A stretch of 64,000 nucleotides of DNA from Oligoflexus sp. (GTDB lineage: Bacteria; Bdellovibrionota_B; Oligoflexia; Oligoflexales; Oligoflexaceae). Location of the stretch: assembly GCA_014378195.1 (NCBI GenBank), contig JACMOC010000061.1, positions 186,001-250,000 on the forward strand, written 5' to 3'. Within the stretch, counting starts at the first letter, position 1, and the number at the start of each line of letters is the position of its first letter. The notes under the pieces were generated by a model. That model ran no database searches. It was not told where the DNA came from and saw only the letters and a list, made by a program, of their open reading frames with translations. The translations under genes and the position numbers were made by a program. This document shows positions 1 through 64,000 of this stretch, in pieces.

Positions 1-503
1 TGGGAACCGTGGATAACATCCTGCTTGATGAGTCGGATGGTTTTTATGCCTTGAAGCAAAGTCCCGATCTCGAAGAATTTATAGGAATGTACAACAAACA
101 TCCCAAGTCTTTCACCTACGATGCGATTCCTTCGGCGCCCGTGCTTTCGGTATTGATTTATTCAAAAGATAATCGGCGTGCGATCTACAATACACTTCAA
201 GAGAAGTTTGCAGACTCGGTGCATTTTACGTATTTCAAAGAATATCCATGGATAGAGCTCAGTACTTTTGGGTCAAACAAAGCCGTGGCTATGACGGATG
301 TGTGTGAGAGCCTTGGGATCAAAGTCTCAGAAGCGATCGCGATAGGGGACGGCGCAAACGATCTTGAGATGATCGCTGCGGCGGGCCTCGGCATTGCGAT
401 GGCCAATGCCGATGATGAGGTCAAAGCGGTCTCAGATCGCCTTGCGCCCCATCACGCGGAGGATGGGGTCGCCCAGGTGCTTGGGGAAATCTTCGGACTC
501 TAG
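1..503 (+). CDS. Cof-like HAD hydrolase (5' end outside window)
   Basis: C-terminal part of a haloacid dehalogenase superfamily phosphatase of the Cof/HAD-IIB type, cytosolic sugar- or nucleotide-phosphate hydrolases. The reading frame is open from base 3, so the start and the catalytic DxDxT loop lie to the left of the window. Visible near residue 112 from the GTG at 9 is HAD motif IV, GDGANDLEMI, which supplies the Mg-binding acidic residues. It is followed by the usual AGLGIAMANA stretch and, at the far end, the D-E-V tail typical of Cof proteins. The stop overlaps the stop of the convergent PLP-enzyme gene by 4 bp. The substrate cannot be told from this fragment. Confidence 0.85.
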   Translation, partial: GTVDNILLDESDGFYALKQSPDLEEFIGMYNKHPKSFTYDAIPSAPVLSVLIYSKDNRRAIYNTLQEKFADSVHFTYFKEYPWIELSTFGSNKAVAMTDVCESLGIKVSEAIAIGDGANDLEMIAAAGLGIAMANADDEVKAVSDRLAPHHAEDGVAQVLGEIFGL

Positions 504-2656
504 CGGTTTGCCGAAGTTGTGCATGGCCGGCATGCCGTCGGCTTGTCTTCGATAACGATCGGCCGCGAAAGTTTGCCGGAGCGCACGTAAAAGAACGCTA
601 TAGTTGGATCTATCGTAGCAAAACTTTCGTAACGATCCTTCAGTTTCTCCGGATGAGCGATGATGCCGTCTATCATCGATTTGATCTGTGTGCGGCACTC
701 GCTCTTGTCTTTCTGAGGCGGCAGGAGCGAGGTGCACGCATGATCAGCCAAAGTCTCAAGCAAGCCCTCTTCATTTACACTCAAGCTTTCAATATGATTG
801 CGGATAATGGGATAGAATCCCGAAGCCAGGACATCTTTTTTGTCGTCAGAAAAGCTCATCGCGAGTTTGGTTGCTTCTTCTAAAACGAGCTGAGCCACCC
901 GAAGGCTGGCCAACGCGTAAAATTCTTCCAGCTGATTGCCAAAGCTCGCATAGAGCTGCTCCTCATCTTTAAGTTTCGGCAGGAGCGTTCCGCCGTCAGC
1001 GATCTTGAGCACTTCGTCAAAATCGAAGCGCAGCGTTTCCGTTCGGGCACTTTCGTGCATCCAGTCCCCTGTGTAGGGATCGAAGGTATAGAGGTCGAGA
1101 AACAAGGCGCCAAACCAGGCGATCGCACTCAAGGTCTTCTGCGTGTAGGCGATTTCTTCTGCGCTTAAAGTGTAATGAAGGCCGATGCGTGTCCACCCCG
1201 GTTTGAAACCGTTGAGGATCTGGAGTATGAGGTCGACATACTTGCTCGACTGCTCCCGCTCAATCTGCAAAAGCTCATGGCCGAACGGACCAGCACAGGC
1301 GCAGCCGGAGCGGGCCTGTACACCAAAAAAGTCGTTGAGAAGCACAGCCACATACGTATGGTGAAACATTCTCTGGCCGTGTTTGACGAGAAAGGAAAAT
1401 ATAGGATAACGTTTTTCGGGATTGCTGTTGCCTAACAGCTGAAGCTTCGGGTGGGCCGCAAAAAATGCCATCATCTGTTTGCAAACAGCATGCTCGAGCT
1501 GGTGAATCGTATCGCGCCCGAGCCAATCCTTGATTTGAAAGGACAACGCGGCTTGCCAGGTCTGACGAATTGCAGGTGTTCCCGCCGACTCTCGTTCTTC
1601 TATCGAATCGTGAAAATAATATTCCCAAGGCGTCACGGCCGAAACCGTTCCTCCACCCCCGAACGAAGGGTGAACGTTTATATCGTAGATATGGCGGCGG
1701 CCTACTAAAAACCCTAGGTTGGACCCACCAAGATTTTTGTGCACCGACAGATAAATCGCATCGATACCGTCCCGAACCATATTGATGTCGGCATACGGGC
1801 TGCAGGCTGCATAGTCGACGAAAAAGAGGCTTTTATGCTTGTGCAGGACTTCGCCCAGTGTTTTGAGGTCACTGCGAAATCCGGTGACGTTCGAGGCTGC
1901 GGAAAAAGAACCGATTTTGAGGTAATCCGGATATTGCTTGAGCTGCTGCTCAAGATCCTCCAGATCGATATCATTGATCGACGGGCCATGACGTAAGGCC
2001 TTGATGCGCACAAAGTGGCAAAGTGCAGAATCCTGCCACGATACATCGTTGGAATGATGCTCATAAGGACCGACAAACACCACCACCTTCTTAGACATCA
2101 GGGCTTTGATATCGATGCCCAGGTGCTCTTGGATCAGGGTCTGGCCTTTAGGCGAAAGATAAAGGCCGAGAATTTTTTGCACTTTTTCGATAGCACCGGT
2201 GGCGCCGAAACCCGAAGGCACAACAAAACTATCGCCTTCCGCTCCGACGTGCGAACGAATGGTCTCAATCGCGAGGTGAAAACGCTGCGTTGACAGTTTG
2301 CCGGTCGCCGATGTTTCCGTGTGAGTGTTTGCGTAGGTACAAAGACATTCGGAAATATAGTTTTCGATGGCCTCGAGACCTTGCGCGGATGCTGTGTAAT
2401 CCAGATGCAGCATCGATCGATAAGCATTGCCGGGGCGCGCGAGACCCAATGTGGCCCAGTGATGGGGAACGGGAATCATAGTCAAACGCCCGACCTTATT
2501 GGTACGGAGCCAGTCGAGTTTTTCTTTTGCTGTTTTCAATTCGCGTAGATTTGCTTTTGTGTCGGCAAATGTTAGACCATGCCAACGCTTCTGAAAGAGT
2601 GTGGCGAGCTGTGGTAATGTGTTCAGCTGATCGGCTTGCCATGGCGATTGATTCAT
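500..2656 (-). CDS. class V PLP aminotransferase / cysteine-desulfurase-like enzyme with extra C-terminal domain
   Basis: A 718-residue protein. The start chosen is the ATG at 2656 (MNQSPW), 30 bp from the divergent NUDIX start; the open frame runs further but has no better start. Residues from about 85 to 530 are a fold-type I, class V aminotransferase related to NifS/SufS/CsdA. The S-V-H-K segment carries the PLP lysine, a VDYAAC-type strand precedes it, and RSGCACAGP resembles the active-cysteine loop of cysteine desulfurases. The family is usually near 400 residues; here about 80 residues precede the core and about 180 follow it, with no domain I recognise. No SufU/IscU-like scaffold gene is adjacent. 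A sulfur-transfer or lyase role is inferred only from the family. Confidence 0.8.
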   Translation of the reverse strand: MNQSPWQADQLNTLPQLATLFQKRWHGLTFADTKANLRELKTAKEKLDWLRTNKVGRLTMIPVPHHWATLGLARPGNAYRSMLHLDYTASAQGLEAIENYISECLCTYANTHTETSATGKLSTQRFHLAIETIRSHVGAEGDSFVVPSGFGATGAIEKVQKILGLYLSPKGQTLIQEHLGIDIKALMSKKVVVFVGPYEHHSNDVSWQDSALCHFVRIKALRHGPSINDIDLEDLEQQLKQYPDYLKIGSFSAASNVTGFRSDLKTLGEVLHKHKSLFFVDYAACSPYADINMVRDGIDAIYLSVHKNLGGSNLGFLVGRRHIYDINVHPSFGGGGTVSAVTPWEYYFHDSIEERESAGTPAIRQTWQAALSFQIKDWLGRDTIHQLEHAVCKQMMAFFAAHPKLQLLGNSNPEKRYPIFSFLVKHGQRMFHHTYVAVLLNDFFGVQARSGCACAGPFGHELLQIEREQSSKYVDLILQILNGFKPGWTRIGLHYTLSAEEIAYTQKTLSAIAWFGALFLDLYTFDPYTGDWMHESARTETLRFDFDEVLKIADGGTLLPKLKDEEQLYASFGNQLEEFYALASLRVAQLVLEEATKLAMSFSDDKKDVLASGFYPIIRNHIESLSVNEEGLLETLADHACTSLLPPQKDKSECRTQIKSMIDGIIAHPEKLKDRYESFATIDPTIAFFYVRSGKLSRPIVIEDKPTACRPCTTSANR

Positions 2657-2686
2657 AACTATCCCTTCAATGGACGGGAGATTCCG

Positions 2687-3106
2687 ATGATTCCAACTAT
2701 TCCCGTCGTCTGCGCTGTCATTCGTAAACAGAATCGTTATCTGGCGTGTCAACGCTCCGAACTCATGCGGGAGCCACTCAGGTGGGAATTCCCTGGCGGG
2801 AAAATCGAGAGTGGTGAGTCTCTGTTTGCGGCGCTCCACCGCGAGCTGCATGAAGAATTGGCGATAGCGATTTCAGTTCGAGGTATCTTACGCGCCTCAA
2901 CCTGGAAGCAGAACAACAAAGTGATACAATTGTACCCTTTATTGTGTTTGTTAGTCGGCGACGATTTTGAGCTAAAAGAACACAAAGCGTTCCGCTGGGT
3001 CACACTCGAAGAGTTCGGGCAACTGGATTGGTGTGACGCAGATGTGGAAATTCTGGATATCTTAAGGAATTCCGGACTTGAAGAGACGGGCTGGTGGAAA
3101 TCCTAG
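2687..3106 (+). CDS. NUDIX hydrolase, MutT-like
   Basis: A 139-residue NUDIX pyrophosphohydrolase, probably sanitising oxidised nucleotides (8-oxo-dGTP type) or (d)CTP. The start is taken at the ATG at 2687 (MIPTIPVV), preceded by GGGAG at good spacing; an upstream in-frame ATG at 2636 would overlap the divergent PLP gene. The NUDIX box is nearly complete: G-G-K-I-E-x-G-E-S, then REL-H-EEL. The upstream E-x-L-R-W-E-F-P-G-G-K and the C-terminal FRWVTLEE-type segment are those of MutT/CtdP-like proteins. The stop overlaps the convergent kinase gene by 4 bp. Confidence 0.88.
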   Translation: MIPTIPVVCAVIRKQNRYLACQRSELMREPLRWEFPGGKIESGESLFAALHRELHEELAIAISVRGILRASTWKQNNKVIQLYPLLCLLVGDDFELKEHKAFRWVTLEEFGQLDWCDADVEILDILRNSGLEETGWWKS

Positions 3107-4290
3107 GCAACGGAGGTCTGAATCTGACGACGGGGTAGATGAAGCCTGACGGTCGTATTGTCATAGCTGAAATCGAAGCTTAAGGTCCCACCGTGGCTTT
3201 CTATGACAGCCTTTGCCAAGGTAAGGCCCATACCGCGGCTTTCATCTTTAGTAGAAAAGAAGGGCTGAAACAGTTTTACCCGCAAGTTCTCCGCAACACC
3301 GAAGCCGCTGTCGGTAATGGCGATAAAGCACGACTCGTCGGAGTTTTTCTGAAGAACGACGCGTACCCATTTCCTCCGGCCGTCATTCGATTGAGCAGCC
3401 TCGGATGCATTTTCGAGCAAATAGAGTATTGCCTGCGTGAGTTCCACCTCGCGGCCTTCAATTTCAACATCATTTTCAATCTGCGGTTCAAACTCGATTT
3501 CGCGGGTCTGGTAACGATTGCTTACAACTTTGTTCAAACGTTTTACGAGTCGACTCAAAGGGATAGGTCTTATGTCTTCGTGTTTAGGGCTCGATGCGAT
3601 GAGCTCAAGATCGAGGACGGCTTCCTGAATCCGGAAAAGCGTTTTTTCCATACTGGAAAGAATAGAGTCTTGTTTTGAAGGGATATGGCCGGAACTGCCG
3701 GCAAGTATAGTACGCAGCTGTTCCGTTCGACCCACCAGGATCGCAAGAGGATTGTTGATTTCGTGCGCAATACCGGCCGCCATCTCACCCAAAGCGTTCA
3801 GTTTATTCTGCTGGAAGCTCGCGCCCATGCGCGATTCAAGTTGGTGACGGCGCAGATCAAGTTCGGCTTCGAGGCCGCGATTGAGGCGTGCAAGATCGTT
3901 TTTCGTGAGGAGTACTTCGCGATGGCGATACTGAAGTTTGTTGAGTAGAGCATGGAACAGCTCGTCGAGTTCGGCAAATTCACAATCGAGCTGAGAATGT
4001 CCGAAGATGAGGAGGTCCTCGTTTGCCAGAGTTTCTATATCGATGCGGCTCAGGCTCTTTTGTAGTTTATGGAGAGGACGGATAAGGAGCCAATGCGCAT
4101 GGACACCGAAAGCCAAGCCCAGACACAGGACACTCAGAAATCCAAATCCCCAGCGGACCACTTCGGAATCGGTGCGACTCTGGACGATAATGTAAACAGC
4201 GCCGAAAAAAATAGAAAGCACGGTGCCAAGCGCCACGGTCTGGACAAAATAATAAAAGGCGATTTTGTGGGTTGGAATCGACTTGGCCAA
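3103..4290 (-). CDS. membrane sensor histidine kinase
   Basis: A 395-residue two-component sensor kinase. The start is TTG at 4290 with GGAGG eight bases upstream. There are two membrane segments (about 12-36 and 46-69) with almost no periplasmic loop, then a linker/HAMP-like region, a coiled coil, and a HisKA domain with the phospho-accepting His176 in AHEINNP. The HATPase domain shows LLENASEAA (N box), ITDSGFGV (G1) and GMGLTLAKAVIESHGG (G2). With no extracellular sensing domain it probably senses the membrane or a cytoplasmic signal. No response regulator is in its own operon; the nearest is the lone receiver at 5416 on the other strand. Confidence 0.92.
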   Translation of the reverse strand: MAKSIPTHKIAFYYFVQTVALGTVLSIFFGAVYIIVQSRTDSEVVRWGFGFLSVLCLGLAFGVHAHWLLIRPLHKLQKSLSRIDIETLANEDLLIFGHSQLDCEFAELDELFHALLNKLQYRHREVLLTKNDLARLNRGLEAELDLRRHQLESRMGASFQQNKLNALGEMAAGIAHEINNPLAILVGRTEQLRTILAGSSGHIPSKQDSILSSMEKTLFRIQEAVLDLELIASSPKHEDIRPIPLSRLVKRLNKVVSNRYQTREIEFEPQIENDVEIEGREVELTQAILYLLENASEAAQSNDGRRKWVRVVLQKNSDESCFIAITDSGFGVAENLRVKLFQPFFSTKDESRGMGLTLAKAVIESHGGTLSFDFSYDNTTVRLHLPRRQIQTSVA

Positions 4291-4388
4291 ATCTCTGACC
4301 TCCTAGCTTTCTAAGTTATCGACATTTTTGCGATAAACTGAAGTAGCGGGGATCAGAGTCAAGGCGTTGCCGAGCCTATAATGCCTTG

Positions 4389-5090
4389 TTATTTTAGGTT
4401 ATTTAGGAAGTTTTTGAGTGCATCAATAACCGCATAGGGTATTTCGTGCCCACCCGGGAACGAGATAAATTCGTTTTGATAGTCATGCCCAGCCCAAAAC
4501 GACTTCAATGCCAAGGCCCCCTCATAGGGCAGGGTTGGATCGAACTGTCCGTGGGACTGGAACACAGGAAATGCGGGGGGCTGCTTCCTCAGGATCCCTT
4601 CCTCCCAGCGACTCTCGGCAATGATGTTGCTTGAGAGTAGGAGGAGAGCCGCCACCTTTTGTTCGGTATGAAGGGCATAATCGCAGCTGACCATCGACCC
4701 CTGGCTGAAGCCTCCGACGACGATCTGATCATAACGTTCACTGAGTTCGCGCATCATCAGATCAAGCTTCACAGAAGCGGCCGAAAAGCCAAGCGGAATT
4801 TCGCGGCGGAAGGGCTGGCGCTCGCCCCGCATAAGGGCTAGCTGTAATCTCTGCATATCAATAGGAAACCAGGTCCTCCCGACATATCCGGGCATAAGCG
4901 CAACTTCATCGGGCCCATTTGGAAAGTACCAGTCCCATGAAGAGTTTGGGTCGAGTGCCGGCGCAAGGCTTGATAAATCCGCGAAATTCGACCCATATCC
5001 ATGCAAAAATACGATGGCTCGTTTGTGATGAGGGGTTTGTAGAGTCAAACAATCGAGATCTCGAATGCGTTGAAACGTAGTAGGTATCAT
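4389..5090 (-). CDS. alpha/beta-hydrolase, carboxylesterase/phospholipase family
   Basis: A 233-residue serine esterase of the YpfH/EstB (Abhydrolase_2) type. The start is ATG at 5090 (MIPTTF), preceded by a strong GAGGAG; an upstream ATG at 5123 lies before that RBS and is less likely. It has FLHGYGSN as the oxyanion-hole strand, GGFSQGSM as the nucleophile elbow (GxSxG), a late D-P-T-L-P containing the probable acid, and GGHEIPY with the catalytic His. No signal peptide, so cytosolic. It stands alone, 98 bp from the kinase gene and divergent from the response regulator. Confidence 0.88.
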   Translation of the reverse strand: MIPTTFQRIRDLDCLTLQTPHHKRAIVFLHGYGSNFADLSSLAPALDPNSSWDWYFPNGPDEVALMPGYVGRTWFPIDMQRLQLALMRGERQPFRREIPLGFSAASVKLDLMMRELSERYDQIVVGGFSQGSMVSCDYALHTEQKVAALLLLSSNIIAESRWEEGILRKQPPAFPVFQSHGQFDPTLPYEGALALKSFWAGHDYQNEFISFPGGHEIPYAVIDALKNFLNNLK

Positions 5091-5186
5091 GGTTTGCTGG
5101 CTCCTCACTGTGGGACTGGGCACGCACTGTTACTGTCTTCGCGTGGTGTAATTAGCAGATTTGTGAAGAGAAAGTCCCTTGTTTTC

Positions 5187-5219
5187 AGCATCGGAACAAC
5201 TATCCTTTATTCTGATGCT
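5187..5219. other. inverted repeat in the 5091-5415 intergenic region
   Basis: The 325-bp gap between the esterase and the receiver gene holds no gene. It contains a 10-bp inverted repeat, AGCATCGGAA (5187-5196) and TTCTGATGCT (5210-5219), with a 13-base loop and one G-T wobble. There is no T-run after it, so a terminator is unlikely. It may be an operator or an RNA hairpin in a leader. Confidence 0.3.
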
Positions 5220-5415
5220 TATCGAATAAAGACTTCGGGATGAGAATCATATGAGTGATCAATCTTAAATTTTACAAAGTATTGTGGGATAGGGCTCCCC
5301 ATAACCGAGATTTTTCTATAGTTTGTAATGAACCCCTATCGAATCACTACCGACATGAGTCGTTTTTCTATATCATCAATGTCAGAGCATTTGTGAGCTG
5401 GCCACGGAGGTAGGT

Positions 5416-5841
5416 ATGAATATCGAAAGACCTTATCGCATAGCTGTGATCGACGATGATCCAGTTCTTCTCGATATCATGGAACGTGCGCTCAGGAAGC
5501 AACCGAATGTCATAACACGTTCATTCACGTCGCCCAAAGAAGCCCTGCGGGCGATTCGGGACGAAAAAATCCATATCGTGTTTGTCGATATCAACATGCC
5601 TGAGATGTTTGGTGATGATGTTCTGAAAGAATGCATCAGCATGAAGCAGGGCATCCAGGTTTATATCGTGACAGGCAGTGATAGTGTTCTCTTGGCGGAC
5701 CGTTGTCTGAACAACGGTGCCAGAGGTGTGTTATTTAAGCCGTTCGATCATCAAGAATTGATAGCGCATGTGACCGAGGCCATCCAATTCCTTGATAAGT
5801 GGAATCGCCTCGTAACCAATAAGCAAAAAAAAGCGGGATGA
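5416..5841 (+). CDS. single-domain response regulator (CheY-like receiver)
   Basis: A 141-residue receiver with no output domain, so it acts by protein contact or in a phosphorelay. The acidic pocket is D13-D14-D15, the phospho-acceptor is D58 (FVDINMP), the switch Thr is T86 (IVTGSDS) and the conserved Lys is K108 (LFKPF). An RBS (GGAGG) sits six bases before the ATG. The C-terminal tail ends in a lysine-rich stretch. No kinase is co-transcribed with it; the orphan kinase at 3103-4290 is a possible but unproven partner. Confidence 0.92.
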   Translation: MNIERPYRIAVIDDDPVLLDIMERALRKQPNVITRSFTSPKEALRAIRDEKIHIVFVDINMPEMFGDDVLKECISMKQGIQVYIVTGSDSVLLADRCLNNGARGVLFKPFDHQELIAHVTEAIQFLDKWNRLVTNKQKKAG

Positions 5842-5852
5842 GGCCTTAGCTA

Positions 5853-5873
5853 GCCTCCGAGGGGGGGGGGCTA
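5853..5873. repeat. G10 homopolymer at convergent gene ends
   Basis: A run of ten G (5861-5870) abuts the stop codon of the phosphopantetheinyl transferase gene (minus strand) and follows the receiver gene. The bases before it (TAGCCTCC) can pair with the G-run and the following CTA, giving a G-C-rich hairpin between the convergent genes that could act as a two-way terminator. There is no T-tract. The run is non-coding on both strands. Confidence 0.5.
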
Positions 5874-6572
5874 TCGCGCCGCTTCAGTGATAAAAGTCTC
5901 GAGCGTCTGCTGGTCCAGTCTCTGCCACTGCACAGGCCAAGTGCGGTGTTCGTGGAATTCGTCGTTGAGATGCTGCACGAGTGTCACCTGCAATCCGATT
6001 GCGTCGCTATAAAAAACGCGCGCTGCCTGAAACCCAAAAAATCGGCGATAGCGCGGGAAAATAAGCTTATAAAGGCTTTCTTTGCTTGAGAAGACTAGCG
6101 TCAACGCTTCTTGGTCGGTGAGATTAAGCGCCGTTTGGAGTGCTAATAACTCATCGGAATCATAGCATATTTGCGTTTGAAGTGCGCTGCTGGGATTGTC
6201 GATCAATGCCTCGAGATCGATGCCGAGGCCCACGAACCTGGTGTTTTTGCTGAGGACGGCGACAACCTGCCCTTTGGAATGTGAAATAGAACCGACCCAT
6301 GACTCTGGCCAGACCGGGCTACGATCCTCGCCCATAGCGACGATCTGAGGCGTTTCGCCAAAGCCTCGAAAACATTGTTTGATACAGAGGCGACCCAGCA
6401 GATATTCGATCTGGCGTTTATGAACGGCTCGTTCAAGATTTTTTGGTAAAAAAAGCTGCTCGGACTCGAAGTCGGAGACTTTGAGCTGATCATAAGCGAA
6501 GCTTACACGGCAAAGAAAAACCCCCGTGATCACTTCGGTCGATCGAGGGGGTGAAAAATCTTGATGGCTCAT
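5871..6572 (-). CDS. 4'-phosphopantetheinyl transferase (EntD/Sfp type)
   Basis: A 233-residue enzyme that moves the phosphopantetheine arm of CoA to a serine of carrier proteins. Motifs in order: GEDRSPVWP (residues 81-89), GSISHSKG (94-101), GIDLE (117-121, Mg ligands D119 and E121) and FSSKESLYK (161-169, E165). This layout is that of the EntD-like, 4'-PPT transferases of Gram-negatives rather than AcpS. It lies 21 bp downstream of the VWA lipoprotein gene and is probably co-transcribed with it. No NRPS or modular PKS is in the window, and the type III PKS at 15.5 kb does not need it, so the carrier protein is unknown. Confidence 0.9.
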   Translation of the reverse strand: MSHQDFSPPRSTEVITGVFLCRVSFAYDQLKVSDFESEQLFLPKNLERAVHKRQIEYLLGRLCIKQCFRGFGETPQIVAMGEDRSPVWPESWVGSISHSKGQVVAVLSKNTRFVGLGIDLEALIDNPSSALQTQICYDSDELLALQTALNLTDQEALTLVFSSKESLYKLIFPRYRRFFGFQAARVFYSDAIGLQVTLVQHLNDEFHEHRTWPVQWQRLDQQTLETFITEAAR

Positions 6573-6593
6573 GAACTTTTACCCTGAGTTGAG

Positions 6594-8783
6594 TTACTCA
6601 GGAAATGTATATCGGATGTGGACTAGCGAATCAAGCTTAGGCTGCACGGATGCTGGAAGTGTCATGACACTTCCGACCCGGGTGAAATCGAGAACCGGTG
6701 CTCCATCGAGTGTCATTTCCCACTTGCCCTTGTCAGGCGCTGGAACTTCAAGGCTGAAGCTTCGCAGATTTTCGGTGTAGGTATAACTCAATTTTACATC
6801 GGAGCGTGCTGTAAGACTACAGGTCGCCGTCAGGGTATCGCCATTGATCGCAATACCATCTCCGAGGCCGCAGCCTGGCCTTGCCACACTGTCGACTATC
6901 GAGCCAGCATCGGGCGTATGGGGCAGGGTAAAGGTGCGAGGCGACCCATCGGGAACATCGTAGGTGAACGTAAGAATCGAACCGAGCGCATAAGCCTCCG
7001 CTGAAGGAATCGTGTAAACATCTTTGGCAACCGTGAACGGCACAATCTTCGCGCCGTCGGTGAGTTTGATATTCACTGCGCTGCTGTCAACGGCCGCACT
7101 ATAAGCCGTTTGACGACCCACTCTGTAGCTGTAAGTCATCACGATAGAGGCTCCGTCAGGGGCAGCCGGACTGATCATGACTTCCTTGCCGGTAGATCCC
7201 ATCGTGAAAGGCGAGCTTTTGCCGTTGACGGTTACCTTTAAGGTCTTATCGAGGGGGATTTCGTCAAGGAGAAACCCATCCTTGAGCGCAGGGGTTGTAA
7301 CGCGATAGTCAGCAACGATCGCCGCAAGAGCTGAAGGTTGTTTGACGAAGGTTATATCCTGGCCATTTAATTGATATTGATCGCCCGGTAACAAGGCATC
7401 GTTCACCTTGATCGTCAACGTCTCGATCGCAGGAGCGAATTGAAGGCTGACTTTGTTGATCACAGGCGAGGACCCGATACTGTAGGTCGCAACGAGGCTC
7501 TTGTTAAGAGCAGGTGCTTTGCCTGATACAAAGGTAATCGTTTGACCGGCAAGCATGTAGTTTTCTGTCGGCACTGGAATATTGTCGATCATTAATTTTA
7601 AGCTGCCTGCGTCTGGAGTCTGAGCGAGACTGTACTGCGTGGAAACGAGTAGCGCGATGTTTTTTGAAATCAGACTGAGCGTAGGACTGAAGTCAGCATC
7701 ACAAATATTACCGTAGTTTTTCGCGCCGTTCGCCTTGTAATCCACCAGTCGCTGATATTGCGAAGCCGGGTGTAATGCTGTTGCACAGGGGGACGCTGGT
7801 GGGCTGAATATTCCATAGAATCCGGCATTTTTACCGATGATACGGCCGAGATTGGATTCCACGTAGCCCTCAAGGTAGGCTTCCCGATAGCCGGGTTCAT
7901 CAGTTTTGCATTCGCCTGCGGTCTCGCTACTGCAATTGTCCTCGTCACTGACAATCAAGACCGCTACAGTCGAGTCTTGACGAATCCAAGGGTTTTCCGT
8001 GCAGCGCAGGCCGTTGACAGCCTGCCTGATTCCACGCTCGGTTCCGCTCCCTGTGATGCCCGCATTGATAGCTTTTTCAAACTTCGCTTTTGCATCGGAG
8101 TCGGTCGATTTAATAAGGGCGAGGTAACAGGCGTCCGAGGTCGTCGTCACGTTGTTCACGGTCGTGGTTTTTAAAGCGAGAGTGGTGGTGATAACTCCTA
8201 TTTGCCAGTTCGTATCTTTGATCGAGGTGAGCAGAGAATCCATTTTTGCAGCCAGGTTCACCTGCTCAGCATCCATCGATCCTGAGTTGTCGATAACGAC
8301 GAGAATATCGACGACCCCCTGCTTCGTCGTCAAAAAGCTTTCGGTCTTATTGAGGCCGGCCGAGCCTTGTTTGAAAGTATCTGTGACCTGAGGCCGCGTA
8401 TTTTGAGTGTGTGTCACAGTTTTAGAGGCAATTATATCAGCGATTTTGATAGGCGCACTGCCGGACTTTATATCTAGGCTAAAATTGAATTCTTCCGAGG
8501 AAACGAGGGATGTTTTGAAAGTTCCTTCGAGCGCGCTTGGTACTTTGCTTATGACTTTGGCGACTTCGCTCAGCGTCGTGGCCACTTCGTTTTCGAGAGG
8601 TTCGGCGGCTGTTTCAGGCGATGCGTCACCGGACTGATTGCTAGCTTTTGCAGCCGCAGCGGCTGGAACGCTTTTCTTCAAGACGTTGGCATGAACGCCA
8701 CCTTTAAAGCTCCGGTCTGCACAAGCACTGCCGAGCGCCAAAAGCGCGAAACTTAAAAGGAAAGGTGAATACCGAAGAATCAT
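6594..8783 (-). CDS. lipoprotein with von Willebrand A domain and repeated beta modules
   Basis: A 729-residue secreted lipoprotein. The signal peptide ends in a lipobox at Cys21 (ALGSAC). A Ala/Ser/Glu-rich linker leads to a VWA domain from about 157 to 400, with the metal-site motif DNSGS at 165-169 and SDEDNC later. After it come about six modules of 45-60 residues of one design: a D-G/N-x-P turn, a valine-rich strand, then a strand ending in x-Y-S/T-Y, twice opened by T-P-D-A-G-S. They look like tandem beta-sandwich repeats. VWA domains bind ligands through a metal ion, so adhesion or surface-complex assembly is plausible, not proved. It is followed by the phosphopantetheinyl transferase gene. 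Confidence 0.8.
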   Translation of the reverse strand: MILRYSPFLLSFALLALGSACADRSFKGGVHANVLKKSVPAAAAAKASNQSGDASPETAAEPLENEVATTLSEVAKVISKVPSALEGTFKTSLVSSEEFNFSLDIKSGSAPIKIADIIASKTVTHTQNTRPQVTDTFKQGSAGLNKTESFLTTKQGVVDILVVIDNSGSMDAEQVNLAAKMDSLLTSIKDTNWQIGVITTTLALKTTTVNNVTTTSDACYLALIKSTDSDAKAKFEKAINAGITGSGTERGIRQAVNGLRCTENPWIRQDSTVAVLIVSDEDNCSSETAGECKTDEPGYREAYLEGYVESNLGRIIGKNAGFYGIFSPPASPCATALHPASQYQRLVDYKANGAKNYGNICDADFSPTLSLISKNIALLVSTQYSLAQTPDAGSLKLMIDNIPVPTENYMLAGQTITFVSGKAPALNKSLVATYSIGSSPVINKVSLQFAPAIETLTIKVNDALLPGDQYQLNGQDITFVKQPSALAAIVADYRVTTPALKDGFLLDEIPLDKTLKVTVNGKSSPFTMGSTGKEVMISPAAPDGASIVMTYSYRVGRQTAYSAAVDSSAVNIKLTDGAKIVPFTVAKDVYTIPSAEAYALGSILTFTYDVPDGSPRTFTLPHTPDAGSIVDSVARPGCGLGDGIAINGDTLTATCSLTARSDVKLSYTYTENLRSFSLEVPAPDKGKWEMTLDGAPVLDFTRVGSVMTLPASVQPKLDSLVHIRYTFPE

Positions 8784-8987
8784 AGCGTCCTCATTATACT
8801 GAGATCAATCACGAAAAGCTAAAACCTTATCGGAAGCTCAAAAACATTCCTGTAACGCTAAATGAAAGCCTGAGTCATTAGCTTTAAATAACATAGGCTT
8901 AACGTTATAATTGCACGTGGGGCCCTCAGCATTTGCCGATTGATGACAGAAGCACGGACTGGGCCAATTAACAAAGGGCAAGGCTTG

Positions 8988-10277
8988 ATGAACACTCAGC
9001 GGCTTCGTATCCTCCTTCTCGCTCAACAGAATAATCCTGATTGGATCAGCGTGCCGCTCGTCGGTTATCAGCATAGCGCAGCCCTTGCTGCGATTCATGA
9101 CGTCACGCTTGTCACGCACTTCGAGAATCGAGAGGCCATCGTAAAGGCGGGCGACACGTGGAAGGAGATCTATGCGATCGATCTCGGCATCTGGGAGACG
9201 TTTTATCGTTGGTGTTTCTGGAACCTTTTTAAAGGCGATCACGGTAGCCAGATTTTGACTGTTTTTCGTATACCTTTTTACTTTGCTTTTGAAGCCAAGG
9301 CTTGGGCGCATTACAAAAAGGCACTCAAGGGGGGAGAGTTTGATCTTGTGGTGCGTATCACACCCGTGGCGCCCGTCATCCCGAGTCTGTTTGCTTCACG
9401 CTGCCGGACGGCGAAGATTCCTTTTATTCTTGGGCCTATCAACGGTGGATTGCCCTGGCCTGTTGGGTACCAGCAGGCCGAGAAGCAGAAAGAATGGGTC
9501 TCCAGTTTACGGTCTTTTTACACATTCCTGCCCTTTGCACGATCCACCTATAAAGATGCACAGGCGCTAGTCGTGGGGTCCTCCGAAACTTATCGAGACT
9601 ATAAGCAGTTCGCTGACAAACTTTTTTTCATGCCCGAAAATGGCATCCGGGAGTCGATGGTTGTCGAACGTGCCCCCCGGGACCCAAGTTTGCCTCTCAA
9701 ACTTATTTTTGTCGGGCGGCTTGTCCCGTCGAAGGCCTGCGACATTGCATTGAAAGCAGCAGCTCCTCTGCTCCTCTCAGGAGCTGCGACTTTTACGGTT
9801 GTGGGCGACGGCGAAGAGCGACCGGTCCTGGAAGCGCTGGCGAAGGAACTCAATGTATCGGTGACCATCACGGGGATAGTTCCCCATGCACAGGCGATGG
9901 CCTATTTTCGAGCAGCAGATGTCCTTGTTTTTCCGAGTATTAGGGAGTTCGGCGGCGGCGTGATATTTGAAGCCCTAGCTCTCGGGTGCGTCCCTCTGGT
10001 GAGTAATTACGGGGGGCCTGGCGACATCGTGTTAGATGGCCGTACAGGATTTAAGATAGATCTGAAGGATGAAGAGTTTTCAATTGCAGGTTTTCGATTC
10101 GCGCTTGAGCGTCTTGCAAAGGATCGTCCTTTGCTTGAAACGATGGCCCGCGAGGGTCAGCGTTATGTTAAGGAAGAATTGAGCTGGAGGGGCAAGGCCC
10201 TGCAGATGACGAAGATTTTTCAGTGGTGTCTGGGTCGCGAGGCAAAGCCTGAGTATGCGCCGCCGCGTAAACTTTAA
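8988..10277 (+). CDS. glycosyltransferase, GT4 family
   Basis: A 429-residue GT-B glycosyltransferase (group 1). The start is ATG at 8988 (MNTQRLRI); an in-frame ATG at 8943 with one codon before it adds 16 residues of unlikely sequence. The N-terminal half is the acceptor domain. The C-terminal half has FVGRLVPSKACDIAL, VVGDGEER and the E-x7-E donor motif EFGGGVIFE, followed by LVSNYGGPGDIV. It transfers a sugar from a nucleotide donor, probably to a cell-envelope glycan or a small lipid; the sugar is unknown. It is a monocistronic gene divergent from the VWA gene, with a 204-bp shared promoter region. Confidence 0.88.
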   Translation: MNTQRLRILLLAQQNNPDWISVPLVGYQHSAALAAIHDVTLVTHFENREAIVKAGDTWKEIYAIDLGIWETFYRWCFWNLFKGDHGSQILTVFRIPFYFAFEAKAWAHYKKALKGGEFDLVVRITPVAPVIPSLFASRCRTAKIPFILGPINGGLPWPVGYQQAEKQKEWVSSLRSFYTFLPFARSTYKDAQALVVGSSETYRDYKQFADKLFFMPENGIRESMVVERAPRDPSLPLKLIFVGRLVPSKACDIALKAAAPLLLSGAATFTVVGDGEERPVLEALAKELNVSVTITGIVPHAQAMAYFRAADVLVFPSIREFGGGVIFEALALGCVPLVSNYGGPGDIVLDGRTGFKIDLKDEEFSIAGFRFALERLAKDRPLLETMAREGQRYVKEELSWRGKALQMTKIFQWCLGREAKPEYAPPRKL

Positions 10278-10280
10278 CGC

Positions 10281-10311
10281 AAAAAAAGGCAAAACCTTCG
10301 GGTATTGCCTT
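10281..10311 (-). terminator. intrinsic terminator of the hydrolase operon
   Basis: The arms AAGGCAATACC and GGTTTTGCCTT flank a CGAA loop, and on the minus strand they run into seven T residues. This fits the end of the minus-strand operon at 10358-13444. The stem may also serve the glycosyltransferase gene, which stops at 10277. Confidence 0.8.
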
Positions 10312-10357
10312 AACTGGTATGAATAAGAAATGTCGTGCTACCAATGACGATCGTGGC

Positions 10358-11500
10358 TTACAAACCGTTCTTTTTCCCACCGGCAAGTGTACTATCGATA
10401 AACTTGATTATATGCTTAGCCGTAAGATGCGGCGCCTCGACCTGAGGAGCATGTCCCACATCTTTTAAGAGCGTGTAGCGACTTCCTTCAATGAGCTCAT
10501 GCACAAGTTCGCCGTAAGTGTGGGGGAAGAGTTTGTCCTTGTCACCCCACATTACGTGCACAGGCATCTTCAGGTTTTTTAGGTCCTTATTCAGAAAAAT
10601 AGTTTCAAGGGCCGGATCAGTCCGCGACGTAACTCCTTTGAAAATATCGAGGATAAATCGTCCGTAAAGATCGTGGTTATCCTTGAACTGCTCAAATATA
10701 TAATCTTTGAGAAAAATCGGCAGAAGGGGAGCGCGATGGAAAATCGTTTTCCAGAAAATTTCGAATTCCTCGCGGTTCTTGATCTGAAACAGGACCTTGC
10801 CGCGCATAAAATCGTCGTAAGCCGAGTCGTAGCGTGTGTCGATGACAGCAGCCGTATCAATCAGGGTCAAAGACTTTACGAGATCCGGTCTTATCGCGGC
10901 AAGCTTCAGCGCCATCGCTCCGCCTAGGGAATTACCGATGACATGAACGGGTCCGCAGTCAAGCGCTTCGAAAAATTCGACCATCCAGCGTCCGTAGCCT
11001 TCGATGCTGTAAGTCGTATCGCTTTTAAAACTTGCGCCAAAGCCGGGTAGATCAAACGCCATCATATTGTAGCGTCGTGTAAGATGCATGGCGAGTGGGT
11101 AACAACCGTCTTTGCTATCACCGAATCCGTGGATGAATAGAACGGTTTCTGGATGAGCGTTGTTTGTTTTCCAATAGGCAATGGCTCCATCTGAAATTTT
11201 GGCTTCATACACTTGGGCTTTGATAAGCTGCCGACCCAACGCGATAGATTTGAGATAAACCTCATGGCCTATGCGTGCGCGTGTCGAGTCCTGGAGATCG
11301 GTAATGCGTTCGCCGATGCGTGCCAGATTCCAATCCTGTTGCTCGAAGGCTTTAAGCGGGGAGAACACAGCAGCTTCGAGACTCGGGCGCCATTGATCGA
11401 GAGTGCCGTAGACCTGCTTCGTGGTGTCAGCGACCCACGTTTTCAGTTTTGCTGTGTTAGGACGGAGCCGTTCAAAAGAATTGTTCCATTGCAATGGCAT
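10358..11500 (-). CDS. alpha/beta-hydrolase
   Basis: A 380-residue hydrolase. The start is ATG at 11500 (MPLQWNN), preceded by AGGAG; the open frame reaches 11548 without an RBS. About 110 residues of helical N-terminal sequence precede the fold. The core has LFIHGFGDSKDG (oxyanion), IGNSLGGAMAL (nucleophile Ser), MWGDKDKLFPH (acid) and KDVGHAPQVEAP (His). The closest general type is the epoxide hydrolase/MhpC/lipase group, so the substrate is not predictable. It sits 64 bp downstream of the LtaS-like gene on the same strand and probably shares its transcript. Confidence 0.85.
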   Translation of the reverse strand: MPLQWNNSFERLRPNTAKLKTWVADTTKQVYGTLDQWRPSLEAAVFSPLKAFEQQDWNLARIGERITDLQDSTRARIGHEVYLKSIALGRQLIKAQVYEAKISDGAIAYWKTNNAHPETVLFIHGFGDSKDGCYPLAMHLTRRYNMMAFDLPGFGASFKSDTTYSIEGYGRWMVEFFEALDCGPVHVIGNSLGGAMALKLAAIRPDLVKSLTLIDTAAVIDTRYDSAYDDFMRGKVLFQIKNREEFEIFWKTIFHRAPLLPIFLKDYIFEQFKDNHDLYGRFILDIFKGVTSRTDPALETIFLNKDLKNLKMPVHVMWGDKDKLFPHTYGELVHELIEGSRYTLLKDVGHAPQVEAPHLTAKHIIKFIDSTLAGGKKNGL

Positions 11501-11563
11501 ATGAGATCTCCTGTTTGAACACCGCTTAAGCCCATGAATAAGAGTCAAAGACCCATAGATTTT

Positions 11564-13444
11564 TTACCAGATTAGCTGGTTTCGTACCATACCATTGTTG
11601 TAGTAATGGGCAATGGCCTTGAGGAAGAGTTCTTTGTTTTGTAGCTCCGAGGGGGACATTTCTGTTTTTTTATCTGAGTTAAGAATAGGGAACTGCAGGG
11701 TTCTACCGTCCAACCACCAGCTTAAGCCAAAATCTCGTCCCACCAAATGGTAACCATCGGATTCAAAAAGCACGATACCAGGTCTTTTTTCCAACCTGCA
11801 GAGCGACTCACCGAAATGACTTGATTCAGTGGGTTGAAGGCGCTCGAGATCCAGGAGGGTCGCGGCGACGTCGGCGTGTTGAACTGCGGCACTGGTAGCG
11901 GCCGTAGTGAAAGGCAGTGGTTTGTTGTTCATGATAAAGAGCAGCGGCACATGAAATCGCCCCGGAATCGTGTCATTTTCAGGGAATTCCTGCTTGGAGG
12001 TATGGTCTGCGGTAAATACAAAGAGTGTGTCTTTGAACCAAGGCTCCTGTTCCGCTGTTTCATAAAACCGCTTGAGAGCGAGATCCGAATACCCGAGGCT
12101 TTCGTGAATCTCAAGCGTGCCTTTCGGAAACCGGCCTGTGTGTTCTGCGGGAATTGTATAGGGATGATGCGAACTCAAAGTAAATAGAGCTGCGAAAAAC
12201 GAGCGCGGCTTTTTGCTTAGGTCCTTTGCTACGAACTGGAGGAAAGGCTCGTCAAAGACACCCCATTTTCCATCGTAGTCTTTTTTATCTGGATATTGAT
12301 CGGCACCGATATACTCGTTGAATCCTAACCGTTTTGTCATGACGTCGAAGAACATCGTGCCGTTGTTACCGCCGTGGTAAAAGACGGTGTCGTAGCCATG
12401 CGACGCAAAAACTTCAGGGGCTCCGACGATTTTGTTTGTTTGGTAGGGTGAGGTAATAAAAGGCGGTTCCATCCACTCCGGAATTCCTGCAAACAAGGCG
12501 GGAAGAGCGTCTATCGAACGACGGCCGTTGGCATAGGCGTTACCGAAGTAACTCCCGCGCGCCGTGAGACTCTTTAAAAACGGTGCATAACCCGCGCCTT
12601 CATGGGGCGGAAATACATACTCTGATCCAAAGCTCTCGAGGATCACGACCACAACGTTTTTGGGTTTCGGCCATACTGGCGGAAGGGGCGACGACGATGA
12701 GTCGAGTTCAGTGAGCAGAGTCTTTTTCACGCTGTCCGTGCTCAGATCGTGGAGTTCAACGACAGCTTCTTTATCGCTTGATTTGAGGATAGTGAAGGTA
12801 CTGTTGAGAACGAGCGCACCTAACTCAGGATTCATAGAAAAAGCGTTGGCGGGAATAAGGGGTTTGGCCTGCCATCCCCCGCGAATCGCAAGGGCACCTA
12901 GAAGGGCAACCAACGTGAATTCACCCATACGTCCCCACACAGGCCACCTGGCACGAAGTTCGCGACGGGATGGTGTGCGGTACACACGAACGCTCAAATA
13001 GCCTAAGATCGCATAAAACGCGATCATAAGCAGTGAGAAGTACCAGTAGTAGAGTGCGATCTGCGTTGTTTGGTCACCAATATCCCGAGCAAGCAGAAAA
13101 TTATCGGCTGTCAGACGTTTGCCGGTAAATCGAAAATATTCGAGATCGATAACGTTGAGAGACAGGGCAAACCCGTTTACAACTGTAAAAAATGAGCCGA
13201 GAACAATGGTGCGAGGCTTCTCGAAGATGCCGATAGGGAGCATAACGATAAGATAGGGGAGGAGATTGATCAAGGCAATGGCGGCCAAGTCATACCGTAA
13301 ACCGTTGAAGCAAGCCAAGATGATATCGATCAGTCCGCTATGCAAAAATAACTGTCGATTCAAAAAGTAAAAAAGTATCCGTAAAACGGAGTAGAGGGCG
13401 ATAAGCACACTGGTTTGTAGAGCAATCCGTCGTAGGGCCAACAC
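11564..13444 (-). CDS. LtaS/sulfatase-family membrane phosphotransferase
   Basis: A 626-residue protein starting at GTG 13444 with GAGAGGAA upstream. About five membrane segments occupy residues 8-190. An alkaline-phosphatase-fold domain follows on the outer face of the membrane, with VVVILESFGSEY (metal-binding E270), NGRRSIDALPALFAG (nucleophile S310 at the position of the LtaS threonine), SSHHPY and FTADHTSK (metal-binding D-H). Relatives move phosphoglycerol or phosphoethanolamine from phospholipids to glycans (LtaS, OpgB, EptA-like). In a Gram-negative it most likely modifies periplasmic glucans or lipopolysaccharide; the donor head-group is not visible in the sequence. Confidence 0.87.
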   Translation of the reverse strand: MLALRRIALQTSVLIALYSVLRILFYFLNRQLFLHSGLIDIILACFNGLRYDLAAIALINLLPYLIVMLPIGIFEKPRTIVLGSFFTVVNGFALSLNVIDLEYFRFTGKRLTADNFLLARDIGDQTTQIALYYWYFSLLMIAFYAILGYLSVRVYRTPSRRELRARWPVWGRMGEFTLVALLGALAIRGGWQAKPLIPANAFSMNPELGALVLNSTFTILKSSDKEAVVELHDLSTDSVKKTLLTELDSSSSPLPPVWPKPKNVVVVILESFGSEYVFPPHEGAGYAPFLKSLTARGSYFGNAYANGRRSIDALPALFAGIPEWMEPPFITSPYQTNKIVGAPEVFASHGYDTVFYHGGNNGTMFFDVMTKRLGFNEYIGADQYPDKKDYDGKWGVFDEPFLQFVAKDLSKKPRSFFAALFTLSSHHPYTIPAEHTGRFPKGTLEIHESLGYSDLALKRFYETAEQEPWFKDTLFVFTADHTSKQEFPENDTIPGRFHVPLLFIMNNKPLPFTTAATSAAVQHADVAATLLDLERLQPTESSHFGESLCRLEKRPGIVLFESDGYHLVGRDFGLSWWLDGRTLQFPILNSDKKTEMSPSELQNKELFLKAIAHYYNNGMVRNQLIW

Positions 13445-13626
13445 AGAATTTCCTCTCCCGAAACATGATCTAAGAGAGGTACTCTTTTTGCATATTTTAG
13501 TCGATAGGCATCAAAGCGTGAGATGGTTTCAGGGTCATTAACGCTGAGTGGAATAATCGGGATCGAAACGAGAAGTAAATGCCATAATAGCATGATAAAA
13601 TATGAAATGCATACGATTTATGTCTT

Positions 13627-13645
13627 GCGAATGATAACTATTCTC
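13627..13645. promoter_or_regulatory. candidate Fur-like box
   Basis: The 19 bases GCGAATGATAACTATTCTC match the classical Fur consensus GATAATGATAATCATTATC at 14 positions. The site is 57 bp before the TetR gene and 182 bp before the LtaS-like gene. Weaker than the site at 45288. Confidence 0.35.
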
Positions 13646-13702
13646 GTAATCATAGGGGATACTTAAAAAGTTGCATTCTCGCGTGTCGAAGACAGGGTTT
13701 TC

Positions 13703-14299
13703 ATGAAAGAGACTAGGACCAAAATAGAACGTGATTCGGCGGCTGTCCGTAAGGACAAGCTCATGGGTGCGGCGCTTAAATTATTTTCCGAATTTGGATT
13801 CCACGGTGTGGCCGTTCCGAAGATCGCGAAGGATGCGGGCATGTCGACCGGTTCGGTCTACAATTATTTCGAAAGCAAAGAAGAGCTGGTCAACGAACTC
13901 TTTTGGGTTTGGAAAGACCAACTCAAAAGTTATTATCTCACTGATTATCCCATGACCGAAAACACCGAAGGTCAATTTATTTTCATCTGGAACAGGCTCC
14001 ACCAGTATGCCCATGATTTTCCGGATGCATTTCAATTCATTGAAAGCCAGCTTCACTCGAGTTATCTGACAAAAGAGTGTGCTGATCTTGAAGAGGAGGT
14101 CTTTGAGATAGGCCGGATGTTCGTGCGAGGTGGACAAGCAGCCGGTGTTTTGCGTGACAATGATCCGCAGATGATAGTCGCGTTCTTTTTTGGGGCTTTC
14201 GTGCAGTATTTTAAGGACACTCGGGCCTGTCGACAGAAGTGGAGCCTCGAGGCGAGTCTCGAGGTTCGCGATCTGTGTTGGACGTCTATGCTAAAGTAG
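13703..14299 (+). CDS. TetR-family transcriptional regulator
   Basis: A 198-residue repressor. The N-terminal helix-turn-helix covers residues 15-65, with KIAKDAGMSTGSVYNYFESK as positioning and recognition helices. The C-terminal ligand domain is helical and has no named subfamily I can assign. It has 10 bp to the convergent methyltransferase gene. The nearest TetR-type palindrome in the window is at 16806-16821, before the polyketide synthase operon, so it may control that operon; this is inference. It may also control itself. Confidence 0.9.
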   Translation: MKETRTKIERDSAAVRKDKLMGAALKLFSEFGFHGVAVPKIAKDAGMSTGSVYNYFESKEELVNELFWVWKDQLKSYYLTDYPMTENTEGQFIFIWNRLHQYAHDFPDAFQFIESQLHSSYLTKECADLEEEVFEIGRMFVRGGQAAGVLRDNDPQMIVAFFFGAFVQYFKDTRACRQKWSLEASLEVRDLCWTSMLK

Positions 14300-14309
14300 G
14301 ATCACAAGA

Positions 14310-15056
14310 TCAAAGCTTCCTGCCATAACCCATATACCCAAGACTCAGCCCTGAAGTGAACTTAAAATCAAAGTCCTTGTGAACCTTGCGTGTCAAAACC
14401 GAGGCAAAAAATGGCCAGTGAAATATACAGGGCCTAAGGCCACGCATGTTTTTTATTTCTAACCCGGCCGTACGCAGCATTTCTTTGAGCTCGACCGGTT
14501 TGATAAACATCCGAAGAAGATGAAAGTTCTTAGGGCAGTCCCTGGCGATGAACTCGACGGCATGGACAGCCAAAAGACCCGCAATAAACGTACGGTTGAA
14601 TGTATAAAACAGCATGATTCCACCCGGTTTCAGAACGCGGGAGGCCTCTTTGATCGCTAGTCCGGGCTGTTCAACATGCTCTAGAAAATCGAGTAGCATC
14701 ACGGCATCAAATGTTGCATCGGGATAATCCAATCCGAAAGCATTGCCCGCCCTATAGGTGACATTCGCGCCTTCAGGGGCGTGGCGAAGGGCCACTGCAA
14801 CCGAACTTGCCGATTGATCCACACCGTGCATCTCATAGCCATCGGCTGCAAGTTTATTGGAAATCAATCCGGCCCCAAATCCCACGTCGAGGATCTTTGC
14901 GCCCTTCGGTAGATTTTCAGCAGCAAATATTTCGCGAACGTAGATGGTTTTCACTTTCGACTCGGCTTTAAGTAGGCCGATGATGTGACCGTCATCATTG
15001 TACCAACGTTCATCAAGTTCATCGTAAAAATCATTATTAATGACTGCTTCGGACAT
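14310..15056 (-). CDS. UbiG-like SAM-dependent O-methyltransferase
   Basis: A 248-residue class I methyltransferase. The start is ATG at 15056 (MSEAVINN), which overlaps the end of the membrane-protein gene by 20 bp. The N-terminal FYDELDERWYNDDG resembles the W-W-D-x-x-G entrance of UbiG. Motif I is ILDVGFGAGLIS (residues 55-66), followed by an acidic GVDQS loop and DAVMLLDFLEHVEQP. UbiG methylates phenolic hydroxyls of ubiquinone precursors; here the neighbour is a type III polyketide synthase whose usual products are alkylresorcinols or alkylpyrones, so methylation of that phenolic lipid is the likely role. Last gene of the operon. Confidence 0.85.
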   Translation of the reverse strand: MSEAVINNDFYDELDERWYNDDGHIIGLLKAESKVKTIYVREIFAAENLPKGAKILDVGFGAGLISNKLAADGYEMHGVDQSASSVAVALRHAPEGANVTYRAGNAFGLDYPDATFDAVMLLDFLEHVEQPGLAIKEASRVLKPGGIMLFYTFNRTFIAGLLAVHAVEFIARDCPKNFHLLRMFIKPVELKEMLRTAGLEIKNMRGLRPCIFHWPFFASVLTRKVHKDFDFKFTSGLSLGYMGYGRKL

Positions 15057-15495
15057 AATAGACGTTCCAATATAAATGTTGATACACGCCCCAGAGAAAA
15101 ACGCCAAGCGGCAGAGCCTTGAGTTCCCAGATCGTCGGATCGAGGACCCACACCACTCCGATAATAACGAGTAGGGCGCCGTGTAAAATGAAAAGTAACG
15201 AGTGACACCACTGTTCGATGGGACTGCAGGCCTCTGCATGAATCCACTCATCCTTGGTGATAAGGAGAGAGGAGGCAAAAGCTAGTATAATAAAAACAAT
15301 CACGGCTATCCGCGAAGGCTCAAAAAAAGCAGGCACACACACAGCGGCACAAAATAGACTTGTGTCAGCAACGTGACCCCAACGTTCGAAGCGCTCAAGG
15401 CCACGGCGATGATGAAAGATGCCTTCATCGATAAACATCATCAGAGCCTGGAGACCAGCGCAGAGCATCAAAATCAGACGCAAAGTGTCTATCAT
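15037..15495 (-). CDS. small integral membrane protein of the type III PKS operon
   Basis: A 152-residue protein with four hydrophobic segments (about residues 1-20, 48-75, 95-120 and 128-147) separated by short charged loops, one with HHRRGLERFERWGH. The start is taken at ATG 15495, just after the stop of the synthase gene, with AGGA inside the synthase tail; a GTG nine bases earlier is possible. I do not recognise the family. Its place between the synthase and the methyltransferase, coupled on both sides, implies a part in making, modifying or moving the same lipid. Histidines in loop 1 and near the C-terminus (YQHLYW) could bind metal. Confidence 0.8.
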   Translation of the reverse strand: MIDTLRLILMLCAGLQALMMFIDEGIFHHRRGLERFERWGHVADTSLFCAAVCVPAFFEPSRIAVIVFIILAFASSLLITKDEWIHAEACSPIEQWCHSLLFILHGALLVIIGVVWVLDPTIWELKALPLGVFLWGVYQHLYWNVYYVRSSH

Positions 15496-15497
15496 AT

Positions 15498-16631
15498 TTA
15501 ACACTTCCTAAGGAGATTCATCGTCAATGTAAGGCCTGGGCCGAAAGCCATGGATACGATTAATTCGCCTCTTTTCACGGTACGATCCTCCTGCATGGAC
15601 TTCCAGACATGAGGGAGAGTTGCTGATGACATGTTGCCATGTTTCCTGAGAACCGCTTTGCTGTGGCGAACGGATTCGTCGGGAAGGCCAAGTGTCTCCT
15701 GGATGGATTCAACAATGCGCGGTCCACCGGGGTGCACTGCGTAGCGCGTGACTTCGCTCCTCTTCACGCCGTTTTCTTCGAGAAAAGTTGCGAAGTGCTG
15801 CGCGATGACGCGATTCAGCTGAGTCACAACTTTGCGGCTAAGCGTCATATGAAAACGGGAATCCTGAAGATCCCAAGCCATATACTGCGAACTTTCGGGA
15901 ACGATTGCTTCGTAATGAGCAACGAGAGCCAAGGCATTGGGCGTTTCTTTGCGGCCGAGGTCCATCCGAGCGCAACCATCAGCAAAGAGGATATTGCTGA
16001 CAACTTGATCGGGGTCAGTCGCCAAAGGATCGAGATGCAGCGTGCAAAGCTCAGTACTTAAAACAGAGACTGTCTCGTCAAGGGCAACACTCCGCGTGAG
16101 CTGTGCTCCCATATGGACGCCTGGGATCGAAGCGTAGCAACCCATGTGTCCTAGCTTCAAGAGTCTCGTTTGATTCTCCCAGCCTTTTTCAAGCAAAAGC
16201 ATCTGAGCCGGGTAAGGGGCCCGGTATCCCGTACAGGAAATATCAACGATATATTTGGGAGCCTTCGTGGTTGCGGCAAAGGCGGAGCGTGCCATTGTTT
16301 GGGCTGCATCGACATAGATCTTCATACGATCCTGGAGCGGGGGCGCATACCAGGGGGAAACAGATCTATCGGAACGGACGGACTCCTTAAAGAGGGTCAT
16401 CTCATCCCAGGCGGTTTTTTTGAAATCAACAAGCACAGAACCACGCGCCTGAATATTGTCGTTGCCGAGAAGTCGTTCGTAGAGATTGAGGGCCTTCGAT
16501 CTTTGCTCGTCGGTGCCGTCGCGTTGGAGAGCCCTCATGATCCAGCCAATGCTCTCACCCTGAGTCATCTGATAAGGGGTCGGGATGGATTCGATTTTCT
16601 GGATATAAGCGATTGGTTCGACTGTCGACAT
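15498..16631 (-). CDS. type III polyketide synthase (chalcone/stilbene synthase family)
   Basis: A 377-residue homodimeric ketosynthase that extends an acyl-CoA starter with malonyl-CoA. The complete catalytic triad is visible: Cys165 in LGHMGCYASIPG, His300 in AVHPGGPRIVE and Asn333 in HGNMSSATLPHVW. The C-terminal GPGLTL loop is the family's GFGPG-type turn. Bacterial relatives with a downstream methyltransferase (for example the srs operon of Streptomyces and the bps operon of Bacillus) make alkylresorcinols and alkylpyrones for the membrane. RBS AAAGGA precedes the ATG. First gene of a three-gene operon with a TetR-type palindrome 175 bp upstream. Confidence 0.92.
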   Translation of the reverse strand: MSTVEPIAYIQKIESIPTPYQMTQGESIGWIMRALQRDGTDEQRSKALNLYERLLGNDNIQARGSVLVDFKKTAWDEMTLFKESVRSDRSVSPWYAPPLQDRMKIYVDAAQTMARSAFAATTKAPKYIVDISCTGYRAPYPAQMLLLEKGWENQTRLLKLGHMGCYASIPGVHMGAQLTRSVALDETVSVLSTELCTLHLDPLATDPDQVVSNILFADGCARMDLGRKETPNALALVAHYEAIVPESSQYMAWDLQDSRFHMTLSRKVVTQLNRVIAQHFATFLEENGVKRSEVTRYAVHPGGPRIVESIQETLGLPDESVRHSKAVLRKHGNMSSATLPHVWKSMQEDRTVKRGELIVSMAFGPGLTLTMNLLRKC

Positions 16632-16805
16632 AATATGTTCCTTTGGTGTCGTTACGGCTTCAAAACCATATCCGGCCCGGGTTTTAGGAGACAGCCGAAT
16701 CTGGGCTCCCGCCTTGGTCGTTTCTCAAAAAGCTTTGTAATTAGAACGGACTATAAGCATTTCAAAAAATCTCTGGAAGTAATGGTGAGACCCTCTTTCA
16801 CCATC

Positions 16806-16821
16806 GAATGAATGTTCATTC
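16806..16821. promoter_or_regulatory. TetR/FadR-type palindromic operator
   Basis: A perfect inverted repeat GAATGA-N4-TCATTC. It matches the arms of the FadR (YsiA) operator of Bacillus (TGAATGA-N4-TCATTCA) at all but one of the outer bases. It lies 175 bp upstream of the type III synthase start and 325 bp from the lipoprotein gene at 17147. The rest of the 515-bp gap (16632-17146) shows no gene or other clear element. Binding by a fatty-acyl-CoA-responsive TetR protein is inferred. Confidence 0.55.
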
Positions 16822-17146
16822 AGATCGGGTTATGGGGTACTCACGTGAGGAAGTCAAACCGAAATACTAGTCACTGAGCAGAAAACCGGTTTTTCCCGGG
16901 TAATTTACACATCTTAAGTAAATCTTGGCTGTTTTAATGGCGATAGCGGTCGAAAAATCTAAGAAAAGACTAAGGGTTAGCTTGATATATAGGATTACCC
17001 GCGAAGTTAAGGCTATAATGGTCTCAATCAAATCATGAAGTGTCTCGATCCAGGCCCGAAACGAAACTTGAAATCTTCGTAAAATATTACTGAAGGTTTT
17101 TCCGCAATCGTTCGATAAGGGAGCTGAACTTTAGGAAGTAACAAAA

Positions 17147-18883
17147 ATGACCAAAAATTATAGCAGCCTTACTTTCTCGACGTTTACACTTTTGCTGGCT
17201 TACCTGTCTGCCTCAGCCTGTAAACCAATTGGAAGCGATTCCGAGCTTCATACTCTTCCGGCGCCGACTCAAGTGGCCTCTGCTGCGGATGATTGCGCTA
17301 AAGAGCGCGATCCAGGTCAACATCCTTGCCAGACCCTCACGCCCCAACAGCACGTGATCCCAGTATCGCAAGGTTTGGGCGGGACGTTCCGCCTTTCTGA
17401 TTACTGGCGAGGTGCGCTGGATATCGATAGACCCTCGGTAACCCGTCTTTCTAAGGGCATTTTTGTTGATAACACGAGCATATTTTTCAGCTCGGATGCC
17501 AATCCTCGCATTCCTGAAGATCATCAAAAGTTGATTGATAAGTTCATTGCCAAGATCAATTCTGGCGAAGCTGTCACAGCCGATGAGATGTGGACCGCGA
17601 GCGAAGCCAAACGTCTACTTGAATTAGATAAAAAGAACGGTTTCCGCGCAAAGGCTGCTACCTGGTTTAAAATGGCCAAAGACAAGGGCGTGAGTGGAAC
17701 TCTCCAGACAGCTAAGCAGGATGTTAAAGAATTCTGGAACAAGACTGAGAAAATACGCATTTCGACCAATCTCGAGACGATAATCGATTCCTACACCTCC
17801 TCGATTGAATTCTGGATCAGCGGCACCATGCTGAAAAAGAACTTTCATCCGAATGGTAAACATACTCTGTCGATCAAAATCGAAGCCACGCAAAAGGATG
17901 CTGCGGACTCATTTGTAAGTCTCGGTAACTCACCGTCCATCGATGCTTCAGCGACTGCCGTGACGAAAGGGGCCGTGAGTGAGATCGTGAAACTCACTGT
18001 CAGCGCACTGGGTGTTAGCATCAACGATTTTTTCACGAGTATTCCTCCAGGCGGTACCCTGGTTGAAAGTGGCAAGACTACAGGCCTCAAACTCCCTATA
18101 CCCAACCTCGCCGCGAAGATCCCACTTGCGGGGTATCCAGGTGCAGGTGTGTTCGCGGAGTTCACAGCTAAGGTAACAGGATCATTTCGTTATGGTATCG
18201 CCGCCCGGATTAAAGGGGTCCTCAGTTTGAGCGCCGCCCCCACTTTGGCCCTCATTACAAGCGCAGGTATAGGTGCGGAAGCCGCGATATTAAAAGCCAA
18301 GGTTTTAGGTTCACTGACTGTATTCGAACTTTCGTGGCCAATTACGGCCCATGTTGGAGGCAGTCGATCTAAGATTCTTTACGGAGGGGTCACTTACGAC
18401 GGTCAAAAGTTCGACTTCTTGAAAGGCAAGATTTCGCTGCAACTTTCGGCTGTCCTTCCTCAGCCAATCAAATTCATCTTTTATCTCATTTCGATGGCCG
18501 TGATTGATGGTGCGAAATATCCAACTTTGAAAAAGGCCTTAAGCGGCTACGACTGGGTCTACGATCTGTGGGCTCCGGCCGATCCCTTTAAAAATAAAAA
18601 CCTTCCGGGTGCTCCGATTGCCGAGTTTTACCATGTGACGTCTAAGGGTAAAACCGACTGTAACGCGGTCCATAAACTGATGCGGATGCATGCTATGGCC
18701 TCTCAGAACCAGCATGATGTAACTTATCAGCAAAATGGTAAGGACGGCTACTACCCAAAGGAATTGCAGGTTGCGTTTACTAAAATGCTCGAAAGACTTG
18801 CTGTTCCTATCCAAAAGTCTTGTCCTGCGGACCCGGCGTTCATAGCCCTCACGACCCATATTCCTACAGCTGCAACACCCTAA
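17147..18883 (+). CDS. large lipoprotein of unknown function
   Basis: A 578-residue protein with a signal peptide and lipobox ending at Cys25 (YLSASAC), so an outer- or inner-membrane lipoprotein. I do not recognise a family. Residues 30-70 are proline/glutamine-rich linker. The middle (about 215-450) is rich in short beta strands with alternating Gly, Ala, Ile and Leu, reminiscent of a lipid-binding or barrel-like fold. Four cysteines besides the lipobox lie in two pairs, near residues 49/60 and 505/562. RBS AGGAAG precedes the ATG. It is a single gene closed by a strong terminator. Confidence 0.7.
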   Translation: MTKNYSSLTFSTFTLLLAYLSASACKPIGSDSELHTLPAPTQVASAADDCAKERDPGQHPCQTLTPQQHVIPVSQGLGGTFRLSDYWRGALDIDRPSVTRLSKGIFVDNTSIFFSSDANPRIPEDHQKLIDKFIAKINSGEAVTADEMWTASEAKRLLELDKKNGFRAKAATWFKMAKDKGVSGTLQTAKQDVKEFWNKTEKIRISTNLETIIDSYTSSIEFWISGTMLKKNFHPNGKHTLSIKIEATQKDAADSFVSLGNSPSIDASATAVTKGAVSEIVKLTVSALGVSINDFFTSIPPGGTLVESGKTTGLKLPIPNLAAKIPLAGYPGAGVFAEFTAKVTGSFRYGIAARIKGVLSLSAAPTLALITSAGIGAEAAILKAKVLGSLTVFELSWPITAHVGGSRSKILYGGVTYDGQKFDFLKGKISLQLSAVLPQPIKFIFYLISMAVIDGAKYPTLKKALSGYDWVYDLWAPADPFKNKNLPGAPIAEFYHVTSKGKTDCNAVHKLMRMHAMASQNQHDVTYQQNGKDGYYPKELQVAFTKMLERLAVPIQKSCPADPAFIALTTHIPTAATP

Positions 18884-18901
18884 GAGATTGCGGCCCTGGT
18901 A

Positions 18902-18944
18902 AAGCGATTGGAAGCGGTAAGCTTCCAATCGCTTTTACTTTTTT
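18902..18944 (+). terminator. intrinsic terminator
   Basis: A perfect 14-bp stem, AAGCGATTGGAAGC with GCTTCCAATCGCTT, five-base loop, then a T-rich tract. It closes the lipoprotein gene at 18883. Confidence 0.92.
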
Positions 18945-18995
18945 GGGCGACGAATTGTGATAGGATCGTTACAAACGCAAAGGAATTCATATCGA

Positions 18996-20135
18996 ATGTT
19001 GCGATACAAAAGAATGTTAGTTTCAGCTTTAATGATAATGGTGGCTTTCAAACTAAGCGAGGCAGCCGCTGATGCTGCGTCTTCAGTGACCTCACCCACT
19101 GCACGTGCGAATACTTCGACTTTGGTCCAGGCGGTAAGCTCCCGTGCTGGCGCCTCGGCCTTACTGAAAGGGCCGCTCTTCCTCAGCGAAGCCCAATACG
19201 ATGCTGATTTTGATGCCAACGTTATACCTCTGATGGCGAAAGCTAAAACAGGATTTTTTGAGGGCGTTGATAACGTTCAAATTCATTATTCGATCGTCGA
19301 AAATCCAGCCGCGAAAGCGAGCCTTGTGATCGTGCCTGGTTTTACCGAGAACACCTTAAAATATCGGGAGCTGATTTATACGTTTTATCAGGCAGGTTAT
19401 TCTGTGTATACCTTCGACCCGCGTGGTCAGGGCTTATCGGCACGTATGACAGACGATAAGGAGGTCGTCTGGGTCAATCAGTGGAGTGATTACGTAACTG
19501 ACCTCAAAACATTTGTTCATACGCTTGTACCTAAAGGCGACAAAGAGATATTTCTCTTTTCCCATTCGACAGGCGCTGCCGTGGTTGCCGATGCGCTAAC
19601 GAGCGAACCGACGCTCGCAGCAGCAGCTGTTATGGGAAGTCCTCTCCTGACATTAAATACCGGCAGGTATCCTCTCTTTCTGGCGAAAGCAGTCGCAGCA
19701 GCTGGATATTTTATGGGAAAGGGCAAAGATTATGCTCCTGGTGAAGGACCAGTGGCTGATGACAGATGGGGTATAGCAACAGCAAGCACCTCGTCTGTGC
19801 CGCGATTTACTCGTTATAAAAGGGATGCTCTTCGGCTCGGGCAAGCGCAAGGCGGAGCGAGTTTCAACTGGGTCAGAGTAGTCCTCGAGATGAATGAAAG
19901 ACTTTATGATGCGAAGCTCGTAGCCGGTGTGACTCTACCTCTCCTCATGGCCGCTGCAGGACGCGATACATATGTTTTGTCAACCGGCATTACTTCCTAC
20001 TGCAAAGCCGCTAAAAACTGCGTGTTTTCTCAATATCCCACTTCGCGTCATGAGATCTATAACGAGGTCGATGAAATCCGCAGGCCCTGGTTGACGGAAG
20101 TCATCGCATTTTATGACAGACACTTGAAGAAATAA
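18996..20135 (+). CDS. secreted alpha/beta-hydrolase (monoacylglycerol lipase/lysophospholipase-like)
   Basis: A 379-residue protein. The start is ATG at 18996 with AAAGGA upstream; a cleavable signal peptide follows (hydrophobic ALMIMVAFKL, cut near residue 25). The lid-containing hydrolase fold has VPGFTENTLKY, FDPRGQGLS and a nucleophile elbow FSHSTGAA, where the usual first Gly of GxSxG is Ser. The late AAAGRDTYV holds the acid and SRHEIYNEV the His, as in PldB and monoglyceride lipases. It is exported, so it probably acts on lipids outside the cytosol, such as prey, host or its own lysophospholipids. Monocistronic, with its own terminator. Confidence 0.87.
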   Translation: MLRYKRMLVSALMIMVAFKLSEAAADAASSVTSPTARANTSTLVQAVSSRAGASALLKGPLFLSEAQYDADFDANVIPLMAKAKTGFFEGVDNVQIHYSIVENPAAKASLVIVPGFTENTLKYRELIYTFYQAGYSVYTFDPRGQGLSARMTDDKEVVWVNQWSDYVTDLKTFVHTLVPKGDKEIFLFSHSTGAAVVADALTSEPTLAAAAVMGSPLLTLNTGRYPLFLAKAVAAAGYFMGKGKDYAPGEGPVADDRWGIATASTSSVPRFTRYKRDALRLGQAQGGASFNWVRVVLEMNERLYDAKLVAGVTLPLLMAAAGRDTYVLSTGITSYCKAAKNCVFSQYPTSRHEIYNEVDEIRRPWLTEVIAFYDRHLKK

Positions 20136-20198
20136 TCTAAGAACGCAGTGGAGATTGCTCGATCAGCTGCGCGTAGGAGAGCATTTGATAAGTGTGCG

Positions 20199-20226
20199 GA
20201 GCTTGTTTGTTCAAGCTCTTTTTTTA
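20199..20226 (+). terminator. intrinsic terminator
   Basis: GAGCTTG and CAAGCTC pair around a six-base loop, followed by eight T residues. It closes the secreted hydrolase gene. Confidence 0.92.
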
Positions 20227-20901
20227 TCCCTTCGCAAAACCTCTTTTAAGCGTCCCCAGATAATGCACACAAGGCAGGACACCCGTGGAGGGCATAAGAA
20301 TAGTGCCAGGGGATAAAACCGCGTTGCAGCCCGTCTGGGCCTTATCACCGATCAAAGACCCAAGTTTGCGGAGGCCTGAGGGGACCTTGGCGTCCGTTTC
20401 CGGATGAAGAACGGAGACTTCGTTGCCCCGAAGTTTCAGATTTGCCAATTTAGTGCCGGCACCGAGATTGACATCATGGCCTAGAATGGAATCGCCTACA
20501 TAAGCGAAATGTCCTGCTTTGGCCTCATCAAGAAAGATGGAGCCTTTCACTTCAGTGGTGTGCCCGACTACAGATTTTGCCCCGATAAACGCGCTGCCGC
20601 GAATAAAGGCTCCGTGCCGCACTTCGGCCCCAGGACCGATAAAGGTGGGGCCTTGTATATAGGCAAACGGGCCAACTTCGGCACCTTCGGCAACGTAAAC
20701 TGCACCTTCAAGTATCGCCTGGGGATGCACACGGCCTTTGACCAAAGGTTGGTCAGTCACCCCATGTTCACGAAGTAAACGTTCGATAAAAGCGGTGAGG
20801 GGTTTGCCGAGGAGTTCGAACACGTCATGAACGGCAAATTGCTCACCTAGAAAAACCTTGTCGAGTTGAAAGAGAATTCGGGGATTTAGGGCGTTGCTCA
20901 T
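20224..20901 (-). CDS. left-handed beta-helix (hexapeptide repeat) protein, GlmU-C-like
   Basis: A 225-residue protein. The first 50 residues are helical; the rest is a run of hexapeptide repeats ([I/V/L]-G-x4), from VKGRVHPQAILEGAVYVAEG to GCNAVLSPGTIL. This is the left-handed beta-helix of sugar acyl- and nucleotidyltransferases. The order of coils, with a LKLRGNEV insert, resembles the acetyltransferase half of GlmU without the pyrophosphorylase half. It probably acylates a nucleotide sugar or other small amine with acyl-CoA in envelope synthesis. RBS GAGGAA. Its 3' end abuts the terminator of the convergent hydrolase gene. Confidence 0.83.
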   Translation of the reverse strand: MSNALNPRILFQLDKVFLGEQFAVHDVFELLGKPLTAFIERLLREHGVTDQPLVKGRVHPQAILEGAVYVAEGAEVGPFAYIQGPTFIGPGAEVRHGAFIRGSAFIGAKSVVGHTTEVKGSIFLDEAKAGHFAYVGDSILGHDVNLGAGTKLANLKLRGNEVSVLHPETDAKVPSGLRKLGSLIGDKAQTGCNAVLSPGTILMPSTGVLPCVHYLGTLKRGFAKG

Positions 20902-21274
20902 GAGGCGTTCCTCTATAAACAGGCAAGTATTGCCTCAAGTGATTCTGGATCTAGCCGAATTAGGAATCAAAGGTAGCAAAATCCTAGCAACCTGTCATGT
21001 AACTAAAACAGTGAATGAAGGTTCGGGACGGAGTGGGGTCAATCGTATTATGTTCGATGTGAATAGCTTTAAAAAGTCCGTAAAAGAGTGGATACGTGTC
21101 AATGCAGATGGCACCGAGATTGACCTGCGTGACTATTGCGATGAACTCGTACCTGCTCAGCAGTATCAAGCCAACCAATGGTTGATCGAGCAGACTCTGT
21201 CCTGGTATCGCCATATTCTGGAACGCCGTGTCGAAGAAGGCTCGGATTTCGAATCAGAAGCTGGCGAAGTCTAA
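20894..21274 (+). CDS. conserved-looking small protein of unknown function
   Basis: Up to 126 residues, no family recognised. The start is unsure: TTG at 20894 or ATG at 20900 would overlap the divergent hexapeptide gene, while GTG at 20939 gives MILDLAELGIKG without a clear RBS. The body is soluble, mixed alpha/beta, with FKKSVKEWI and a C-terminal helical WLIEQTLSWYRHILERRV, and an acidic tail. A strong terminator follows, so the transcript is real. No signal peptide. Confidence 0.6.
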   Translation: MLMRRSSINRQVLPQVILDLAELGIKGSKILATCHVTKTVNEGSGRSGVNRIMFDVNSFKKSVKEWIRVNADGTEIDLRDYCDELVPAQQYQANQWLIEQTLSWYRHILERRVEEGSDFESEAGEV

Positions 21275-21310
21275 TCCGATTTTACAATCTGAGTTGAGTC
21301 CCGCCTAAAA

Positions 21311-21358
21311 TAAGCGTTAACAACGGCCTTTTAGCCGAGTTAACGCTTATTTCTTTTT
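21311..21358 (+). terminator. intrinsic terminator
   Basis: TAAGCGTTAAC and GTTAACGCTTA form an 11-bp stem with a second small GGC/GCC pairing inside the loop, then TTTCTTTTTG. It closes the gene ending at 21274. Confidence 0.9.
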
Positions 21359-21389
21359 GTTCAAAACGGGGCTATTTTGATCGAGTTTT

Positions 21390-21434
21390 TCACAAGAAAA
21401 AGCCGTTTGGAAGTGTGACTTCCAAACGGCTTTT
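21390..21434 (-). terminator. intrinsic terminator
   Basis: A perfect 16-bp stem, AAAAGCCGTTTGGAAG with CTTCCAAACGGCTTTT, loop of five. Read on the minus strand it continues TTCTTG, closing the gene at 21453-21758. It stands back to back with the plus-strand terminator at 21311. Confidence 0.9.
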
Positions 21435-21452
21435 ATCAAAAGGTCTTGGGTA

Positions 21453-21758
21453 TTACGTATGACGTGAATTGGCTTCTTTGATACGAAGGTATTCTGTCTC
21501 AGGGATGAAGTCCAAAACTTCGAGGTCCTCAAAACCCATATCTTCGATCCAATGCACATTTTTCATCTCGGGAAGGGGCGAGACAACAAAGCTCCCATCT
21601 TCCTTTTCGTAGTATTCATACGCGTCGAGTATCTTGCCGGCTCGTGTGATCTGGTAGTAGTGATACCCATCGCCATTGACGAGACGTCCATCACGAGAAT
21701 CACCGGTCCAATACTCTTTCGCGAATACTACATCTTGCACTTGCGCTAATTCTTTCAT
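21453..21758 (-). CDS. small acidic protein of unknown function
   Basis: A 101-residue soluble protein with a near-ideal RBS (GGAGGGCGGC) before its ATG and its own terminator, so almost certainly expressed. Sequence is beta-rich in the first two-thirds (GDGYHYYQITRAG, AYEYYEKEDGSFVV), then acidic (MGFEDLEVLDFIPETEY). No family recognised. It is not obviously tied to its neighbour lepB, 92 bp downstream on the same strand. Confidence 0.75.
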   Translation of the reverse strand: MKELAQVQDVVFAKEYWTGDSRDGRLVNGDGYHYYQITRAGKILDAYEYYEKEDGSFVVSPLPEMKNVHWIEDMGFEDLEVLDFIPETEYLRIKEANSRHT

Positions 21759-21850
21759 ATGCCGCCCTCCAGTCTCATCATTACCTATCGGCAGAATTCG
21801 ATGGCAGATGAGCTCTATGAACTAGGCCGTTGATTTCAGCAATAAAAATC

Positions 21851-22606
21851 TTAGCGGAGGCTGTGGCCAAACCGATCCCAGCGCAGGTGCGGGAGGAATC
21901 CGTCATCGACCGTGAACATACTCCACATGACGAACAGAGCCTTGCCCTTGATATAATCGCGCGGAACCTGACCCCAAGATCTTGAATCCGTTGAGTTATC
22001 CCGGTTATCACCCATTACAAAATAACTGTTCTCAGGAACAGTGTATTCACCGCCTTCGGATGGGTATTTCATGCTGAGTGAGAAAAACGGGCTTGAGACC
22101 TTATCCTGAATAACCCAGTGATCCAGGTCGCCGAGCTTTTCGACGGTCAGAGTCTTGATATCAGGATTGTCGTGGATATCGTTGAGAATGGAGCGATCGT
22201 TGTCATGATCGCTACGTTCCTGGACGTTGCCGTTGATATAGAGGAGATTGTTCTCTACGCGTATTTTGTCACCCGGAAGGCCAACGATGCGTTTTACGTA
22301 ATCAACATCGGGTTCTTTCGGATATTTGAAAACAATGATGTCGCCACGTTTTGGAGCGGCCCAGGTCATCAGCGCATAATCGGTGAACGGAACTTTAACA
22401 TCGTAGGCCAGTTTCCAGGCTAAAAGCCGGTCACCGACTTTGATCGTTGGCTCCATCGAGGCTGTCGGCACATGATAGGGCGAAGCAACAGACCAGCGAA
22501 AAGCTAGAATGAGGGCAAGAAAGATAGCGAGTTGACGCAGATTCTCAGGACTGAAAAACCCGGGTTTGGCTTTTTTGCTCGGAACAGACTCTAGTTCTTC
22601 AGACAT
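21851..22606 (-). CDS. lepB: signal peptidase I
   Basis: A 251-residue membrane protease that cleaves signal peptides of exported proteins on the periplasmic face. It has one membrane segment at about 24-42, then the Ser/Lys dyad: Ser50 in PTASMEPT and Lys105 in DYVKRIVGLPGD. Box E is GDNRDNSTDSRSWG. The insert between the dyad and box E (about 120-185, acidic) is longer than in Gram-positive enzymes. RBS GAAGGA. No lspA or lepA is adjacent. Confidence 0.96.
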   Translation of the reverse strand: MSEELESVPSKKAKPGFFSPENLRQLAIFLALILAFRWSVASPYHVPTASMEPTIKVGDRLLAWKLAYDVKVPFTDYALMTWAAPKRGDIIVFKYPKEPDVDYVKRIVGLPGDKIRVENNLLYINGNVQERSDHDNDRSILNDIHDNPDIKTLTVEKLGDLDHWVIQDKVSSPFFSLSMKYPSEGGEYTVPENSYFVMGDNRDNSTDSRSWGQVPRDYIKGKALFVMWSMFTVDDGFLPHLRWDRFGHSLR

Positions 22607-22711
22607 AATTCCTTCTTAACCTCAAAACGAAAGGTATAATGGCCGTCTCGAGACGTGCCCGAAAAATTCTTGTACCTCAGACTAAGCATTTAGTCATGAG
22701 AGATCACTGAG

Positions 22712-23095
22712 ATGCCCTTTAGAAGCACCCCAAATCTGCCGATGAGGCAGGAGAAGGCAGGGCAAAGCATGATATTCATCAAAGATATTCGCGGTAGGAA
22801 CTACCTACTTGCCCTCGTCATCGTGTTTGGCTTCACGCTTGCTGTCCCTATGCGTCTCTATGCTTATTCCGCAAATAAAGTCTTCATGGAGACTCTTGAT
22901 GACGGACGCATTCGCGTGGCTGTGTTTTACACGGTCCCGGCGCTCAAAGAGTTTCGGAATGCTCAAGCGATCTTCACCAGTAAAAAGGAGGCGAATGCCT
23001 TCTACTGGCATCTGGTCAAAGGCGGGGACTTCTCCGTGAATGGACCGGCAAACCTACGTTTTACGCCACCCAAGACTCAGCCCACACCCTGGTAA
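22712..23095 (+). CDS. small secreted protein of unknown function
   Basis: Up to 127 residues. Starts at 22712, 22742 or 22769 are all possible; the last (MIFIKDIRG) gives a normal signal peptide with hydrophobic core YLLALVIVFGFTLAV and cleavage near LYA-YSA. The mature part is about 75 residues with a mixed alpha/beta look (DGRIRVAVFYTVPALKEFR, TSKKEANAFYWHLVKGG). No family recognised. It ends 12 bp before the convergent PfkB gene. Confidence 0.6.
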   Translation: MPFRSTPNLPMRQEKAGQSMIFIKDIRGRNYLLALVIVFGFTLAVPMRLYAYSANKVFMETLDDGRIRVAVFYTVPALKEFRNAQAIFTSKKEANAFYWHLVKGGDFSVNGPANLRFTPPKTQPTPW

Positions 23096-23107
23096 CAATC
23101 ACGAAAA

Positions 23108-24082
23108 TCAGAGGTTTTTTGCTCGTTCAATCGCTGCGGCCGATACGTTCGCGCCGAGACGGCTGATCACGTCGCTTGCCAGCGTCGCCGCGATTTTGCC
23201 TGAGGCTTCCAAAGATTTGTTCAGGCACAAACCATAGAGGAATCCCGAAGCAAACATGTCGCCGGCACCTGTCGTGTCGATAACCTGCGTCGCGACCGGG
23301 GCAATCGTGTAACGATCCTTGCCTTTGCCGATCAAAGCACCTTCAGCGCCTAATTTAATAGCTGCTATCGCGCCGCTTTCCGCGATGCGATTGGCTGCGA
23401 CTTCGGGTGTGGATTCGTAGAGGAGATGAGCCTCTTCGCGATTGGCAAAAACGATGTCAGCGTATTCTTCGATAACGGAGATAAACTCCTGACGGCAATT
23501 CCGAACCACAAATGGATCGGCGACATCGAAAGAGATCAAAGTGCCGGCTTCTTTCGCGGTTTTCAGAGCTTTTTTGATAGCGCCGATCTGAGAGGTGTTG
23601 GCCCATTGATAGCCGGAGAAGTGAAAGACCTTTGCCGCCTGGATATCAGCGGTAGGCACAATGCTCTCGTCAAATAGACAACTTGCGCCAAGGCTCGTAT
23701 TCATAGTGCGTTCGCCATCCGGCGTGACGAGAATAAAACAAAGGCCGGTATGCGCGTCCACTTTCTGGATGTGTGAGGCGATGCCGAGATCTTTCATACG
23801 ATTTTGAATGAGGTCGCCGTAGCTATCATGGCCAATAGTGCCGGCGAAGGAGGTTTTCGCGCCGAGAGCCGCTAGAGTGCGGATCGCGTTCATACTGGAG
23901 CCGCCCAGCTCATGCGTGGTCTTGGTGTTTTTGAAGTGGGCTATGACATCCTGCTGCCGCGCGTCGTCGACGAGGTGCATGATGCCCTTATTGAGGTTCA
24001 GAGATTTGATATCCTGCTCAGTAGCAGTCACAAGGATATCGACGAGGGCATTACAAATCGAAACAACATCTAAAATCTTCAC
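23108..24082 (-). CDS. PfkB-family carbohydrate/nucleoside kinase (adenosine-kinase-like)
   Basis: A 324-residue ribokinase-fold kinase. The start is GTG at 24082 (MKILDVVSICNALVD) with GGGAG upstream; the open frame extends to 24148 without an RBS. Signature 1 is GGSSMNAIRTLAALG with SFAGTIGHDSYGDL; signature 2 is DTTGAGDMFASGF, which contains the catalytic Asp. N-terminal NALVDI and the overall length fit bacterial adenosine-kinase-like sugar kinases. The phosphate acceptor (adenosine, ribose or fructose derivative) cannot be fixed from sequence alone. Confidence 0.88.
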   Translation of the reverse strand: MKILDVVSICNALVDILVTATEQDIKSLNLNKGIMHLVDDARQQDVIAHFKNTKTTHELGGSSMNAIRTLAALGAKTSFAGTIGHDSYGDLIQNRMKDLGIASHIQKVDAHTGLCFILVTPDGERTMNTSLGASCLFDESIVPTADIQAAKVFHFSGYQWANTSQIGAIKKALKTAKEAGTLISFDVADPFVVRNCRQEFISVIEEYADIVFANREEAHLLYESTPEVAANRIAESGAIAAIKLGAEGALIGKGKDRYTIAPVATQVIDTTGAGDMFASGFLYGLCLNKSLEASGKIAATLASDVISRLGANVSAAAIERAKNL

Positions 24083-24183
24083 GATGCCGAAATCTCCCGG
24101 GGTTACCAAAGTTGACCCGAGTCTAAGGACGGCGCATCGGAGTGTCAAGCTGAGTGCTAGTCAGACAGCAGAAAGACGTGGTT

Positions 24184-24726
24184 TTAAGAGCTTTTCTGGA
24201 TTGGAAAAGTATCGAAGTTGCGCGTGTTCTGAAAGTTGGCTTCCTGTTTCAGAAGTTTTGCATGGATAGCCTCGAGGTCCTTGACGCTGGACACAACGAT
24301 TTGCAGATAACGTTTACGGCAAAGGTGACTGATCGCAAGAGCGCTCAGGACCGGGATGAAGTTCGGCATAGCGATAAGCATCTCCGCTACAAAACTGCCG
24401 GCCAGTATCACGATCAGGCCAACGCCTTTGTTGCGTCGTTTCGACCAAAATCCGCCGTCGCTGCCATAAGCCAAGGTCGCAAAGGCGAAAAGGATCAGAG
24501 CACTCGAAGTTGCGATGAATGTCTCGAGGCCCCGCGTATCAGGAAGAAATCCTAAGATCTGCATCCCTATCAGGGCTGCAAAGGCCCAGGAGGCAATAAC
24601 GTTCTGACGCCTAAGACTTGACTCTTGGTAGTGACAACCATCCGGCAATCTCATACGAGTCCACAGCCATAAACATAGCGTGACAACAATAGTGCAGTTT
24701 CCTGCATCAATTTGAGGGACTGCCAT
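24184..24726 (-). CDS. multi-spanning membrane protein of unknown function
   Basis: A 180-residue protein with four to five hydrophobic segments (about 12-24, 42-60, 70-88, 100-120, 122-135) and a charged cytosolic tail ending in a predicted helix (SSVKDLEAIHAKLLKQEANF). No family recognised. The RBS is weak (AGG directly upstream) so the start is unsure. It follows the 24813-25646 gene on the same strand after a hairpin. Confidence 0.55.
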   Translation of the reverse strand: MAVPQIDAGNCTIVVTLCLWLWTRMRLPDGCHYQESSLRRQNVIASWAFAALIGMQILGFLPDTRGLETFIATSSALILFAFATLAYGSDGGFWSKRRNKGVGLIVILAGSFVAEMLIAMPNFIPVLSALAISHLCRKRYLQIVVSSVKDLEAIHAKLLKQEANFQNTRNFDTFPIQKSS

Positions 24727-24772
24727 AAAAAACCTACGCGTCGTTGAGTTGATTCAATGAAGTATAAATCCA

Positions 24773-24792
24773 ATCGTGACTCCTGTCACGAT
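24773..24792. other. perfect hairpin between two minus-strand genes
   Basis: ATCGTGAC-TCCT-GTCACGAT, an 8-bp perfect stem with a four-base loop. No T-run follows on the minus strand, so it may be a weak or factor-assisted terminator, an RNA-processing site or an operator. Confidence 0.4.
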
Positions 24793-24812
24793 CGAAGCAC
24801 GCGAAAGCTCTC

Positions 24813-25646
24813 TTAAATCACTAACACGGATTTGGGCTTTTTGGCCGCTTCTTTAATGTCACAAAGAAGGAGAAAGCCTTTGAGAGACGAGGTTTGAAGA
24901 TCTTTTAAAGGCAGTCTCATTGGCATTAAATAGGCACATTGGAGTCGGGGTTTTGGACCTGAGGTATAATTTAAAGCTACGAGATGATGATCCATCTTTG
25001 CTAGTTTTTTAAGGGCACCGTCCGCCAAGGCCTGCCAAGAAAGACTGGTTGGACCTTCGAGTAGGAATGATACCGAGCAGCCATCAGCCGCTAGGCTTTG
25101 CTTTTCCACCTTTTTGAAAAGGCCCTCGGCATCCCCTTTGAACGCCTGAAGGAGCCGGGTATGTTCGGTATCAAGCCAGGGTTTTTGGAAACTGGAGTTT
25201 TTGGGATTTAAAGAACTGTCAACAGCTGTGCCCCAGGCTAACAATGAGCTTAGGTCGAACGATGTTGAATGAGGCGACGCAGCCTGAGCCAGGACTTGAA
25301 ACAGAAACTGAGTCGTAAGTGGATCACTCGAGTCGATCCAGGCAGCTATTTTTCTATAAAAGTCTGGTGCTTGCCACTTTGGAAGTGAGTTTTCCAATTG
25401 TTCGATGCGTAGAAGCAGATGGCGACTTTGCAGGCCCAGAGAGAGATCGCCGACCGGCGAACCATCCGATGTCATTAGGAAGTGGGATGCTTCAGGGGTA
25501 TCGATGAGTTTCAAATAATCGTCTTGGGCACCCGTGACAAAACGCTCCGCTAAGGCGGCTTGGAGACAAACCAAGGCCTGGCGTAGGGGATCCTGAAATT
25601 GGATAACCCCCTCATAACGTTTCTTTTTTACGGGCTGGGCCGACAT
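24813..25646 (-). CDS. soluble protein of unknown function
   Basis: A 277-residue cytosolic protein with no signal peptide or membrane segment and no family I recognise. It has a basic N-terminus (PVKKKRYEG), several amphipathic helices rich in Leu/Gln, the repeated-looking phrases SLGLQSRHLLLRIEQLENSL and LLAWGTAVDSSLNPKN, and a hydrophobic C-terminus with LKGFLLLCDIKEAAKK. Leu/Ser/Lys composition resembles its neighbours, so transfer is not suggested. Monocistronic or followed by the membrane-protein gene. Confidence 0.65.
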   Translation of the reverse strand: MSAQPVKKKRYEGVIQFQDPLRQALVCLQAALAERFVTGAQDDYLKLIDTPEASHFLMTSDGSPVGDLSLGLQSRHLLLRIEQLENSLPKWQAPDFYRKIAAWIDSSDPLTTQFLFQVLAQAASPHSTSFDLSSLLAWGTAVDSSLNPKNSSFQKPWLDTEHTRLLQAFKGDAEGLFKKVEKQSLAADGCSVSFLLEGPTSLSWQALADGALKKLAKMDHHLVALNYTSGPKPRLQCAYLMPMRLPLKDLQTSSLKGFLLLCDIKEAAKKPKSVLVI

Positions 25647-25775
25647 ACGCCGATAGCCTTAAATAGTTGAACTCATTCAATTATCGGTAGAAGAGGGGAG
25701 AAGTTGAGGGCAAGTCGGAGACTGAGAGGAAAAAGGGGCTTATGGTACGTGTAAGTCCCCGAATTTGCGAGGGAA

Positions 25776-26342
25776 TCAAAACTGATCGCGGTTTCTTTCC
25801 CAAAATTTTGTCCAATATTCATAGCCGGAGACATAAGCAACGGCGATAGATACCCAAAGTATCATCATCCCTATGGTTTCGATGTCCGGTTCGCGGGTCA
25901 GAAGCAAAGTGATAGAGAGATCCTGAAGCAGGGTTTTGATTTTCCCGAGGTTTGACACCTTGATAGAGAATCCCTGCTCGGCAGCGGCCATGCGAAGGCC
26001 CGAAACGGCAGTCTCACGGGAGATAACCAAGACCGCTATCCATGCGCTCAATACACCACCACCGACCAGTACGACGAGAGCTGCGGCAACCAAAAGTTTG
26101 TCTGAGATGGGATCCAAAATTTCGCCGATTTTACTGACGCTATTCATCTTGCGTGCAAGGTAGCCATCGAAAAAATCAGTGAGCGCGCCAACCGCAAAAA
26201 TCACGGCGCACAGTATGTTGAATATCTTGTAATCCCAGGGATAAAGAACGCATATAAATGGAATCACAGCGATGCGAAAAAATGTCAGTTTATTAGGAAG
26301 GTTTTTCAGCCAAGATTTGACCTCTGACTTTTGAGTATCCAT
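25776..26342 (-). CDS. pgsA: CDP-diacylglycerol-glycerol-3-phosphate 3-phosphatidyltransferase
   Basis: A 188-residue integral membrane enzyme of phosphatidylglycerol synthesis. The CDP-alcohol phosphatidyltransferase signature is complete: D-G-Y-L-A-R, eight residues, G-E-I-L-D-P-I-S-D. Five to six membrane segments follow the usual pattern. The start is ATG at 26342, nine bases after GGAAGG; the TTG two codons earlier is too close to that RBS. Divergent from nadB with about 200 bp between. Confidence 0.93.
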   Translation of the reverse strand: MDTQKSEVKSWLKNLPNKLTFFRIAVIPFICVLYPWDYKIFNILCAVIFAVGALTDFFDGYLARKMNSVSKIGEILDPISDKLLVAAALVVLVGGGVLSAWIAVLVISRETAVSGLRMAAAEQGFSIKVSNLGKIKTLLQDLSITLLLTREPDIETIGMMILWVSIAVAYVSGYEYWTKFWERNRDQF

Positions 26343-26545
26343 GTCCAAAAACCTTCCTATCGCTGTCTACAGGATCAAGCATGCGTGCCTGACGAGAGAA
26401 ACAGAACTTGGTTGATCAGTCAACGTTCGAGTGCCTACGTTATCTTGCCTTGTCATTAATATAACTGAAGACAGCCATAGGTGACCATGATAATTGCTGC
26501 CAGAAGGCTCGATAGCCTGCGCTCGACACGCCTCTGAGGTACACA

Positions 26546-28147
26546 ATGGCTCTTACTATCCATACCGATCACTTAGTCGTAGGTTCGGGAATCGCGGGAT
26601 TAATGCTTGCCCATAAATTAGGCCAGTCCCACAAGGTTGTCATTATAGCCAAGGAAAGTCTGAGCGAAAATAATTCAAGTTATGCGCAAGGCGGTATCGC
26701 GTCCGTCCTCTCCCCGGAGGATTCTTTTAATAAGCATATAGAAGATACCCTCGAGGCCGGCGCCGGGCTTTGTCATCGCGATATAGTCAAAACTGTAGTG
26801 GAAGCCGGTCCGAAAGTGATCCGGGAGCTGATTTCCCTCGGCGTGGATTTTACCAAACGCGAAGGCGGGGGCAAAACACAGCCCTATCATCTCACGCTCG
26901 AAGGTGGACATTCCGAACGGCGCATTATTCATGCCGACGACCTCACTGGGGCGGAGGTTGTGCGTGCCCTGATTGCCCAGATCCGTACCAATCCCAATAT
27001 TACGATCTACGAAAACACCTTTGCTATCGACCTTCTGACGACAGACAAGGTCAGTCCGATCTTTTCGCAGAATTACTGTCTCGGTGCTTACGCTTTTCAC
27101 CGGGACTCAAGCGAGATCTTCGAGATTCGCAGTGTCGCCACCCACCTCTGTGCGGGCGGTCATGGCAAGGTTTATCTCTACACATCGAACCCGGACGTCG
27201 CGACGGGCGATGGCCTCGCTATGGGTTGGCGAGCCGGATGCCGCGTGGCAAATCTCGAATTTATGCAGTTCCATCCGACCTGTCTTTATAGTCAAAAGGA
27301 AAAAACTTTTTTGATTTCGGAAGCCGTGCGTGGCGAGGGCGCTGTCCTAAAAACCGCCGACGGCAAACTGTTCATGCAAAATTATCATCCCCTGCAATCG
27401 CTTGCACCGCGCGATATCGTCGCTCGGGCTATCGATTCAGAAATCAAAAAAAGCGGCGTTCCCTATGTTTATCTCGATGCTCGCAGTATCGGGATCGACA
27501 AAATCAAAGATCGTTTTCCCAATATCTATCGAGTCTGCCTTGAGCAGGGGATCGATATGACGAAGGCTATGATTCCCGTCGTTCCTGCGGCGCACTTCAG
27601 CTGCGGTGGACTGGTTACGGACAGTGTAGGCCATACCTCTGTCACCAACCTCTTTGCCATTGGCGAAGTTGCCTGTACGGGTTTGCATGGAGCCAATCGC
27701 CTCGCATCAAACAGCCTGCTCGAAGCTTTGGTGTTCGCGGGTCGGGTCGCCGATCACATTGAAGCCAATGGAATACTGGAAGCGCCTCAGGTCCCGAGTA
27801 TTCCCTGGCGGTCAACCGGATCGATCGAACCCGACGAACTGGTCGTGCTCACACATACCTGGGACGAAATTCGCCGTATGATGTGGAACTACGTAGGAAT
27901 CGTCCGGTCAGATAAACGCTTGCAACGTGCCTATGCAAAAATCGTCGCGATCAGACAAGAGCTCGAAACATTTTATTGGGAAAATCAGATCGACACTTCG
28001 CTCCTCGAAGTTCGAAATCTAGCGGACGTTGCGTTCCTTACGATACGTTGTGCGTTGAAGCGCAAGGAATCCAGAGGTATCCACTTCAATATCGATTACC
28101 CTCATCCGATCGACAACCCCGCTCCTATCGACACAGTTATCTGGTAA
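26546..28147 (+). CDS. nadB: L-aspartate oxidase
   Basis: A 533-residue FAD enzyme that oxidises L-aspartate to iminoaspartate, the first step of de novo NAD synthesis. The N-terminal FAD site is VGSGIAGLMLA; SYAQGGIASVLS and the HADDLTGAEVV, GGHGKVY and EFMQFHPT motifs are those of NadB. AAHFSCGG and HGANRLASNSLLEALVFAGR are the C-terminal FAD- and substrate-binding signature. RBS GAGGT. NadA and NadC are not in the window, so the gene is not in a nad operon. Confidence 0.95.
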   Translation: MALTIHTDHLVVGSGIAGLMLAHKLGQSHKVVIIAKESLSENNSSYAQGGIASVLSPEDSFNKHIEDTLEAGAGLCHRDIVKTVVEAGPKVIRELISLGVDFTKREGGGKTQPYHLTLEGGHSERRIIHADDLTGAEVVRALIAQIRTNPNITIYENTFAIDLLTTDKVSPIFSQNYCLGAYAFHRDSSEIFEIRSVATHLCAGGHGKVYLYTSNPDVATGDGLAMGWRAGCRVANLEFMQFHPTCLYSQKEKTFLISEAVRGEGAVLKTADGKLFMQNYHPLQSLAPRDIVARAIDSEIKKSGVPYVYLDARSIGIDKIKDRFPNIYRVCLEQGIDMTKAMIPVVPAAHFSCGGLVTDSVGHTSVTNLFAIGEVACTGLHGANRLASNSLLEALVFAGRVADHIEANGILEAPQVPSIPWRSTGSIEPDELVVLTHTWDEIRRMMWNYVGIVRSDKRLQRAYAKIVAIRQELETFYWENQIDTSLLEVRNLADVAFLTIRCALKRKESRGIHFNIDYPHPIDNPAPIDTVIW

Positions 28148-28240
28148 GGCAAGGAGGCGGACCGTATTTCTGGGGCTGGCAAAATCTCGGAAATCAGATA
28201 TAAAGGTGTAAGAATTCGGAGCTTTATTTGGGGATACATT

Positions 28241-28696
28241 ATGCGCATTATGACACTCGCTGTTTCAAGTCTACTTTGCCTTGGCGTTATCCAAGGCTGT
28301 AATTCCTGTGAACGTCCTAAAGCAGCAGGCACAGCCGCGTCGTCCGATGCAGCGAAACCCGCTGAGAATGCAACTGAATTGAAAATCGAAGACGTGTCTC
28401 CCGGTACTGGCGAAGAAGCTGTTGAAGGTAAAGAAGTGACCGTTCATTACACGGGTACACTGACAGACGGCAAGAAATTTGATAGTTCGCATGACCGCAA
28501 CGAACCTTTCACGTTCCGTCTGGGCGCTGGCATGGTTATCCCAGGTTGGGAACAAGGTATCAAAGGTATGAAAGTCGGCGGCAAACGCAAACTCACTATT
28601 CCACCCCAATTGGGTTATGGCGAGCGCGGTGCAGGCGGAGTTATCCCCCCGAACGCAACTCTACTCTTTGATGTTGAACTGCTCGGCGTTAAATAA
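28241..28696 (+). CDS. FKBP-type peptidyl-prolyl isomerase lipoprotein
   Basis: A 151-residue protein. The signal peptide ends in a lipobox at Cys20 (GVIQGC). After a 25-residue Ala/Ser linker comes one complete FKBP domain (about 47-151): [56 protein letters not shown] and the aromatic pocket residues of active FKBPs. It folds or assembles proteins at the membrane, on the periplasmic side. A single gene with its own terminator, 93 bp after nadB. Confidence 0.95.
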
Positions 28697-28726
28697 GATT
28701 TTACGCCCCTCTAAAATGTAAATTTT

Positions 28727-28749
28727 AGCCCCGGAAACGGGGCTTTTTG
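28727..28749 (+). terminator. intrinsic terminator
   Basis: AGCCCCG-GAAA-CGGGGCT stem followed by TTTTGG. It closes the FKBP gene and lies just before the end of the convergent gene at 28776. Confidence 0.9.
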
Positions 28750-28775
28750 GTATCGATTTTAAGGCTTATCCGGCT

Positions 28776-29858
28776 TCAGTGTTTGCGGTTGGCAATCGCA
28801 TCAACCCATTTTTTAGAGGCTGTAAGGATCTCATGCTCCGATAGCGTGAGGTGAGGCGTCGGAAGACCCGGGCGGAAGTTTTTCAGGTCTTTCAATACTC
28901 CTAAAGGCACGTCTGCCGTTAGCTTCCGTATAGCCTCTTCGAGGTGTAAAGTCCCACGGCCCAATTCTGCAAAACATTCCGCACACCGTTTGAGCGCGGT
29001 AACGATATCTTCGCGTGTGTATCCATATTCATTGTGAAGCTGACGACTGATGGGCCAAATCATTGATCCATCCACCATACCCCACGCGTGAAAATGCAAG
29101 ATCACTTCAAAAAAGTGATCAAAAGGAAGGACGAGTCCTGTCAACGGAGGCACTTCTACGAGCTCGTACCGAGGCGCCTTGCGAATAAGTATGCCAGCGA
29201 TCGTAATATTTTCCATGGGCAACTGAAGATAGGGTTCGAGGGTCGGAAGCACCTCATCACCGACACCTCCGACGCTCAGATATTCGCGGTAGGCTGCCAG
29301 AGAAATCTTTTTTTCGACAAAAAGTTGGACGCCGAGGTAGATGAAGGCATCGAGTTCGGCATTGTCGCCGATCAAGATGAATTGGGTGTTTTTGGGGGCA
29401 CGGCTCATCTGTTTCAGTATCGTCGCCGTTTTATAGGCGGCGTGTTGTTTCAAAAAACGCAGTTTGCGTGACTTGATATTATACGCCTGGTTTTTGAAGG
29501 TATCACTCGTCCAGTCCAGACCGTCAAGTGCGAGCCGGGACCTGATAACACGCCTAAGCTGAGGGGGAGAAGCCGAGACAAAGTGAAGGGAGTTAGGCTG
29601 AAGCAGCGGCGTATCATTGTAAAAATTACCCCAGCGGGCGGCTAGCAACGCGATAGGAGCGCCCGTGACGGTTTGTTTCTGCTCCGCGTTTTCGAAGGCG
29701 AGCTTAAGCATCGCCATCGGCGTTTCAAATCGTGTCTCTATGTAAGTTTTGTCGATGTCGCAGATGATTTGGATCTGGCTATAAGGTTCGTGGATCAGTA
29801 CTTCGGTACTGATCAATTCATCGAGACGATAGCGTGTGTCGGAGTGTGATTCGCTCAT
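28776..29858 (-). CDS. APP1-like phosphatidate phosphatase (HAD fold)
   Basis: A 360-residue protein. The HAD catalytic loop is CDIDKTYIET with D34 and D36 (DxDxT), motif II is FVSASPPQLRRVI, a conserved Lys region follows (KSRKLRFLKQH), and motif III/IV is FILIGDNAELDAFIY. These are the marks of the APP1 catalytic domain, which removes phosphate from phosphatidate in yeast. APP1-like bacterial proteins are often near 300-350 residues; here the last 120 residues (from about 230) carry a helical extension with LHFHAWGMVDGS. No signal peptide, so it probably acts at the inner face of the membrane. Confidence 0.8.
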   Translation of the reverse strand: MSESHSDTRYRLDELISTEVLIHEPYSQIQIICDIDKTYIETRFETPMAMLKLAFENAEQKQTVTGAPIALLAARWGNFYNDTPLLQPNSLHFVSASPPQLRRVIRSRLALDGLDWTSDTFKNQAYNIKSRKLRFLKQHAAYKTATILKQMSRAPKNTQFILIGDNAELDAFIYLGVQLFVEKKISLAAYREYLSVGGVGDEVLPTLEPYLQLPMENITIAGILIRKAPRYELVEVPPLTGLVLPFDHFFEVILHFHAWGMVDGSMIWPISRQLHNEYGYTREDIVTALKRCAECFAELGRGTLHLEEAIRKLTADVPLGVLKDLKNFRPGLPTPHLTLSEHEILTASKKWVDAIANRKH

Positions 29859-30068
29859 ACTGTCCCTCTTCTCCTTAGGCCTGAATAATGCAGTTTACAC
29901 GAAATAGGGTCCTGTCGTGTGAACATGAGAGCCTAATCATAAACCTAACAAAAATTCTATCTCGTTGATAGTACGGGCAAATCAAGCTCTAATCTTTTTT
30001 TATTTAAGATTCTTTTGGGTGAAGACGATAGAAAGCGGGGACTTTTTTCCCAACCTAGAGGAATAGAT

Positions 30069-31802
30069 ATGCAAAAGCTCGTTGCCTTGGGCCTTTTTAT
30101 GGCCTTGAATTCCTGCGGCCAATCGTCCGGACCTTCGGTCCCAGATGCTATTGCCTCAGCTGATGCCTTGCCAGGAGCTTCGAGCACTCCTTATCAAAGT
30201 GGAGAGCCTTCGAGCGTGCCCTCCTCACCTGCGCCTCATGCTGATACATCCGGCGACCTTATGCCCAACACCTCGACATTACCTGTCGCTCCTGCCGACA
30301 TTCCTCCGGTGGAGACCAGCACGAAAGCCCCGGACCGGACTTTGACGCTTTCACTCAATGACAATCGCGGAGTCTGGGAAGGCTTTGGGACCTCGCTCGG
30401 ATGGTGGGCGAATGGCGTTGGACTATCGAACTTCGAATCTTTATATGCCGATCTTCTCTTTACCAATAAAGACGTGAAATTCATTGATAATAAAGTCTTG
30501 CCAGGTCTCGGTCTGAGCGTCGTTCGTTACAACGTGGGCGGCAGCGGCCGAGCGGGTGATATGAGCACGCTTACCGAAGCTGAGAATAAAGCGCCCAGCA
30601 ATGACAATGCCCATGACGGAGTTGAGCCATATCGTGACATCGATGGATTCTGGAAAGATATCGGTAGCACCGATCCAACGAGCAATAGTTTTGATTGGAC
30701 GCGTGATGCCAACCAAAAAAGCATTCTGACCCTTGCCAAACGCCGTGGCGTTAATACCTTTGAACTCTATTCCAACGCCCCAATGTGGTGGATGACGGCG
30801 GAACATAGCGCATTCGGCGGCGGCCTCCTTGACGAGCATAAAAGTAACGCGATGCTTTATCTCGCTCTTGTCGCCAAACAAGTCCGGAATGTCTGGGGAA
30901 TTCCTGTGAGCAGTATTGAGCCTTTTAACGAACCAGCTTCAAATAATTGGAAGTTCCCTGTTTTTCAACAGGGCTGCAACTTCGCTTTAAATGCACAAAT
31001 CGAGGAGCTCGCCTATCTTAAAATTCATCTAACGCAGCAGAGCGTGGGTGATGTAAAAATCGCATCTGCAGACGAAAGCAGCCCATCAGCGCAGACGGCA
31101 AATAATGAATACATGAAAACGCAAAGCGCCAAACACGAAGGCATAACGATTCTTGGGACTGATCTATCGGACAAGGTGAACGTGCATACCGCCGACGCAG
31201 GCGTACCGTTTCGTGACAATGGCGAACGGGATAAACTCAGGGCATCAATCGGCGCTAAAAAGCTTTGGGTATCGGACTATAACGATAGTGATCCAAGCGG
31301 ACTTGCATTAGCGGAAACTATCTTTCAAGACCTGAGTCATCTCAAGCCGTCCGCGTGGATCTACTTTCAGGCGGTCGAACCTTACGGCGCCAAGGGTCTT
31401 GTCACCGGTAACTTTCATATGATGCCCAGCGACCCTGCCGTCCGTGGCAAACCCACGGGTGTGTCGGTAAAGTATTATGTGATGGCTCAATTTTCGCGTT
31501 TTCTGCGCGCCGGTCAGACTCTTCTTGGAACGGGCGAAGAGCAGAGCATCAGTGCCTACGATGCAGCGAGCAAAAAGCTGACGATCGTAGCCTTGAATGC
31601 CGATTCCAAGGAGCGGACCATGGCGATCGATTTGAGTCAGCTTCAGAGTTTTAACCAAACGGTGACTATGACGGTCACTCGCGTCGACGGCTCAAAGCTT
31701 TTTAAATCAAAACACGTAAAGATACTGAATAATAAGGTCCAAACCACGATCGAACCCGGCAGCGTCATTTCATTGGAGCTGAGCGAGGTTGTCTTTCCGT
31801 AA
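30069..31802 (+). CDS. lipoprotein glycoside hydrolase, GH30-like
   Basis: A 577-residue lipoprotein. The start is ATG at 30069 (MQKLVALG) with AGAGGAA upstream; the lipobox is ALNSC. A Pro/Ser-rich linker to about residue 100 spaces the catalytic domain from the membrane. The barrel starts at DNRGVWEGFGTSLGWWA, has VVRYNVGGSG, the acid/base segment IEPFNEPAS and the nucleophile segment LWVSDYNDSD, then a C-terminal beta-sandwich ending in the usual GSVISLEL. This architecture is GH30, closest in style to endo-beta-1,6-galactanases. The usual Glu nucleophile (x-S-E-x-G-D) appears here as Asp. Surface-exposed carbohydrate breakdown is likely if it is active. Confidence 0.82.
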   Translation: MQKLVALGLFMALNSCGQSSGPSVPDAIASADALPGASSTPYQSGEPSSVPSSPAPHADTSGDLMPNTSTLPVAPADIPPVETSTKAPDRTLTLSLNDNRGVWEGFGTSLGWWANGVGLSNFESLYADLLFTNKDVKFIDNKVLPGLGLSVVRYNVGGSGRAGDMSTLTEAENKAPSNDNAHDGVEPYRDIDGFWKDIGSTDPTSNSFDWTRDANQKSILTLAKRRGVNTFELYSNAPMWWMTAEHSAFGGGLLDEHKSNAMLYLALVAKQVRNVWGIPVSSIEPFNEPASNNWKFPVFQQGCNFALNAQIEELAYLKIHLTQQSVGDVKIASADESSPSAQTANNEYMKTQSAKHEGITILGTDLSDKVNVHTADAGVPFRDNGERDKLRASIGAKKLWVSDYNDSDPSGLALAETIFQDLSHLKPSAWIYFQAVEPYGAKGLVTGNFHMMPSDPAVRGKPTGVSVKYYVMAQFSRFLRAGQTLLGTGEEQSISAYDAASKKLTIVALNADSKERTMAIDLSQLQSFNQTVTMTVTRVDGSKLFKSKHVKILNNKVQTTIEPGSVISLELSEVVFP

Positions 31803-31813
31803 AAGGATCGCGA

Positions 31814-32731
31814 TTAGTTGAGCAAGGCGTTAATCATATTAACGCCGAGGCGTGCGGCGAGATTGTTTTGAGTCAAGAGTGCGGTCGTTGTCTGCATAAG
31901 CATATGCGACTGTGTAAGTTTCGAAACTTCTTCAGCATAGTCGGTATCGGAGATCCGAGATTTTGCTGCGGAAATGTTCTCAAAAGAGACATCGTTATAG
32001 TCCTTAGCACGCTCAAGACGGGTCTGGATGGCACCAAACTGAGCGCGATACTCAGAGACTTTCTCAAGCGCTTGATCGTAGATCGACCCGAAGCGGTTGT
32101 CGTCAGGGGACAGGAGGTCGAAGGCATCGCTTATCGAAACACCCTCACCGCCGCTTAAGAGATCGAGGGCCGGTTTGAGTCCAAGGCCCGCAGTTGTCAA
32201 AACGATGTCTTTGAGATTATCGAGACGAATTTCATTTAAATTGGCCCCGGCATCCGGCGAGGTTGGATCGCCCAGTCGCAGTATCATTTTTTCAGGCGCA
32301 CGAGCGTCTTTACCATTAAGTAGGGGAATTCCATTGAATTCCGTCGTTGTTGCAATGCGATCGATTTCGGAATGGAGGGCTTGATACTCGATGAAGAGAT
32401 AGCGACGCTCACGGTCAGACAGGGCGTTTGAGGCTCCTGCAATATTTATTTCTTTCATACGCACGAGCATGTTCGAGACTTCGTTCAGACCGCTTTCAGC
32501 GGTCTGGAGGAGAGATACGCCGTCATTGATGGATTGTTTGGATGCGGTCAAGGTCCGGAGCTTGTATTCAAGTCCTTCTGCAATTGCACGATCGGTTGGA
32601 CGGGGGTCCTGGGCCGTGAAGACCTGGCCTGAACTCAACTTTGAAAGGCTGTCCTCACTCGCATGGGTCTGCCTCTCCAAGTCGTTCAAGAGTTTTGTCG
32701 AACTGCCACGTCCACCTGTAATAGTCGACAT
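31814..32731 (-). CDS. flagellin
   Basis: A 305-residue flagellin. The conserved N-terminal D0/D1 region runs to about residue 140 (SLSKLSSGQVF, SINDGVSLLQTAESGLNEVSNMLVRMKEI) and the C-terminal D1/D0 region begins near 225 (RAQFGAIQTRLERA, ISDTDYAEEVSKLT, LLTQNNLAARLGVNMINALLN). Only about 80 residues lie between, so the variable surface domain is nearly absent. It is exported by the flagellar apparatus, hence no signal peptide. Its ATG overlaps the stop of the chemoreceptor gene in TAATG. No fliD, fliS or other flagellar gene is near, so it may be a minor or specialised flagellin. Confidence 0.9.
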   Translation of the reverse strand: MSTITGGRGSSTKLLNDLERQTHASEDSLSKLSSGQVFTAQDPRPTDRAIAEGLEYKLRTLTASKQSINDGVSLLQTAESGLNEVSNMLVRMKEINIAGASNALSDRERRYLFIEYQALHSEIDRIATTTEFNGIPLLNGKDARAPEKMILRLGDPTSPDAGANLNEIRLDNLKDIVLTTAGLGLKPALDLLSGGEGVSISDAFDLLSPDDNRFGSIYDQALEKVSEYRAQFGAIQTRLERAKDYNDVSFENISAAKSRISDTDYAEEVSKLTQSHMLMQTTTALLTQNNLAARLGVNMINALLN

Positions 32732-34581
32732 TAGCTGACCTTCTGAAGATTGGTGTCAATTTGTATGTCGTCGTCCGACTCAGGGTCGTGAATCGATCCA
32801 AGGTCGATTTCCTCGTCATCACTGTGTTCAAAACTCAGAGTGCGGGTACGGCCTTGCAAGATGGTCAAATTCGTTTGAACGTAGGCAAGGCGATGAGTAA
32901 GTTCGTCTTTAGCCTGAGAGCCTGACTCGGTGTGAGGGAGTTTTGTAACAGCTTCACGATCCTGTTCCTCAAACCCGGAACGCAGGTGTTGCGCACGGCT
33001 GATGAGCTGGGTACTTGTGTCGATCAATCGACCAAAAGTCTCTCGTTGACCGGTCGCCATACGCTCTGAATGTTGGATGGCGAAATATTGGCGGCTCATA
33101 AGGCGCGAGAGCCGATCTGTGTGAACGGCCAGCTGGTTGCTTTCCTGATGAATACTGGCATTGATTTGATCCACTTCATCCAATCGGCGGATGAGTTTTG
33201 AAGTCATGCGGGTGACCTCCTGACCCTGTTTTTCAATAGTCGCTATGTCTTGGGTATGTTCGCTCGTAATGCGTATCAAATCGCCGAGCTCACTTGCGAC
33301 CTGACGTGACAGATTCATGGTCTCGCGACAGCGATGGTCAACGTCGACAATGCGGCTATGTGCACTCGCTACCGTGGCGTTGGTCTTTTCAAGGCAGGAC
33401 GACGCTTTATCCGCTTCGGCTTGAATCGTTTCAAGCAGTTCTGTGATCGACCGTGTGGCCGTCGATGACCGTGCCGCGAGGTGACGAACCTCAGCAGCGA
33501 CAACAGCGAAGCCTTTGCCTTGCTCACCCGCTCGTGCCGCTTCAATCGAGGCGTTAAGTGCAAGCTGGTTGGTCTGTTCGGCAATGTCATCGATGACATC
33601 GATAATATTTACGATCTCTTCAGCCCGTTCCGAAAGTCTACGCACGAGTTTATTGGCGAGATCGACATCGCCATTGGACTCACTCATGGCTTGTATCAAT
33701 TTAGAAAAGATTTCTGTCGTCCCTTTGCTTTCGGCATACATTCGGGTGACGTCATTTTTAGCCCGTTCGGAGTGGTGAGCGTGCGAGGTCGAAAATTCCA
33801 GCGATTTTGCCACCAACTCCTGTGCAGAAAGCTGCATCTTTCCAAGGAGTTCCGCTTTCCCACGCACCTGATCCTGGGATTCCTTGAATTGCGAGAGTTT
33901 GACTGCAAGCCCATTCCATTCCAAACGCGATGCCGCCGCAAAGCTAGAGAAATCATCGGCTTGGCCAGTGAGTCTTTGTAGGTTTTCCACCGCGCTTTGA
34001 TTGTGTTCGGCGAGGCCTTGGGCCTGATTTTTGATGCATACGAGTTGGCTTTCTAGCGAAGCCAGCTCCTCGGCCTTGAGGCTCAAGGCGGAGCGGTTGT
34101 GCGCAGGCGCATCCGGAAAGGCCGCCGAAAACTGCGCGACTTTGGTTTTGATCTGGTCGAGCTCGGCTATCGTCTGCTCGAGAGTTGATTGAAACGAGTC
34201 GAAAGATTCTAAAGACTTATCATCTATCTTTGCCGAGTGTGTCGAGGCTTGACGGGGGTGTCGACCGAGGAGGTTGAGAACGGCAAACCCTGTCGTCACA
34301 AGCATCAAAAAAGTTGCAATATTCAGGGCGCGTTCTTCGATAAGAAGAGCGCCATCGCTAAGTCCATCAAGATTTTTCGCGGCCTGTATCAGCATACGAT
34401 GATCTTTGCTGAGTGGGTCAAGACCGGTCGCGATATGATGAAGCGATAATCCAACCTGAGCCAGCTCATTGGTTCGCAGGTAGCGATTATCGTGGCCTTT
34501 AAACATATAAAACGACCAAAAAAGCGTTGTTACGCTTAAAAGGCCAATCACGACTGCAAGAAATTTATGTCGCAGCATCAT
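32731..34581 (-). CDS. methyl-accepting chemotaxis protein
   Basis: A 616-residue chemoreceptor. The start is ATG at 34581, eight bases after GAGGAG. Two membrane segments (about 6-24 and 88-108) enclose a periplasmic loop of only about 60 residues. No clear HAMP domain follows; instead a long coiled coil leads to the signalling hairpin, whose tip is NQLALNASIEAARAGEQGKG with FAVVAAEVRHLAARSS on the return. It reports to CheA/CheW, which are not in the window. It is directly followed by, and translationally coupled to, the flagellin gene. Confidence 0.92.
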   Translation of the reverse strand: MMLRHKFLAVVIGLLSVTTLFWSFYMFKGHDNRYLRTNELAQVGLSLHHIATGLDPLSKDHRMLIQAAKNLDGLSDGALLIEERALNIATFLMLVTTGFAVLNLLGRHPRQASTHSAKIDDKSLESFDSFQSTLEQTIAELDQIKTKVAQFSAAFPDAPAHNRSALSLKAEELASLESQLVCIKNQAQGLAEHNQSAVENLQRLTGQADDFSSFAAASRLEWNGLAVKLSQFKESQDQVRGKAELLGKMQLSAQELVAKSLEFSTSHAHHSERAKNDVTRMYAESKGTTEIFSKLIQAMSESNGDVDLANKLVRRLSERAEEIVNIIDVIDDIAEQTNQLALNASIEAARAGEQGKGFAVVAAEVRHLAARSSTATRSITELLETIQAEADKASSCLEKTNATVASAHSRIVDVDHRCRETMNLSRQVASELGDLIRITSEHTQDIATIEKQGQEVTRMTSKLIRRLDEVDQINASIHQESNQLAVHTDRLSRLMSRQYFAIQHSERMATGQRETFGRLIDTSTQLISRAQHLRSGFEEQDREAVTKLPHTESGSQAKDELTHRLAYVQTNLTILQGRTRTLSFEHSDDEEIDLGSIHDPESDDDIQIDTNLQKVS

Positions 34582-34717
34582 ACACAGAACTCCTCGATCC
34601 ATAAGAGAGCGTCGCTCGTTTAATCGGAAAAAAAAGTAAATTCTTGAGATTGTTACCCTAGGGAATGTGAGGTAGTATTTGGGTCTATCGTAACATTATG
34701 TTTATTTTGAGTGTGAT

Positions 34718-37168
34718 ATGGGGCCGTTAGTAATCGATATCTGGGACGGTGGCCCGAACCTGTTTAGCTATTCTTTTGATTCGGCTCTCTTTTTTACGAA
34801 TATTTTACCTGCTCTCACCCTCTTGCTTGTGCCTTTCCTCCTTATCACCCTATGGAATCAACGCCGAACCATTCGCTGTCTAGAGACTCAGTCGGCGAAG
34901 ATCCAAATTACGTTGGATACAACCGAAAAGGCTCTCGCTTTAAGTGAATCCCTGTTTCGCAACATGACAGCAGTGATACCCCATCTGGTATGGATTTCCT
35001 CGGACGATGGAAAGATCCAATTTCTCAATAACGCACTCAATACGTTTTTACAGTCACCAGCAACCTTTGAAGAGGCGGCCTCACTTTTCCAAAATCGCAT
35101 CCATCCCGACGATCTTGAGCGTGTCTTAACCCAATGGCGACAATGCCTTCAGTCAGAACAGAACTTTGACGCGGAGTACCGCCTTAATACGGACGACGGC
35201 TATCGCTGGTTCTACGTGCTTGCCAATCCTTGCTGGAACTATCGCGGCGACGTTACTCATTGGATAGGCAGCTGCAGCGATATCAACGACCGTGTTGAAG
35301 CGCTGCGCCAAGCGTTTGCTGCCGAGCAAAAACTACGTTCGATGATCAATAGTCTGCCTATTTTCATGTGGTCTATCGATCGCAATGGGATCTGTGATTT
35401 CTGCGAAGGTCGGGCTCTGCAGAAATTAGGCTTGAAACCCGGACAACTGGTAGGCTGCCGTTATACGGATTATTTCAAAGATGATGATGAGGCTCACTCC
35501 AACTATGCAAGGGCACTTGCGGGCGAGAGTTTCTCGACGATTCGGCTTGATAGCAGCACGATGTTTGAAATCCACTATTCGCCTCAGTATAATGCGAACA
35601 ACGAAAACGTCGGAATAGTCGGCATCGGCGTCGACATCACGGCTCTTCACCTGGCGAAAGTGGAACAGGAGAAATCCCTGGTGCGGGAGAGGGCGATGCT
35701 CGAGGCGTCGCGCCTCAAGTCAGAGTTCCTGGCCAACATGAGTCATGAGATCAGGACGCCTTTAAATGGTATTATCGGAATGGGGAGGCTCCTTCAGGAG
35801 ACCGACATCAACAGCAAACAGCTGCCTATGGTCAAGGCTATCGAAGTCTGTAGCGACGCGCTCCTTCATATCGTCAACGATGTCCTTGATATTTCAAAAA
35901 TCGAGGCCGGCAAACTCTTGCTGGAACAGATTCCCTTTAATCTGATTGAGTCCCTGACGCATATCAAAACAATAGTTGCCATCAAAGCTCAGGAAAAAGG
36001 CCTGGCCCTTATTTTTGAGACGGCTTTTGATGTGTCGCGGCATGTTATGGGTGACGAATATCGTTTCCGCCAAATCCTTATCAACGTGCTGTCGAACGCA
36101 GTGAAGTTCACAGAGACCGGTGTCGTTAGGCTGAGCTGCGAAGCGACCGAGCTCAACAGCGACACTTACCAACTTAATTTTGTCATTAGTGACACAGGAA
36201 TCGGCATGAGTGCCGAACAAACCGACCGGATCTTTCATACCTTCGCTCAGGCCGATGAATCCACGACGCGGCGATTTGGGGGCACAGGCCTTGGATTATC
36301 GATAGCGAAGAACCTTTGCGAAGCTATGGGCGGGCATATTTCTGTAAAGAGTCAAATCGGACATGGATCGCAGTTTGTTATCACGCTCAATCTCGGTCGT
36401 ACTTGTGAGACCGATATTAGGTCAGTAACGGCCGAGCAAAATACCGTGGCGCATGTGGAACATCCCCTGTCTGTCCTCGTGGCCGAAGACAACGAAATCA
36501 ATTGTTTTCTCATTCAAAGCTACCTGAGCAAACTCCAGCTCGAAAGCGAAGCCGTTGCGGACGGCGAGGCTCTTTTAGCCAAGCTCGAAAGAGCGTCGTA
36601 TGACGTTATCCTGATGGATATCCATATGCCGAAGGTGGATGGAATCATGGCGACACGGATGATTCGGGCGCGTCGGGATCTAAAAAAACAACCTTATATC
36701 ATCGCGATAACGGCCAGCGTCCTGCTGGAAGATAAAGCAGCCTGTCTGGAAGCTGGAATGAATGCCACACTTTCAAAACCAGTGACTCTTAGCCAGCTCG
36801 CGACCGCTTTGAATGCGGTGGCACAATCAGGGCGATCGATACTCACTCGAGATGATGTTTTCAATAATTTTGAGGGCGACGCTGATATTTTTGCTCAGCT
36901 TGTCCTCCTCTTTCATGAACAGGTCCCTAAAATCCACCATGGCCTGCAGGATGCAATAGATCGGTCGGATTTTCCGGCACTCATTCGTTTAGCGCATACC
37001 CTCAGGGGTTCGCTCTCGCTGTTTACGACAAGGCTTGCCGCTCCATGGGCTGAAGCAATTGAAGCGTCGGCTTATAAAGGCGATATCGAAAGCGTGCGGG
37101 CCTCGTTTCTAGCGTTGGTTCCTGAACTCGAAGAGCTTGCGCGACTTATGAACAAACCGCCCGTCTAA
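34718..37168 (+). CDS. hybrid sensor histidine kinase with HPt domain
   Basis: An 816-residue multi-domain kinase. Order: N-terminal membrane segment (about 24-45), coiled coil, PAS/PAC (79-195), PAS (205-315), HisKA with His343 in NMSHEIRTPLNG, HATPase (N box ILINVLSNAVKF, G1 SDTGIGM, G2 GGTGLGLSIAK), receiver with phospho-acceptor D634 (ILMDIHMP), and a C-terminal HPt with His760 (LAHTLRGS). It can carry phosphate internally from His to Asp to His and pass it to an outside regulator. Only one membrane segment and cytosolic PAS domains, so it likely senses an intracellular or redox signal. Divergent from the chemoreceptor gene. Confidence 0.93.
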   Translation: MGPLVIDIWDGGPNLFSYSFDSALFFTNILPALTLLLVPFLLITLWNQRRTIRCLETQSAKIQITLDTTEKALALSESLFRNMTAVIPHLVWISSDDGKIQFLNNALNTFLQSPATFEEAASLFQNRIHPDDLERVLTQWRQCLQSEQNFDAEYRLNTDDGYRWFYVLANPCWNYRGDVTHWIGSCSDINDRVEALRQAFAAEQKLRSMINSLPIFMWSIDRNGICDFCEGRALQKLGLKPGQLVGCRYTDYFKDDDEAHSNYARALAGESFSTIRLDSSTMFEIHYSPQYNANNENVGIVGIGVDITALHLAKVEQEKSLVRERAMLEASRLKSEFLANMSHEIRTPLNGIIGMGRLLQETDINSKQLPMVKAIEVCSDALLHIVNDVLDISKIEAGKLLLEQIPFNLIESLTHIKTIVAIKAQEKGLALIFETAFDVSRHVMGDEYRFRQILINVLSNAVKFTETGVVRLSCEATELNSDTYQLNFVISDTGIGMSAEQTDRIFHTFAQADESTTRRFGGTGLGLSIAKNLCEAMGGHISVKSQIGHGSQFVITLNLGRTCETDIRSVTAEQNTVAHVEHPLSVLVAEDNEINCFLIQSYLSKLQLESEAVADGEALLAKLERASYDVILMDIHMPKVDGIMATRMIRARRDLKKQPYIIAITASVLLEDKAACLEAGMNATLSKPVTLSQLATALNAVAQSGRSILTRDDVFNNFEGDADIFAQLVLLFHEQVPKIHHGLQDAIDRSDFPALIRLAHTLRGSLSLFTTRLAAPWAEAIEASAYKGDIESVRASFLALVPELEELARLMNKPPV

Positions 37169-37526
37169 CGGACGTGATCTTTGATAAAGTTTACGATTTG
37201 TCCTCATTTTTTTACATAGGCTTTCAACTTATTGCAGGAGCTACTTTTACCGCCAAGTGGAAACATCGAGTTCGGTCATGACACTTCTTTGAGATATTCA
37301 GGCATCAGGTCCCGTGGAGCCAAAAAGTGGTGCCCTGGTCAAACTCCTGCTTCTTCCAGCTTTTGCTCGCCTGATCTTCCCATCATGCTTTTAATTACTG
37401 ACGTAAGTATCAGAAAACTCTCCAGGATCCTGGCTCATTTATGTTTTCTTTAGAAATGACGAACGTATCCCCTAATAAATGGGTCGGGCTTTGACCGTCT
37501 ACGGTTTGTCATCTTAAAGGATCGTT
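37169..37526. other. intergenic stretch with no supported gene
   Basis: 358 bp between the hybrid kinase and the thrombospondin-repeat gene. No frame has a credible RBS and family. Short stretches on the minus strand read like protein (L-A-P-R-D-L-M-P-E-Y-L-K-E-V) but are broken by stops, so an old remnant is possible. No clear terminator or riboswitch. Confidence 0.4.
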
Positions 37527-39986
37527 ATGAACCGGCTTTCTTTGACTCTTTTGAGCCTTTTTCTGGTATTCACTTCGAGTTCTGCCTTTGCGCTATGCTC
37601 GACCAATATTTGCAGCGCAGAGCTTCCGAATGATACGGATAACTATCTCACTGTGGGCCGCGTAAGTGTTCTCCTCCAGGGCTCTACGCATTGGACACAG
37701 GCGTATTCTAAAGATCTAAAGGATCCGAATCCGTGGGAAGGCCCTTGTGAGTGCCGTGAGGCGCAGAATCAGGAAGCCGCAGCCGGCCTCGACAACGAAC
37801 TCTCCACACTTCGCCTAACTTATGATCATTATAACGTCGAATGTTTCGCTGTTCCGAGCTCAGGAGGCGCGCGCTCCTGGATCCTGTCAGGCCGTTTTAA
37901 TGTGGGTGATACCGAGCGGTCCTATTACGAATGGGGTGCATTTTTCTGCGGGAATAATTCCTTCCGGTATAAATCTGCGACAGACCTTGTCGATTTTCGC
38001 TTCGAAACGGCGGCAGCTTTATTAAACGATGAAGATGGTGACGGGCTCGGGACTGGCGATGACCACTGTGATAACTCTCTGGCCGCTGGACCCAACTTCG
38101 GCTGGGATAGTCACCATTCAGGCGTTTTGCTTTTAGGCGATGATGCTGGTGAGCAACGTGGTTGTTTTGCGAGGAAGGAATGGCCTGCGCCAGAGACTCG
38201 CGGCCTCGCGATTCAGAAATCATGTACCGTTACGGTCTCGGCGAAAGTACCAGGAAAAACAGGAGCAAACGAAATTTTCCGAATGAACGGGTCGGGACCG
38301 GCCTTAGTGATGGGCGCTGGCGAAGACATCAAAACGGCCGCTCAAACAATCTATGATGTACAATATCGGAGCCAAGGTACAGTCTATGCGCATTGTTTGG
38401 ATGCTACGATCTCCACAGGTTTCGTGACAAAACCTTATGGTCGGTCGTATGCAGAATGGCAAGCAGCTGGGTTGTGCGGAGGGGCTATGGAAACCGCTTC
38501 CCTTGAGTTTATTCCATTGACCCAAAACGAATCATTTGCTGTCAGTTGTGTGATCGACAATGATGCGGATGGCGATGGTGTTGCCAACGCAATAGACATG
38601 TGCCCCATGACGCCCGCGGGTACAGCAGTATTTCCTGAAACATTTAGTGATCAATCGCAGCGAGGCTGTCCTGTCTCCTGTGGTGCCGGTAACGAATATA
38701 TAGGCGAAAGTTGTGTGCAAAGTTGTCCCGCTTCAGCGAGCCGGATCGGTGTCACCACGCAATGTCAGTGCTCTGACGGAACGAGCTTCGATCCGAACGT
38801 GGGCAATATTTGTGACGACCGGGATGAAGACAAGGATGGAGTGCCTTGGCCGCTCGATCTCTGTCCTCACAGTGCCTTTCCTTCAATCGTGGATGCCAAC
38901 GGGTGTGAGCTCGATACGGACAAGGATGGTGTGCCTGATCGCCTCGATCACTGTCCATTAACGCCAGCAGGAACAAGTGTAGACTCGATCGGTTGCGGCC
39001 TGGATTCGGATGGGGACGGCATTGAAGATAGTCTCGAATACAGTGACGGCACCATCGATTGCCGAGGAACCTCTTTGAAAAATGCGGACGGAAGTGTGAA
39101 TCAAGACTTAAATAAACAGGTGATTAGGAGCCGCAGCCTCTATAAGGGCAAATACCTCGGTTGTCTCATTCGTGATGTCGATGCGGATAACGACGGCGTA
39201 CTAAACTCTCAGGATCTTTGTCCGGCGACGCCTGCGTTTGAAGCGGCAAGTTTGAGCTGTGAGACGGGGTCTAAAGTCTGTGGTTGTTCGGAAAGCGATC
39301 TCGATAGCGACGGCGATGGCATCCGGAACGCCGACGATCTATGTCCAACAAGTCCCGGCACCGTTGCCAACAAGGGCTGCTCTTTGGACGATATGAATGC
39401 CGTGCCCGCTAGCAACGTGTGCCCGGTACAAAGCCTTGATCAACTGACTCAGGATTTTTACAAGCAGATCGTCTTAAAAGGTCAGACTACTCCTTGCTCT
39501 GCGCCTCTGAACGTTATTGATCAAACCGGGCGATCTTATGGATCGGTCTGCAAAGGAACAGAAGGGTATTCAAGCTTCATGCTCGAAAAAAACATCAGCA
39601 CAGCGGTGGTCGCAAATCCGGAGTTAAATGCGAGAGCTGAATGTTATGTGAGGAGCCATGCCGGTGCCTCGATACGAGCGGAATACATTTCCCCGCTTTA
39701 TCAAGATCACCAAGTCAGGATCTGGAAAAATCGTGAGCTTCTCCAACTCCTTTCGGGCTCGCAAAACTATGCGTGTAAGGCGCTCCTCAACGACTACAAC
39801 GTACATGTATCTTCGTATCACGGACTCATGGCAAGTCCTAAACAAACTCTAGGCGGTCACGATCGAAACGAGTCGGTCGAAATCTTTGGAGCGGGCGGCT
39901 TGGATGTTTCAGCAGAGGCCGCCTGTGCAATAGCGAGACCCTCTCCGGACAGCGATCCATCACACTTTTTGAAACTCTATCCATAA
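37527..39986 (+). CDS. secreted protein with thrombospondin type 3 calcium-binding repeats
   Basis: An 819-residue exported protein with a Sec signal peptide (LTLLSLFLVFTSSSAFA) and no lipobox. The first 330 residues and the last 190 are unrecognised. In between, about residues 340-630, lie several thrombospondin type 3 repeats of form D-x-D-x-D-G-V/I-x-N-x-x-D-x-C-P, e.g. DADGDGVANAIDMCP and DSDGDGIRNADDLCP. These bind rows of calcium ions and are common in OmpA-like and surface proteins of Bdellovibrionota and Myxococcota. Many cysteines (over 35) suggest disulfide-rich folds. Its stop is 10 bp before the next gene, so they form an operon. Confidence 0.82.
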   Translation: MNRLSLTLLSLFLVFTSSSAFALCSTNICSAELPNDTDNYLTVGRVSVLLQGSTHWTQAYSKDLKDPNPWEGPCECREAQNQEAAAGLDNELSTLRLTYDHYNVECFAVPSSGGARSWILSGRFNVGDTERSYYEWGAFFCGNNSFRYKSATDLVDFRFETAAALLNDEDGDGLGTGDDHCDNSLAAGPNFGWDSHHSGVLLLGDDAGEQRGCFARKEWPAPETRGLAIQKSCTVTVSAKVPGKTGANEIFRMNGSGPALVMGAGEDIKTAAQTIYDVQYRSQGTVYAHCLDATISTGFVTKPYGRSYAEWQAAGLCGGAMETASLEFIPLTQNESFAVSCVIDNDADGDGVANAIDMCPMTPAGTAVFPETFSDQSQRGCPVSCGAGNEYIGESCVQSCPASASRIGVTTQCQCSDGTSFDPNVGNICDDRDEDKDGVPWPLDLCPHSAFPSIVDANGCELDTDKDGVPDRLDHCPLTPAGTSVDSIGCGLDSDGDGIEDSLEYSDGTIDCRGTSLKNADGSVNQDLNKQVIRSRSLYKGKYLGCLIRDVDADNDGVLNSQDLCPATPAFEAASLSCETGSKVCGCSESDLDSDGDGIRNADDLCPTSPGTVANKGCSLDDMNAVPASNVCPVQSLDQLTQDFYKQIVLKGQTTPCSAPLNVIDQTGRSYGSVCKGTEGYSSFMLEKNISTAVVANPELNARAECYVRSHAGASIRAEYISPLYQDHQVRIWKNRELLQLLSGSQNYACKALLNDYNVHVSSYHGLMASPKQTLGGHDRNESVEIFGAGGLDVSAEAACAIARPSPDSDPSHFLKLYP

Positions 39987-39996
39987 GGGGGATGAC

Positions 39997-41169
39997 ATGA
40001 AGAAGACTCTCGCAAGTATCAGTACGATCCTCCTCCTTTTAAGCGAACCGGCACAGGCCGCCGCTGATGGTTGGATGAATGTTTTTGTCACCGAAACCGC
40101 CGGAGCCGGTGGCTCTCATTATGACTATGTGATCCAGAATAAAAGCGATCTCCCTATTACGGCGATAGAATGGGGACGGCGTTCCGGTTGTCTAGGCGAC
40201 CCTGTGCTTGACCCGGCACAGCTCGATGCCAGCACCTCGTTCAAAGCGCCGGCGGGGTTCGGGGCTAGTCTTAAAAGCGGAGAGAGCGGTGGCGTTTTAG
40301 TGCGTTTTGAAGGTCAGGGCGCAGGCCATCAATTGACCGGTTTCACTCTCGTTGGAAAATCGAATAATCCCTTACTCAATGCGGGTTTTGTCTGTATTTA
40401 TAGGACCGACGCCAAAGTATGGCAGTACAAAGCCCCCATTCTGCACGATACTCAGGTGCCATTGTATAAGCTTTCTTTGAGTCCGTTAAGTTTTGAAGGG
40501 GATGGTGCATTTCACGTCATCACAGCAACGCTCTCAGGGAGTGACGACCAGGATACGTTGCCCGAAGTGAAGTTAACTTCGATTCGCTCCAGTCGATCCG
40601 ACTTCTCAATCGGCAGCGAGGTTAAAGAAGCTTCCATCGGTACGGACGATCGAAGTTTTCAAATACTTGGCAAACCGGAGACCCTGACCGTCGAATATCA
40701 AATCACCGATGCGGCCGGAAACCAGGGTTTTGCAAGCGCGACTCTAACCGTTACGCAACCAGTGGACAGAACACCGCCAACACTTTCGGTTGCACTTAGC
40801 CCCGTTACAATCAAAGTCAGCAATAAGTTTGAGACCGTGAACGCAACTCTCACACTAAAGGACTTAGTCGACAAGGCGCCCACGGCGAAGTTGGTTTCTA
40901 TAATCTCTGATGCCAATGATTTCTCTTTTGCAAAGGACGTGGCAAATGCGACGCTTGGGAAGGATGACAGAAGTTTTCGACTTCTAGCCAAGCGTACTGG
41001 CAATAAAGATCGAGTCTATAAAATAACTTACGAAGCAAGCGATGCGGCTGGCAATAAAACCAGTGTTACGCAAACAGTAACAGTGGTCGCTGAGCAAAAA
41101 TCGCAACTCCAACACCTGATCGATCTCTTACTCGATTTGCTGAGGAGACTCCTCGCGCTGTTTCACTAA
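39997..41169 (+). CDS. secreted protein with two Ig-like repeats
   Basis: A 390-residue exported protein; signal peptide cleaved after AQA near residue 22. An N-terminal beta domain (about 25-150) is followed by two copies of a 100-residue module: each begins near L-S-L/V-x-P and has a TLSGSDDQD/TLTLKDLVD strand, K-L-T/V-S-I, then D-D-R-S-F and D-A-A-G-N. The second repeat is well conserved with the first. The last 20 residues form a strongly amphipathic Leu-rich helix (HLIDLLLDLLRRLLALFH) that could bind membrane. RBS GGGGG. Second gene of the operon with the calcium-repeat protein, and probably works with it at the surface. Confidence 0.78.
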   Translation: MKKTLASISTILLLLSEPAQAAADGWMNVFVTETAGAGGSHYDYVIQNKSDLPITAIEWGRRSGCLGDPVLDPAQLDASTSFKAPAGFGASLKSGESGGVLVRFEGQGAGHQLTGFTLVGKSNNPLLNAGFVCIYRTDAKVWQYKAPILHDTQVPLYKLSLSPLSFEGDGAFHVITATLSGSDDQDTLPEVKLTSIRSSRSDFSIGSEVKEASIGTDDRSFQILGKPETLTVEYQITDAAGNQGFASATLTVTQPVDRTPPTLSVALSPVTIKVSNKFETVNATLTLKDLVDKAPTAKLVSIISDANDFSFAKDVANATLGKDDRSFRLLAKRTGNKDRVYKITYEASDAAGNKTSVTQTVTVVAEQKSQLQHLIDLLLDLLRRLLALFH

Positions 41170-41210
41170 GATGACTTAACTGCACTTTTCTGAGGCGATG
41201 AGTGAATACA

Positions 41211-41248
41211 AAAAACCCGTATGATCAGCGGATCATGCGGGTTTTTTT
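41211..41248. terminator. bidirectional intrinsic terminator
   Basis: ACCCGTATGATC and GATCATGCGGGT pair with a four-base loop (one G-T). An A-run precedes and seven T residues follow, so it ends both the plus-strand pair at 41169 and the minus-strand iron operon at 41259. Confidence 0.93.
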
Positions 41249-41258
41249 AAGTGCGAAA

Positions 41259-42671
41259 TCAGAGCGACTTCAAGAAATTTAACACAGCTTTACGTTGGTC
41301 AAGAGGAAGCTTTTTGAACGCCTCTTGGCTTTTTTGGGCTTCTCCACCATGCCACAGAATAGCTTCTTCAAAGCTGTGCGCGCGACCATCATGGAGGTAA
41401 GCGCTTCCCGGGAGGACAGTCTGAGAGAGACCAATACCCCAGAGGGGTTGGGTTCGCCACTCGCTACCGCTCGCTGCAAAATCGGGACGATGATCAGCAA
41501 GGCCTTCGCCCATATCATGCAAAAGGAGGTCGGTAAAAGGACTGAACGTTTGGTTGCGGAGGCTTACGATGGCGTAAGTGTTGCCGGTCGTGAGTTGGCT
41601 TTTATGGCAAGATTCACAGCCGATACTTACAAAAAGATTGCCGCCCGCATTGGTCGTTGCATCCCGAACTGTTGAACGAGCGGGAACTGCGAGTGTTTGT
41701 GCGTAGTAAGCCGTTTGAACGAGTGCATCGTTATTAATGTCGCTTGAACCGTTTACTTCAGGACGGAGAGGGTTGCTGACGCCCATATCTTCAGCCAAGG
41801 CGTTTGCCGTTTGGACGAGTACACTAGGGGCGGAGGCTTTCCAGCCGAAACGACCGATTGCAAGGGAACCTTTCACGGGATCCCAGACGCGGTTCAGGTG
41901 GCCTTTGATGCCGTCACCGTTTTTATCGGTCGGATCTTCAAGAGCCAAGAGTGTGTCGTCCGGCACGGCTTCCAAAAGTCCCAGGCCGAAAACTGGAGGG
42001 GTCTGACGAATCGACTTTAAAACGCCGGGTGTGTTCAGAAGAGCTTCGTTTACGCCTGTGAAGGTCTGAACAGGGCGACGCAGAATGTACGTTGTACCGT
42101 CCGGATACGAACCAGGAACGTCGACCCAAGTGAGCGTGATATGAGCTTCAGGCTGAACACCAAACGCACTGTAATCCTGGAGTTGGCCGCCGAGGCCAGG
42201 AACTCCTATCGGACCGTTGCCTGGAGAGGGAAGGCTGCCTGGGAACTGAGCAAGGGCGCTAGGGTCAATGCTAATGCGAGTCAGCATAGGGGAGCGTGCG
42301 CCTCCGTCATCGCCCATGAGAGAGCGTCCTCGGCCATTCAAAATATGGCAGCTTCGGCAGCTGACGTTGTTGAACAAGGGCCCAAGACCGGAATCGGCGC
42401 TCCCTGCTGTGGATTCGTAGACTTTATCAAAAAGGGCATCGCCGAGCGTATGAAGATTGAGTTCGTCATCATGCAAATTTGTAGCCGGGAAAGTGTAAGC
42501 ACCCGACGTACGATTGCTAAGCGTTGCGTTGCCGCCGGCAGGCGGAAAATCAAGGGTGGATACCTCGGGGCCGGATTTGCTCTTATGCCCTCCGCCGCAT
42601 GCGGCCTGGAATTGGAGTCCGCAAAATACGAGCCCAATCAAAATAATTTGAGAAACGCTTTTAGTAGGCAT
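41259..42671 (-). CDS. di-haem c-type oxidoreductase (DUF1111 family)
   Basis: A 470-residue exported protein. The signal peptide ends at a probable lipoprotein Cys25 (FQAAC, an atypical lipobox). Two haem c sites are visible: CRSCH (in NNVSCRSCHILNG) and CESCH (in IGCESCHKSQ). The rest matches di-haem thiol oxidoreductase/peroxidase-like proteins of the DUF1111 type. Such genes often sit beside imelysin genes in iron-regulated operons; their exact reaction is unsettled. Third gene of the operon, with 21 bp to the imelysin gene. Confidence 0.85.
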   Translation of the reverse strand: MPTKSVSQIILIGLVFCGLQFQAACGGGHKSKSGPEVSTLDFPPAGGNATLSNRTSGAYTFPATNLHDDELNLHTLGDALFDKVYESTAGSADSGLGPLFNNVSCRSCHILNGRGRSLMGDDGGARSPMLTRISIDPSALAQFPGSLPSPGNGPIGVPGLGGQLQDYSAFGVQPEAHITLTWVDVPGSYPDGTTYILRRPVQTFTGVNEALLNTPGVLKSIRQTPPVFGLGLLEAVPDDTLLALEDPTDKNGDGIKGHLNRVWDPVKGSLAIGRFGWKASAPSVLVQTANALAEDMGVSNPLRPEVNGSSDINNDALVQTAYYAQTLAVPARSTVRDATTNAGGNLFVSIGCESCHKSQLTTGNTYAIVSLRNQTFSPFTDLLLHDMGEGLADHRPDFAASGSEWRTQPLWGIGLSQTVLPGSAYLHDGRAHSFEEAILWHGGEAQKSQEAFKKLPLDQRKAVLNFLKSL

Positions 42672-42692
42672 GATGATCTCGGCGTTAAATGT

Positions 42693-43781
42693 TTAAGGCA
42701 GTACGATGGCTCTGACTTCGGTATCAAGCAGGAGTCGTAAATCAGCACAGGCTCTAATCGCAGCGTCAACAGCCGGCTTCGCAGCGGGGTTATTGATGGA
42801 ATTGCGGAACGGTTCAGGTATAGCGCCAATGGCGGTAATCGTACCGCTAATACTTGCTTTAACTTTGGCATCGAGATTGGCGTTACGGACTGCGACAAAG
42901 GAACTAAAGCTCGAGGTAGCGACCGTTGTGCCGTCGAGCGAGCCGTAATAAACGTTTTGTACGCTCTTGATATTATTTTGAAAATCGGCAAGAGAGTTGT
43001 AGCTGAACTGGCTTTCGACCGAGTCGGCGTCGCCCGATGTTGCAGGCCCCGCGATCTTGGTTCTTCCGACTTCCGAAGCAATGCCGACCATCGCGTTTAA
43101 GAGCTCTTCGACCGCATCATGAGTCGATGCATAGGCCATGCTCCCGGTGCCTCCAGTTTTAAGAGTGTTTGCGTAGTTGGGTGCTGCCGTCGTCCAATCA
43201 TTTGCCAGCGCCGTTGTGATATGAGCGTGATTATCCGTAAGTCCTTTAAGATAGGAAATCTCGTCGGCTGTCACTTGAGTCGCATTGGTTTTGCTTTGCG
43301 TATAGCCCCAGTAAATAAATTCAATCGCATGGAAACCTTTTACGCCGGCATCCTGTGAGTCGATTGTTACAGGTGTTGCCGCGTTGATTGCGATGTTCGC
43401 CGTGAGCTTTTCGTGATCCAGGGGCCATGAATCCATCTTAGGATCGTAGGAGTTTTGCTCAACCGGTCCAAACAAGAAGGCTTCGCTCTGTTCCCACGGA
43501 ATACGAGCTGCTGTCCAGGCTGCGCGCGCCGCCGTGAAATTCCCCTGGGTTGGTGCGGCGGCGAATGCATCAGAAGCTGCTTTCATAGCTAATGATTTGG
43601 TCGCCAGGTCCTTATAGGTCGGAACAATCACAGCATCGGTAACCTGCTTGATGATGGCCGTCTGCTCCGAGGCGAGGGCGGGATCCGACGCATTGCTGTG
43701 TCCGTTGCTCGACGATCCGCCGCACGAAGCCATCAAGACCAGACCTGATCCAAGGACAAGATGTTTGCAGAATTTATTCAT
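42693..43781 (-). CDS. imelysin-family (M75) lipoprotein
   Basis: A 362-residue lipoprotein with lipobox at Cys20 (LVLMASC). The imelysin domain (about 40-355) contains the family's GxHxxE motif as GFHAIE, residues 149-154. Helical-bundle imelysins (IrpA, EfeO-like) lie in the periplasm or on the outer membrane and are iron-regulated; some bind iron through the H and E. The motif is complete here. It sits between the porin and the di-haem gene, matching the known neighbourhood of iron-uptake imelysins. The role in iron uptake is family-based. Confidence 0.88.
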   Translation of the reverse strand: MNKFCKHLVLGSGLVLMASCGGSSSNGHSNASDPALASEQTAIIKQVTDAVIVPTYKDLATKSLAMKAASDAFAAAPTQGNFTAARAAWTAARIPWEQSEAFLFGPVEQNSYDPKMDSWPLDHEKLTANIAINAATPVTIDSQDAGVKGFHAIEFIYWGYTQSKTNATQVTADEISYLKGLTDNHAHITTALANDWTTAAPNYANTLKTGGTGSMAYASTHDAVEELLNAMVGIASEVGRTKIAGPATSGDADSVESQFSYNSLADFQNNIKSVQNVYYGSLDGTTVATSSFSSFVAVRNANLDAKVKASISGTITAIGAIPEPFRNSINNPAAKPAVDAAIRACADLRLLLDTEVRAIVLP

Positions 43782-43805
43782 TCGTTATTTACCTTTTACT
43801 CTTGG

Positions 43806-45182
43806 TTAAAACATAAACGAGGTGTTGATACGGACTTCATCTTCAGCACGGAGATTTTTCGAGACGAAAGTGCGGCGTGCTGTGTCTATTTTTATGATAA
43901 CTGACTTTGCAAATTGATAATCGGCTCCCAGAGTCCAGACGCGTCGATCAAAGCGATCAACATCGGCTTGACCAGGGGCAGGCTTATCAATCGTATCGTA
44001 CTGCTCATAGCGAACAAAAGGCGTTATGCGGTCATCCGACTCATAACCCACGAATGAGTAACCGGCTTCGGCCCAGGCTGCGTAAGCGCGCTCTGCGACA
44101 GCACTGCGGAGTATCCCCACATACTTGGTCGAAAGGTTTGCGTTTCGGGCGTTGATTTCCGCTGCATTTTTAATTTTGCCCTGCAGCGCTGAGGCGAGGA
44201 GTCGAATTTTGTCCCATTCCCCAGCGGCTTCCCAGGCGATGAGAGTCACAGGTGCTTTCACGTAAGGACAGGGTGCTACATTATTCACAGCATCTGCATT
44301 CACAGAGGATGATGCGCACTTCTTCACAAGATCGGACTGAGGACGGTTGCGCGAAGTTTCGCCATAATACAGGGAAAACCCGGTATCAAGGCCAGGGATC
44401 AGGCGCGTGGACCATCGGGCTACAAAAGCCGGGTCGGTTGCTTTTGAGCTCATGAATTTCTGCTGAAATCCGCCGACGATAAATTCCTGAGAACTGAATC
44501 CTGTGGAGTCCAATCCATTGACGAGCTGGAGAGCGTAGGTATTAAGTGGAGTTTTGTAAGCGTAATCAATACCGATCTCCGACCAGTTGTTCGGAATGAT
44601 ATGCGATTCGCTCTCGGGGCGCACTGCACCTAAAAAATCGAGTGGATCGTGATGATCGGGGAGCAGTCCCAGGGCCACAGGGAATTTGCCGATACGAAGG
44701 CGATGGTTGCCGAGGCTTTTTTCGAGGAAAAGGTTTTCAAAAGCAACTTCGCCGCCTTTTTCCACATCGTTTTCGTACTCTCCACCTTCCTCATACTCAA
44801 GATCGACTGCTGAGCCGGTACCGCCGTGTTCTATCTCGAGCTCCGCCTCTAACTTAAAGCCTCGAGCCAGCTCAGCCTCGAGTTCAATTGCGAAGCGAGT
44901 CATGTCGAGATCAACACGCTGGTCACGCTTTGAGCCACGCGTCGATGCACGTTGGTTTGGACCGAAGTCGGAATACTTATAAATAATTTCACCGTAGCCG
45001 GAGACTTCGATTTTAGGTTTATAGCCCGGCTCTTTGGCCTCATCTTCTGTAAGCTTGGTAGTATCAAGCTTCTCGTGTGCGGTATCGGTCTTCTCTTGAG
45101 CGTGAAGGGCGGCAGGGATGACGCCCGTCGACAAGGCCAGAGAAAGGGAGAGATTTTGGAACCTAGCTTTGCTCAAGTACAT
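43806..45182 (-). CDS. outer-membrane porin (phosphate-selective-porin-like barrel)
   Basis: A 458-residue outer-membrane beta barrel. Signal peptide cleaved after LHA near residue 28; a short charged linker then strands of alternating residues (ISGYGEIIYKYSD, FKLEAELEIEHGG) and a C-terminal strand ending in Phe (RINTSFMF), the usual barrel signature. The layout, with an early acidic loop and RIGKFPVALGLLPDHHDP, resembles OprO/OprP-type porins. First gene of the operon; it would let a substrate cross the outer membrane for the imelysin and di-haem proteins. Control by a Fur-like site upstream is suggested. Confidence 0.8.
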   Translation of the reverse strand: MYLSKARFQNLSLSLALSTGVIPAALHAQEKTDTAHEKLDTTKLTEDEAKEPGYKPKIEVSGYGEIIYKYSDFGPNQRASTRGSKRDQRVDLDMTRFAIELEAELARGFKLEAELEIEHGGTGSAVDLEYEEGGEYENDVEKGGEVAFENLFLEKSLGNHRLRIGKFPVALGLLPDHHDPLDFLGAVRPESESHIIPNNWSEIGIDYAYKTPLNTYALQLVNGLDSTGFSSQEFIVGGFQQKFMSSKATDPAFVARWSTRLIPGLDTGFSLYYGETSRNRPQSDLVKKCASSSVNADAVNNVAPCPYVKAPVTLIAWEAAGEWDKIRLLASALQGKIKNAAEINARNANLSTKYVGILRSAVAERAYAAWAEAGYSFVGYESDDRITPFVRYEQYDTIDKPAPGQADVDRFDRRVWTLGADYQFAKSVIIKIDTARRTFVSKNLRAEDEVRINTSFMF

Positions 45183-45212
45183 TCAAGGATCCTTTGGTAT
45201 CAAGGCGTCTAA

Positions 45213-45239
45213 AGCTCAGTTAGCTCAGTTAGCTCAGTT
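45213..45239. repeat. three tandem copies of a 9-bp repeat
   Basis: AGCTCAGTT repeated three times without mismatch, 31 bp upstream of the porin start, between the start and the Fur-like site. It falls in the untranslated leader or promoter of the operon. It may be a slipped-strand repeat or a binding-site array. The core TAGCTCAGTT also occurs in tRNA D-arms, but no tRNA is present. Confidence 0.75.
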
Positions 45240-45287
45240 GAGGGGTGCGTTCACCAAGCTGAATCGACGCAAATTCGGCTCCACATC

Positions 45288-45306
45288 GATAATGATAACG
45301 ATTCTT
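45288..45306. promoter_or_regulatory. candidate Fur box
   Basis: GATAATGATAACGATTCTT matches the Fur consensus GATAATGATAATCATTATC at 15 of 19 positions. A second, weaker half-overlapping site follows to about 45318. It is upstream of the porin-imelysin-di-haem operon and 215 bp from the 8-cysteine gene. The rest of 45183-45521 shows only the triple repeat. Confidence 0.55.
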
Positions 45307-45521
45307 ATTAGAATTATCCTCTTATAGAAAGAGAAATGTACAGAACAATCCAAGCACCTGAAATTGTAGATTTAATATAATTAGTAGTCGATTTGGGTTA
45401 ATAACCGCGGCGATTTATCGCTAAGTCCGCGTCACGGCTCCCTTTAATGCTCTTATCCCATGGAATTTCTTATGACCTCGGCTTACACTGACGTGATCAT
45501 TTACGAAAAAGGAGTCAGTTT

Positions 45522-45971
45522 ATGAGAATTGCGAGCGCTGCCCTCTTATTTTTAGGTTTGGCCATGAACGCGCATCCAGGCTATGCGGTCGAAACAAAAC
45601 TCACCTGTTCTGAAGTTGCCGCTACCGAAACGAAATGCAAAGAATATGACGCTGAAACGGCGAAATGCGACGCGGAAGTGGGTGTAGTCGTCAAACAAAA
45701 AGTGGACGCCGCTAAAACCGCTGCGGACGAATGCAAAAAGAAAAACGGCATGACATATGTTTTGAAGTGCAAAAAAGAGCTGGCTGCATCAGCGAAGGCT
45801 ATCAATACTCCCAAGCAGGTCGCAGGTAGCCCTATTGAAAAGGAACTGGCGGCAAAGCCAGACAGCGCCTGTGCAAAATCAGCGAGCCTTGGCGCAGCAA
45901 ACATGGTCTGCAAAGGTCCGAAGAAAGTTTTGGAAGCCATGCAGCGCAACTGTATCAAAGACACAAAATAA
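45522..45971 (+). CDS. small secreted eight-cysteine protein
   Basis: A 149-residue protein with a Sec signal peptide cut near AYA (residue 22) and a strong RBS (AAAGGAG). The mature part is lysine- and alanine-rich, probably helical, with eight cysteines at 29, 39, 49, 71, 83, 117, 130 and 144, an even number that suggests four disulfides. No family recognised. A strong terminator closes it. It is divergent from the iron operon and could share its control region. Confidence 0.75.
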   Translation: MRIASAALLFLGLAMNAHPGYAVETKLTCSEVAATETKCKEYDAETAKCDAEVGVVVKQKVDAAKTAADECKKKNGMTYVLKCKKELAASAKAINTPKQVAGSPIEKELAAKPDSACAKSASLGAANMVCKGPKKVLEAMQRNCIKDTK

Positions 45972-45984
45972 CCCGTGACTGATC

Positions 45985-46025
45985 ATCAAGGGCCTCGCCT
46001 TTTCCATGAGAAGGCGAGGCCTTGA
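45985..46025 (+). terminator. terminator-like hairpin
   Basis: GCCTCGCCTT and AAGGCGAGGC pair (outer TCAAG/CTTGA adds more), loop of about nine. Very stable, but only a weak T-tract follows. It ends the eight-cysteine gene. Confidence 0.75.
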
Positions 46026-46103
46026 TCTATAAAAGATCGTAGAAGTATCTGGGCAATTGGTCCATATTATGGGTGCATTTCGCAGGGAAAGGACACCCGC
46101 TCC

Positions 46104-46859
46104 ATGACATTAGAAACGGAAGAGGACCTCGTCGGTCTCAAGATTATCGGCCGCATAGTGGCGAACTGCCTACAGATCATGGGCAAACACATCGAGCCGG
46201 GCATGACCACCTTAGAACTCGACGCCATTGGTGAGCAATACCTCGCAGAGCAAGGTGCCCAATCCGCTCCGCGGCTCGTCTACAAATTTCCAGGAACGAC
46301 ATGCATCAGCATTAACAATGAAGTTGCTCACGGAGTTCCCGGACCACGGGTCATTCGCGCCGGAGATATGGTTAACATCGATGTTTCAGCAGAAAAAGAC
46401 CGGTATTTTGGAGACACAGGCGGGTCTTTTATCGTGCCGCCGGAAAACAAAGTGAAAAGGCACCTCTGCGACTCTACGCGCAGGGCTCTGGAAGCGGCGA
46501 TGCTCGTTGCGCGCGCTGGTCAGCCTCTAAACGGAATAGGACGCGCCATCGAAGGCGTCGCCTCCCATCACAAACTCACCATTATTCGCAACCTCGGGAG
46601 CCACGGGGTGGGGCGTGCTTTGCACGAATCTCCCGAATTCATCCCGCCGTATTACGATCCCAAAGACAAACGCATGTTGAAAGAAGGCATGGTGATCACC
46701 ATTGAGCCCTTTTTATCAAACGGCGCAACCAACGTCGACGAGGCGAAGGATGGCTGGACGCTTTTCACCGCATCCAAATATATTTCTGCGCAATATGAGC
46801 ACACAATGGTCATAACCAAGGGAGCTCCGTTGATTATGACCCTGGCTGATGCAATGTAA
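46104..46859 (+). CDS. map: type I methionine aminopeptidase
   Basis: A 251-residue enzyme that removes the N-terminal Met of new proteins in the cytosol. All five metal ligands are visible: Asp in VNIDVSAE, Asp in FGDTGGSF, His in GSHGVGRALHE, Glu in TIEPFLS and Glu in YEHTMVI. The first part matches MAP-Ib proteins without an N-terminal SH3-binding zinc extension. No secY or infA gene is nearby, so this is probably a second, stand-alone map copy. Confidence 0.93.
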   Translation: MTLETEEDLVGLKIIGRIVANCLQIMGKHIEPGMTTLELDAIGEQYLAEQGAQSAPRLVYKFPGTTCISINNEVAHGVPGPRVIRAGDMVNIDVSAEKDRYFGDTGGSFIVPPENKVKRHLCDSTRRALEAAMLVARAGQPLNGIGRAIEGVASHHKLTIIRNLGSHGVGRALHESPEFIPPYYDPKDKRMLKEGMVITIEPFLSNGATNVDEAKDGWTLFTASKYISAQYEHTMVITKGAPLIMTLADAM

Positions 46860-46870
46860 AGTAAAGGCTC

Positions 46871-47063
46871 TCAACTCGCCGTTGTTTTACCGCCCAGTAT
46901 GGAGATGATTTCGCCCCTTACATAACGGCTGTCTGCGTTCGAGGCCAAATACACATATGCGGGCGCAATTTCTTCCGGCTGTGCTGGCTTTTTGTAGGGA
47001 ATACTCGCGCCAAACTTTTGGAGGTCTTCAGCTGATGTATCGGACGGATTGAGCGGAGTCCAG
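46871..47063 (-). pseudogene. C-terminal remnant of a short-chain dehydrogenase (SDR)
   Basis: The minus strand reads WTPLNPSD, then AEDLQKFG and Q-P-E-E-I-A-P-A-Y-V-Y-L-A-S with V-R-G-E-I-I-S-I-L-G-G before a stop. This is the last 60 residues of YhdF/glucose-dehydrogenase-like SDR enzymes. An in-frame stop lies one codon before the W, and the Rossmann fold and the Y-x3-K active site are absent, so only the tail survives. No start or RBS serves it. Confidence 0.8.
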
Positions 47064-47183
47064 ATTCATTGTCATCAAAAGAATGGAATGCGGTACTGAT
47101 GCAAAAGGAGCACCACTCTTGCCCGGACCCGGACGCTACCAAAAGGTTGTTCGATTCTTAAAACCTGCTTTTTCCTCAGTAAT

Positions 47184-47748
<565 letters not shown>

Positions 47749-48061
47749 ATACAAGCCGAATCCTCACCATGCAAAGCCTTCTGGCTCTTTTATAAATGCC
47801 CAAACGCCAATCGACAGTATGGTACATAAGCTTAGCTCCCCGCCTTAAGTATCTGAAAATATATGGCTTAAATTAATAAACCAGCTTCAGCAAAACGGAC
47901 TGGGAAAGGGGTGGTGGTCTGGTCTTGTGTATTTTGATAAAAAAGGAAGAATACCGGTTTTTTGCCTTTTTAAATCAAATCTATTCCGACAAAAAGTTTG
48001 CCTCTGAGATAATCTAATTTTGGTTAGAGAAGGTGTTCACACCGAGCAGAAAGATTTTGAT

Positions 48062-50677
48062 ATGGAAAAGACTGAGTCATTTCATCATAAAAATCGTTTC
48101 ACAGGTCCTTTCGAGGTTTTCGATTCTGATCACCTCGCGCCTTTTACGCAAGCTCGACAGAGTGAGGAGTCAGTAGGCGCGCTTCATGAGTTGATTGCAT
48201 CGCAGGCACGATTGATTGAAGAACTCACCGCTAGCAAATGTTGGTACGAAACGACATTCAAAAGTATTGGCGACGGGGTCATTGCAACGAGTGCAGATGA
48301 ATCAATGACGATAGAGTTCATGAATCAGGTAGCCGAAGAACTCACCGGCTGGAAATTCGAAGAAGCCTGCGGTAAACCAGTGCGTGATGTGTTTCAGATC
48401 TTCGAACTTGACACGCTTGAGCCATCTACCTTCAATCCAGTCAAACATGTCCTCAAGGCCGAATGCAATATTAGGCTTGTTGATCCAGTGTTGCTCGTGT
48501 CAAAGGACGGCAACCAGTATATTATCGAAGACAGTGCAGCGCCTATGCTGTCGGCCGGGCGTAAATTAGAAGGCGTGGTCCTTATTTTTCGGGATGCAAC
48601 CGAAAAATTCCGATTGGAAGATGTGCAGAAGAAGCTCCTGATCAATGCTGAGAATGCGCGTCAGGAACTCGCCGCATTTTTCATGCAGGCTCCGGCACCG
48701 ATGGCTATACTCTCGGGTCCTGATCATGTTTATACACTCGCTAATCCCCTCTATATTGATTTCATTGGCCGCGATCCTCTGGGGAAACCTGCACGCGAAG
48801 TCTTCAATGAGGCGGAAGGCACGGCTTTTTTCAGCAAACTCGATGGCGTCTACAAAACCGGCGAACCCTATATTGCCAAAGAGCTGGAGCTTAAACGTGA
48901 TCTGTCTATCGGGCGACCAAATGATCTCTACGTTAACATCAACTGTCATCCCTTTCGTGATCTTTTCGGGACTTTAAAAGGCATTCTGGTCTTTTTCCAG
49001 GAGGTCACTGACCAAGTCATGGCACGCAATGCGATCAGTGAAAGCGAACGGTATTTCCGGAGCTTGGCCGAGACGCTGCCCCAGATTATCTGGACTGCCG
49101 ATCCGCGGGGTGTCGTCAATTACACCAACGGCCAATGGAAAGAATATGCCAACGTTTTTTATCCTGCCGATTGGTTAAGCTACGTTCATAAAGACGACAG
49201 CTCGAAAGCAAAACAGGCCTGGGAACACTCTATAAAAACCAGCAATCCCCTTGAGGTCGACGTGAGACTGCGAAGTCGGACGGGCGTGTACCGCTGGTTT
49301 TTATTAAGAGCGACTCCGACCAAAGACAAACAAGGTCGGGTTTTGAACTGGTGCGGATCGGCCACCGATATTGAAGAACGTAAAAATGCAGCAAAAGAGT
49401 TGTCCGATGCGAAAAGCGAGGCGGAGCGAGCGAACGCCACAAAAAGCGCGTTCCTAGCGAACATGAGCCACGAGATCCGCACGCCTCTCGGCGCGATACT
49501 AGGATTCACCGAACTCCTTAGGGACCCGAAAACAGGCGAAGAGGAAAGGCAGGGTTATCTCGATATAATCAGTCGCAACGGCAAGGCTTTGACACGGGTC
49601 ATCGATGATATCCTTGATCTCTCAAAGGTCGAGGCGGGGCATCTCGCCATAGAAAGAATGCCGTTTCGCTTGCCTGATCTTTTGAGCGAAATCACGTCGC
49701 TCTTCAGCGAAACCGTCAAAGCGAAAAATCTCTATCTTATGCTAGCTATCGATCATAACGTACCGACACTTGCTCTTTCCGACCCAGCCAGGCTGCGTCA
49801 GATTTTGATCAATATCATCGGTAACGCAGTGAAATTTACCAGCTCTGGGGGTATAAAGGTTCATGTCGCTTCTCAGCCCACAGGTCCTGGCAAGGCACGC
49901 ATCACCATCGCGGTTTCGGATACGGGACCGGGCCTCATGAGATCCCAACAGAAAAAACTGTTTCAGCCTTTTACCCAAGCTGATAATACAACGACGCGAA
50001 AGTATGGGGGAACGGGCCTAGGGCTTGCTTTGTCTCGTCGATTGGCACAGGCTATGGGCGGAAATATCGCGATTTCTGAGTGCAAACTGAGGCGAGGTTG
50101 TACGTTTCAAATTACTGTCGAGGTCGGAATGCCGGCGAGCGAACCGAATCGCGAAGTCAATGAACGTGTTTTTGTACAGGATAACGAATGTGTTTCAGAA
50201 CACATGCAGGATGACGACAGTGCCAAATTCATGAATGGAACTTCAGTTCCTGATAAAGATTTCCACGTCGCCGAAGATTTAAAATCAGTGCCTGAAACAG
50301 CTCCTTTCGGAACTTTGTCAGGATCGCGTGTTCTCTTGGTTGAAGATGCTATCGACAACCAAATTTTGATCAAACGTATTTTGGCAAAACGCGGAGCAAA
50401 AGTAGAGGTGGCGAATAATGGACTGGAAGGTGTGGAGAAGGCCCTCGCTGGCGATTATTCAATCGTCCTGATGGACATTCAAATGCCCGTAATGGATGGT
50501 TATCAGGCGATCAGAAAACTGCGCTCCCTGGGCTATCACGGGATCGTGTATGCGTTGACGGCGCATGCTATGGCGGAGGAACGCAAAAAAACCCACGAAG
50601 CGGGTTACGATGGACACTTGACCAAACCTCTTGATACGGAGACTCTTGTGCAGACGGTTAGGAATTATACGGCATGA
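48062..50677 (+). CDS. soluble hybrid sensor histidine kinase, three PAS domains
   Basis: A 871-residue kinase if started at ATG 48062 (a TTG at 48020 would add 14 residues). Coiled coil, then three PAS/PAC units (about 50-190, 200-320, 330-455), HisKA with His in FLANMSHEIRTPLG, HATPase (N box ILINIIGNAVKF, G1 SDTGPGL, G2 GGTGLGLALSR), a polar linker, and a receiver (LLVEDAIDNQ, phospho-acceptor in VLMDIQMP, Lys in LTKPL). No membrane segment, so it senses a cytosolic signal, perhaps through a PAS-bound cofactor. The DTW gene overlaps its stop in ATGA. Neighbouring kinase remnant at 47184 may be a former paralogue. Confidence 0.92.
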   Translation: MEKTESFHHKNRFTGPFEVFDSDHLAPFTQARQSEESVGALHELIASQARLIEELTASKCWYETTFKSIGDGVIATSADESMTIEFMNQVAEELTGWKFEEACGKPVRDVFQIFELDTLEPSTFNPVKHVLKAECNIRLVDPVLLVSKDGNQYIIEDSAAPMLSAGRKLEGVVLIFRDATEKFRLEDVQKKLLINAENARQELAAFFMQAPAPMAILSGPDHVYTLANPLYIDFIGRDPLGKPAREVFNEAEGTAFFSKLDGVYKTGEPYIAKELELKRDLSIGRPNDLYVNINCHPFRDLFGTLKGILVFFQEVTDQVMARNAISESERYFRSLAETLPQIIWTADPRGVVNYTNGQWKEYANVFYPADWLSYVHKDDSSKAKQAWEHSIKTSNPLEVDVRLRSRTGVYRWFLLRATPTKDKQGRVLNWCGSATDIEERKNAAKELSDAKSEAERANATKSAFLANMSHEIRTPLGAILGFTELLRDPKTGEEERQGYLDIISRNGKALTRVIDDILDLSKVEAGHLAIERMPFRLPDLLSEITSLFSETVKAKNLYLMLAIDHNVPTLALSDPARLRQILINIIGNAVKFTSSGGIKVHVASQPTGPGKARITIAVSDTGPGLMRSQQKKLFQPFTQADNTTTRKYGGTGLGLALSRRLAQAMGGNIAISECKLRRGCTFQITVEVGMPASEPNREVNERVFVQDNECVSEHMQDDDSAKFMNGTSVPDKDFHVAEDLKSVPETAPFGTLSGSRVLLVEDAIDNQILIKRILAKRGAKVEVANNGLEGVEKALAGDYSIVLMDIQMPVMDGYQAIRKLRSLGYHGIVYALTAHAMAEERKKTHEAGYDGHLTKPLDTETLVQTVRNYTA

Positions 50678-51282
50678 GTCTTCGAAAAAAAAAGTCAGAG
50701 CGCTGCTCTCACTGTCTGATGCGCGTCGAGCTTTGCATTTGCTCATCGATTCCCAGTCTTGATCTCGCAACGCGACTCGTTGTTGTGATGAGTAAGCGGG
50801 AGTTGATTACGCCTACAAATACAGGGCGCCTTGCGTCGCAAGCGCTCACCAACAGCGTGGTTCTGGTCAGTGGCGATCAAGATCGGCCCTTTCATCTGCT
50901 CGAGCATTTGATGCCCGACCGACCCAGCATCGTTCTTTATCCCAGTGAGGGGGCAACTGTTCTCACCGAGGAATGGATCAAAACACTCGCGGCGCCTGTG
51001 AATCTGATTGTCCCCGATGGCAATTGGCGTCAGACGAGCAAGATGGTAAGACGGGTCCCCCATATGTCCGAATTTCCCGTTGTAAAGGTCGGTTTGAGCG
51101 GTGATTCCCAATATAAGGTGAGAAAAGAAGCTAAGCTTGAAGGACTCGCGACTATCGAAGCGATAGCCAGAGCCCTTGGCGTACTTGAAGGTGCTGCGGT
51201 TCAGAAACAACTCGAGCAACTTCTAGATCTCATGGTATCGAGGACGATGGCAAGTCGTGGTGTTCAAGTCGCAACCATCTGA
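50674..51282 (+). CDS. DTW-domain tRNA-uridine aminocarboxypropyltransferase-like protein
   Basis: A 202-residue protein. An N-terminal cysteine cluster (C11, C14, C21, C23) is followed by the DTW domain, with the family's LSLVS-like GDQDRPFHLLEHL, SIVLYPSEGA and the signature VPDGNWRQTSKM. The family (TapT/YfiP, TuaA) puts an aminocarboxypropyl group from SAM on uridine of tRNA. The signature normally reads DGTW; here it is D115-G-N-W. Its start overlaps the kinase stop by 4 bp, so it is translated after it. Its end overlaps the convergent UvrA-like gene by 19 bp. Confidence 0.88.
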   Translation: MSLRKKKSERCSHCLMRVELCICSSIPSLDLATRLVVVMSKRELITPTNTGRLASQALTNSVVLVSGDQDRPFHLLEHLMPDRPSIVLYPSEGATVLTEEWIKTLAAPVNLIVPDGNWRQTSKMVRRVPHMSEFPVVKVGLSGDSQYKVRKEAKLEGLATIEAIARALGVLEGAAVQKQLEQLLDLMVSRTMASRGVQVATI

Positions 51283-53804
51283 AATCTTTTCAAATATTTG
51301 GCTGTTAAGCTGCCTTTGGCCTGGGTGAGATCGAGCGGCGATCCTACTCCCACCACCTGTCCGCCCTCATCTCCGGCGCCTGGCCCCATATCGATAACCC
51401 AATCGCTTCCTGAAACGACACGCATATCATGCTCGACAACGATAACGGTGTTACCCGCAGCCACAAGACGCTCGAGCTGCGCCATCAGACGCTCAACATC
51501 AGCCGGGTGGAGGCCGGTCGTCGGTTCATCCAAAACATAGAGAGTATCCCCGCGATTTATTCTTTGCAGTTCCGTTGCGAGTTTGATGCGCTGGGCTTCG
51601 CCGCCGGAGAGCTCGGTTGCGGGTTGCCCTAAACGAAGATAACCCAGGCCCACTTCGCGAAGAATACCCAGGGCGCGATTGATATGACCCACTTCCGAGA
51701 AAAACTCAAAAGCGGCATCCACGGTCAAGCGCAAAACCTCTGCTATATTTTTATCTTTGTAAGTAATTTCCAGAGTTTTTTGATTGTAGCGAGAACCTTT
51801 GCAAACAGGGCAGGGCGCGTAAACACTCGGAAGGAAAAGGAGCTCGACCATGACAAACCCTTCTCCTTCGCAATTCTCGCAGCGCCCCTTGGCCACGTTA
51901 AATGAAAAGCGGCCGGCGTCGTATTTGCGTGATTTGGCGAGTTTGGTGGCTGCAAAAAGTTTGCGAACATGATCAAACAGGCCGGTGTATGTCGCTAGGT
52001 TAGAACGGGGCGTGCGACCGATGGACTTTTGGTCCACTTGCACAAGGCGCTTGATGCCTTCCATCCCGCTCGTGATGTGGCCCGATAAAGTTTCGACAGT
52101 CGTGCGCTCGAGTTCTTCGCCTTCCTCCTCTTCAACGTTTAGGGTTTGACCCAATTTCCCAGCCACGAGTTCAACAAGGACCTGGCTTACCAAAGTCGAT
52201 TTTCCCGATCCTGAAACACCGGTGACACTCGTTAAAACACCGAGTGGAAATGAAACGTTCAAATGCTGCAGATTATTGCGCGTAACGTCGCTCAGCTTCA
52301 GCCACCGAGTCGGGCGCCGACCCGAGGGAACCGGGCGAACATGATTCCCGAAAATAAAACGCCGGGTCTGTGAGGCTTCGATGTTTTTCAGTCCATCTGG
52401 GGGACCACTGTAGAGCACATGTCCGCCCATCTCACCTGCGGCTGGACCAACATCGACGATCCAGTCGGCATGATGAATAACATCGATCTCATGTTCGACC
52501 ACAAAGAGAGAGTTTCCGGAGGCCTTGAGTTTATCAAGGGCTCTCAGTAAGGCTTCGGTATCGGCGGGATGAAGTCCAGCCGAAGGCTCATCAAGAACGT
52601 AGACAACGCCGAACAGGTTGGAACGGACCTGAGTCGCCAGTCTTAGTCTTTGGAGTTCGCCCGGCGAAAGGGTGGGTGTGCTTCGCTCTAATGAGAGATA
52701 ACCGAGACCGAGATCAAGCAACACACTCAATCGGGCTAAGAGATCGTCGGCAATACGTTTGGCGACCATAACCTGCTCGGGATGATCAATCCCCATTTTT
52801 TTGAGAGAAGGAGCCGTTCCTTCCGCAAAAGGCCTGAAGATGGCATCGAGGCGTTTAAGAGGTAATGCCGACATATCTGCAATATCAAGTCCAGCGAAGG
52901 TCACGGACAACGATTCTTTTCGTAGACGTTTCCCTTTGCACTCCGGACAGGCGCTGCTGATCATGTAGCGCGCGACGCGTTTTTTCATCAAAGGGCTCTG
53001 CGTGTTGGCAAAAGTACTGAGCACATAACGCTCGGCGCTCGAGAAATTGCCGATATAGCTCGGTTCCTCTTTGCGTTTTATGGCTCGTTTGACTTCGTCA
53101 CTTTCGAAACCGGCGTATACGGGGACGGCGGGCTGATCCTTAGTGAAAAGGATCCAATTTCTATCTTTTTTTGCCATGTCCTTCCAGGGCGTATCAATGT
53201 CATAACCTAAAGTGACGAGGATATCACGCAGGTTTTGGCCATGCCATGCCGGGGGCCATGCTGCAATTGCTCGCTCTCTTATCGTTAAGCTATCGTTTGG
53301 TACCATCGATTTTTCTGTCACTTCATAAACGCGGCCGAGTCCATGACAGTGAGGACAGGCGCCTTCGGGTGTGTTTTGCGAAAACGATTCGGCATAAAGC
53401 AAAGCCTGCTTCGGCGGGTAATGACCGGCCCTGGAATAAAGCATACGCAGAAGATTTGATAAGGTGGTGACGCTCCCAACTGACGACCGGGTCGTCGGGG
53501 AGCCCCGCTGTTGCTGAAGAGCCACAGCGGGTGGAAGGCCGTCTATCTCATCCACTTCGGGGACAGCCATTTGATTGAAGAGACGCCGAGCGTAGGGAGA
53601 AACCGATTCCAGATAACGCCGTTGCGCCTCAGCATAGAGGGTCCCGAAAGCGAGCGACGACTTGCCAGATCCCGACACTCCCGTAAATACAACAAGAGAG
53701 TCGCGGGGAATATCAACATCCACGTTTTTGAGATTATGTTCGCGAGCCCCGCGGACAATCACATATCCTGGTTTGGGCGTTGAAGGTTCGGCTTTTGATA
53801 CCAT
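51264..53804 (-). CDS. UvrA paralogue (UvrA2/DrrC-like excinuclease ATPase)
   Basis: A 846-residue double ABC ATPase. Walker A motifs are at residues 42-49 (GVSGSGKS) and about 535 (GVSGSGKST). Signature motifs are [12 protein letters not shown] and [12 protein letters not shown], followed by [10 protein letters not shown] and [11 protein letters not shown] zinc finger CENCEGEG...CPVCKG is present and a CPECKGKR pair earlier. True UvrA is about 940 residues; here the region after the first ATP site is short and reads like UvrA2 ([18 protein letters not shown]), which lacks the UvrB-binding domain. It may bind DNA adducts or drug-DNA complexes without UvrB. UvrB and UvrC are not in the window. 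Confidence 0.88.
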
Positions 53805-53997
53805 ATGATGTCCTTACTAAGCGTGTGGCATGAGTAGCTAGGGATCCTTATGCATCGCCTATGCCGTTTCATTCCCAAATGACTCGAGACGAGGATTTCT
53901 GAGAATTATAAGTCAGACCAGCCCTAGGATTTCGTTTTTGTTCTAAGAAGCTTTATACTCTTTCGATGCTCCAAACTTATTCTCTTCGAGGTGCTTT

Positions 53998-54210
53998 ATG
54001 AAAACTGTGCAGACCTATTTCACAGAAATACTCACGGAAGATGACGGGGAACTCTTTGAAAGCATGAAACTCCATGAACAAAAAGAAGAGGGTATTTACC
54101 TTTATCGCGGCGAAGCCCGCCGTGACGCCCATGTTGCGGAACTCGAAAAGATTATCAAAGCCTCGCCCAAGTATGCGCGGAAAACGATCAACGTCTTTAA
54201 AAACCCCTGA
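53998..54210 (+). CDS. small soluble protein of unknown function
   Basis: 70 residues, acidic and basic in blocks: LTEDDGELFESMKLHEQKEE, then HVAELEKIIKASPKYARK. Probably two helices. RBS GAGGT precedes the ATG. No family recognised. A hairpin follows it at 54224. Confidence 0.6.
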   Translation: MKTVQTYFTEILTEDDGELFESMKLHEQKEEGIYLYRGEARRDAHVAELEKIIKASPKYARKTINVFKNP

Positions 54211-54223
54211 GTTCTGCGATCCT

Positions 54224-54256
54224 GCGTCATAGTGTGCTTGGGTGAATCTATGACGC
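54224..54256 (+). other. terminator-like hairpin
   Basis: GCGTCATAG and CTATGACGC pair perfectly around a 15-base loop. No T-run follows, so termination is uncertain; it may be an RNA stability element. Confidence 0.4.
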
Positions 54257-54346
54257 GAACATTTCTGGCGAACTCCTTGCATAGATTTTAATGCGGGCGG
54301 AGAGATCTGCCTCATCATGCAAACAAATCTTTCAAAGGAGCCCGTT

Positions 54347-54625
54347 ATGTCGCAACCTAGCTATCCCCATACCCAAGAACTACCTCATGGAAAATTTCGT
54401 GCATACAACCTGTCTGATGAAACACCAAGGCGAACAGGTGCTGACATGGCTGCTACAGATATGGAATCGGTGGATCATGATATGGCTCCATCTGACGAAG
54501 CACCTCCTGAGAGTCATGCTAACCTTTCCGATGCAGGGCAAGCTGAACGTCCCGATACCACCGCCGTGAATAAAGATTCTGTAATACGAAAAGAAAACGA
54601 GCCAGGGCCAGGCGTTCCACATTGA
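54347..54625 (+). CDS. small disordered acidic protein
   Basis: 92 residues, with a textbook RBS (AAGGAG) before ATG 54347. The sequence is rich in Asp, Glu, Pro and Ser (TDMESVDHDMAPSDEAPPES), with no hydrophobic core, so it is predicted to be disordered. No family recognised. It could be a linker-like stress protein. A small hairpin follows. Confidence 0.55.
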   Translation: MSQPSYPHTQELPHGKFRAYNLSDETPRRTGADMAATDMESVDHDMAPSDEAPPESHANLSDAGQAERPDTTAVNKDSVIRKENEPGPGVPH

Positions 54626-54655
54626 TGTTTAAAAAATTATGTCGTGATACGAGAT

Positions 54656-54680
54656 GGGGCTATTTTAAAAAGCCCCGTTT
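54656..54680 (+). terminator. short terminator-like hairpin
   Basis: GGGGCT and AGCCCC pair around an A/T-rich loop, then GTTTCGG. Short stem and T-tract, so weak. Confidence 0.5.
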
Positions 54681-54745
54681 CGGTTGCGGGCCGTTAATCG
54701 AATGTGATAGTTTGCCATAATTCTCAACGAAATTCGGAGATTATT

Positions 54746-56080
54746 ATGCGCAACCTGCAGAGGTTTTTATCCTTTGGAGTCAAGTTCCTTTTGATCTTGT
54801 CAATCGTGCAATGTGGACGTTCCCCTTCCAACAGACCCACGTTTAGAGCCTCTTTGCCAAGCGGAACGCAGGTAAGTCCTGGTACGGATGCTGGAGGAGT
54901 CGTCACTGCAAATCTCAATCCGAGTTCGACTCAGGCGCAGCTTCTGAAAGGAAGCTCCTCGAGCAACGTCGCGAATGTTTCGGTCGCTTTTCCTGTTGGC
55001 AGTCTCGCTCTTGCATCGAGCATTTCGATGAAAGAAGGTGCGGCACTCAGTAATGATCTATTGCTCGGCGAGCTGTCCTTGACTACGGCTCAGGTGTCCA
55101 AGAGTGGTGCCGCGGTCGAGATCATGTCTTCTACACCTATGGATCTCAAAAAACCGATGATACTTGCTTTGCCACTGCCAACGGGCCTCTCACTGACTGT
55201 GTCTCCGGATACACTCAGAACGCTTGGTGTCGTTTATCGAATCCAGTCGCAGGAGACGGGCGAGAACATTGTTGGCTATGTTCCGGCTACTGAGCTCTTG
55301 ATGGATGCCAACAATAACATCCTTTATTCCAGCAAATATTTTGGATGGTTTCAGGTTGTCGTCTTCGATCGGGAAGTTGCCCGGACTCAAAAAGAGGCAA
55401 CGATCAGCCTTCACCAGGGCATCGAAATCGTTTTGATAGGAACTATCATGCCAAGCTGTGGCAAAGCGGATCTTGGTCGGACAGTGTATGTACAAGACCT
55501 CACTCAATTTCAGTACTGTGCAGTTGACGGTTGGAAAGTCATCGATTTGCAGGGACCTACGGGTCTAACGGGGCAAACCGGTGCAACCGGAACCGGTCTC
55601 CAAGGGCCTTCTGGTTCTAACGGAGTTGATGCTCCCGTCATGTATTTGAAAGATAAAAACTCGGCCAATACTGGTTTTTTTCTGTCGCTCTCAGGGACCA
55701 ATGCTCTTATTGATATTGGAACTTCCTCGACGACTGTCGGTATAGTCGGCGTAAGCTTTATCACCAACTCCGTCAATCCATCCTGTGCTGCTGGTCTCGC
55801 TTGTGATCAACCTGTGTATTATAAGACCAGCACTTGTACTGGTGCTGCTTACTTTGCTGTGACGCCTATACGCAATGCCGTTGTGATTTCGGGTACGAGC
55901 TATTTCCGTGCATCCGGATCCGAATCCGCTGCCAGCAACGGAACGATCTCATACAGGCGTGATCCGACGGGAACGTGTACGGCTTCGGCTATTTCAAGTG
56001 CAACCTATAATATCAGCACATCGTATACGACGACTTCAACCCTTTACACTCCATTAGGCCCTTACTACCTTGGATTATAA
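54746..56080 (+). CDS. lipoprotein with short collagen-like segment
   Basis: A 444-residue lipoprotein; start ATG 54746 (MRNLQRF) and lipobox at Cys23 (SIVQC). Residues about 40-180 form a beta-rich domain with AFPVGSLALASSI and MDLKKPMILALP that resembles ZU5-like modules. Near residue 285 is a short run of G-x-y triplets (GPTGLTGQTGATG, then GLQGPSGSNG), a collagen-like joint. The last 150 residues are Ser/Thr/Cys-rich, with paired cysteines. Similar lipoproteins are frequent at the surface of Bdellovibrionota. Its 3' end overlaps the next gene by 11 bp. Confidence 0.72.
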   Translation: MRNLQRFLSFGVKFLLILSIVQCGRSPSNRPTFRASLPSGTQVSPGTDAGGVVTANLNPSSTQAQLLKGSSSSNVANVSVAFPVGSLALASSISMKEGAALSNDLLLGELSLTTAQVSKSGAAVEIMSSTPMDLKKPMILALPLPTGLSLTVSPDTLRTLGVVYRIQSQETGENIVGYVPATELLMDANNNILYSSKYFGWFQVVVFDREVARTQKEATISLHQGIEIVLIGTIMPSCGKADLGRTVYVQDLTQFQYCAVDGWKVIDLQGPTGLTGQTGATGTGLQGPSGSNGVDAPVMYLKDKNSANTGFFLSLSGTNALIDIGTSSTTVGIVGVSFITNSVNPSCAAGLACDQPVYYKTSTCTGAAYFAVTPIRNAVVISGTSYFRASGSESAASNGTISYRRDPTGTCTASAISSATYNISTSYTTTSTLYTPLGPYYLGL

Positions 56081-57878
56081 TCGATTATCCCAAAGACTCA
56101 TTACCGCCGCGATTTTTATCGCGGCGGTTTTTGTCCCTATTTTCATAAAAATGCGGGCTGTTTCGATTCCTATGCCTTTTCAATTGATAGGGTATCCTGC
56201 GCTCGCACTCGATGGCTTTGCCTGGTACAAGTCGCTTGCGCTTATCGCGAGTGCTACGGTTGCTTTGATCGGGCTTGCTCTCCACCGCCCCGTAAAAAGC
56301 CGAACTGATTGGGTATTTTTGGCTCTCGCGGGTTTAGCGCTGCTTTCCAGTGTATTCAGCCCTTTTCACGATCTAAACCTTCTCGGCGTCCCCAATCTAT
56401 TTGAAGGTGTGTTCACCGGTGTTGCTTTTTTTGCGATGGCGATCGCCGGTTCTCGAGTGTCGCCTCGATTTGCACATTCCGTTTTGCCGTTTGGATTAGC
56501 AGTGACAATGGTCATTGTTACTGCAATCGGGCTCGGGGAGATCTCAGGGAGACAGCTTTTAAATATTCCCTGGATCAATCATCTTCTCTTGCAAGGTCCG
56601 CTTGGTTCTATTGCGATGTACGAAGCCGGCTTTGGAGCCGCGTCGGCACCCTTTGGGAATCCAAACTATGCCGGTCTCTTCGCAGCTTTATTATGGCCTT
56701 TTTTTGTAGGTCGTGCGGTCGTTTCCAAAACGATTCGCGGCACAACTTTTTTTAGCATTATTGGTGGGGCAGCTTTGATTGAGCTCCTGGCGAGCGGGAG
56801 TCGCGGTGGATTGATCGGGGCTTCGATCGCGCTCGGAGTGGGGGCGATCATTGTTGGTGTTCGGATCAGACCGCGGTGGAATCTCGTTCTGATTCTTGTC
56901 ATCACGCAAGCCCTTGCCTACTCCATCCTGAATATCGTTACCCCCGGACGCGCGGCCGAGCGTGTTGCTACTCTTCCCGTGGAGTTTAGGGCTCCCAGTT
57001 TTCAAGCCCCTAGCCCCCTGCTGGAGGCAGCACCCAAAGCGGACTATACAATTAAGCGTATTCAGGTCAAAACGGGGCGTTTAAGGGTGGAAGGCACTGG
57101 ACCCAAAGGCGTTTGGGGTCTCTTCGTTGAACGTCAACTGCGATCCATCAAGTTTATGGACCTTTCGTTTCGTCCTCTCCTTTTTCAGGTAGGACCGGGT
57201 GAGAAAATAACTCTGCTCGATTCTCACTATGCAGGCTTAGAACTGGCCCTTCACGATGCGGGAGTATTTCGTGTCCTGACTTTGAACCATATGGATGTTG
57301 CAATCACGAACTGGGGTTTTCGGATCGGACGGCTTGGATCGTTTGTAACTCCGGTTGCCGCAGAGAGATTTCCATTACCCTTTTCGGATCAGGCCTTCGA
57401 TATGCGCGGTTTTATTTGGTCTTATTCCATTCCTCTCTTAAAACACACTCTTTTGCTGGGGCGAGGACCTGGCGCTTTTCCCTTTGAATTTCCAAATAAT
57501 GATCCCATTGTGATGAGTTCATCATTTGGACTTGAGAGCATAGTTGATAAGCCCCACAACTTTTATATTTCCTTCGCTTATACTTATGGCGTTGTTGCGT
57601 TATTGCTTTTGCTTGGCGTTTATTCTTACTACGTGGTCCGGGTTGTCAATCGCGTAGCCTATGGCGGAACCCATGAAGTTGCCATTTTAATGCCTTATGT
57701 TCTCGGCTTCATTGGCTTTGTGATCACAGCCATATCAGTCGACAGCACGGTGGGCGTATCTTCGCCTTTTTGGGTTATGCTCGGCATTGGTCTCAGTCTG
57801 GTTTCCAACAAAAGAAAGGTCGCCACAGACCGCATTCAAGCGTCCAGTGACGACCTTCAAAACAGCTCTATTTTTTAA
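56070..57878 (+). CDS. O-antigen-ligase/polymerase-like membrane protein
   Basis: A 602-residue membrane protein with about ten hydrophobic segments. The Wzy_C/O-antigen-ligase pattern is visible: ASAPFGNPNYAGLFAALLWPFF, LLASGSRGGLIGASIALG (the conserved S-R-G), and the later GRGPGAFPFEFP with DKPHNFYISFAYTYGVVAL (H-N). A large outer loop of about 150 residues (310-455) is beta-rich. The family joins or polymerises glycan chains on lipid carriers at the outer face of the inner membrane. The start is TTG at 56070, inside the preceding lipoprotein gene, so the two are coupled. No other O-antigen genes are adjacent. Confidence 0.82.
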   Translation: MDYNRLSQRLITAAIFIAAVFVPIFIKMRAVSIPMPFQLIGYPALALDGFAWYKSLALIASATVALIGLALHRPVKSRTDWVFLALAGLALLSSVFSPFHDLNLLGVPNLFEGVFTGVAFFAMAIAGSRVSPRFAHSVLPFGLAVTMVIVTAIGLGEISGRQLLNIPWINHLLLQGPLGSIAMYEAGFGAASAPFGNPNYAGLFAALLWPFFVGRAVVSKTIRGTTFFSIIGGAALIELLASGSRGGLIGASIALGVGAIIVGVRIRPRWNLVLILVITQALAYSILNIVTPGRAAERVATLPVEFRAPSFQAPSPLLEAAPKADYTIKRIQVKTGRLRVEGTGPKGVWGLFVERQLRSIKFMDLSFRPLLFQVGPGEKITLLDSHYAGLELALHDAGVFRVLTLNHMDVAITNWGFRIGRLGSFVTPVAAERFPLPFSDQAFDMRGFIWSYSIPLLKHTLLLGRGPGAFPFEFPNNDPIVMSSSFGLESIVDKPHNFYISFAYTYGVVALLLLLGVYSYYVVRVVNRVAYGGTHEVAILMPYVLGFIGFVITAISVDSTVGVSSPFWVMLGIGLSLVSNKRKVATDRIQASSDDLQNSSIF

Positions 57879-58495
57879 TGAGAAGGCGTTGGCGGAGTGG
57901 AGTGGGTAAGCAAAAATTCCACGCGGCGGTTTTTCGCCCAATCCGCTTCCGTCTGTCCAAACGCAACCGGTTTGGTTTTGCCAAAACTAATGGAATCAAG
58001 TCGCTCCTCTGGAATGAGAATGAGGGCGAGATATGTGCGGACGGCATCCGAACGATGCTTGCCAAGCACAAGATTGTAGTCAGCGGATCCGCGGCTATCA
58101 CAGTGGCCTTCGATCGTAAGTTTCGTATCGGGATTGTTTTTCATGTACCGCGCGAGGGCGTCAAGCTGGGCTTTGCCTCCCGGCGTTAAGTCCGAAGAGT
58201 CATAATCAAAATAAACAATTTCTGCATGAAAATTGATTTTGCCGGTTTTCTGATCGACCGAAAAGTCCGTGGACTCGCCCAGGGGTGCAAGAGTGTTCGG
58301 CGCAAAACCAAGGTAAATCGGCCCTTCGGAATTTTTCCGTTTCGTCTTGGGTGTCATGGAATCACGGAGAAGTTGTGCGTTTTGAATGGCTTGAATGGGA
58401 TCGTCGAGATTTAGCGACTCAGTCGTGCACGCGCCTAACGAAAAGGCCATAGTTCCGGCACAATACATCGCCATTATATATCGCTTGAAACTCAT
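57875..58495 (-). CDS. pal: OmpA-family peptidoglycan-binding lipoprotein (Pal-like)
   Basis: A 206-residue lipoprotein, lipobox at Cys23 (SLGAC). The OmpA domain (about 90-200) has VYFDYDSSDLTPGGKAQLD, the peptidoglycan-binding IEGHCDSRGSADYN, and NRRVEF. It anchors the outer membrane to peptidoglycan. The middle (25-85) is a charged linker. Pal usually sits with tolB and ybgF; none is here. Its stop overlaps the convergent ligase-like gene by 4 bp. Confidence 0.88.
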   Translation of the reverse strand: MSFKRYIMAMYCAGTMAFSLGACTTESLNLDDPIQAIQNAQLLRDSMTPKTKRKNSEGPIYLGFAPNTLAPLGESTDFSVDQKTGKINFHAEIVYFDYDSSDLTPGGKAQLDALARYMKNNPDTKLTIEGHCDSRGSADYNLVLGKHRSDAVRTYLALILIPEERLDSISFGKTKPVAFGQTEADWAKNRRVEFLLTHSTPPTPSH

Positions 58496-58700
58496 GCCGG
58501 GAACCCTTCATCCTTGGAACTTTAGAAACGTATTGTCTCTTATGCAAGCCTTGAGCCCCAGGCTTTTCAGCGTAATCACTGAGGAAAATGCGGAGGCCGG
58601 ATGCTAAAATTCCTATCTAAGGCATTCCCTGTCAAAACCTGCGACACTCTCCCTGAGACCTGCTATAATCAGGATTTCACGCTGAAAATAAAGGACGCGC

Positions 58701-59045
58701 ATGCCAAGCTACGACGTTGAATGCCGGTTTTGTGGCTTCGAAGATATTGCTGTTGTATCGATTCAGGCCTTGGATGCCTGGGATCGTGACGCTGTTTGTC
58801 CGGCCGCTGATTGCGGCGGAGAAAAAGGTGATTTTCGGCGGGTCCTTCGCAAGGCGCCAGCAGGATATGGCGGCGCAAAAGCTACGGCCAAATCTCAGAG
58901 TTCTCAAAAGGCTGATGCCCGCTCTCGTTTTGTCACATCAGGGGCAAAAGATGACATGAGGCATAAAGAATCGAAAACTCGGGATCGTGATCAGGTGGCA
59001 GCAGCCGTCGAAAATGTTCGCAAGGGTGCCTTTGAAGGCTTCTGA
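58701..59045 (+). CDS. FmdB-like zinc-ribbon protein
   Basis: 114 residues. The N-terminal half is a zinc ribbon of the FmdB/regulatory-protein type: start MPSYDVEC, Cys8-x2-Cys11, then Cys33-x4-Cys38. The usual second pair is Cys-x2-Cys; here four residues separate it. The tail is basic, Lys/Ser/Arg-rich and probably disordered. RBS AAAGGA. Function unknown; may be a DNA- or protein-binding regulator. Confidence 0.75.
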   Translation: MPSYDVECRFCGFEDIAVVSIQALDAWDRDAVCPAADCGGEKGDFRRVLRKAPAGYGGAKATAKSQSSQKADARSRFVTSGAKDDMRHKESKTRDRDQVAAAVENVRKGAFEGF

Positions 59046-59120
59046 CTTAAGGGTATTGACGTTGACGCCACTAGACTCGGAAATTAGTATTTAGTCTCAC
59101 CATTTGGATGTGGGGCTCTC

Positions 59121-59753
59121 ATGAATTTAATCGAGACTTTGCAATGGCGTTATGCCACGAAAAAAATGAGCGGCAAACCTGTCGCAGCTGATAAAATAGA
59201 ACGCATCCTTGAGGCCACGCGACTTGCCCCCACTTCAAGCGGGCTTCAACCCTACGAGATTCTTGTTGTCACAAATCCCCAGGTAAAAGCCGAGATCCAA
59301 AAAATCGCTTACAATCAGCAGGTCGTCACAGGCTGCTCCCATCTGCTCGTTTTTGCAGTGTGGGATCATTATACAGTCGAACGCATCAACGCAATGTTCG
59401 ACCTGACCAACGAAATCAGGGGCTTCAAAAACGAAGGCTGGGAAAGTTACCGTCAATCCTTGCTGAGTACCTATCCGAAACGCGATAGGGAGGAAAACTT
59501 CCAGCATGCAGCGAAACAAGCTTATATCGGCTTCGGTATTGCAATCACGGCCGCTGCCCTGGAAGGCGTGGATTCAACACCAATGGAGGGTTTTGACGCG
59601 AGCGCCCTAGATGAACTCCTGAAGCTCAAGGAAAAAGGGCTTCGTAGCGCTATAATGTTGCCTCTGGGCGTGCGAGCCGAAGAAGGTGATTGGCTTGTGA
59701 ATCTCAAAAAAGTGCGCAAAAGTCGCGAAGATTTTATTACCGAAATCAAATAA
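59121..59753 (+). CDS. nitroreductase-family NAD(P)H oxidoreductase
   Basis: 210 residues. FMN-binding motifs of the NfsB/YdgI type: RYATKKMSGK and LAPTSSGLQPYEILV at the start, GFGIAITAAALEGVDSTPMEGF in the middle, and LPLGVRAEEGDWL at the end. Soluble homodimer reducing nitro-aromatics or quinones with NAD(P)H. It stands alone with its own terminator. Confidence 0.93.
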   Translation: MNLIETLQWRYATKKMSGKPVAADKIERILEATRLAPTSSGLQPYEILVVTNPQVKAEIQKIAYNQQVVTGCSHLLVFAVWDHYTVERINAMFDLTNEIRGFKNEGWESYRQSLLSTYPKRDREENFQHAAKQAYIGFGIAITAAALEGVDSTPMEGFDASALDELLKLKEKGLRSAIMLPLGVRAEEGDWLVNLKKVRKSREDFITEIK

Positions 59754-59774
59754 TGCTTCGTGCTTAGGCAACTT

Positions 59775-59799
59775 GGCTCCTTTTGGAGCCTTTTTCATT
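59775..59799 (+). terminator. intrinsic terminator
   Basis: GGCTCC-TTTT-GGAGCC stem followed by TTTTTCATTTT. It closes the nitroreductase gene. Confidence 0.9.
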
Positions 59800-59932
59800 T
59801 TGCGGTTTTTGAGGCGAGGTTAATTGAAAAGGATGTGGACCGATGGCTCACCGGTTTAGGTTCTTAAACAGTTCATGACGCCGTCACAAAATAATTTAAA
59901 AAGCTTAACTTTATTTAAAAATTAGATGGAGC

Positions 59933-59951
59933 TTATAGTTATTTTATAGTT
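59933..59951. promoter_or_regulatory. spaced direct repeat in AT-rich promoter region
   Basis: TTATAGTT occurs at 59933-59940 and 59944-59951, eleven bases apart (one helical turn), 62 bp before the nuclease gene. The surrounding 59800-60012 is AT-rich with no gene. It could be an activator site or the -10 region itself. Confidence 0.3.
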
Positions 59952-60012
59952 CTATGACACAACACAGTATATGTCTTCTGCGAAGAATCCCCCATAAGCC
60001 CAGGGAGTGCCG

Positions 60013-60927
60013 ATGCTAAGTAAGTACTTTAAGTTGAGTGTGATTTTACTTCTAGTTCTTGGTTGCGGGCGTAGTTCTGATTATGAGGTTTCCTCCAGCG
60101 GGCGATTACCAGCCTCCTCAGGGGCCGGGGTAGTCCTCGGTAGCGTTGACCCGGGGACAAACCCCAACATTCCTTACGGTCCGCTCCTCCTCAGTCAAGG
60201 TCAAGACTCCATCACCATCTCCCGTCCCGAATACGAACTCTCCTGGAATCCCTCAACACGCGACATCAATTGGGCCTCATGGCTGTTAAGCGCAGGTGAT
60301 ATCGGGCACTCAGGACGAACACAATTTACCGAAGATAGCGAACTTGAAACCTACCTTGCTCCTCTCGGCCAACACGCAGTGACCCCCGACGAATATTCCG
60401 GCAGTTGTTTTGATCGTGGCCATCAGGTGCCTTCCGCTGACAGGACCCACGATTTTGCAGAAAACACCGCAGTGTTTAAGATGAGTAATATGATTCCTCA
60501 GACGGGATATTTAAACCGGGGCGATTGGGAACATCTGGAAGCCGACACGCGGTCGGTTCTCAATAACGAACCGAAAACAAGGATTTGGATCGTGGCTGGA
60601 CCCATCTTTGGAGCAACCAAACAATACATGGGGTTACATCATGACATTGCGGTTCCCACGGCTAATTTCAAGATCGTAATCGACCTCGGACCTGACTCCA
60701 AAGCAAAACCCTCCCTCTACGCTGCCGTGATTATGCCTAATACAACATCCAAAGGAACCAGCCCAGTGACCGATCGCGCAACCCTCTGCGCAGATAGTTC
60801 ACACATGCCGGCGAGTCAGACCGTAGGCGGGTGGAAGGCCTATACTAAGAGTTTGAATGAAATTGAAAAAGAAGCTGGCATCGATTTGACCCCAGTGCGG
60901 AAGCTCGTTGGAGCTTCGGCTCAATAG
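60013..60927 (+). CDS. DNA/RNA non-specific endonuclease lipoprotein (NUC1 family)
   Basis: 304 residues. The start is ATG 60013, seven bases after GGGAG; lipobox at Cys18 (LVLGC). The nuclease domain (about 70-300) has the DRGH motif at 134-137, with catalytic His137, and SNMIPQTGYLNRGDW, where Asn168 would hold the Mg ion. This is the beta-beta-alpha-metal fold of Serratia nuclease and NucA. Placed on the outside of the membrane it degrades nucleic acids for nutrient supply, prey use or DNA uptake. The next gene starts 8 bp after its stop. Confidence 0.92.
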   Translation: MLSKYFKLSVILLLVLGCGRSSDYEVSSSGRLPASSGAGVVLGSVDPGTNPNIPYGPLLLSQGQDSITISRPEYELSWNPSTRDINWASWLLSAGDIGHSGRTQFTEDSELETYLAPLGQHAVTPDEYSGSCFDRGHQVPSADRTHDFAENTAVFKMSNMIPQTGYLNRGDWEHLEADTRSVLNNEPKTRIWIVAGPIFGATKQYMGLHHDIAVPTANFKIVIDLGPDSKAKPSLYAAVIMPNTTSKGTSPVTDRATLCADSSHMPASQTVGGWKAYTKSLNEIEKEAGIDLTPVRKLVGASAQ

Positions 60928-60935
60928 GTGATGCA

Positions 60936-61445
60936 TTGAATGTGGCTCGCGAGAGGTTGAGTAAATTTTTCTGGTACGGGATAGAGTGTTTGGTCGGCAC
61001 GGCGATTGGCTACTATATCTACCTGGAATTTCCGACGTTCGGAGCATGGTGTCTATTTTCGATACTGCTCGTCATCGCACCGGACCGAAAGGATGCGATG
61101 GCGCTGGCAATGAATCGAATCAAAGCCAACCTCGTCGGGGCCGCAGTTGGTCTCCTTCTTTTTTATATACATCCCATCAACATCTTAATGATCAGTATCG
61201 GTATCATTACGTCTTTAGCCATCTGCGAACTCTTCAATTTACAGGCTGCAGCCCGCTCGGCGATGGTATCCGTCCTAATAATCACCCTCCATCAACCCGG
61301 GCAGTACATCTGGAACGTGGCACTTGAACGGGCGGGTGGAGTGATGACTGGCTGTGTGATCGGAGTCATACTTACTTTTGTGTTTCACAAAATTATTGCA
61401 AAACCTGTCGCTTCTTCAGGCAGCGATGAATCACGGTCATCATAA
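60936..61445 (+). CDS. FUSC-like membrane protein (aromatic acid exporter family)
   Basis: 169 residues, start TTG 60936 with AGGTGA upstream. Four to five hydrophobic segments; LFSILLVIAPDRKDAMALAMNRIKANLVGAAVGLLLFY and LAICELFNLQAAARSAMVSVLIITLHQ with ALERAGGVMTGCVIGVILTFV match the membrane half of FUSC/ArAE proteins. It lacks the second half and the C-terminal soluble domain, so it may work as an oligomer. Its 3' end overlaps a convergent transporter remnant by 53 bp. Confidence 0.8.
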   Translation: MNVARERLSKFFWYGIECLVGTAIGYYIYLEFPTFGAWCLFSILLVIAPDRKDAMALAMNRIKANLVGAAVGLLLFYIHPINILMISIGIITSLAICELFNLQAAARSAMVSVLIITLHQPGQYIWNVALERAGGVMTGCVIGVILTFVFHKIIAKPVASSGSDESRSS

Positions 61446-61796
61446 ACATGGTGACAAGTGTCGAACCGACGATGACATAACCCAATATTTCGAAATGCCC
61501 AAGGCTTCCATCTGGATTCTGGACAACAATTAATCCCGCAAGTGCTGCTGCTATGCCGCCCGAGATCTGTTGAACCGAAGAACTCACCGACATGTACGCG
61601 CCACGATCGGCCGCATCCGGCAATGCCGACATCAAGGCCGAAGACGAAATCATTCGAGCGGAAATCCCTGTAAAATGAAGTCGAGTATGATCGTAAACTG
61701 AAGAAAAGCTAAAATCGCGAGCACAAATTTCTGGTAGGACGTGAACGGCACGCCCGGGCCTGTCGATTTTGGGGCAGAAGTGGGAACGTCAGCCAT
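61393..61796 (-). pseudogene. MFS transporter with its middle deleted
   Basis: From ATG 61796 the minus strand reads the N-terminus of a major facilitator (PFTSYQKFVLAILAFLQFTII), and after LDF the frame runs to a stop. In another frame the sequence continues with ISARMISSSALMSALP, DAADRGAYMSVSSSVQQISG and the last two helices to a stop at 61393. About nine of twelve helices are missing and the frames differ, so this is the scar of one large internal deletion. It overlaps the convergent FUSC gene. Confidence 0.8.
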
Positions 61797-61871
61797 GATA
61801 TGGCTTTACATCGAAAGAGGTAGGCGCACCATCGCCTACTTAAAGAAAAGCTAAAATACCACGAGCCTCGA

Positions 61872-62250
61872 TCATTTAGAGGCCGATTTTGCAAGGGATC
61901 CAAAAAACCCTCGGGCCTTCGATGCCCAAAAAAACATACGTTTGTAGGTATAAAAGTAGGGTCCTTCACCGATCTTCGCGATCAAACGTTTGGTGTATTC
62001 ACCGACGAAATATTGGAAATCAGCAACGCTCAGTTCCGTTTGAAAACGCGTTAGATAGGAACCTTTGGTCCATTCGATGACATCACGTCCGCTGGCGAGA
62101 TTATGCCCGTAAACCTGAATCCGACAGCGTTGTCTCTCAAATCCGTTTTCATGGAAAAGGGTCGCATATCGTTTGAGGCCCAAGATGTGTTGAGGCAGAC
62201 CTGCTTTAGGAAACTTGAAGGGATAAAATGCGTGTATTCATGATGATCGC
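61872..62250 (-). pseudogene. remnant of a SAM-dependent methyltransferase (Tam-like)
   Basis: The minus strand reads the C-terminal half of a trans-aconitate-methyltransferase-like protein: GLPQHILGLKRYATLF, VYGHNLASGRDVIEWTKGSY, then FVGEYTKRL and GPYFYTYKRMFFWA. A frameshift near 62225 separates it from the preceding HHEYTHF, and the SAM-binding part is absent. No RBS or start is convincing. Probably inactive. Confidence 0.65.
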
Positions 62251-62504
62251 GTCCTGCATTCGCTGTATCACGAATAAGCTTAACGATGACGGATAGAGTC
62301 GAATTGCAGTTCGACAGGGATAATATCAAAACATATGAAACGTCCTTTTGTTAGGATTCGCCTTCAGAAAAAGGCGAGTAAGTATCTGAATATATTTGGA
62401 TAATCTGATTTTATGACCGTATTTAAAATTGCGTGACCTTTTGTGACTGTCAGTTTTTACTCAATTATTCCGATAAACTAGGAGGAGATATCGGAGATAG
62501 AGTC

Positions 62505-63257
62505 TTGAGTAAAAGAAGTTTTTACATAATGTTTATGCTGGCGGTATGGGCTGCACTCGCATCCTCGTTTGCACAGGCAGCGCCTGCCTTTCGACTCGGG
62601 GGCAACGGCACGCTGAATGATATCTCAGCGCATGAATATCTCGAAGTCTGGAACGACGAAAGCAAAACAACATCCATTGAGACTCTTCTCAAAATCGATC
62701 CCCATTTCGAAGACTACAATTTTGAAAAACTCAAAGGTGCTGGTTTCTCGAACTCAATTTATTGGCTTCGGTTTAAGGTCATGAATACCGATAAGGCCGC
62801 ACAAACAATTTATCTTAAAGCAACCGACCCTCAGCAATATCTTGATTTTTATAGTTTGGATGCCGACGGGAAAACCGTCGCCGATTCCCAGAAGCTGGGT
62901 TCGTTTCGCCCTATCTCGCTGCAGCGGCTTACCTATCGGTTTCCGGTGATGGAGATCAACACAAAACCTGGCCTCAATACCTATGTTTTGCGTATGAACA
63001 TATTGTCCGTGACATTTCCGTATCGGTTCTGGACTAAAAACGAACTGCTGGAAAAAAGTCGATCTGACCAGGTTGTCCTGGCTTTTCTGTTCGGTTCGTT
63101 TTTCATCATGGCCCTCTATAACGTTTTACTTGGAATCACGACTCATTCCGTAGAGTACTTCCTTTACTGCGGATATCTCACTCTATTCATAGTGCTTCAA
63201 TTGTTTCTGACAGGCGCCGGACGGCTCTATTTTAATGAGTCGTGGGCTCTCCTATAG
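62505..63257 (+). pseudogene. 7TMR-DISM receptor, truncated after the second helix
   Basis: Start TTG 62505 with GGAG eight bases upstream; 250 residues. A signal peptide (MFMLAVWAALASSFAQA) precedes an extracellular beta-sandwich (about 35-180, 7TMR-DISMED2-like: SIYWLRFKVMN, YLDFYSLDADG, YPF-type end). Two helices of a 7TM bundle follow (LAFLFGSFFIMALYNVLLG, FLYCGYLTLFIVLQLFL), then a short tail and a stop. Full-length members have five more helices plus a kinase or GGDEF output. A junction lies near 63240, after which an unrelated frame continues. Confidence 0.75.
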
Positions 63258-63430
63258 ATTTCAATCTCCTGACAGTGCAAGAAGACGTTTTTGCCGAATT
63301 GCCCTCGGAGTTGAAAAGCAAGTTTAAAGCTTTTGATCTCGGTAAAGAAAAGATCCAGGTACGCGATGATCCGAACGCGAAGTTTGTTTACTATCGCTGT
63401 ATAGCCGAGGAGAAAAAGCAGCTTGCCTAA
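63242..63430 (+). pseudogene. C-terminal remnant of an unidentified gene
   Basis: 62 residues open in a frame shifted from the truncated receptor, beginning at the junction near 63240. Soluble, charged (LPSELKSKFKAFDLGKEKIQ, DDPNAKFVYYRCIAEEKK), with no start of its own and no RBS. It looks like the tail of a second gene joined by deletion. Family unknown. Confidence 0.45.
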
Positions 63431-63585
63431 CCCACGACGACAGCGGGGCCACCTTGTGCGTCTATTTTATAAGTGAGGTTGACCTGAACACGCACATCTT
63501 TCGTTTCCGTGTATTGATAGATGTCGTTTATAGACGTGTGGCTCTTTGTGCAGGAGAGAAAGATGAGACTGCAAACCAGGAACAA
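63427..63585 (-). CDS. possible very small lipoprotein
   Basis: From TTG 63585 the minus strand reads a hydrophobic stretch FLVCSLIFLSCTK with a lipobox, then 38 polar residues including DIYQYTETKDVRVQVNLTYK, and a stop at 63427. No strong RBS, so it may be a fragment. It ends convergent with the 63430 remnant. Confidence 0.35.
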   Translation of the reverse strand: MFLVCSLIFLSCTKSHTSINDIYQYTETKDVRVQVNLTYKIDAQGGPAVVVG

Positions 63586-63862
63586 TATCGACCGTATACT
63601 TTACCCTTCGCTTGATGTGTTAAAAGAAAAGTATTGTATTCCCATGATATTCGACAAGGCGATTTCAGATTCACTTTTAAGTTCCTTCATATTAGCAGAG
63701 AGTTTCTGAAAAGTTCACATTTTGCAACGATCACAGCTATATATGGCGCAGTGACTTGGTTGATTTTGAGACCTTAAGATTCATGAGCACAGAGTCAAAA
63801 TTCGACTTCAAACCCGCCTTGCCTTATCTTTGGGCTTTCCGATTTAACACGGGAGGTTATAC

Positions 63863-64000
63863 ATGCTAAAAATTGCGATCATTATCGGAAGCACGCGTGA
63901 TGCGCGCTTTGCACCTGTTCCTGCTCAGTGGATTTATGACGTTGCAAAAGAAAATGGGGAATTGCAGGTGGAAATCGTCGATCTTAAGACTTTTGATCTG
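63863..64000 (+). CDS. NAD(P)H-dependent FMN reductase (3' end outside window)
   Basis: The first 46 residues of a flavodoxin-fold reductase: LKIAIIIGSTRDARFAP is the phosphate-binding loop (G-S-T-R), followed by the helix QWIYDVAKENG and VEIVDLKTF. RBS GGGAGGT precedes the ATG. The rest, including the FMN site P-x-Y-N, lies beyond the window. Family of SsuE/ArsH-like or azoreductase-like enzymes. Confidence 0.85.
   Translation, partial: MLKIAIIIGSTRDARFAPVPAQWIYDVAKENGELQVEIVDLKTFDL

What the first reader, a model, noticed from the sequence alone, without database searches (positions are those of the whole stretch)
14310..16631. Three-gene type III polyketide cassette with an uncharacterised four-helix membrane partner
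A complete Cys-His-Asn type III synthase, a small four-helix membrane protein and a UbiG-like O-methyltransferase are coupled by overlapping or adjacent starts. Known srs and bps operons pair the synthase with a methyltransferase; the middle membrane protein here is not one I know, and its histidine-bearing loops hint at an oxidase or a transporter. The likely product is a methylated alkylresorcinol or alkylpyrone in the membrane.
Basis: partly seen in the sequence, partly recalled or inferred. Interest (0 to 1): 0.68.

Follow-up and report, generated by a model that had tools for sequence, protein, structure and literature searches.

The report
Phenolic-lipid operon with unknown membrane partner
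Oligoflexia bacteria carry a small operon that probably makes a membrane-bound phenolic or quinone-like lipid; its middle gene encodes a five-helix membrane protein of no known family that was found only in operons with this synthase and looks like an unrecognised modifying enzyme.

Summary
The three genes are real and placed as described: a type III polyketide synthase (15498-16631), a membrane protein (15037-15495) and a UbiG-like methyltransferase (14310-15056), all on the minus strand with a 2-base gap and a 20-base overlap. The synthase has an intact Cys165-His300-Asn333 triad and carries Trp253 where ArsB has its resorcinol-directing Trp281. The membrane protein has five helices, not four, and no match in Pfam, NCBIfam, PDB sequences or PDB folds. 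Its profile finds 18 loci in 17 genomes, all in the class Oligoflexia, and none in about 325 genomes outside the GTDB phylum. All 18 lie in one operon with a type III synthase, 17 of them directly next to it. Eleven of its 20 invariant residues are D, E or H, packed in two predicted cytoplasmic hairpins, which suggests a metal-site enzyme rather than a transporter. Cousin operons have a methyltransferase and a FAD oxidoreductase instead. The lineage has MenA and no sign of ubiquinone synthesis, so the UbiG-like enzyme needs another lipid phenol. Most likely reading (inferred): the membrane protein hydroxylates the alkylresorcinol ring and the methyltransferase methylates it, giving a methoxylated phenolic or quinone lipid.

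The parts
15498..16631 (-). Type III polyketide synthase, 377 aa, ArsB/ArsC-like; triad C165/H300/N333; W253 at the ArsB Trp281 position
   Evidence: Pfam PF02797 71 bits; best PDB match ArsC 3vs9/3vs8, E 3e-40; residue mapping
15037..15495 (-). Five-helix membrane protein of unknown family, 152 aa from the conserved ATG (an in-frame GTG lies at 15504); invariant D26 E27 H31 R34 E40 G43 H44 D47 T48 S78 K84 E86 H89 E97 H101 L104 F105 H108 W119 Y141 (numbered from the GTG)
   Evidence: No Pfam or NCBIfam family; conservation; AF2 model pLDDT 79.6, five helices; N-out/C-in by loop charge
14310..15056 (-). UbiG-like SAM-dependent O-methyltransferase, 248 aa, with the UbiG-type 'PKxxH..FIKPxEL' region
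   Evidence: TIGR01983 127.8 bits, above cut-off; best PDB match UbiG 4kdc, E 1.7e-21
13703..14299 (+). TetR-family regulator, convergent with the operon; a neighbour, probably not part of the unit
   Evidence: PF00440/PF16295; not found in the flanks fetched beside other copies

Best explanation
A three-enzyme pathway for a modified phenolic lipid at the inner membrane. Step 1 (family assignment shown, product inferred): the synthase extends a fatty acyl-CoA or acyl-ACP with three malonyl units and folds the chain by aldol condensation to a 5-alkylresorcinol. Step 2 (inferred): the membrane protein, anchored by five helices with its conserved D/E/H residues on the cytoplasmic face, binds metal and hydroxylates the ring of the membrane-embedded alkylresorcinol. 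It would take the place of the FAD-dependent hydroxylase found in Srs, Hid and polyketide-quinone operons. Step 3 (family shown, substrate inferred): the UbiG-like enzyme O-methylates the resulting catechol or hydroquinone, giving a methoxylated phenolic lipid or, after oxidation, a ubiquinone-like alkylquinone. The unit as a conserved functional set is about 0.9 likely, an enzymatic role for the membrane protein about 0.6, and ring hydroxylation in particular about 0.4.
For: All 18 membrane-protein loci in 17 genomes are in operon with a type III synthase, 17 directly adjacent. In the phylum sample all 17 membrane-positive genomes have a synthase against 11 of the other 39 (Fisher p 4e-7, on counts; relatedness not corrected). 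Eleven of 20 invariant residues are D/E/H (hypergeometric p 1.5e-6), and 18 of 20 lie in the TM1-2 and TM3-4 hairpins, which are cytoplasmic by loop charge. Synthase operons in the same phylum and outside it pair with a methyltransferase and a FAD oxidoreductase, and a motif scan found no FAD monooxygenase in the flanks of the membrane-protein loci. UbiG acts on lipid catechols and hydroquinones (established family knowledge), and a resorcinol needs a further ring OH to become one. The genome has MenA, no Ubi-OHase above cut-off, and no UbiG above cut-off outside the two operon copies. O. tunisiensis makes only MK-7, with ubiquinones not detected (PMC4179278). Trp253 matches the ArsB Trp281 / ArsC G284W determinant. 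One genome without an adjacent methyltransferase, G043, carries its orthologue elsewhere.
Against: No homology or fold match ties the membrane protein to any oxygenase. The model rests on two sequences, and its coordinates could not be inspected for a metal site. Seven of 18 loci lack an adjacent UbiG-like gene. Four of those genomes hold only a UbiG-like protein of a different subgroup, and two, about 75% complete, hold only generic hits. Synthase+methyltransferase pairs without the membrane protein exist (L089, L096). The regex used for FAD proteins was strict: it missed the ones in L090 and L097, and a probable amine-oxidase-type FAD protein lies downstream in L033. PKS11, a pyrone synthase, also has the Trp.
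Confidence: 0.45

Rival explanations
1. The membrane protein is a transporter, flippase or lipid-handling protein that moves the finished phenolic lipid across or out of the inner membrane; synthase and methyltransferase alone make a methylated alkylresorcinol.
For: A small multi-helix membrane protein in a lipid operon; synthase+UbiG pairs exist without it, so the chemistry may not need it. Many Silvanigrellaceae-type loci also carry a GT9 (heptosyltransferase-like) gene, pointing to an envelope lipid.
Against: Invariant polar residues sit on one face, in two hairpins, not along a path through the membrane. No similarity to any transporter family above noise.
Confidence: 0.2
2. The membrane protein is a non-catalytic anchor or scaffold that docks the soluble synthase and UbiG-like enzyme on the membrane.
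For: Conserved surface faces the cytoplasm, where both partners are; tight translational coupling; strict linkage to the synthase.
Against: A docking surface rarely keeps eleven D/E/H residues invariant between proteins only about 30% identical. UbiG-type enzymes bind membranes by themselves (own knowledge).
Confidence: 0.2
3. The membrane protein is a strongly diverged ICMT-type membrane methyltransferase, as in bps-like operons, giving a doubly methylated product.
For: ICMT proteins of similar size lie directly after the synthase in cousin operons of the same phylum.
Against: Profile-profile comparison with those ICMT proteins gives probability 0.1%; the ICMT HPNY...E signature is absent; the operon already has a methyltransferase.
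Confidence: 0.04

Closest known systems
srsABC (Streptomyces griseus) and the related polyketide-quinone operons of Mycobacterium and Streptomyces
   Same: Three-gene operon: type III synthase making an alkylresorcinol, a methyltransferase and a ring-modifying enzyme; the product is a methylated alkylquinone (PMC9927152).
   Different: Here the methyltransferase is UbiG-like and the FAD oxidoreductase is missing; a five-helix membrane protein of unknown family stands in its place.
hidABC (hierridin, cyanobacteria) and the planctomycetal alkylresorcinol operons
   Same: Methyltransferase + oxidoreductase + type III synthase (PMC10896814; PMC8086630).
   Different: Other gene families for both tailoring steps; no membrane protein described in the passages read.
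ArsB/ArsC of Azotobacter vinelandii
   Same: Closest solved synthase (3vs8/3vs9, E about 1e-40); W253 matches Trp281 of ArsB.
   Different: The ars operon supplies fatty-acid synthase parts and no tailoring enzymes (own knowledge).
BpsA/BpsB of Bacillus subtilis
   Same: Type III synthase next to a small membrane protein.
   Different: BpsB is an ICMT-type methyltransferase (own knowledge); the membrane protein here is not ICMT-like.
UbiG
   Same: Methyltransferase above the NCBIfam cut-off; PKxxH..FIKPxEL region aligned to UbiG 4kdc.
   Different: The organism shows no ubiquinone hydroxylases and has MenA; the gene sits with a polyketide synthase.

Membership tests
Type III polyketide synthase | Chalcone/stilbene-synthase fold family with Cys-His-Asn triad | tested here: met
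   PF02797 above cut-off; C165/H300/N333
ArsB-type alkylresorcinol synthase | Trp at the ArsB 281 position, which directs aldol over lactone closure | tested here: met
   W253, invariant in the 17 membrane-linked synthases aligned; but the pyrone synthase PKS11 also has it
ArsB-type alkylresorcinol synthase | Makes 5-alkylresorcinol from long acyl starters | not testable with these tools
   Needs enzyme assay or LC-MS
UbiG O-methyltransferase family | Score above the curated UbiG cut-off, with SAM motif and UbiG-specific C-terminal region | tested here: met
   127.8 against 102.95 bits; alignment to 4kdc
UbiG as an enzyme of ubiquinone synthesis | Host makes ubiquinone (Ubi hydroxylases present) | tested here: not met
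   No Ubi-OHase above cut-off in G000 or in seven other genomes of the phylum; MenA present; genome 82% complete
Srs / Hid / polyketide-quinone operon | Type III synthase and methyltransferase in one operon | tested here: met
Srs / Hid / polyketide-quinone operon | FAD-dependent oxidoreductase or hydroxylase in the operon | tested here: not met
   No such gene among the three; flank scan of related loci negative, though the motif used was strict
ICMT membrane methyltransferase (BpsB-like) | ICMT profile match | tested here: not met
   hhalign probability 0.1%, E 0.64; no PF04140 hit
Membrane metal-dependent (e.g. diiron) hydroxylase | Metal-binding carboxylate/His cluster in a helix bundle | tested here: inconclusive
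   Invariant D/E/H set enriched and clustered; no fold or profile match to a known hydroxylase

The most novel reading that the evidence does not exclude
The membrane protein is the first member of a new family of small five-helix membrane oxygenases that replaces the flavin hydroxylase in a type III polyketide pathway, and the Oligoflexia operon makes a ubiquinone-like methoxy-alkylquinone by polyketide chemistry in menaquinone-only bacteria.
Probability: 0.2. Interest if true: 0.82.

Novelty: new variant of a known kind. Interest (0 to 1): 0.58.

Why it matters
Operons that make alkylresorcinols and polyketide quinones are known in several phyla, usually with a flavin oxidoreductase as the ring-modifying enzyme. 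An operon conserved across Oligoflexia that lacks it and carries an unclassified membrane protein in its place points to a new tailoring enzyme or a new lipid-handling part. The UbiG-like gene would be auto-annotated as ubiquinone biosynthesis in bacteria that appear to make none, a misannotation worth correcting. If the product is a quinone, it would be a candidate second electron carrier in this class of environmental bacteria.

Tried and rejected
Homologues outside the phylum: none in about 325 genomes, mostly one per family, nor in IMG/VR or plasmids; the marginal hits G370 and G005 (E 0.003-0.009) were set aside as noise. The Ignavibacteria hit L004 (32 residues, overlapping another gene's reading frame) was judged spurious. 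Weak NCBIfam hits of single members (FTN_0109, PgaD, MerT) score far below their cut-offs, some over short hydrophobic stretches, and were rejected. PDB and viral fold searches gave nothing significant. A PDB profile hit to an ammonia monooxygenase subunit (E 2.7) is chance. Divergent ICMT was tested and rejected. No palindromic TetR operator found near the operon start or the TetR gene; promoter scan no better than shuffles. The synthase tree gives weak support among membrane-linked synthases; they fall with ArsC, away from the ICMT/FAD-linked PKS11-like group, but are not shown to be monophyletic. The structure job used only window and L003 sequences, because the tool does not list whole-genome loci as allowed.

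Full report
Observation. The operon at 14310-16631 is real. On the minus strand it reads synthase (15498-16631), membrane protein (ATG 15495 to stop 15037) and methyltransferase (ATG 15056 to 14310). The first two are separated by 2 bases and the last two overlap by 20. The membrane gene's in-frame GTG at 15504 is not shared by its close copies, which begin at the ATG. Third codon positions vary most between copies, so all three are genuine coding genes. The window lies in a 4.66 Mb, 82%-complete assembly; a same-genus genome is labelled Oligoflexus sp.. The same genome has a second complete copy on contig C52 (66-79% identical proteins) and a third, solitary synthase (L092).

Synthase. Its nearest solved relative is ArsC of Azotobacter. 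The triad is C165/H300/N333. The residue that decides ring closure in ArsB/ArsC (Trp281 against Gly284; PMC6274091) is Trp253 here; 3vs8 (Gly) and 3vs9 (G284W) differ at that column. All 17 membrane-linked synthases aligned have Trp. This favours alkylresorcinol, with the caution that PKS11 makes pyrones and also has Trp.

Methyltransferase. It passes the UbiG equivalog cut-off, and the two operon copies are the only hits above it in the genome. No Ubi-OHase passes its cut-off in this or seven other genomes of the phylum, MenA is present, and the type strain of Oligoflexus makes MK-7 with ubiquinones not detected (PMC4179278). So 'UbiG' as a pathway label would be wrong here; a lipid phenol other than a ubiquinone precursor is the likely substrate.

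Membrane protein. No Pfam or NCBIfam family, no PDB sequence, no PDB fold. The AlphaFold2 model (two sequences, pLDDT 79.6, pTM 0.73) has five helices. Lys/Arg counts put the N-terminus outside and the C-terminus inside. Twenty residues are invariant in 14 aligned members, the most distant about 30% identical to the window's protein; 11 are D/E/H (p 1.5e-6) and 18 sit in two hairpins on the cytoplasmic side.

Linkage. The family occurs in 17 of 58 genomes of the GTDB phylum and in none of about 325 sampled outside it. Each of the 18 loci is in operon with a type III synthase; in G055 two genes intervene on the same strand. Eleven loci also have the UbiG-like gene adjacent. Of the seven without, G043 has an unlinked orthologue; G048, G050, G052 and G053 have a UbiG-like protein of another subgroup; G040 and G055 (both about 75% complete) have only generic hits. 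Most Silvanigrellaceae-type loci add a GT9 gene before the synthase.

Comparison. In the same phylum, another synthase group (PKS11-like) sits with an ICMT methyltransferase and, in most loci, a FAD oxidoreductase. Outside the phylum, relatives of this synthase sit with methyltransferase + FAD oxidoreductase (L144, L145, L147) or other genes, never with the membrane protein in the loci examined. Srs, Hid and polyketide-quinone operons share that plan (PMC9927152, PMC10896814, PMC8086630). The membrane protein thus stands where a flavin hydroxylase is expected. That is the main argument for a hydroxylase role, together with the conserved D/E/H set; it is inference, not homology. The ICMT alternative was tested and is unsupported.

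Verdict. A conserved, lineage-restricted variant of a known kind of operon, with one component of unknown family. The unit is well established; the chemistry of the membrane protein is a testable proposal.

Noticed in passing
G000 contig C52 4641-6967 (L036; also L002): Second complete synthase-membrane-methyltransferase operon in the same genome, 66-79% identical, so the organism may make two related lipids.
   Followed up: partly
L089 and L035 (G001 contig C5, about 10 kb apart): One contig carries the three-gene operon and, nearby, a synthase+UbiG-like pair without the membrane protein; looks like local duplication with loss.
   Followed up: partly
L023-L028, L030-L032, L034: A GT9 (heptosyltransferase-family) gene precedes the synthase; it may glycosylate the lipid or belong to LPS synthesis. 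Pfam-checked in L023 and L034 only.
   Followed up: partly
L155, L157, L158 (and the G053 match in L156): Unlinked UbiG-like proteins of another subgroup in genomes that have the synthase and membrane protein but no Ubi-OHase above cut-off; substrate unknown.
   Followed up: no
L087 4146-5132 and L088 5487-6434: ArsC-like synthase followed by a gene of about 320 aa (L087 copy without Pfam match), another possible unknown tailoring partner.
   Followed up: no
window 13703-14299: TetR regulator ends 10 bases from the methyltransferase stop, convergent; not seen beside other copies of the operon.
   Followed up: partly
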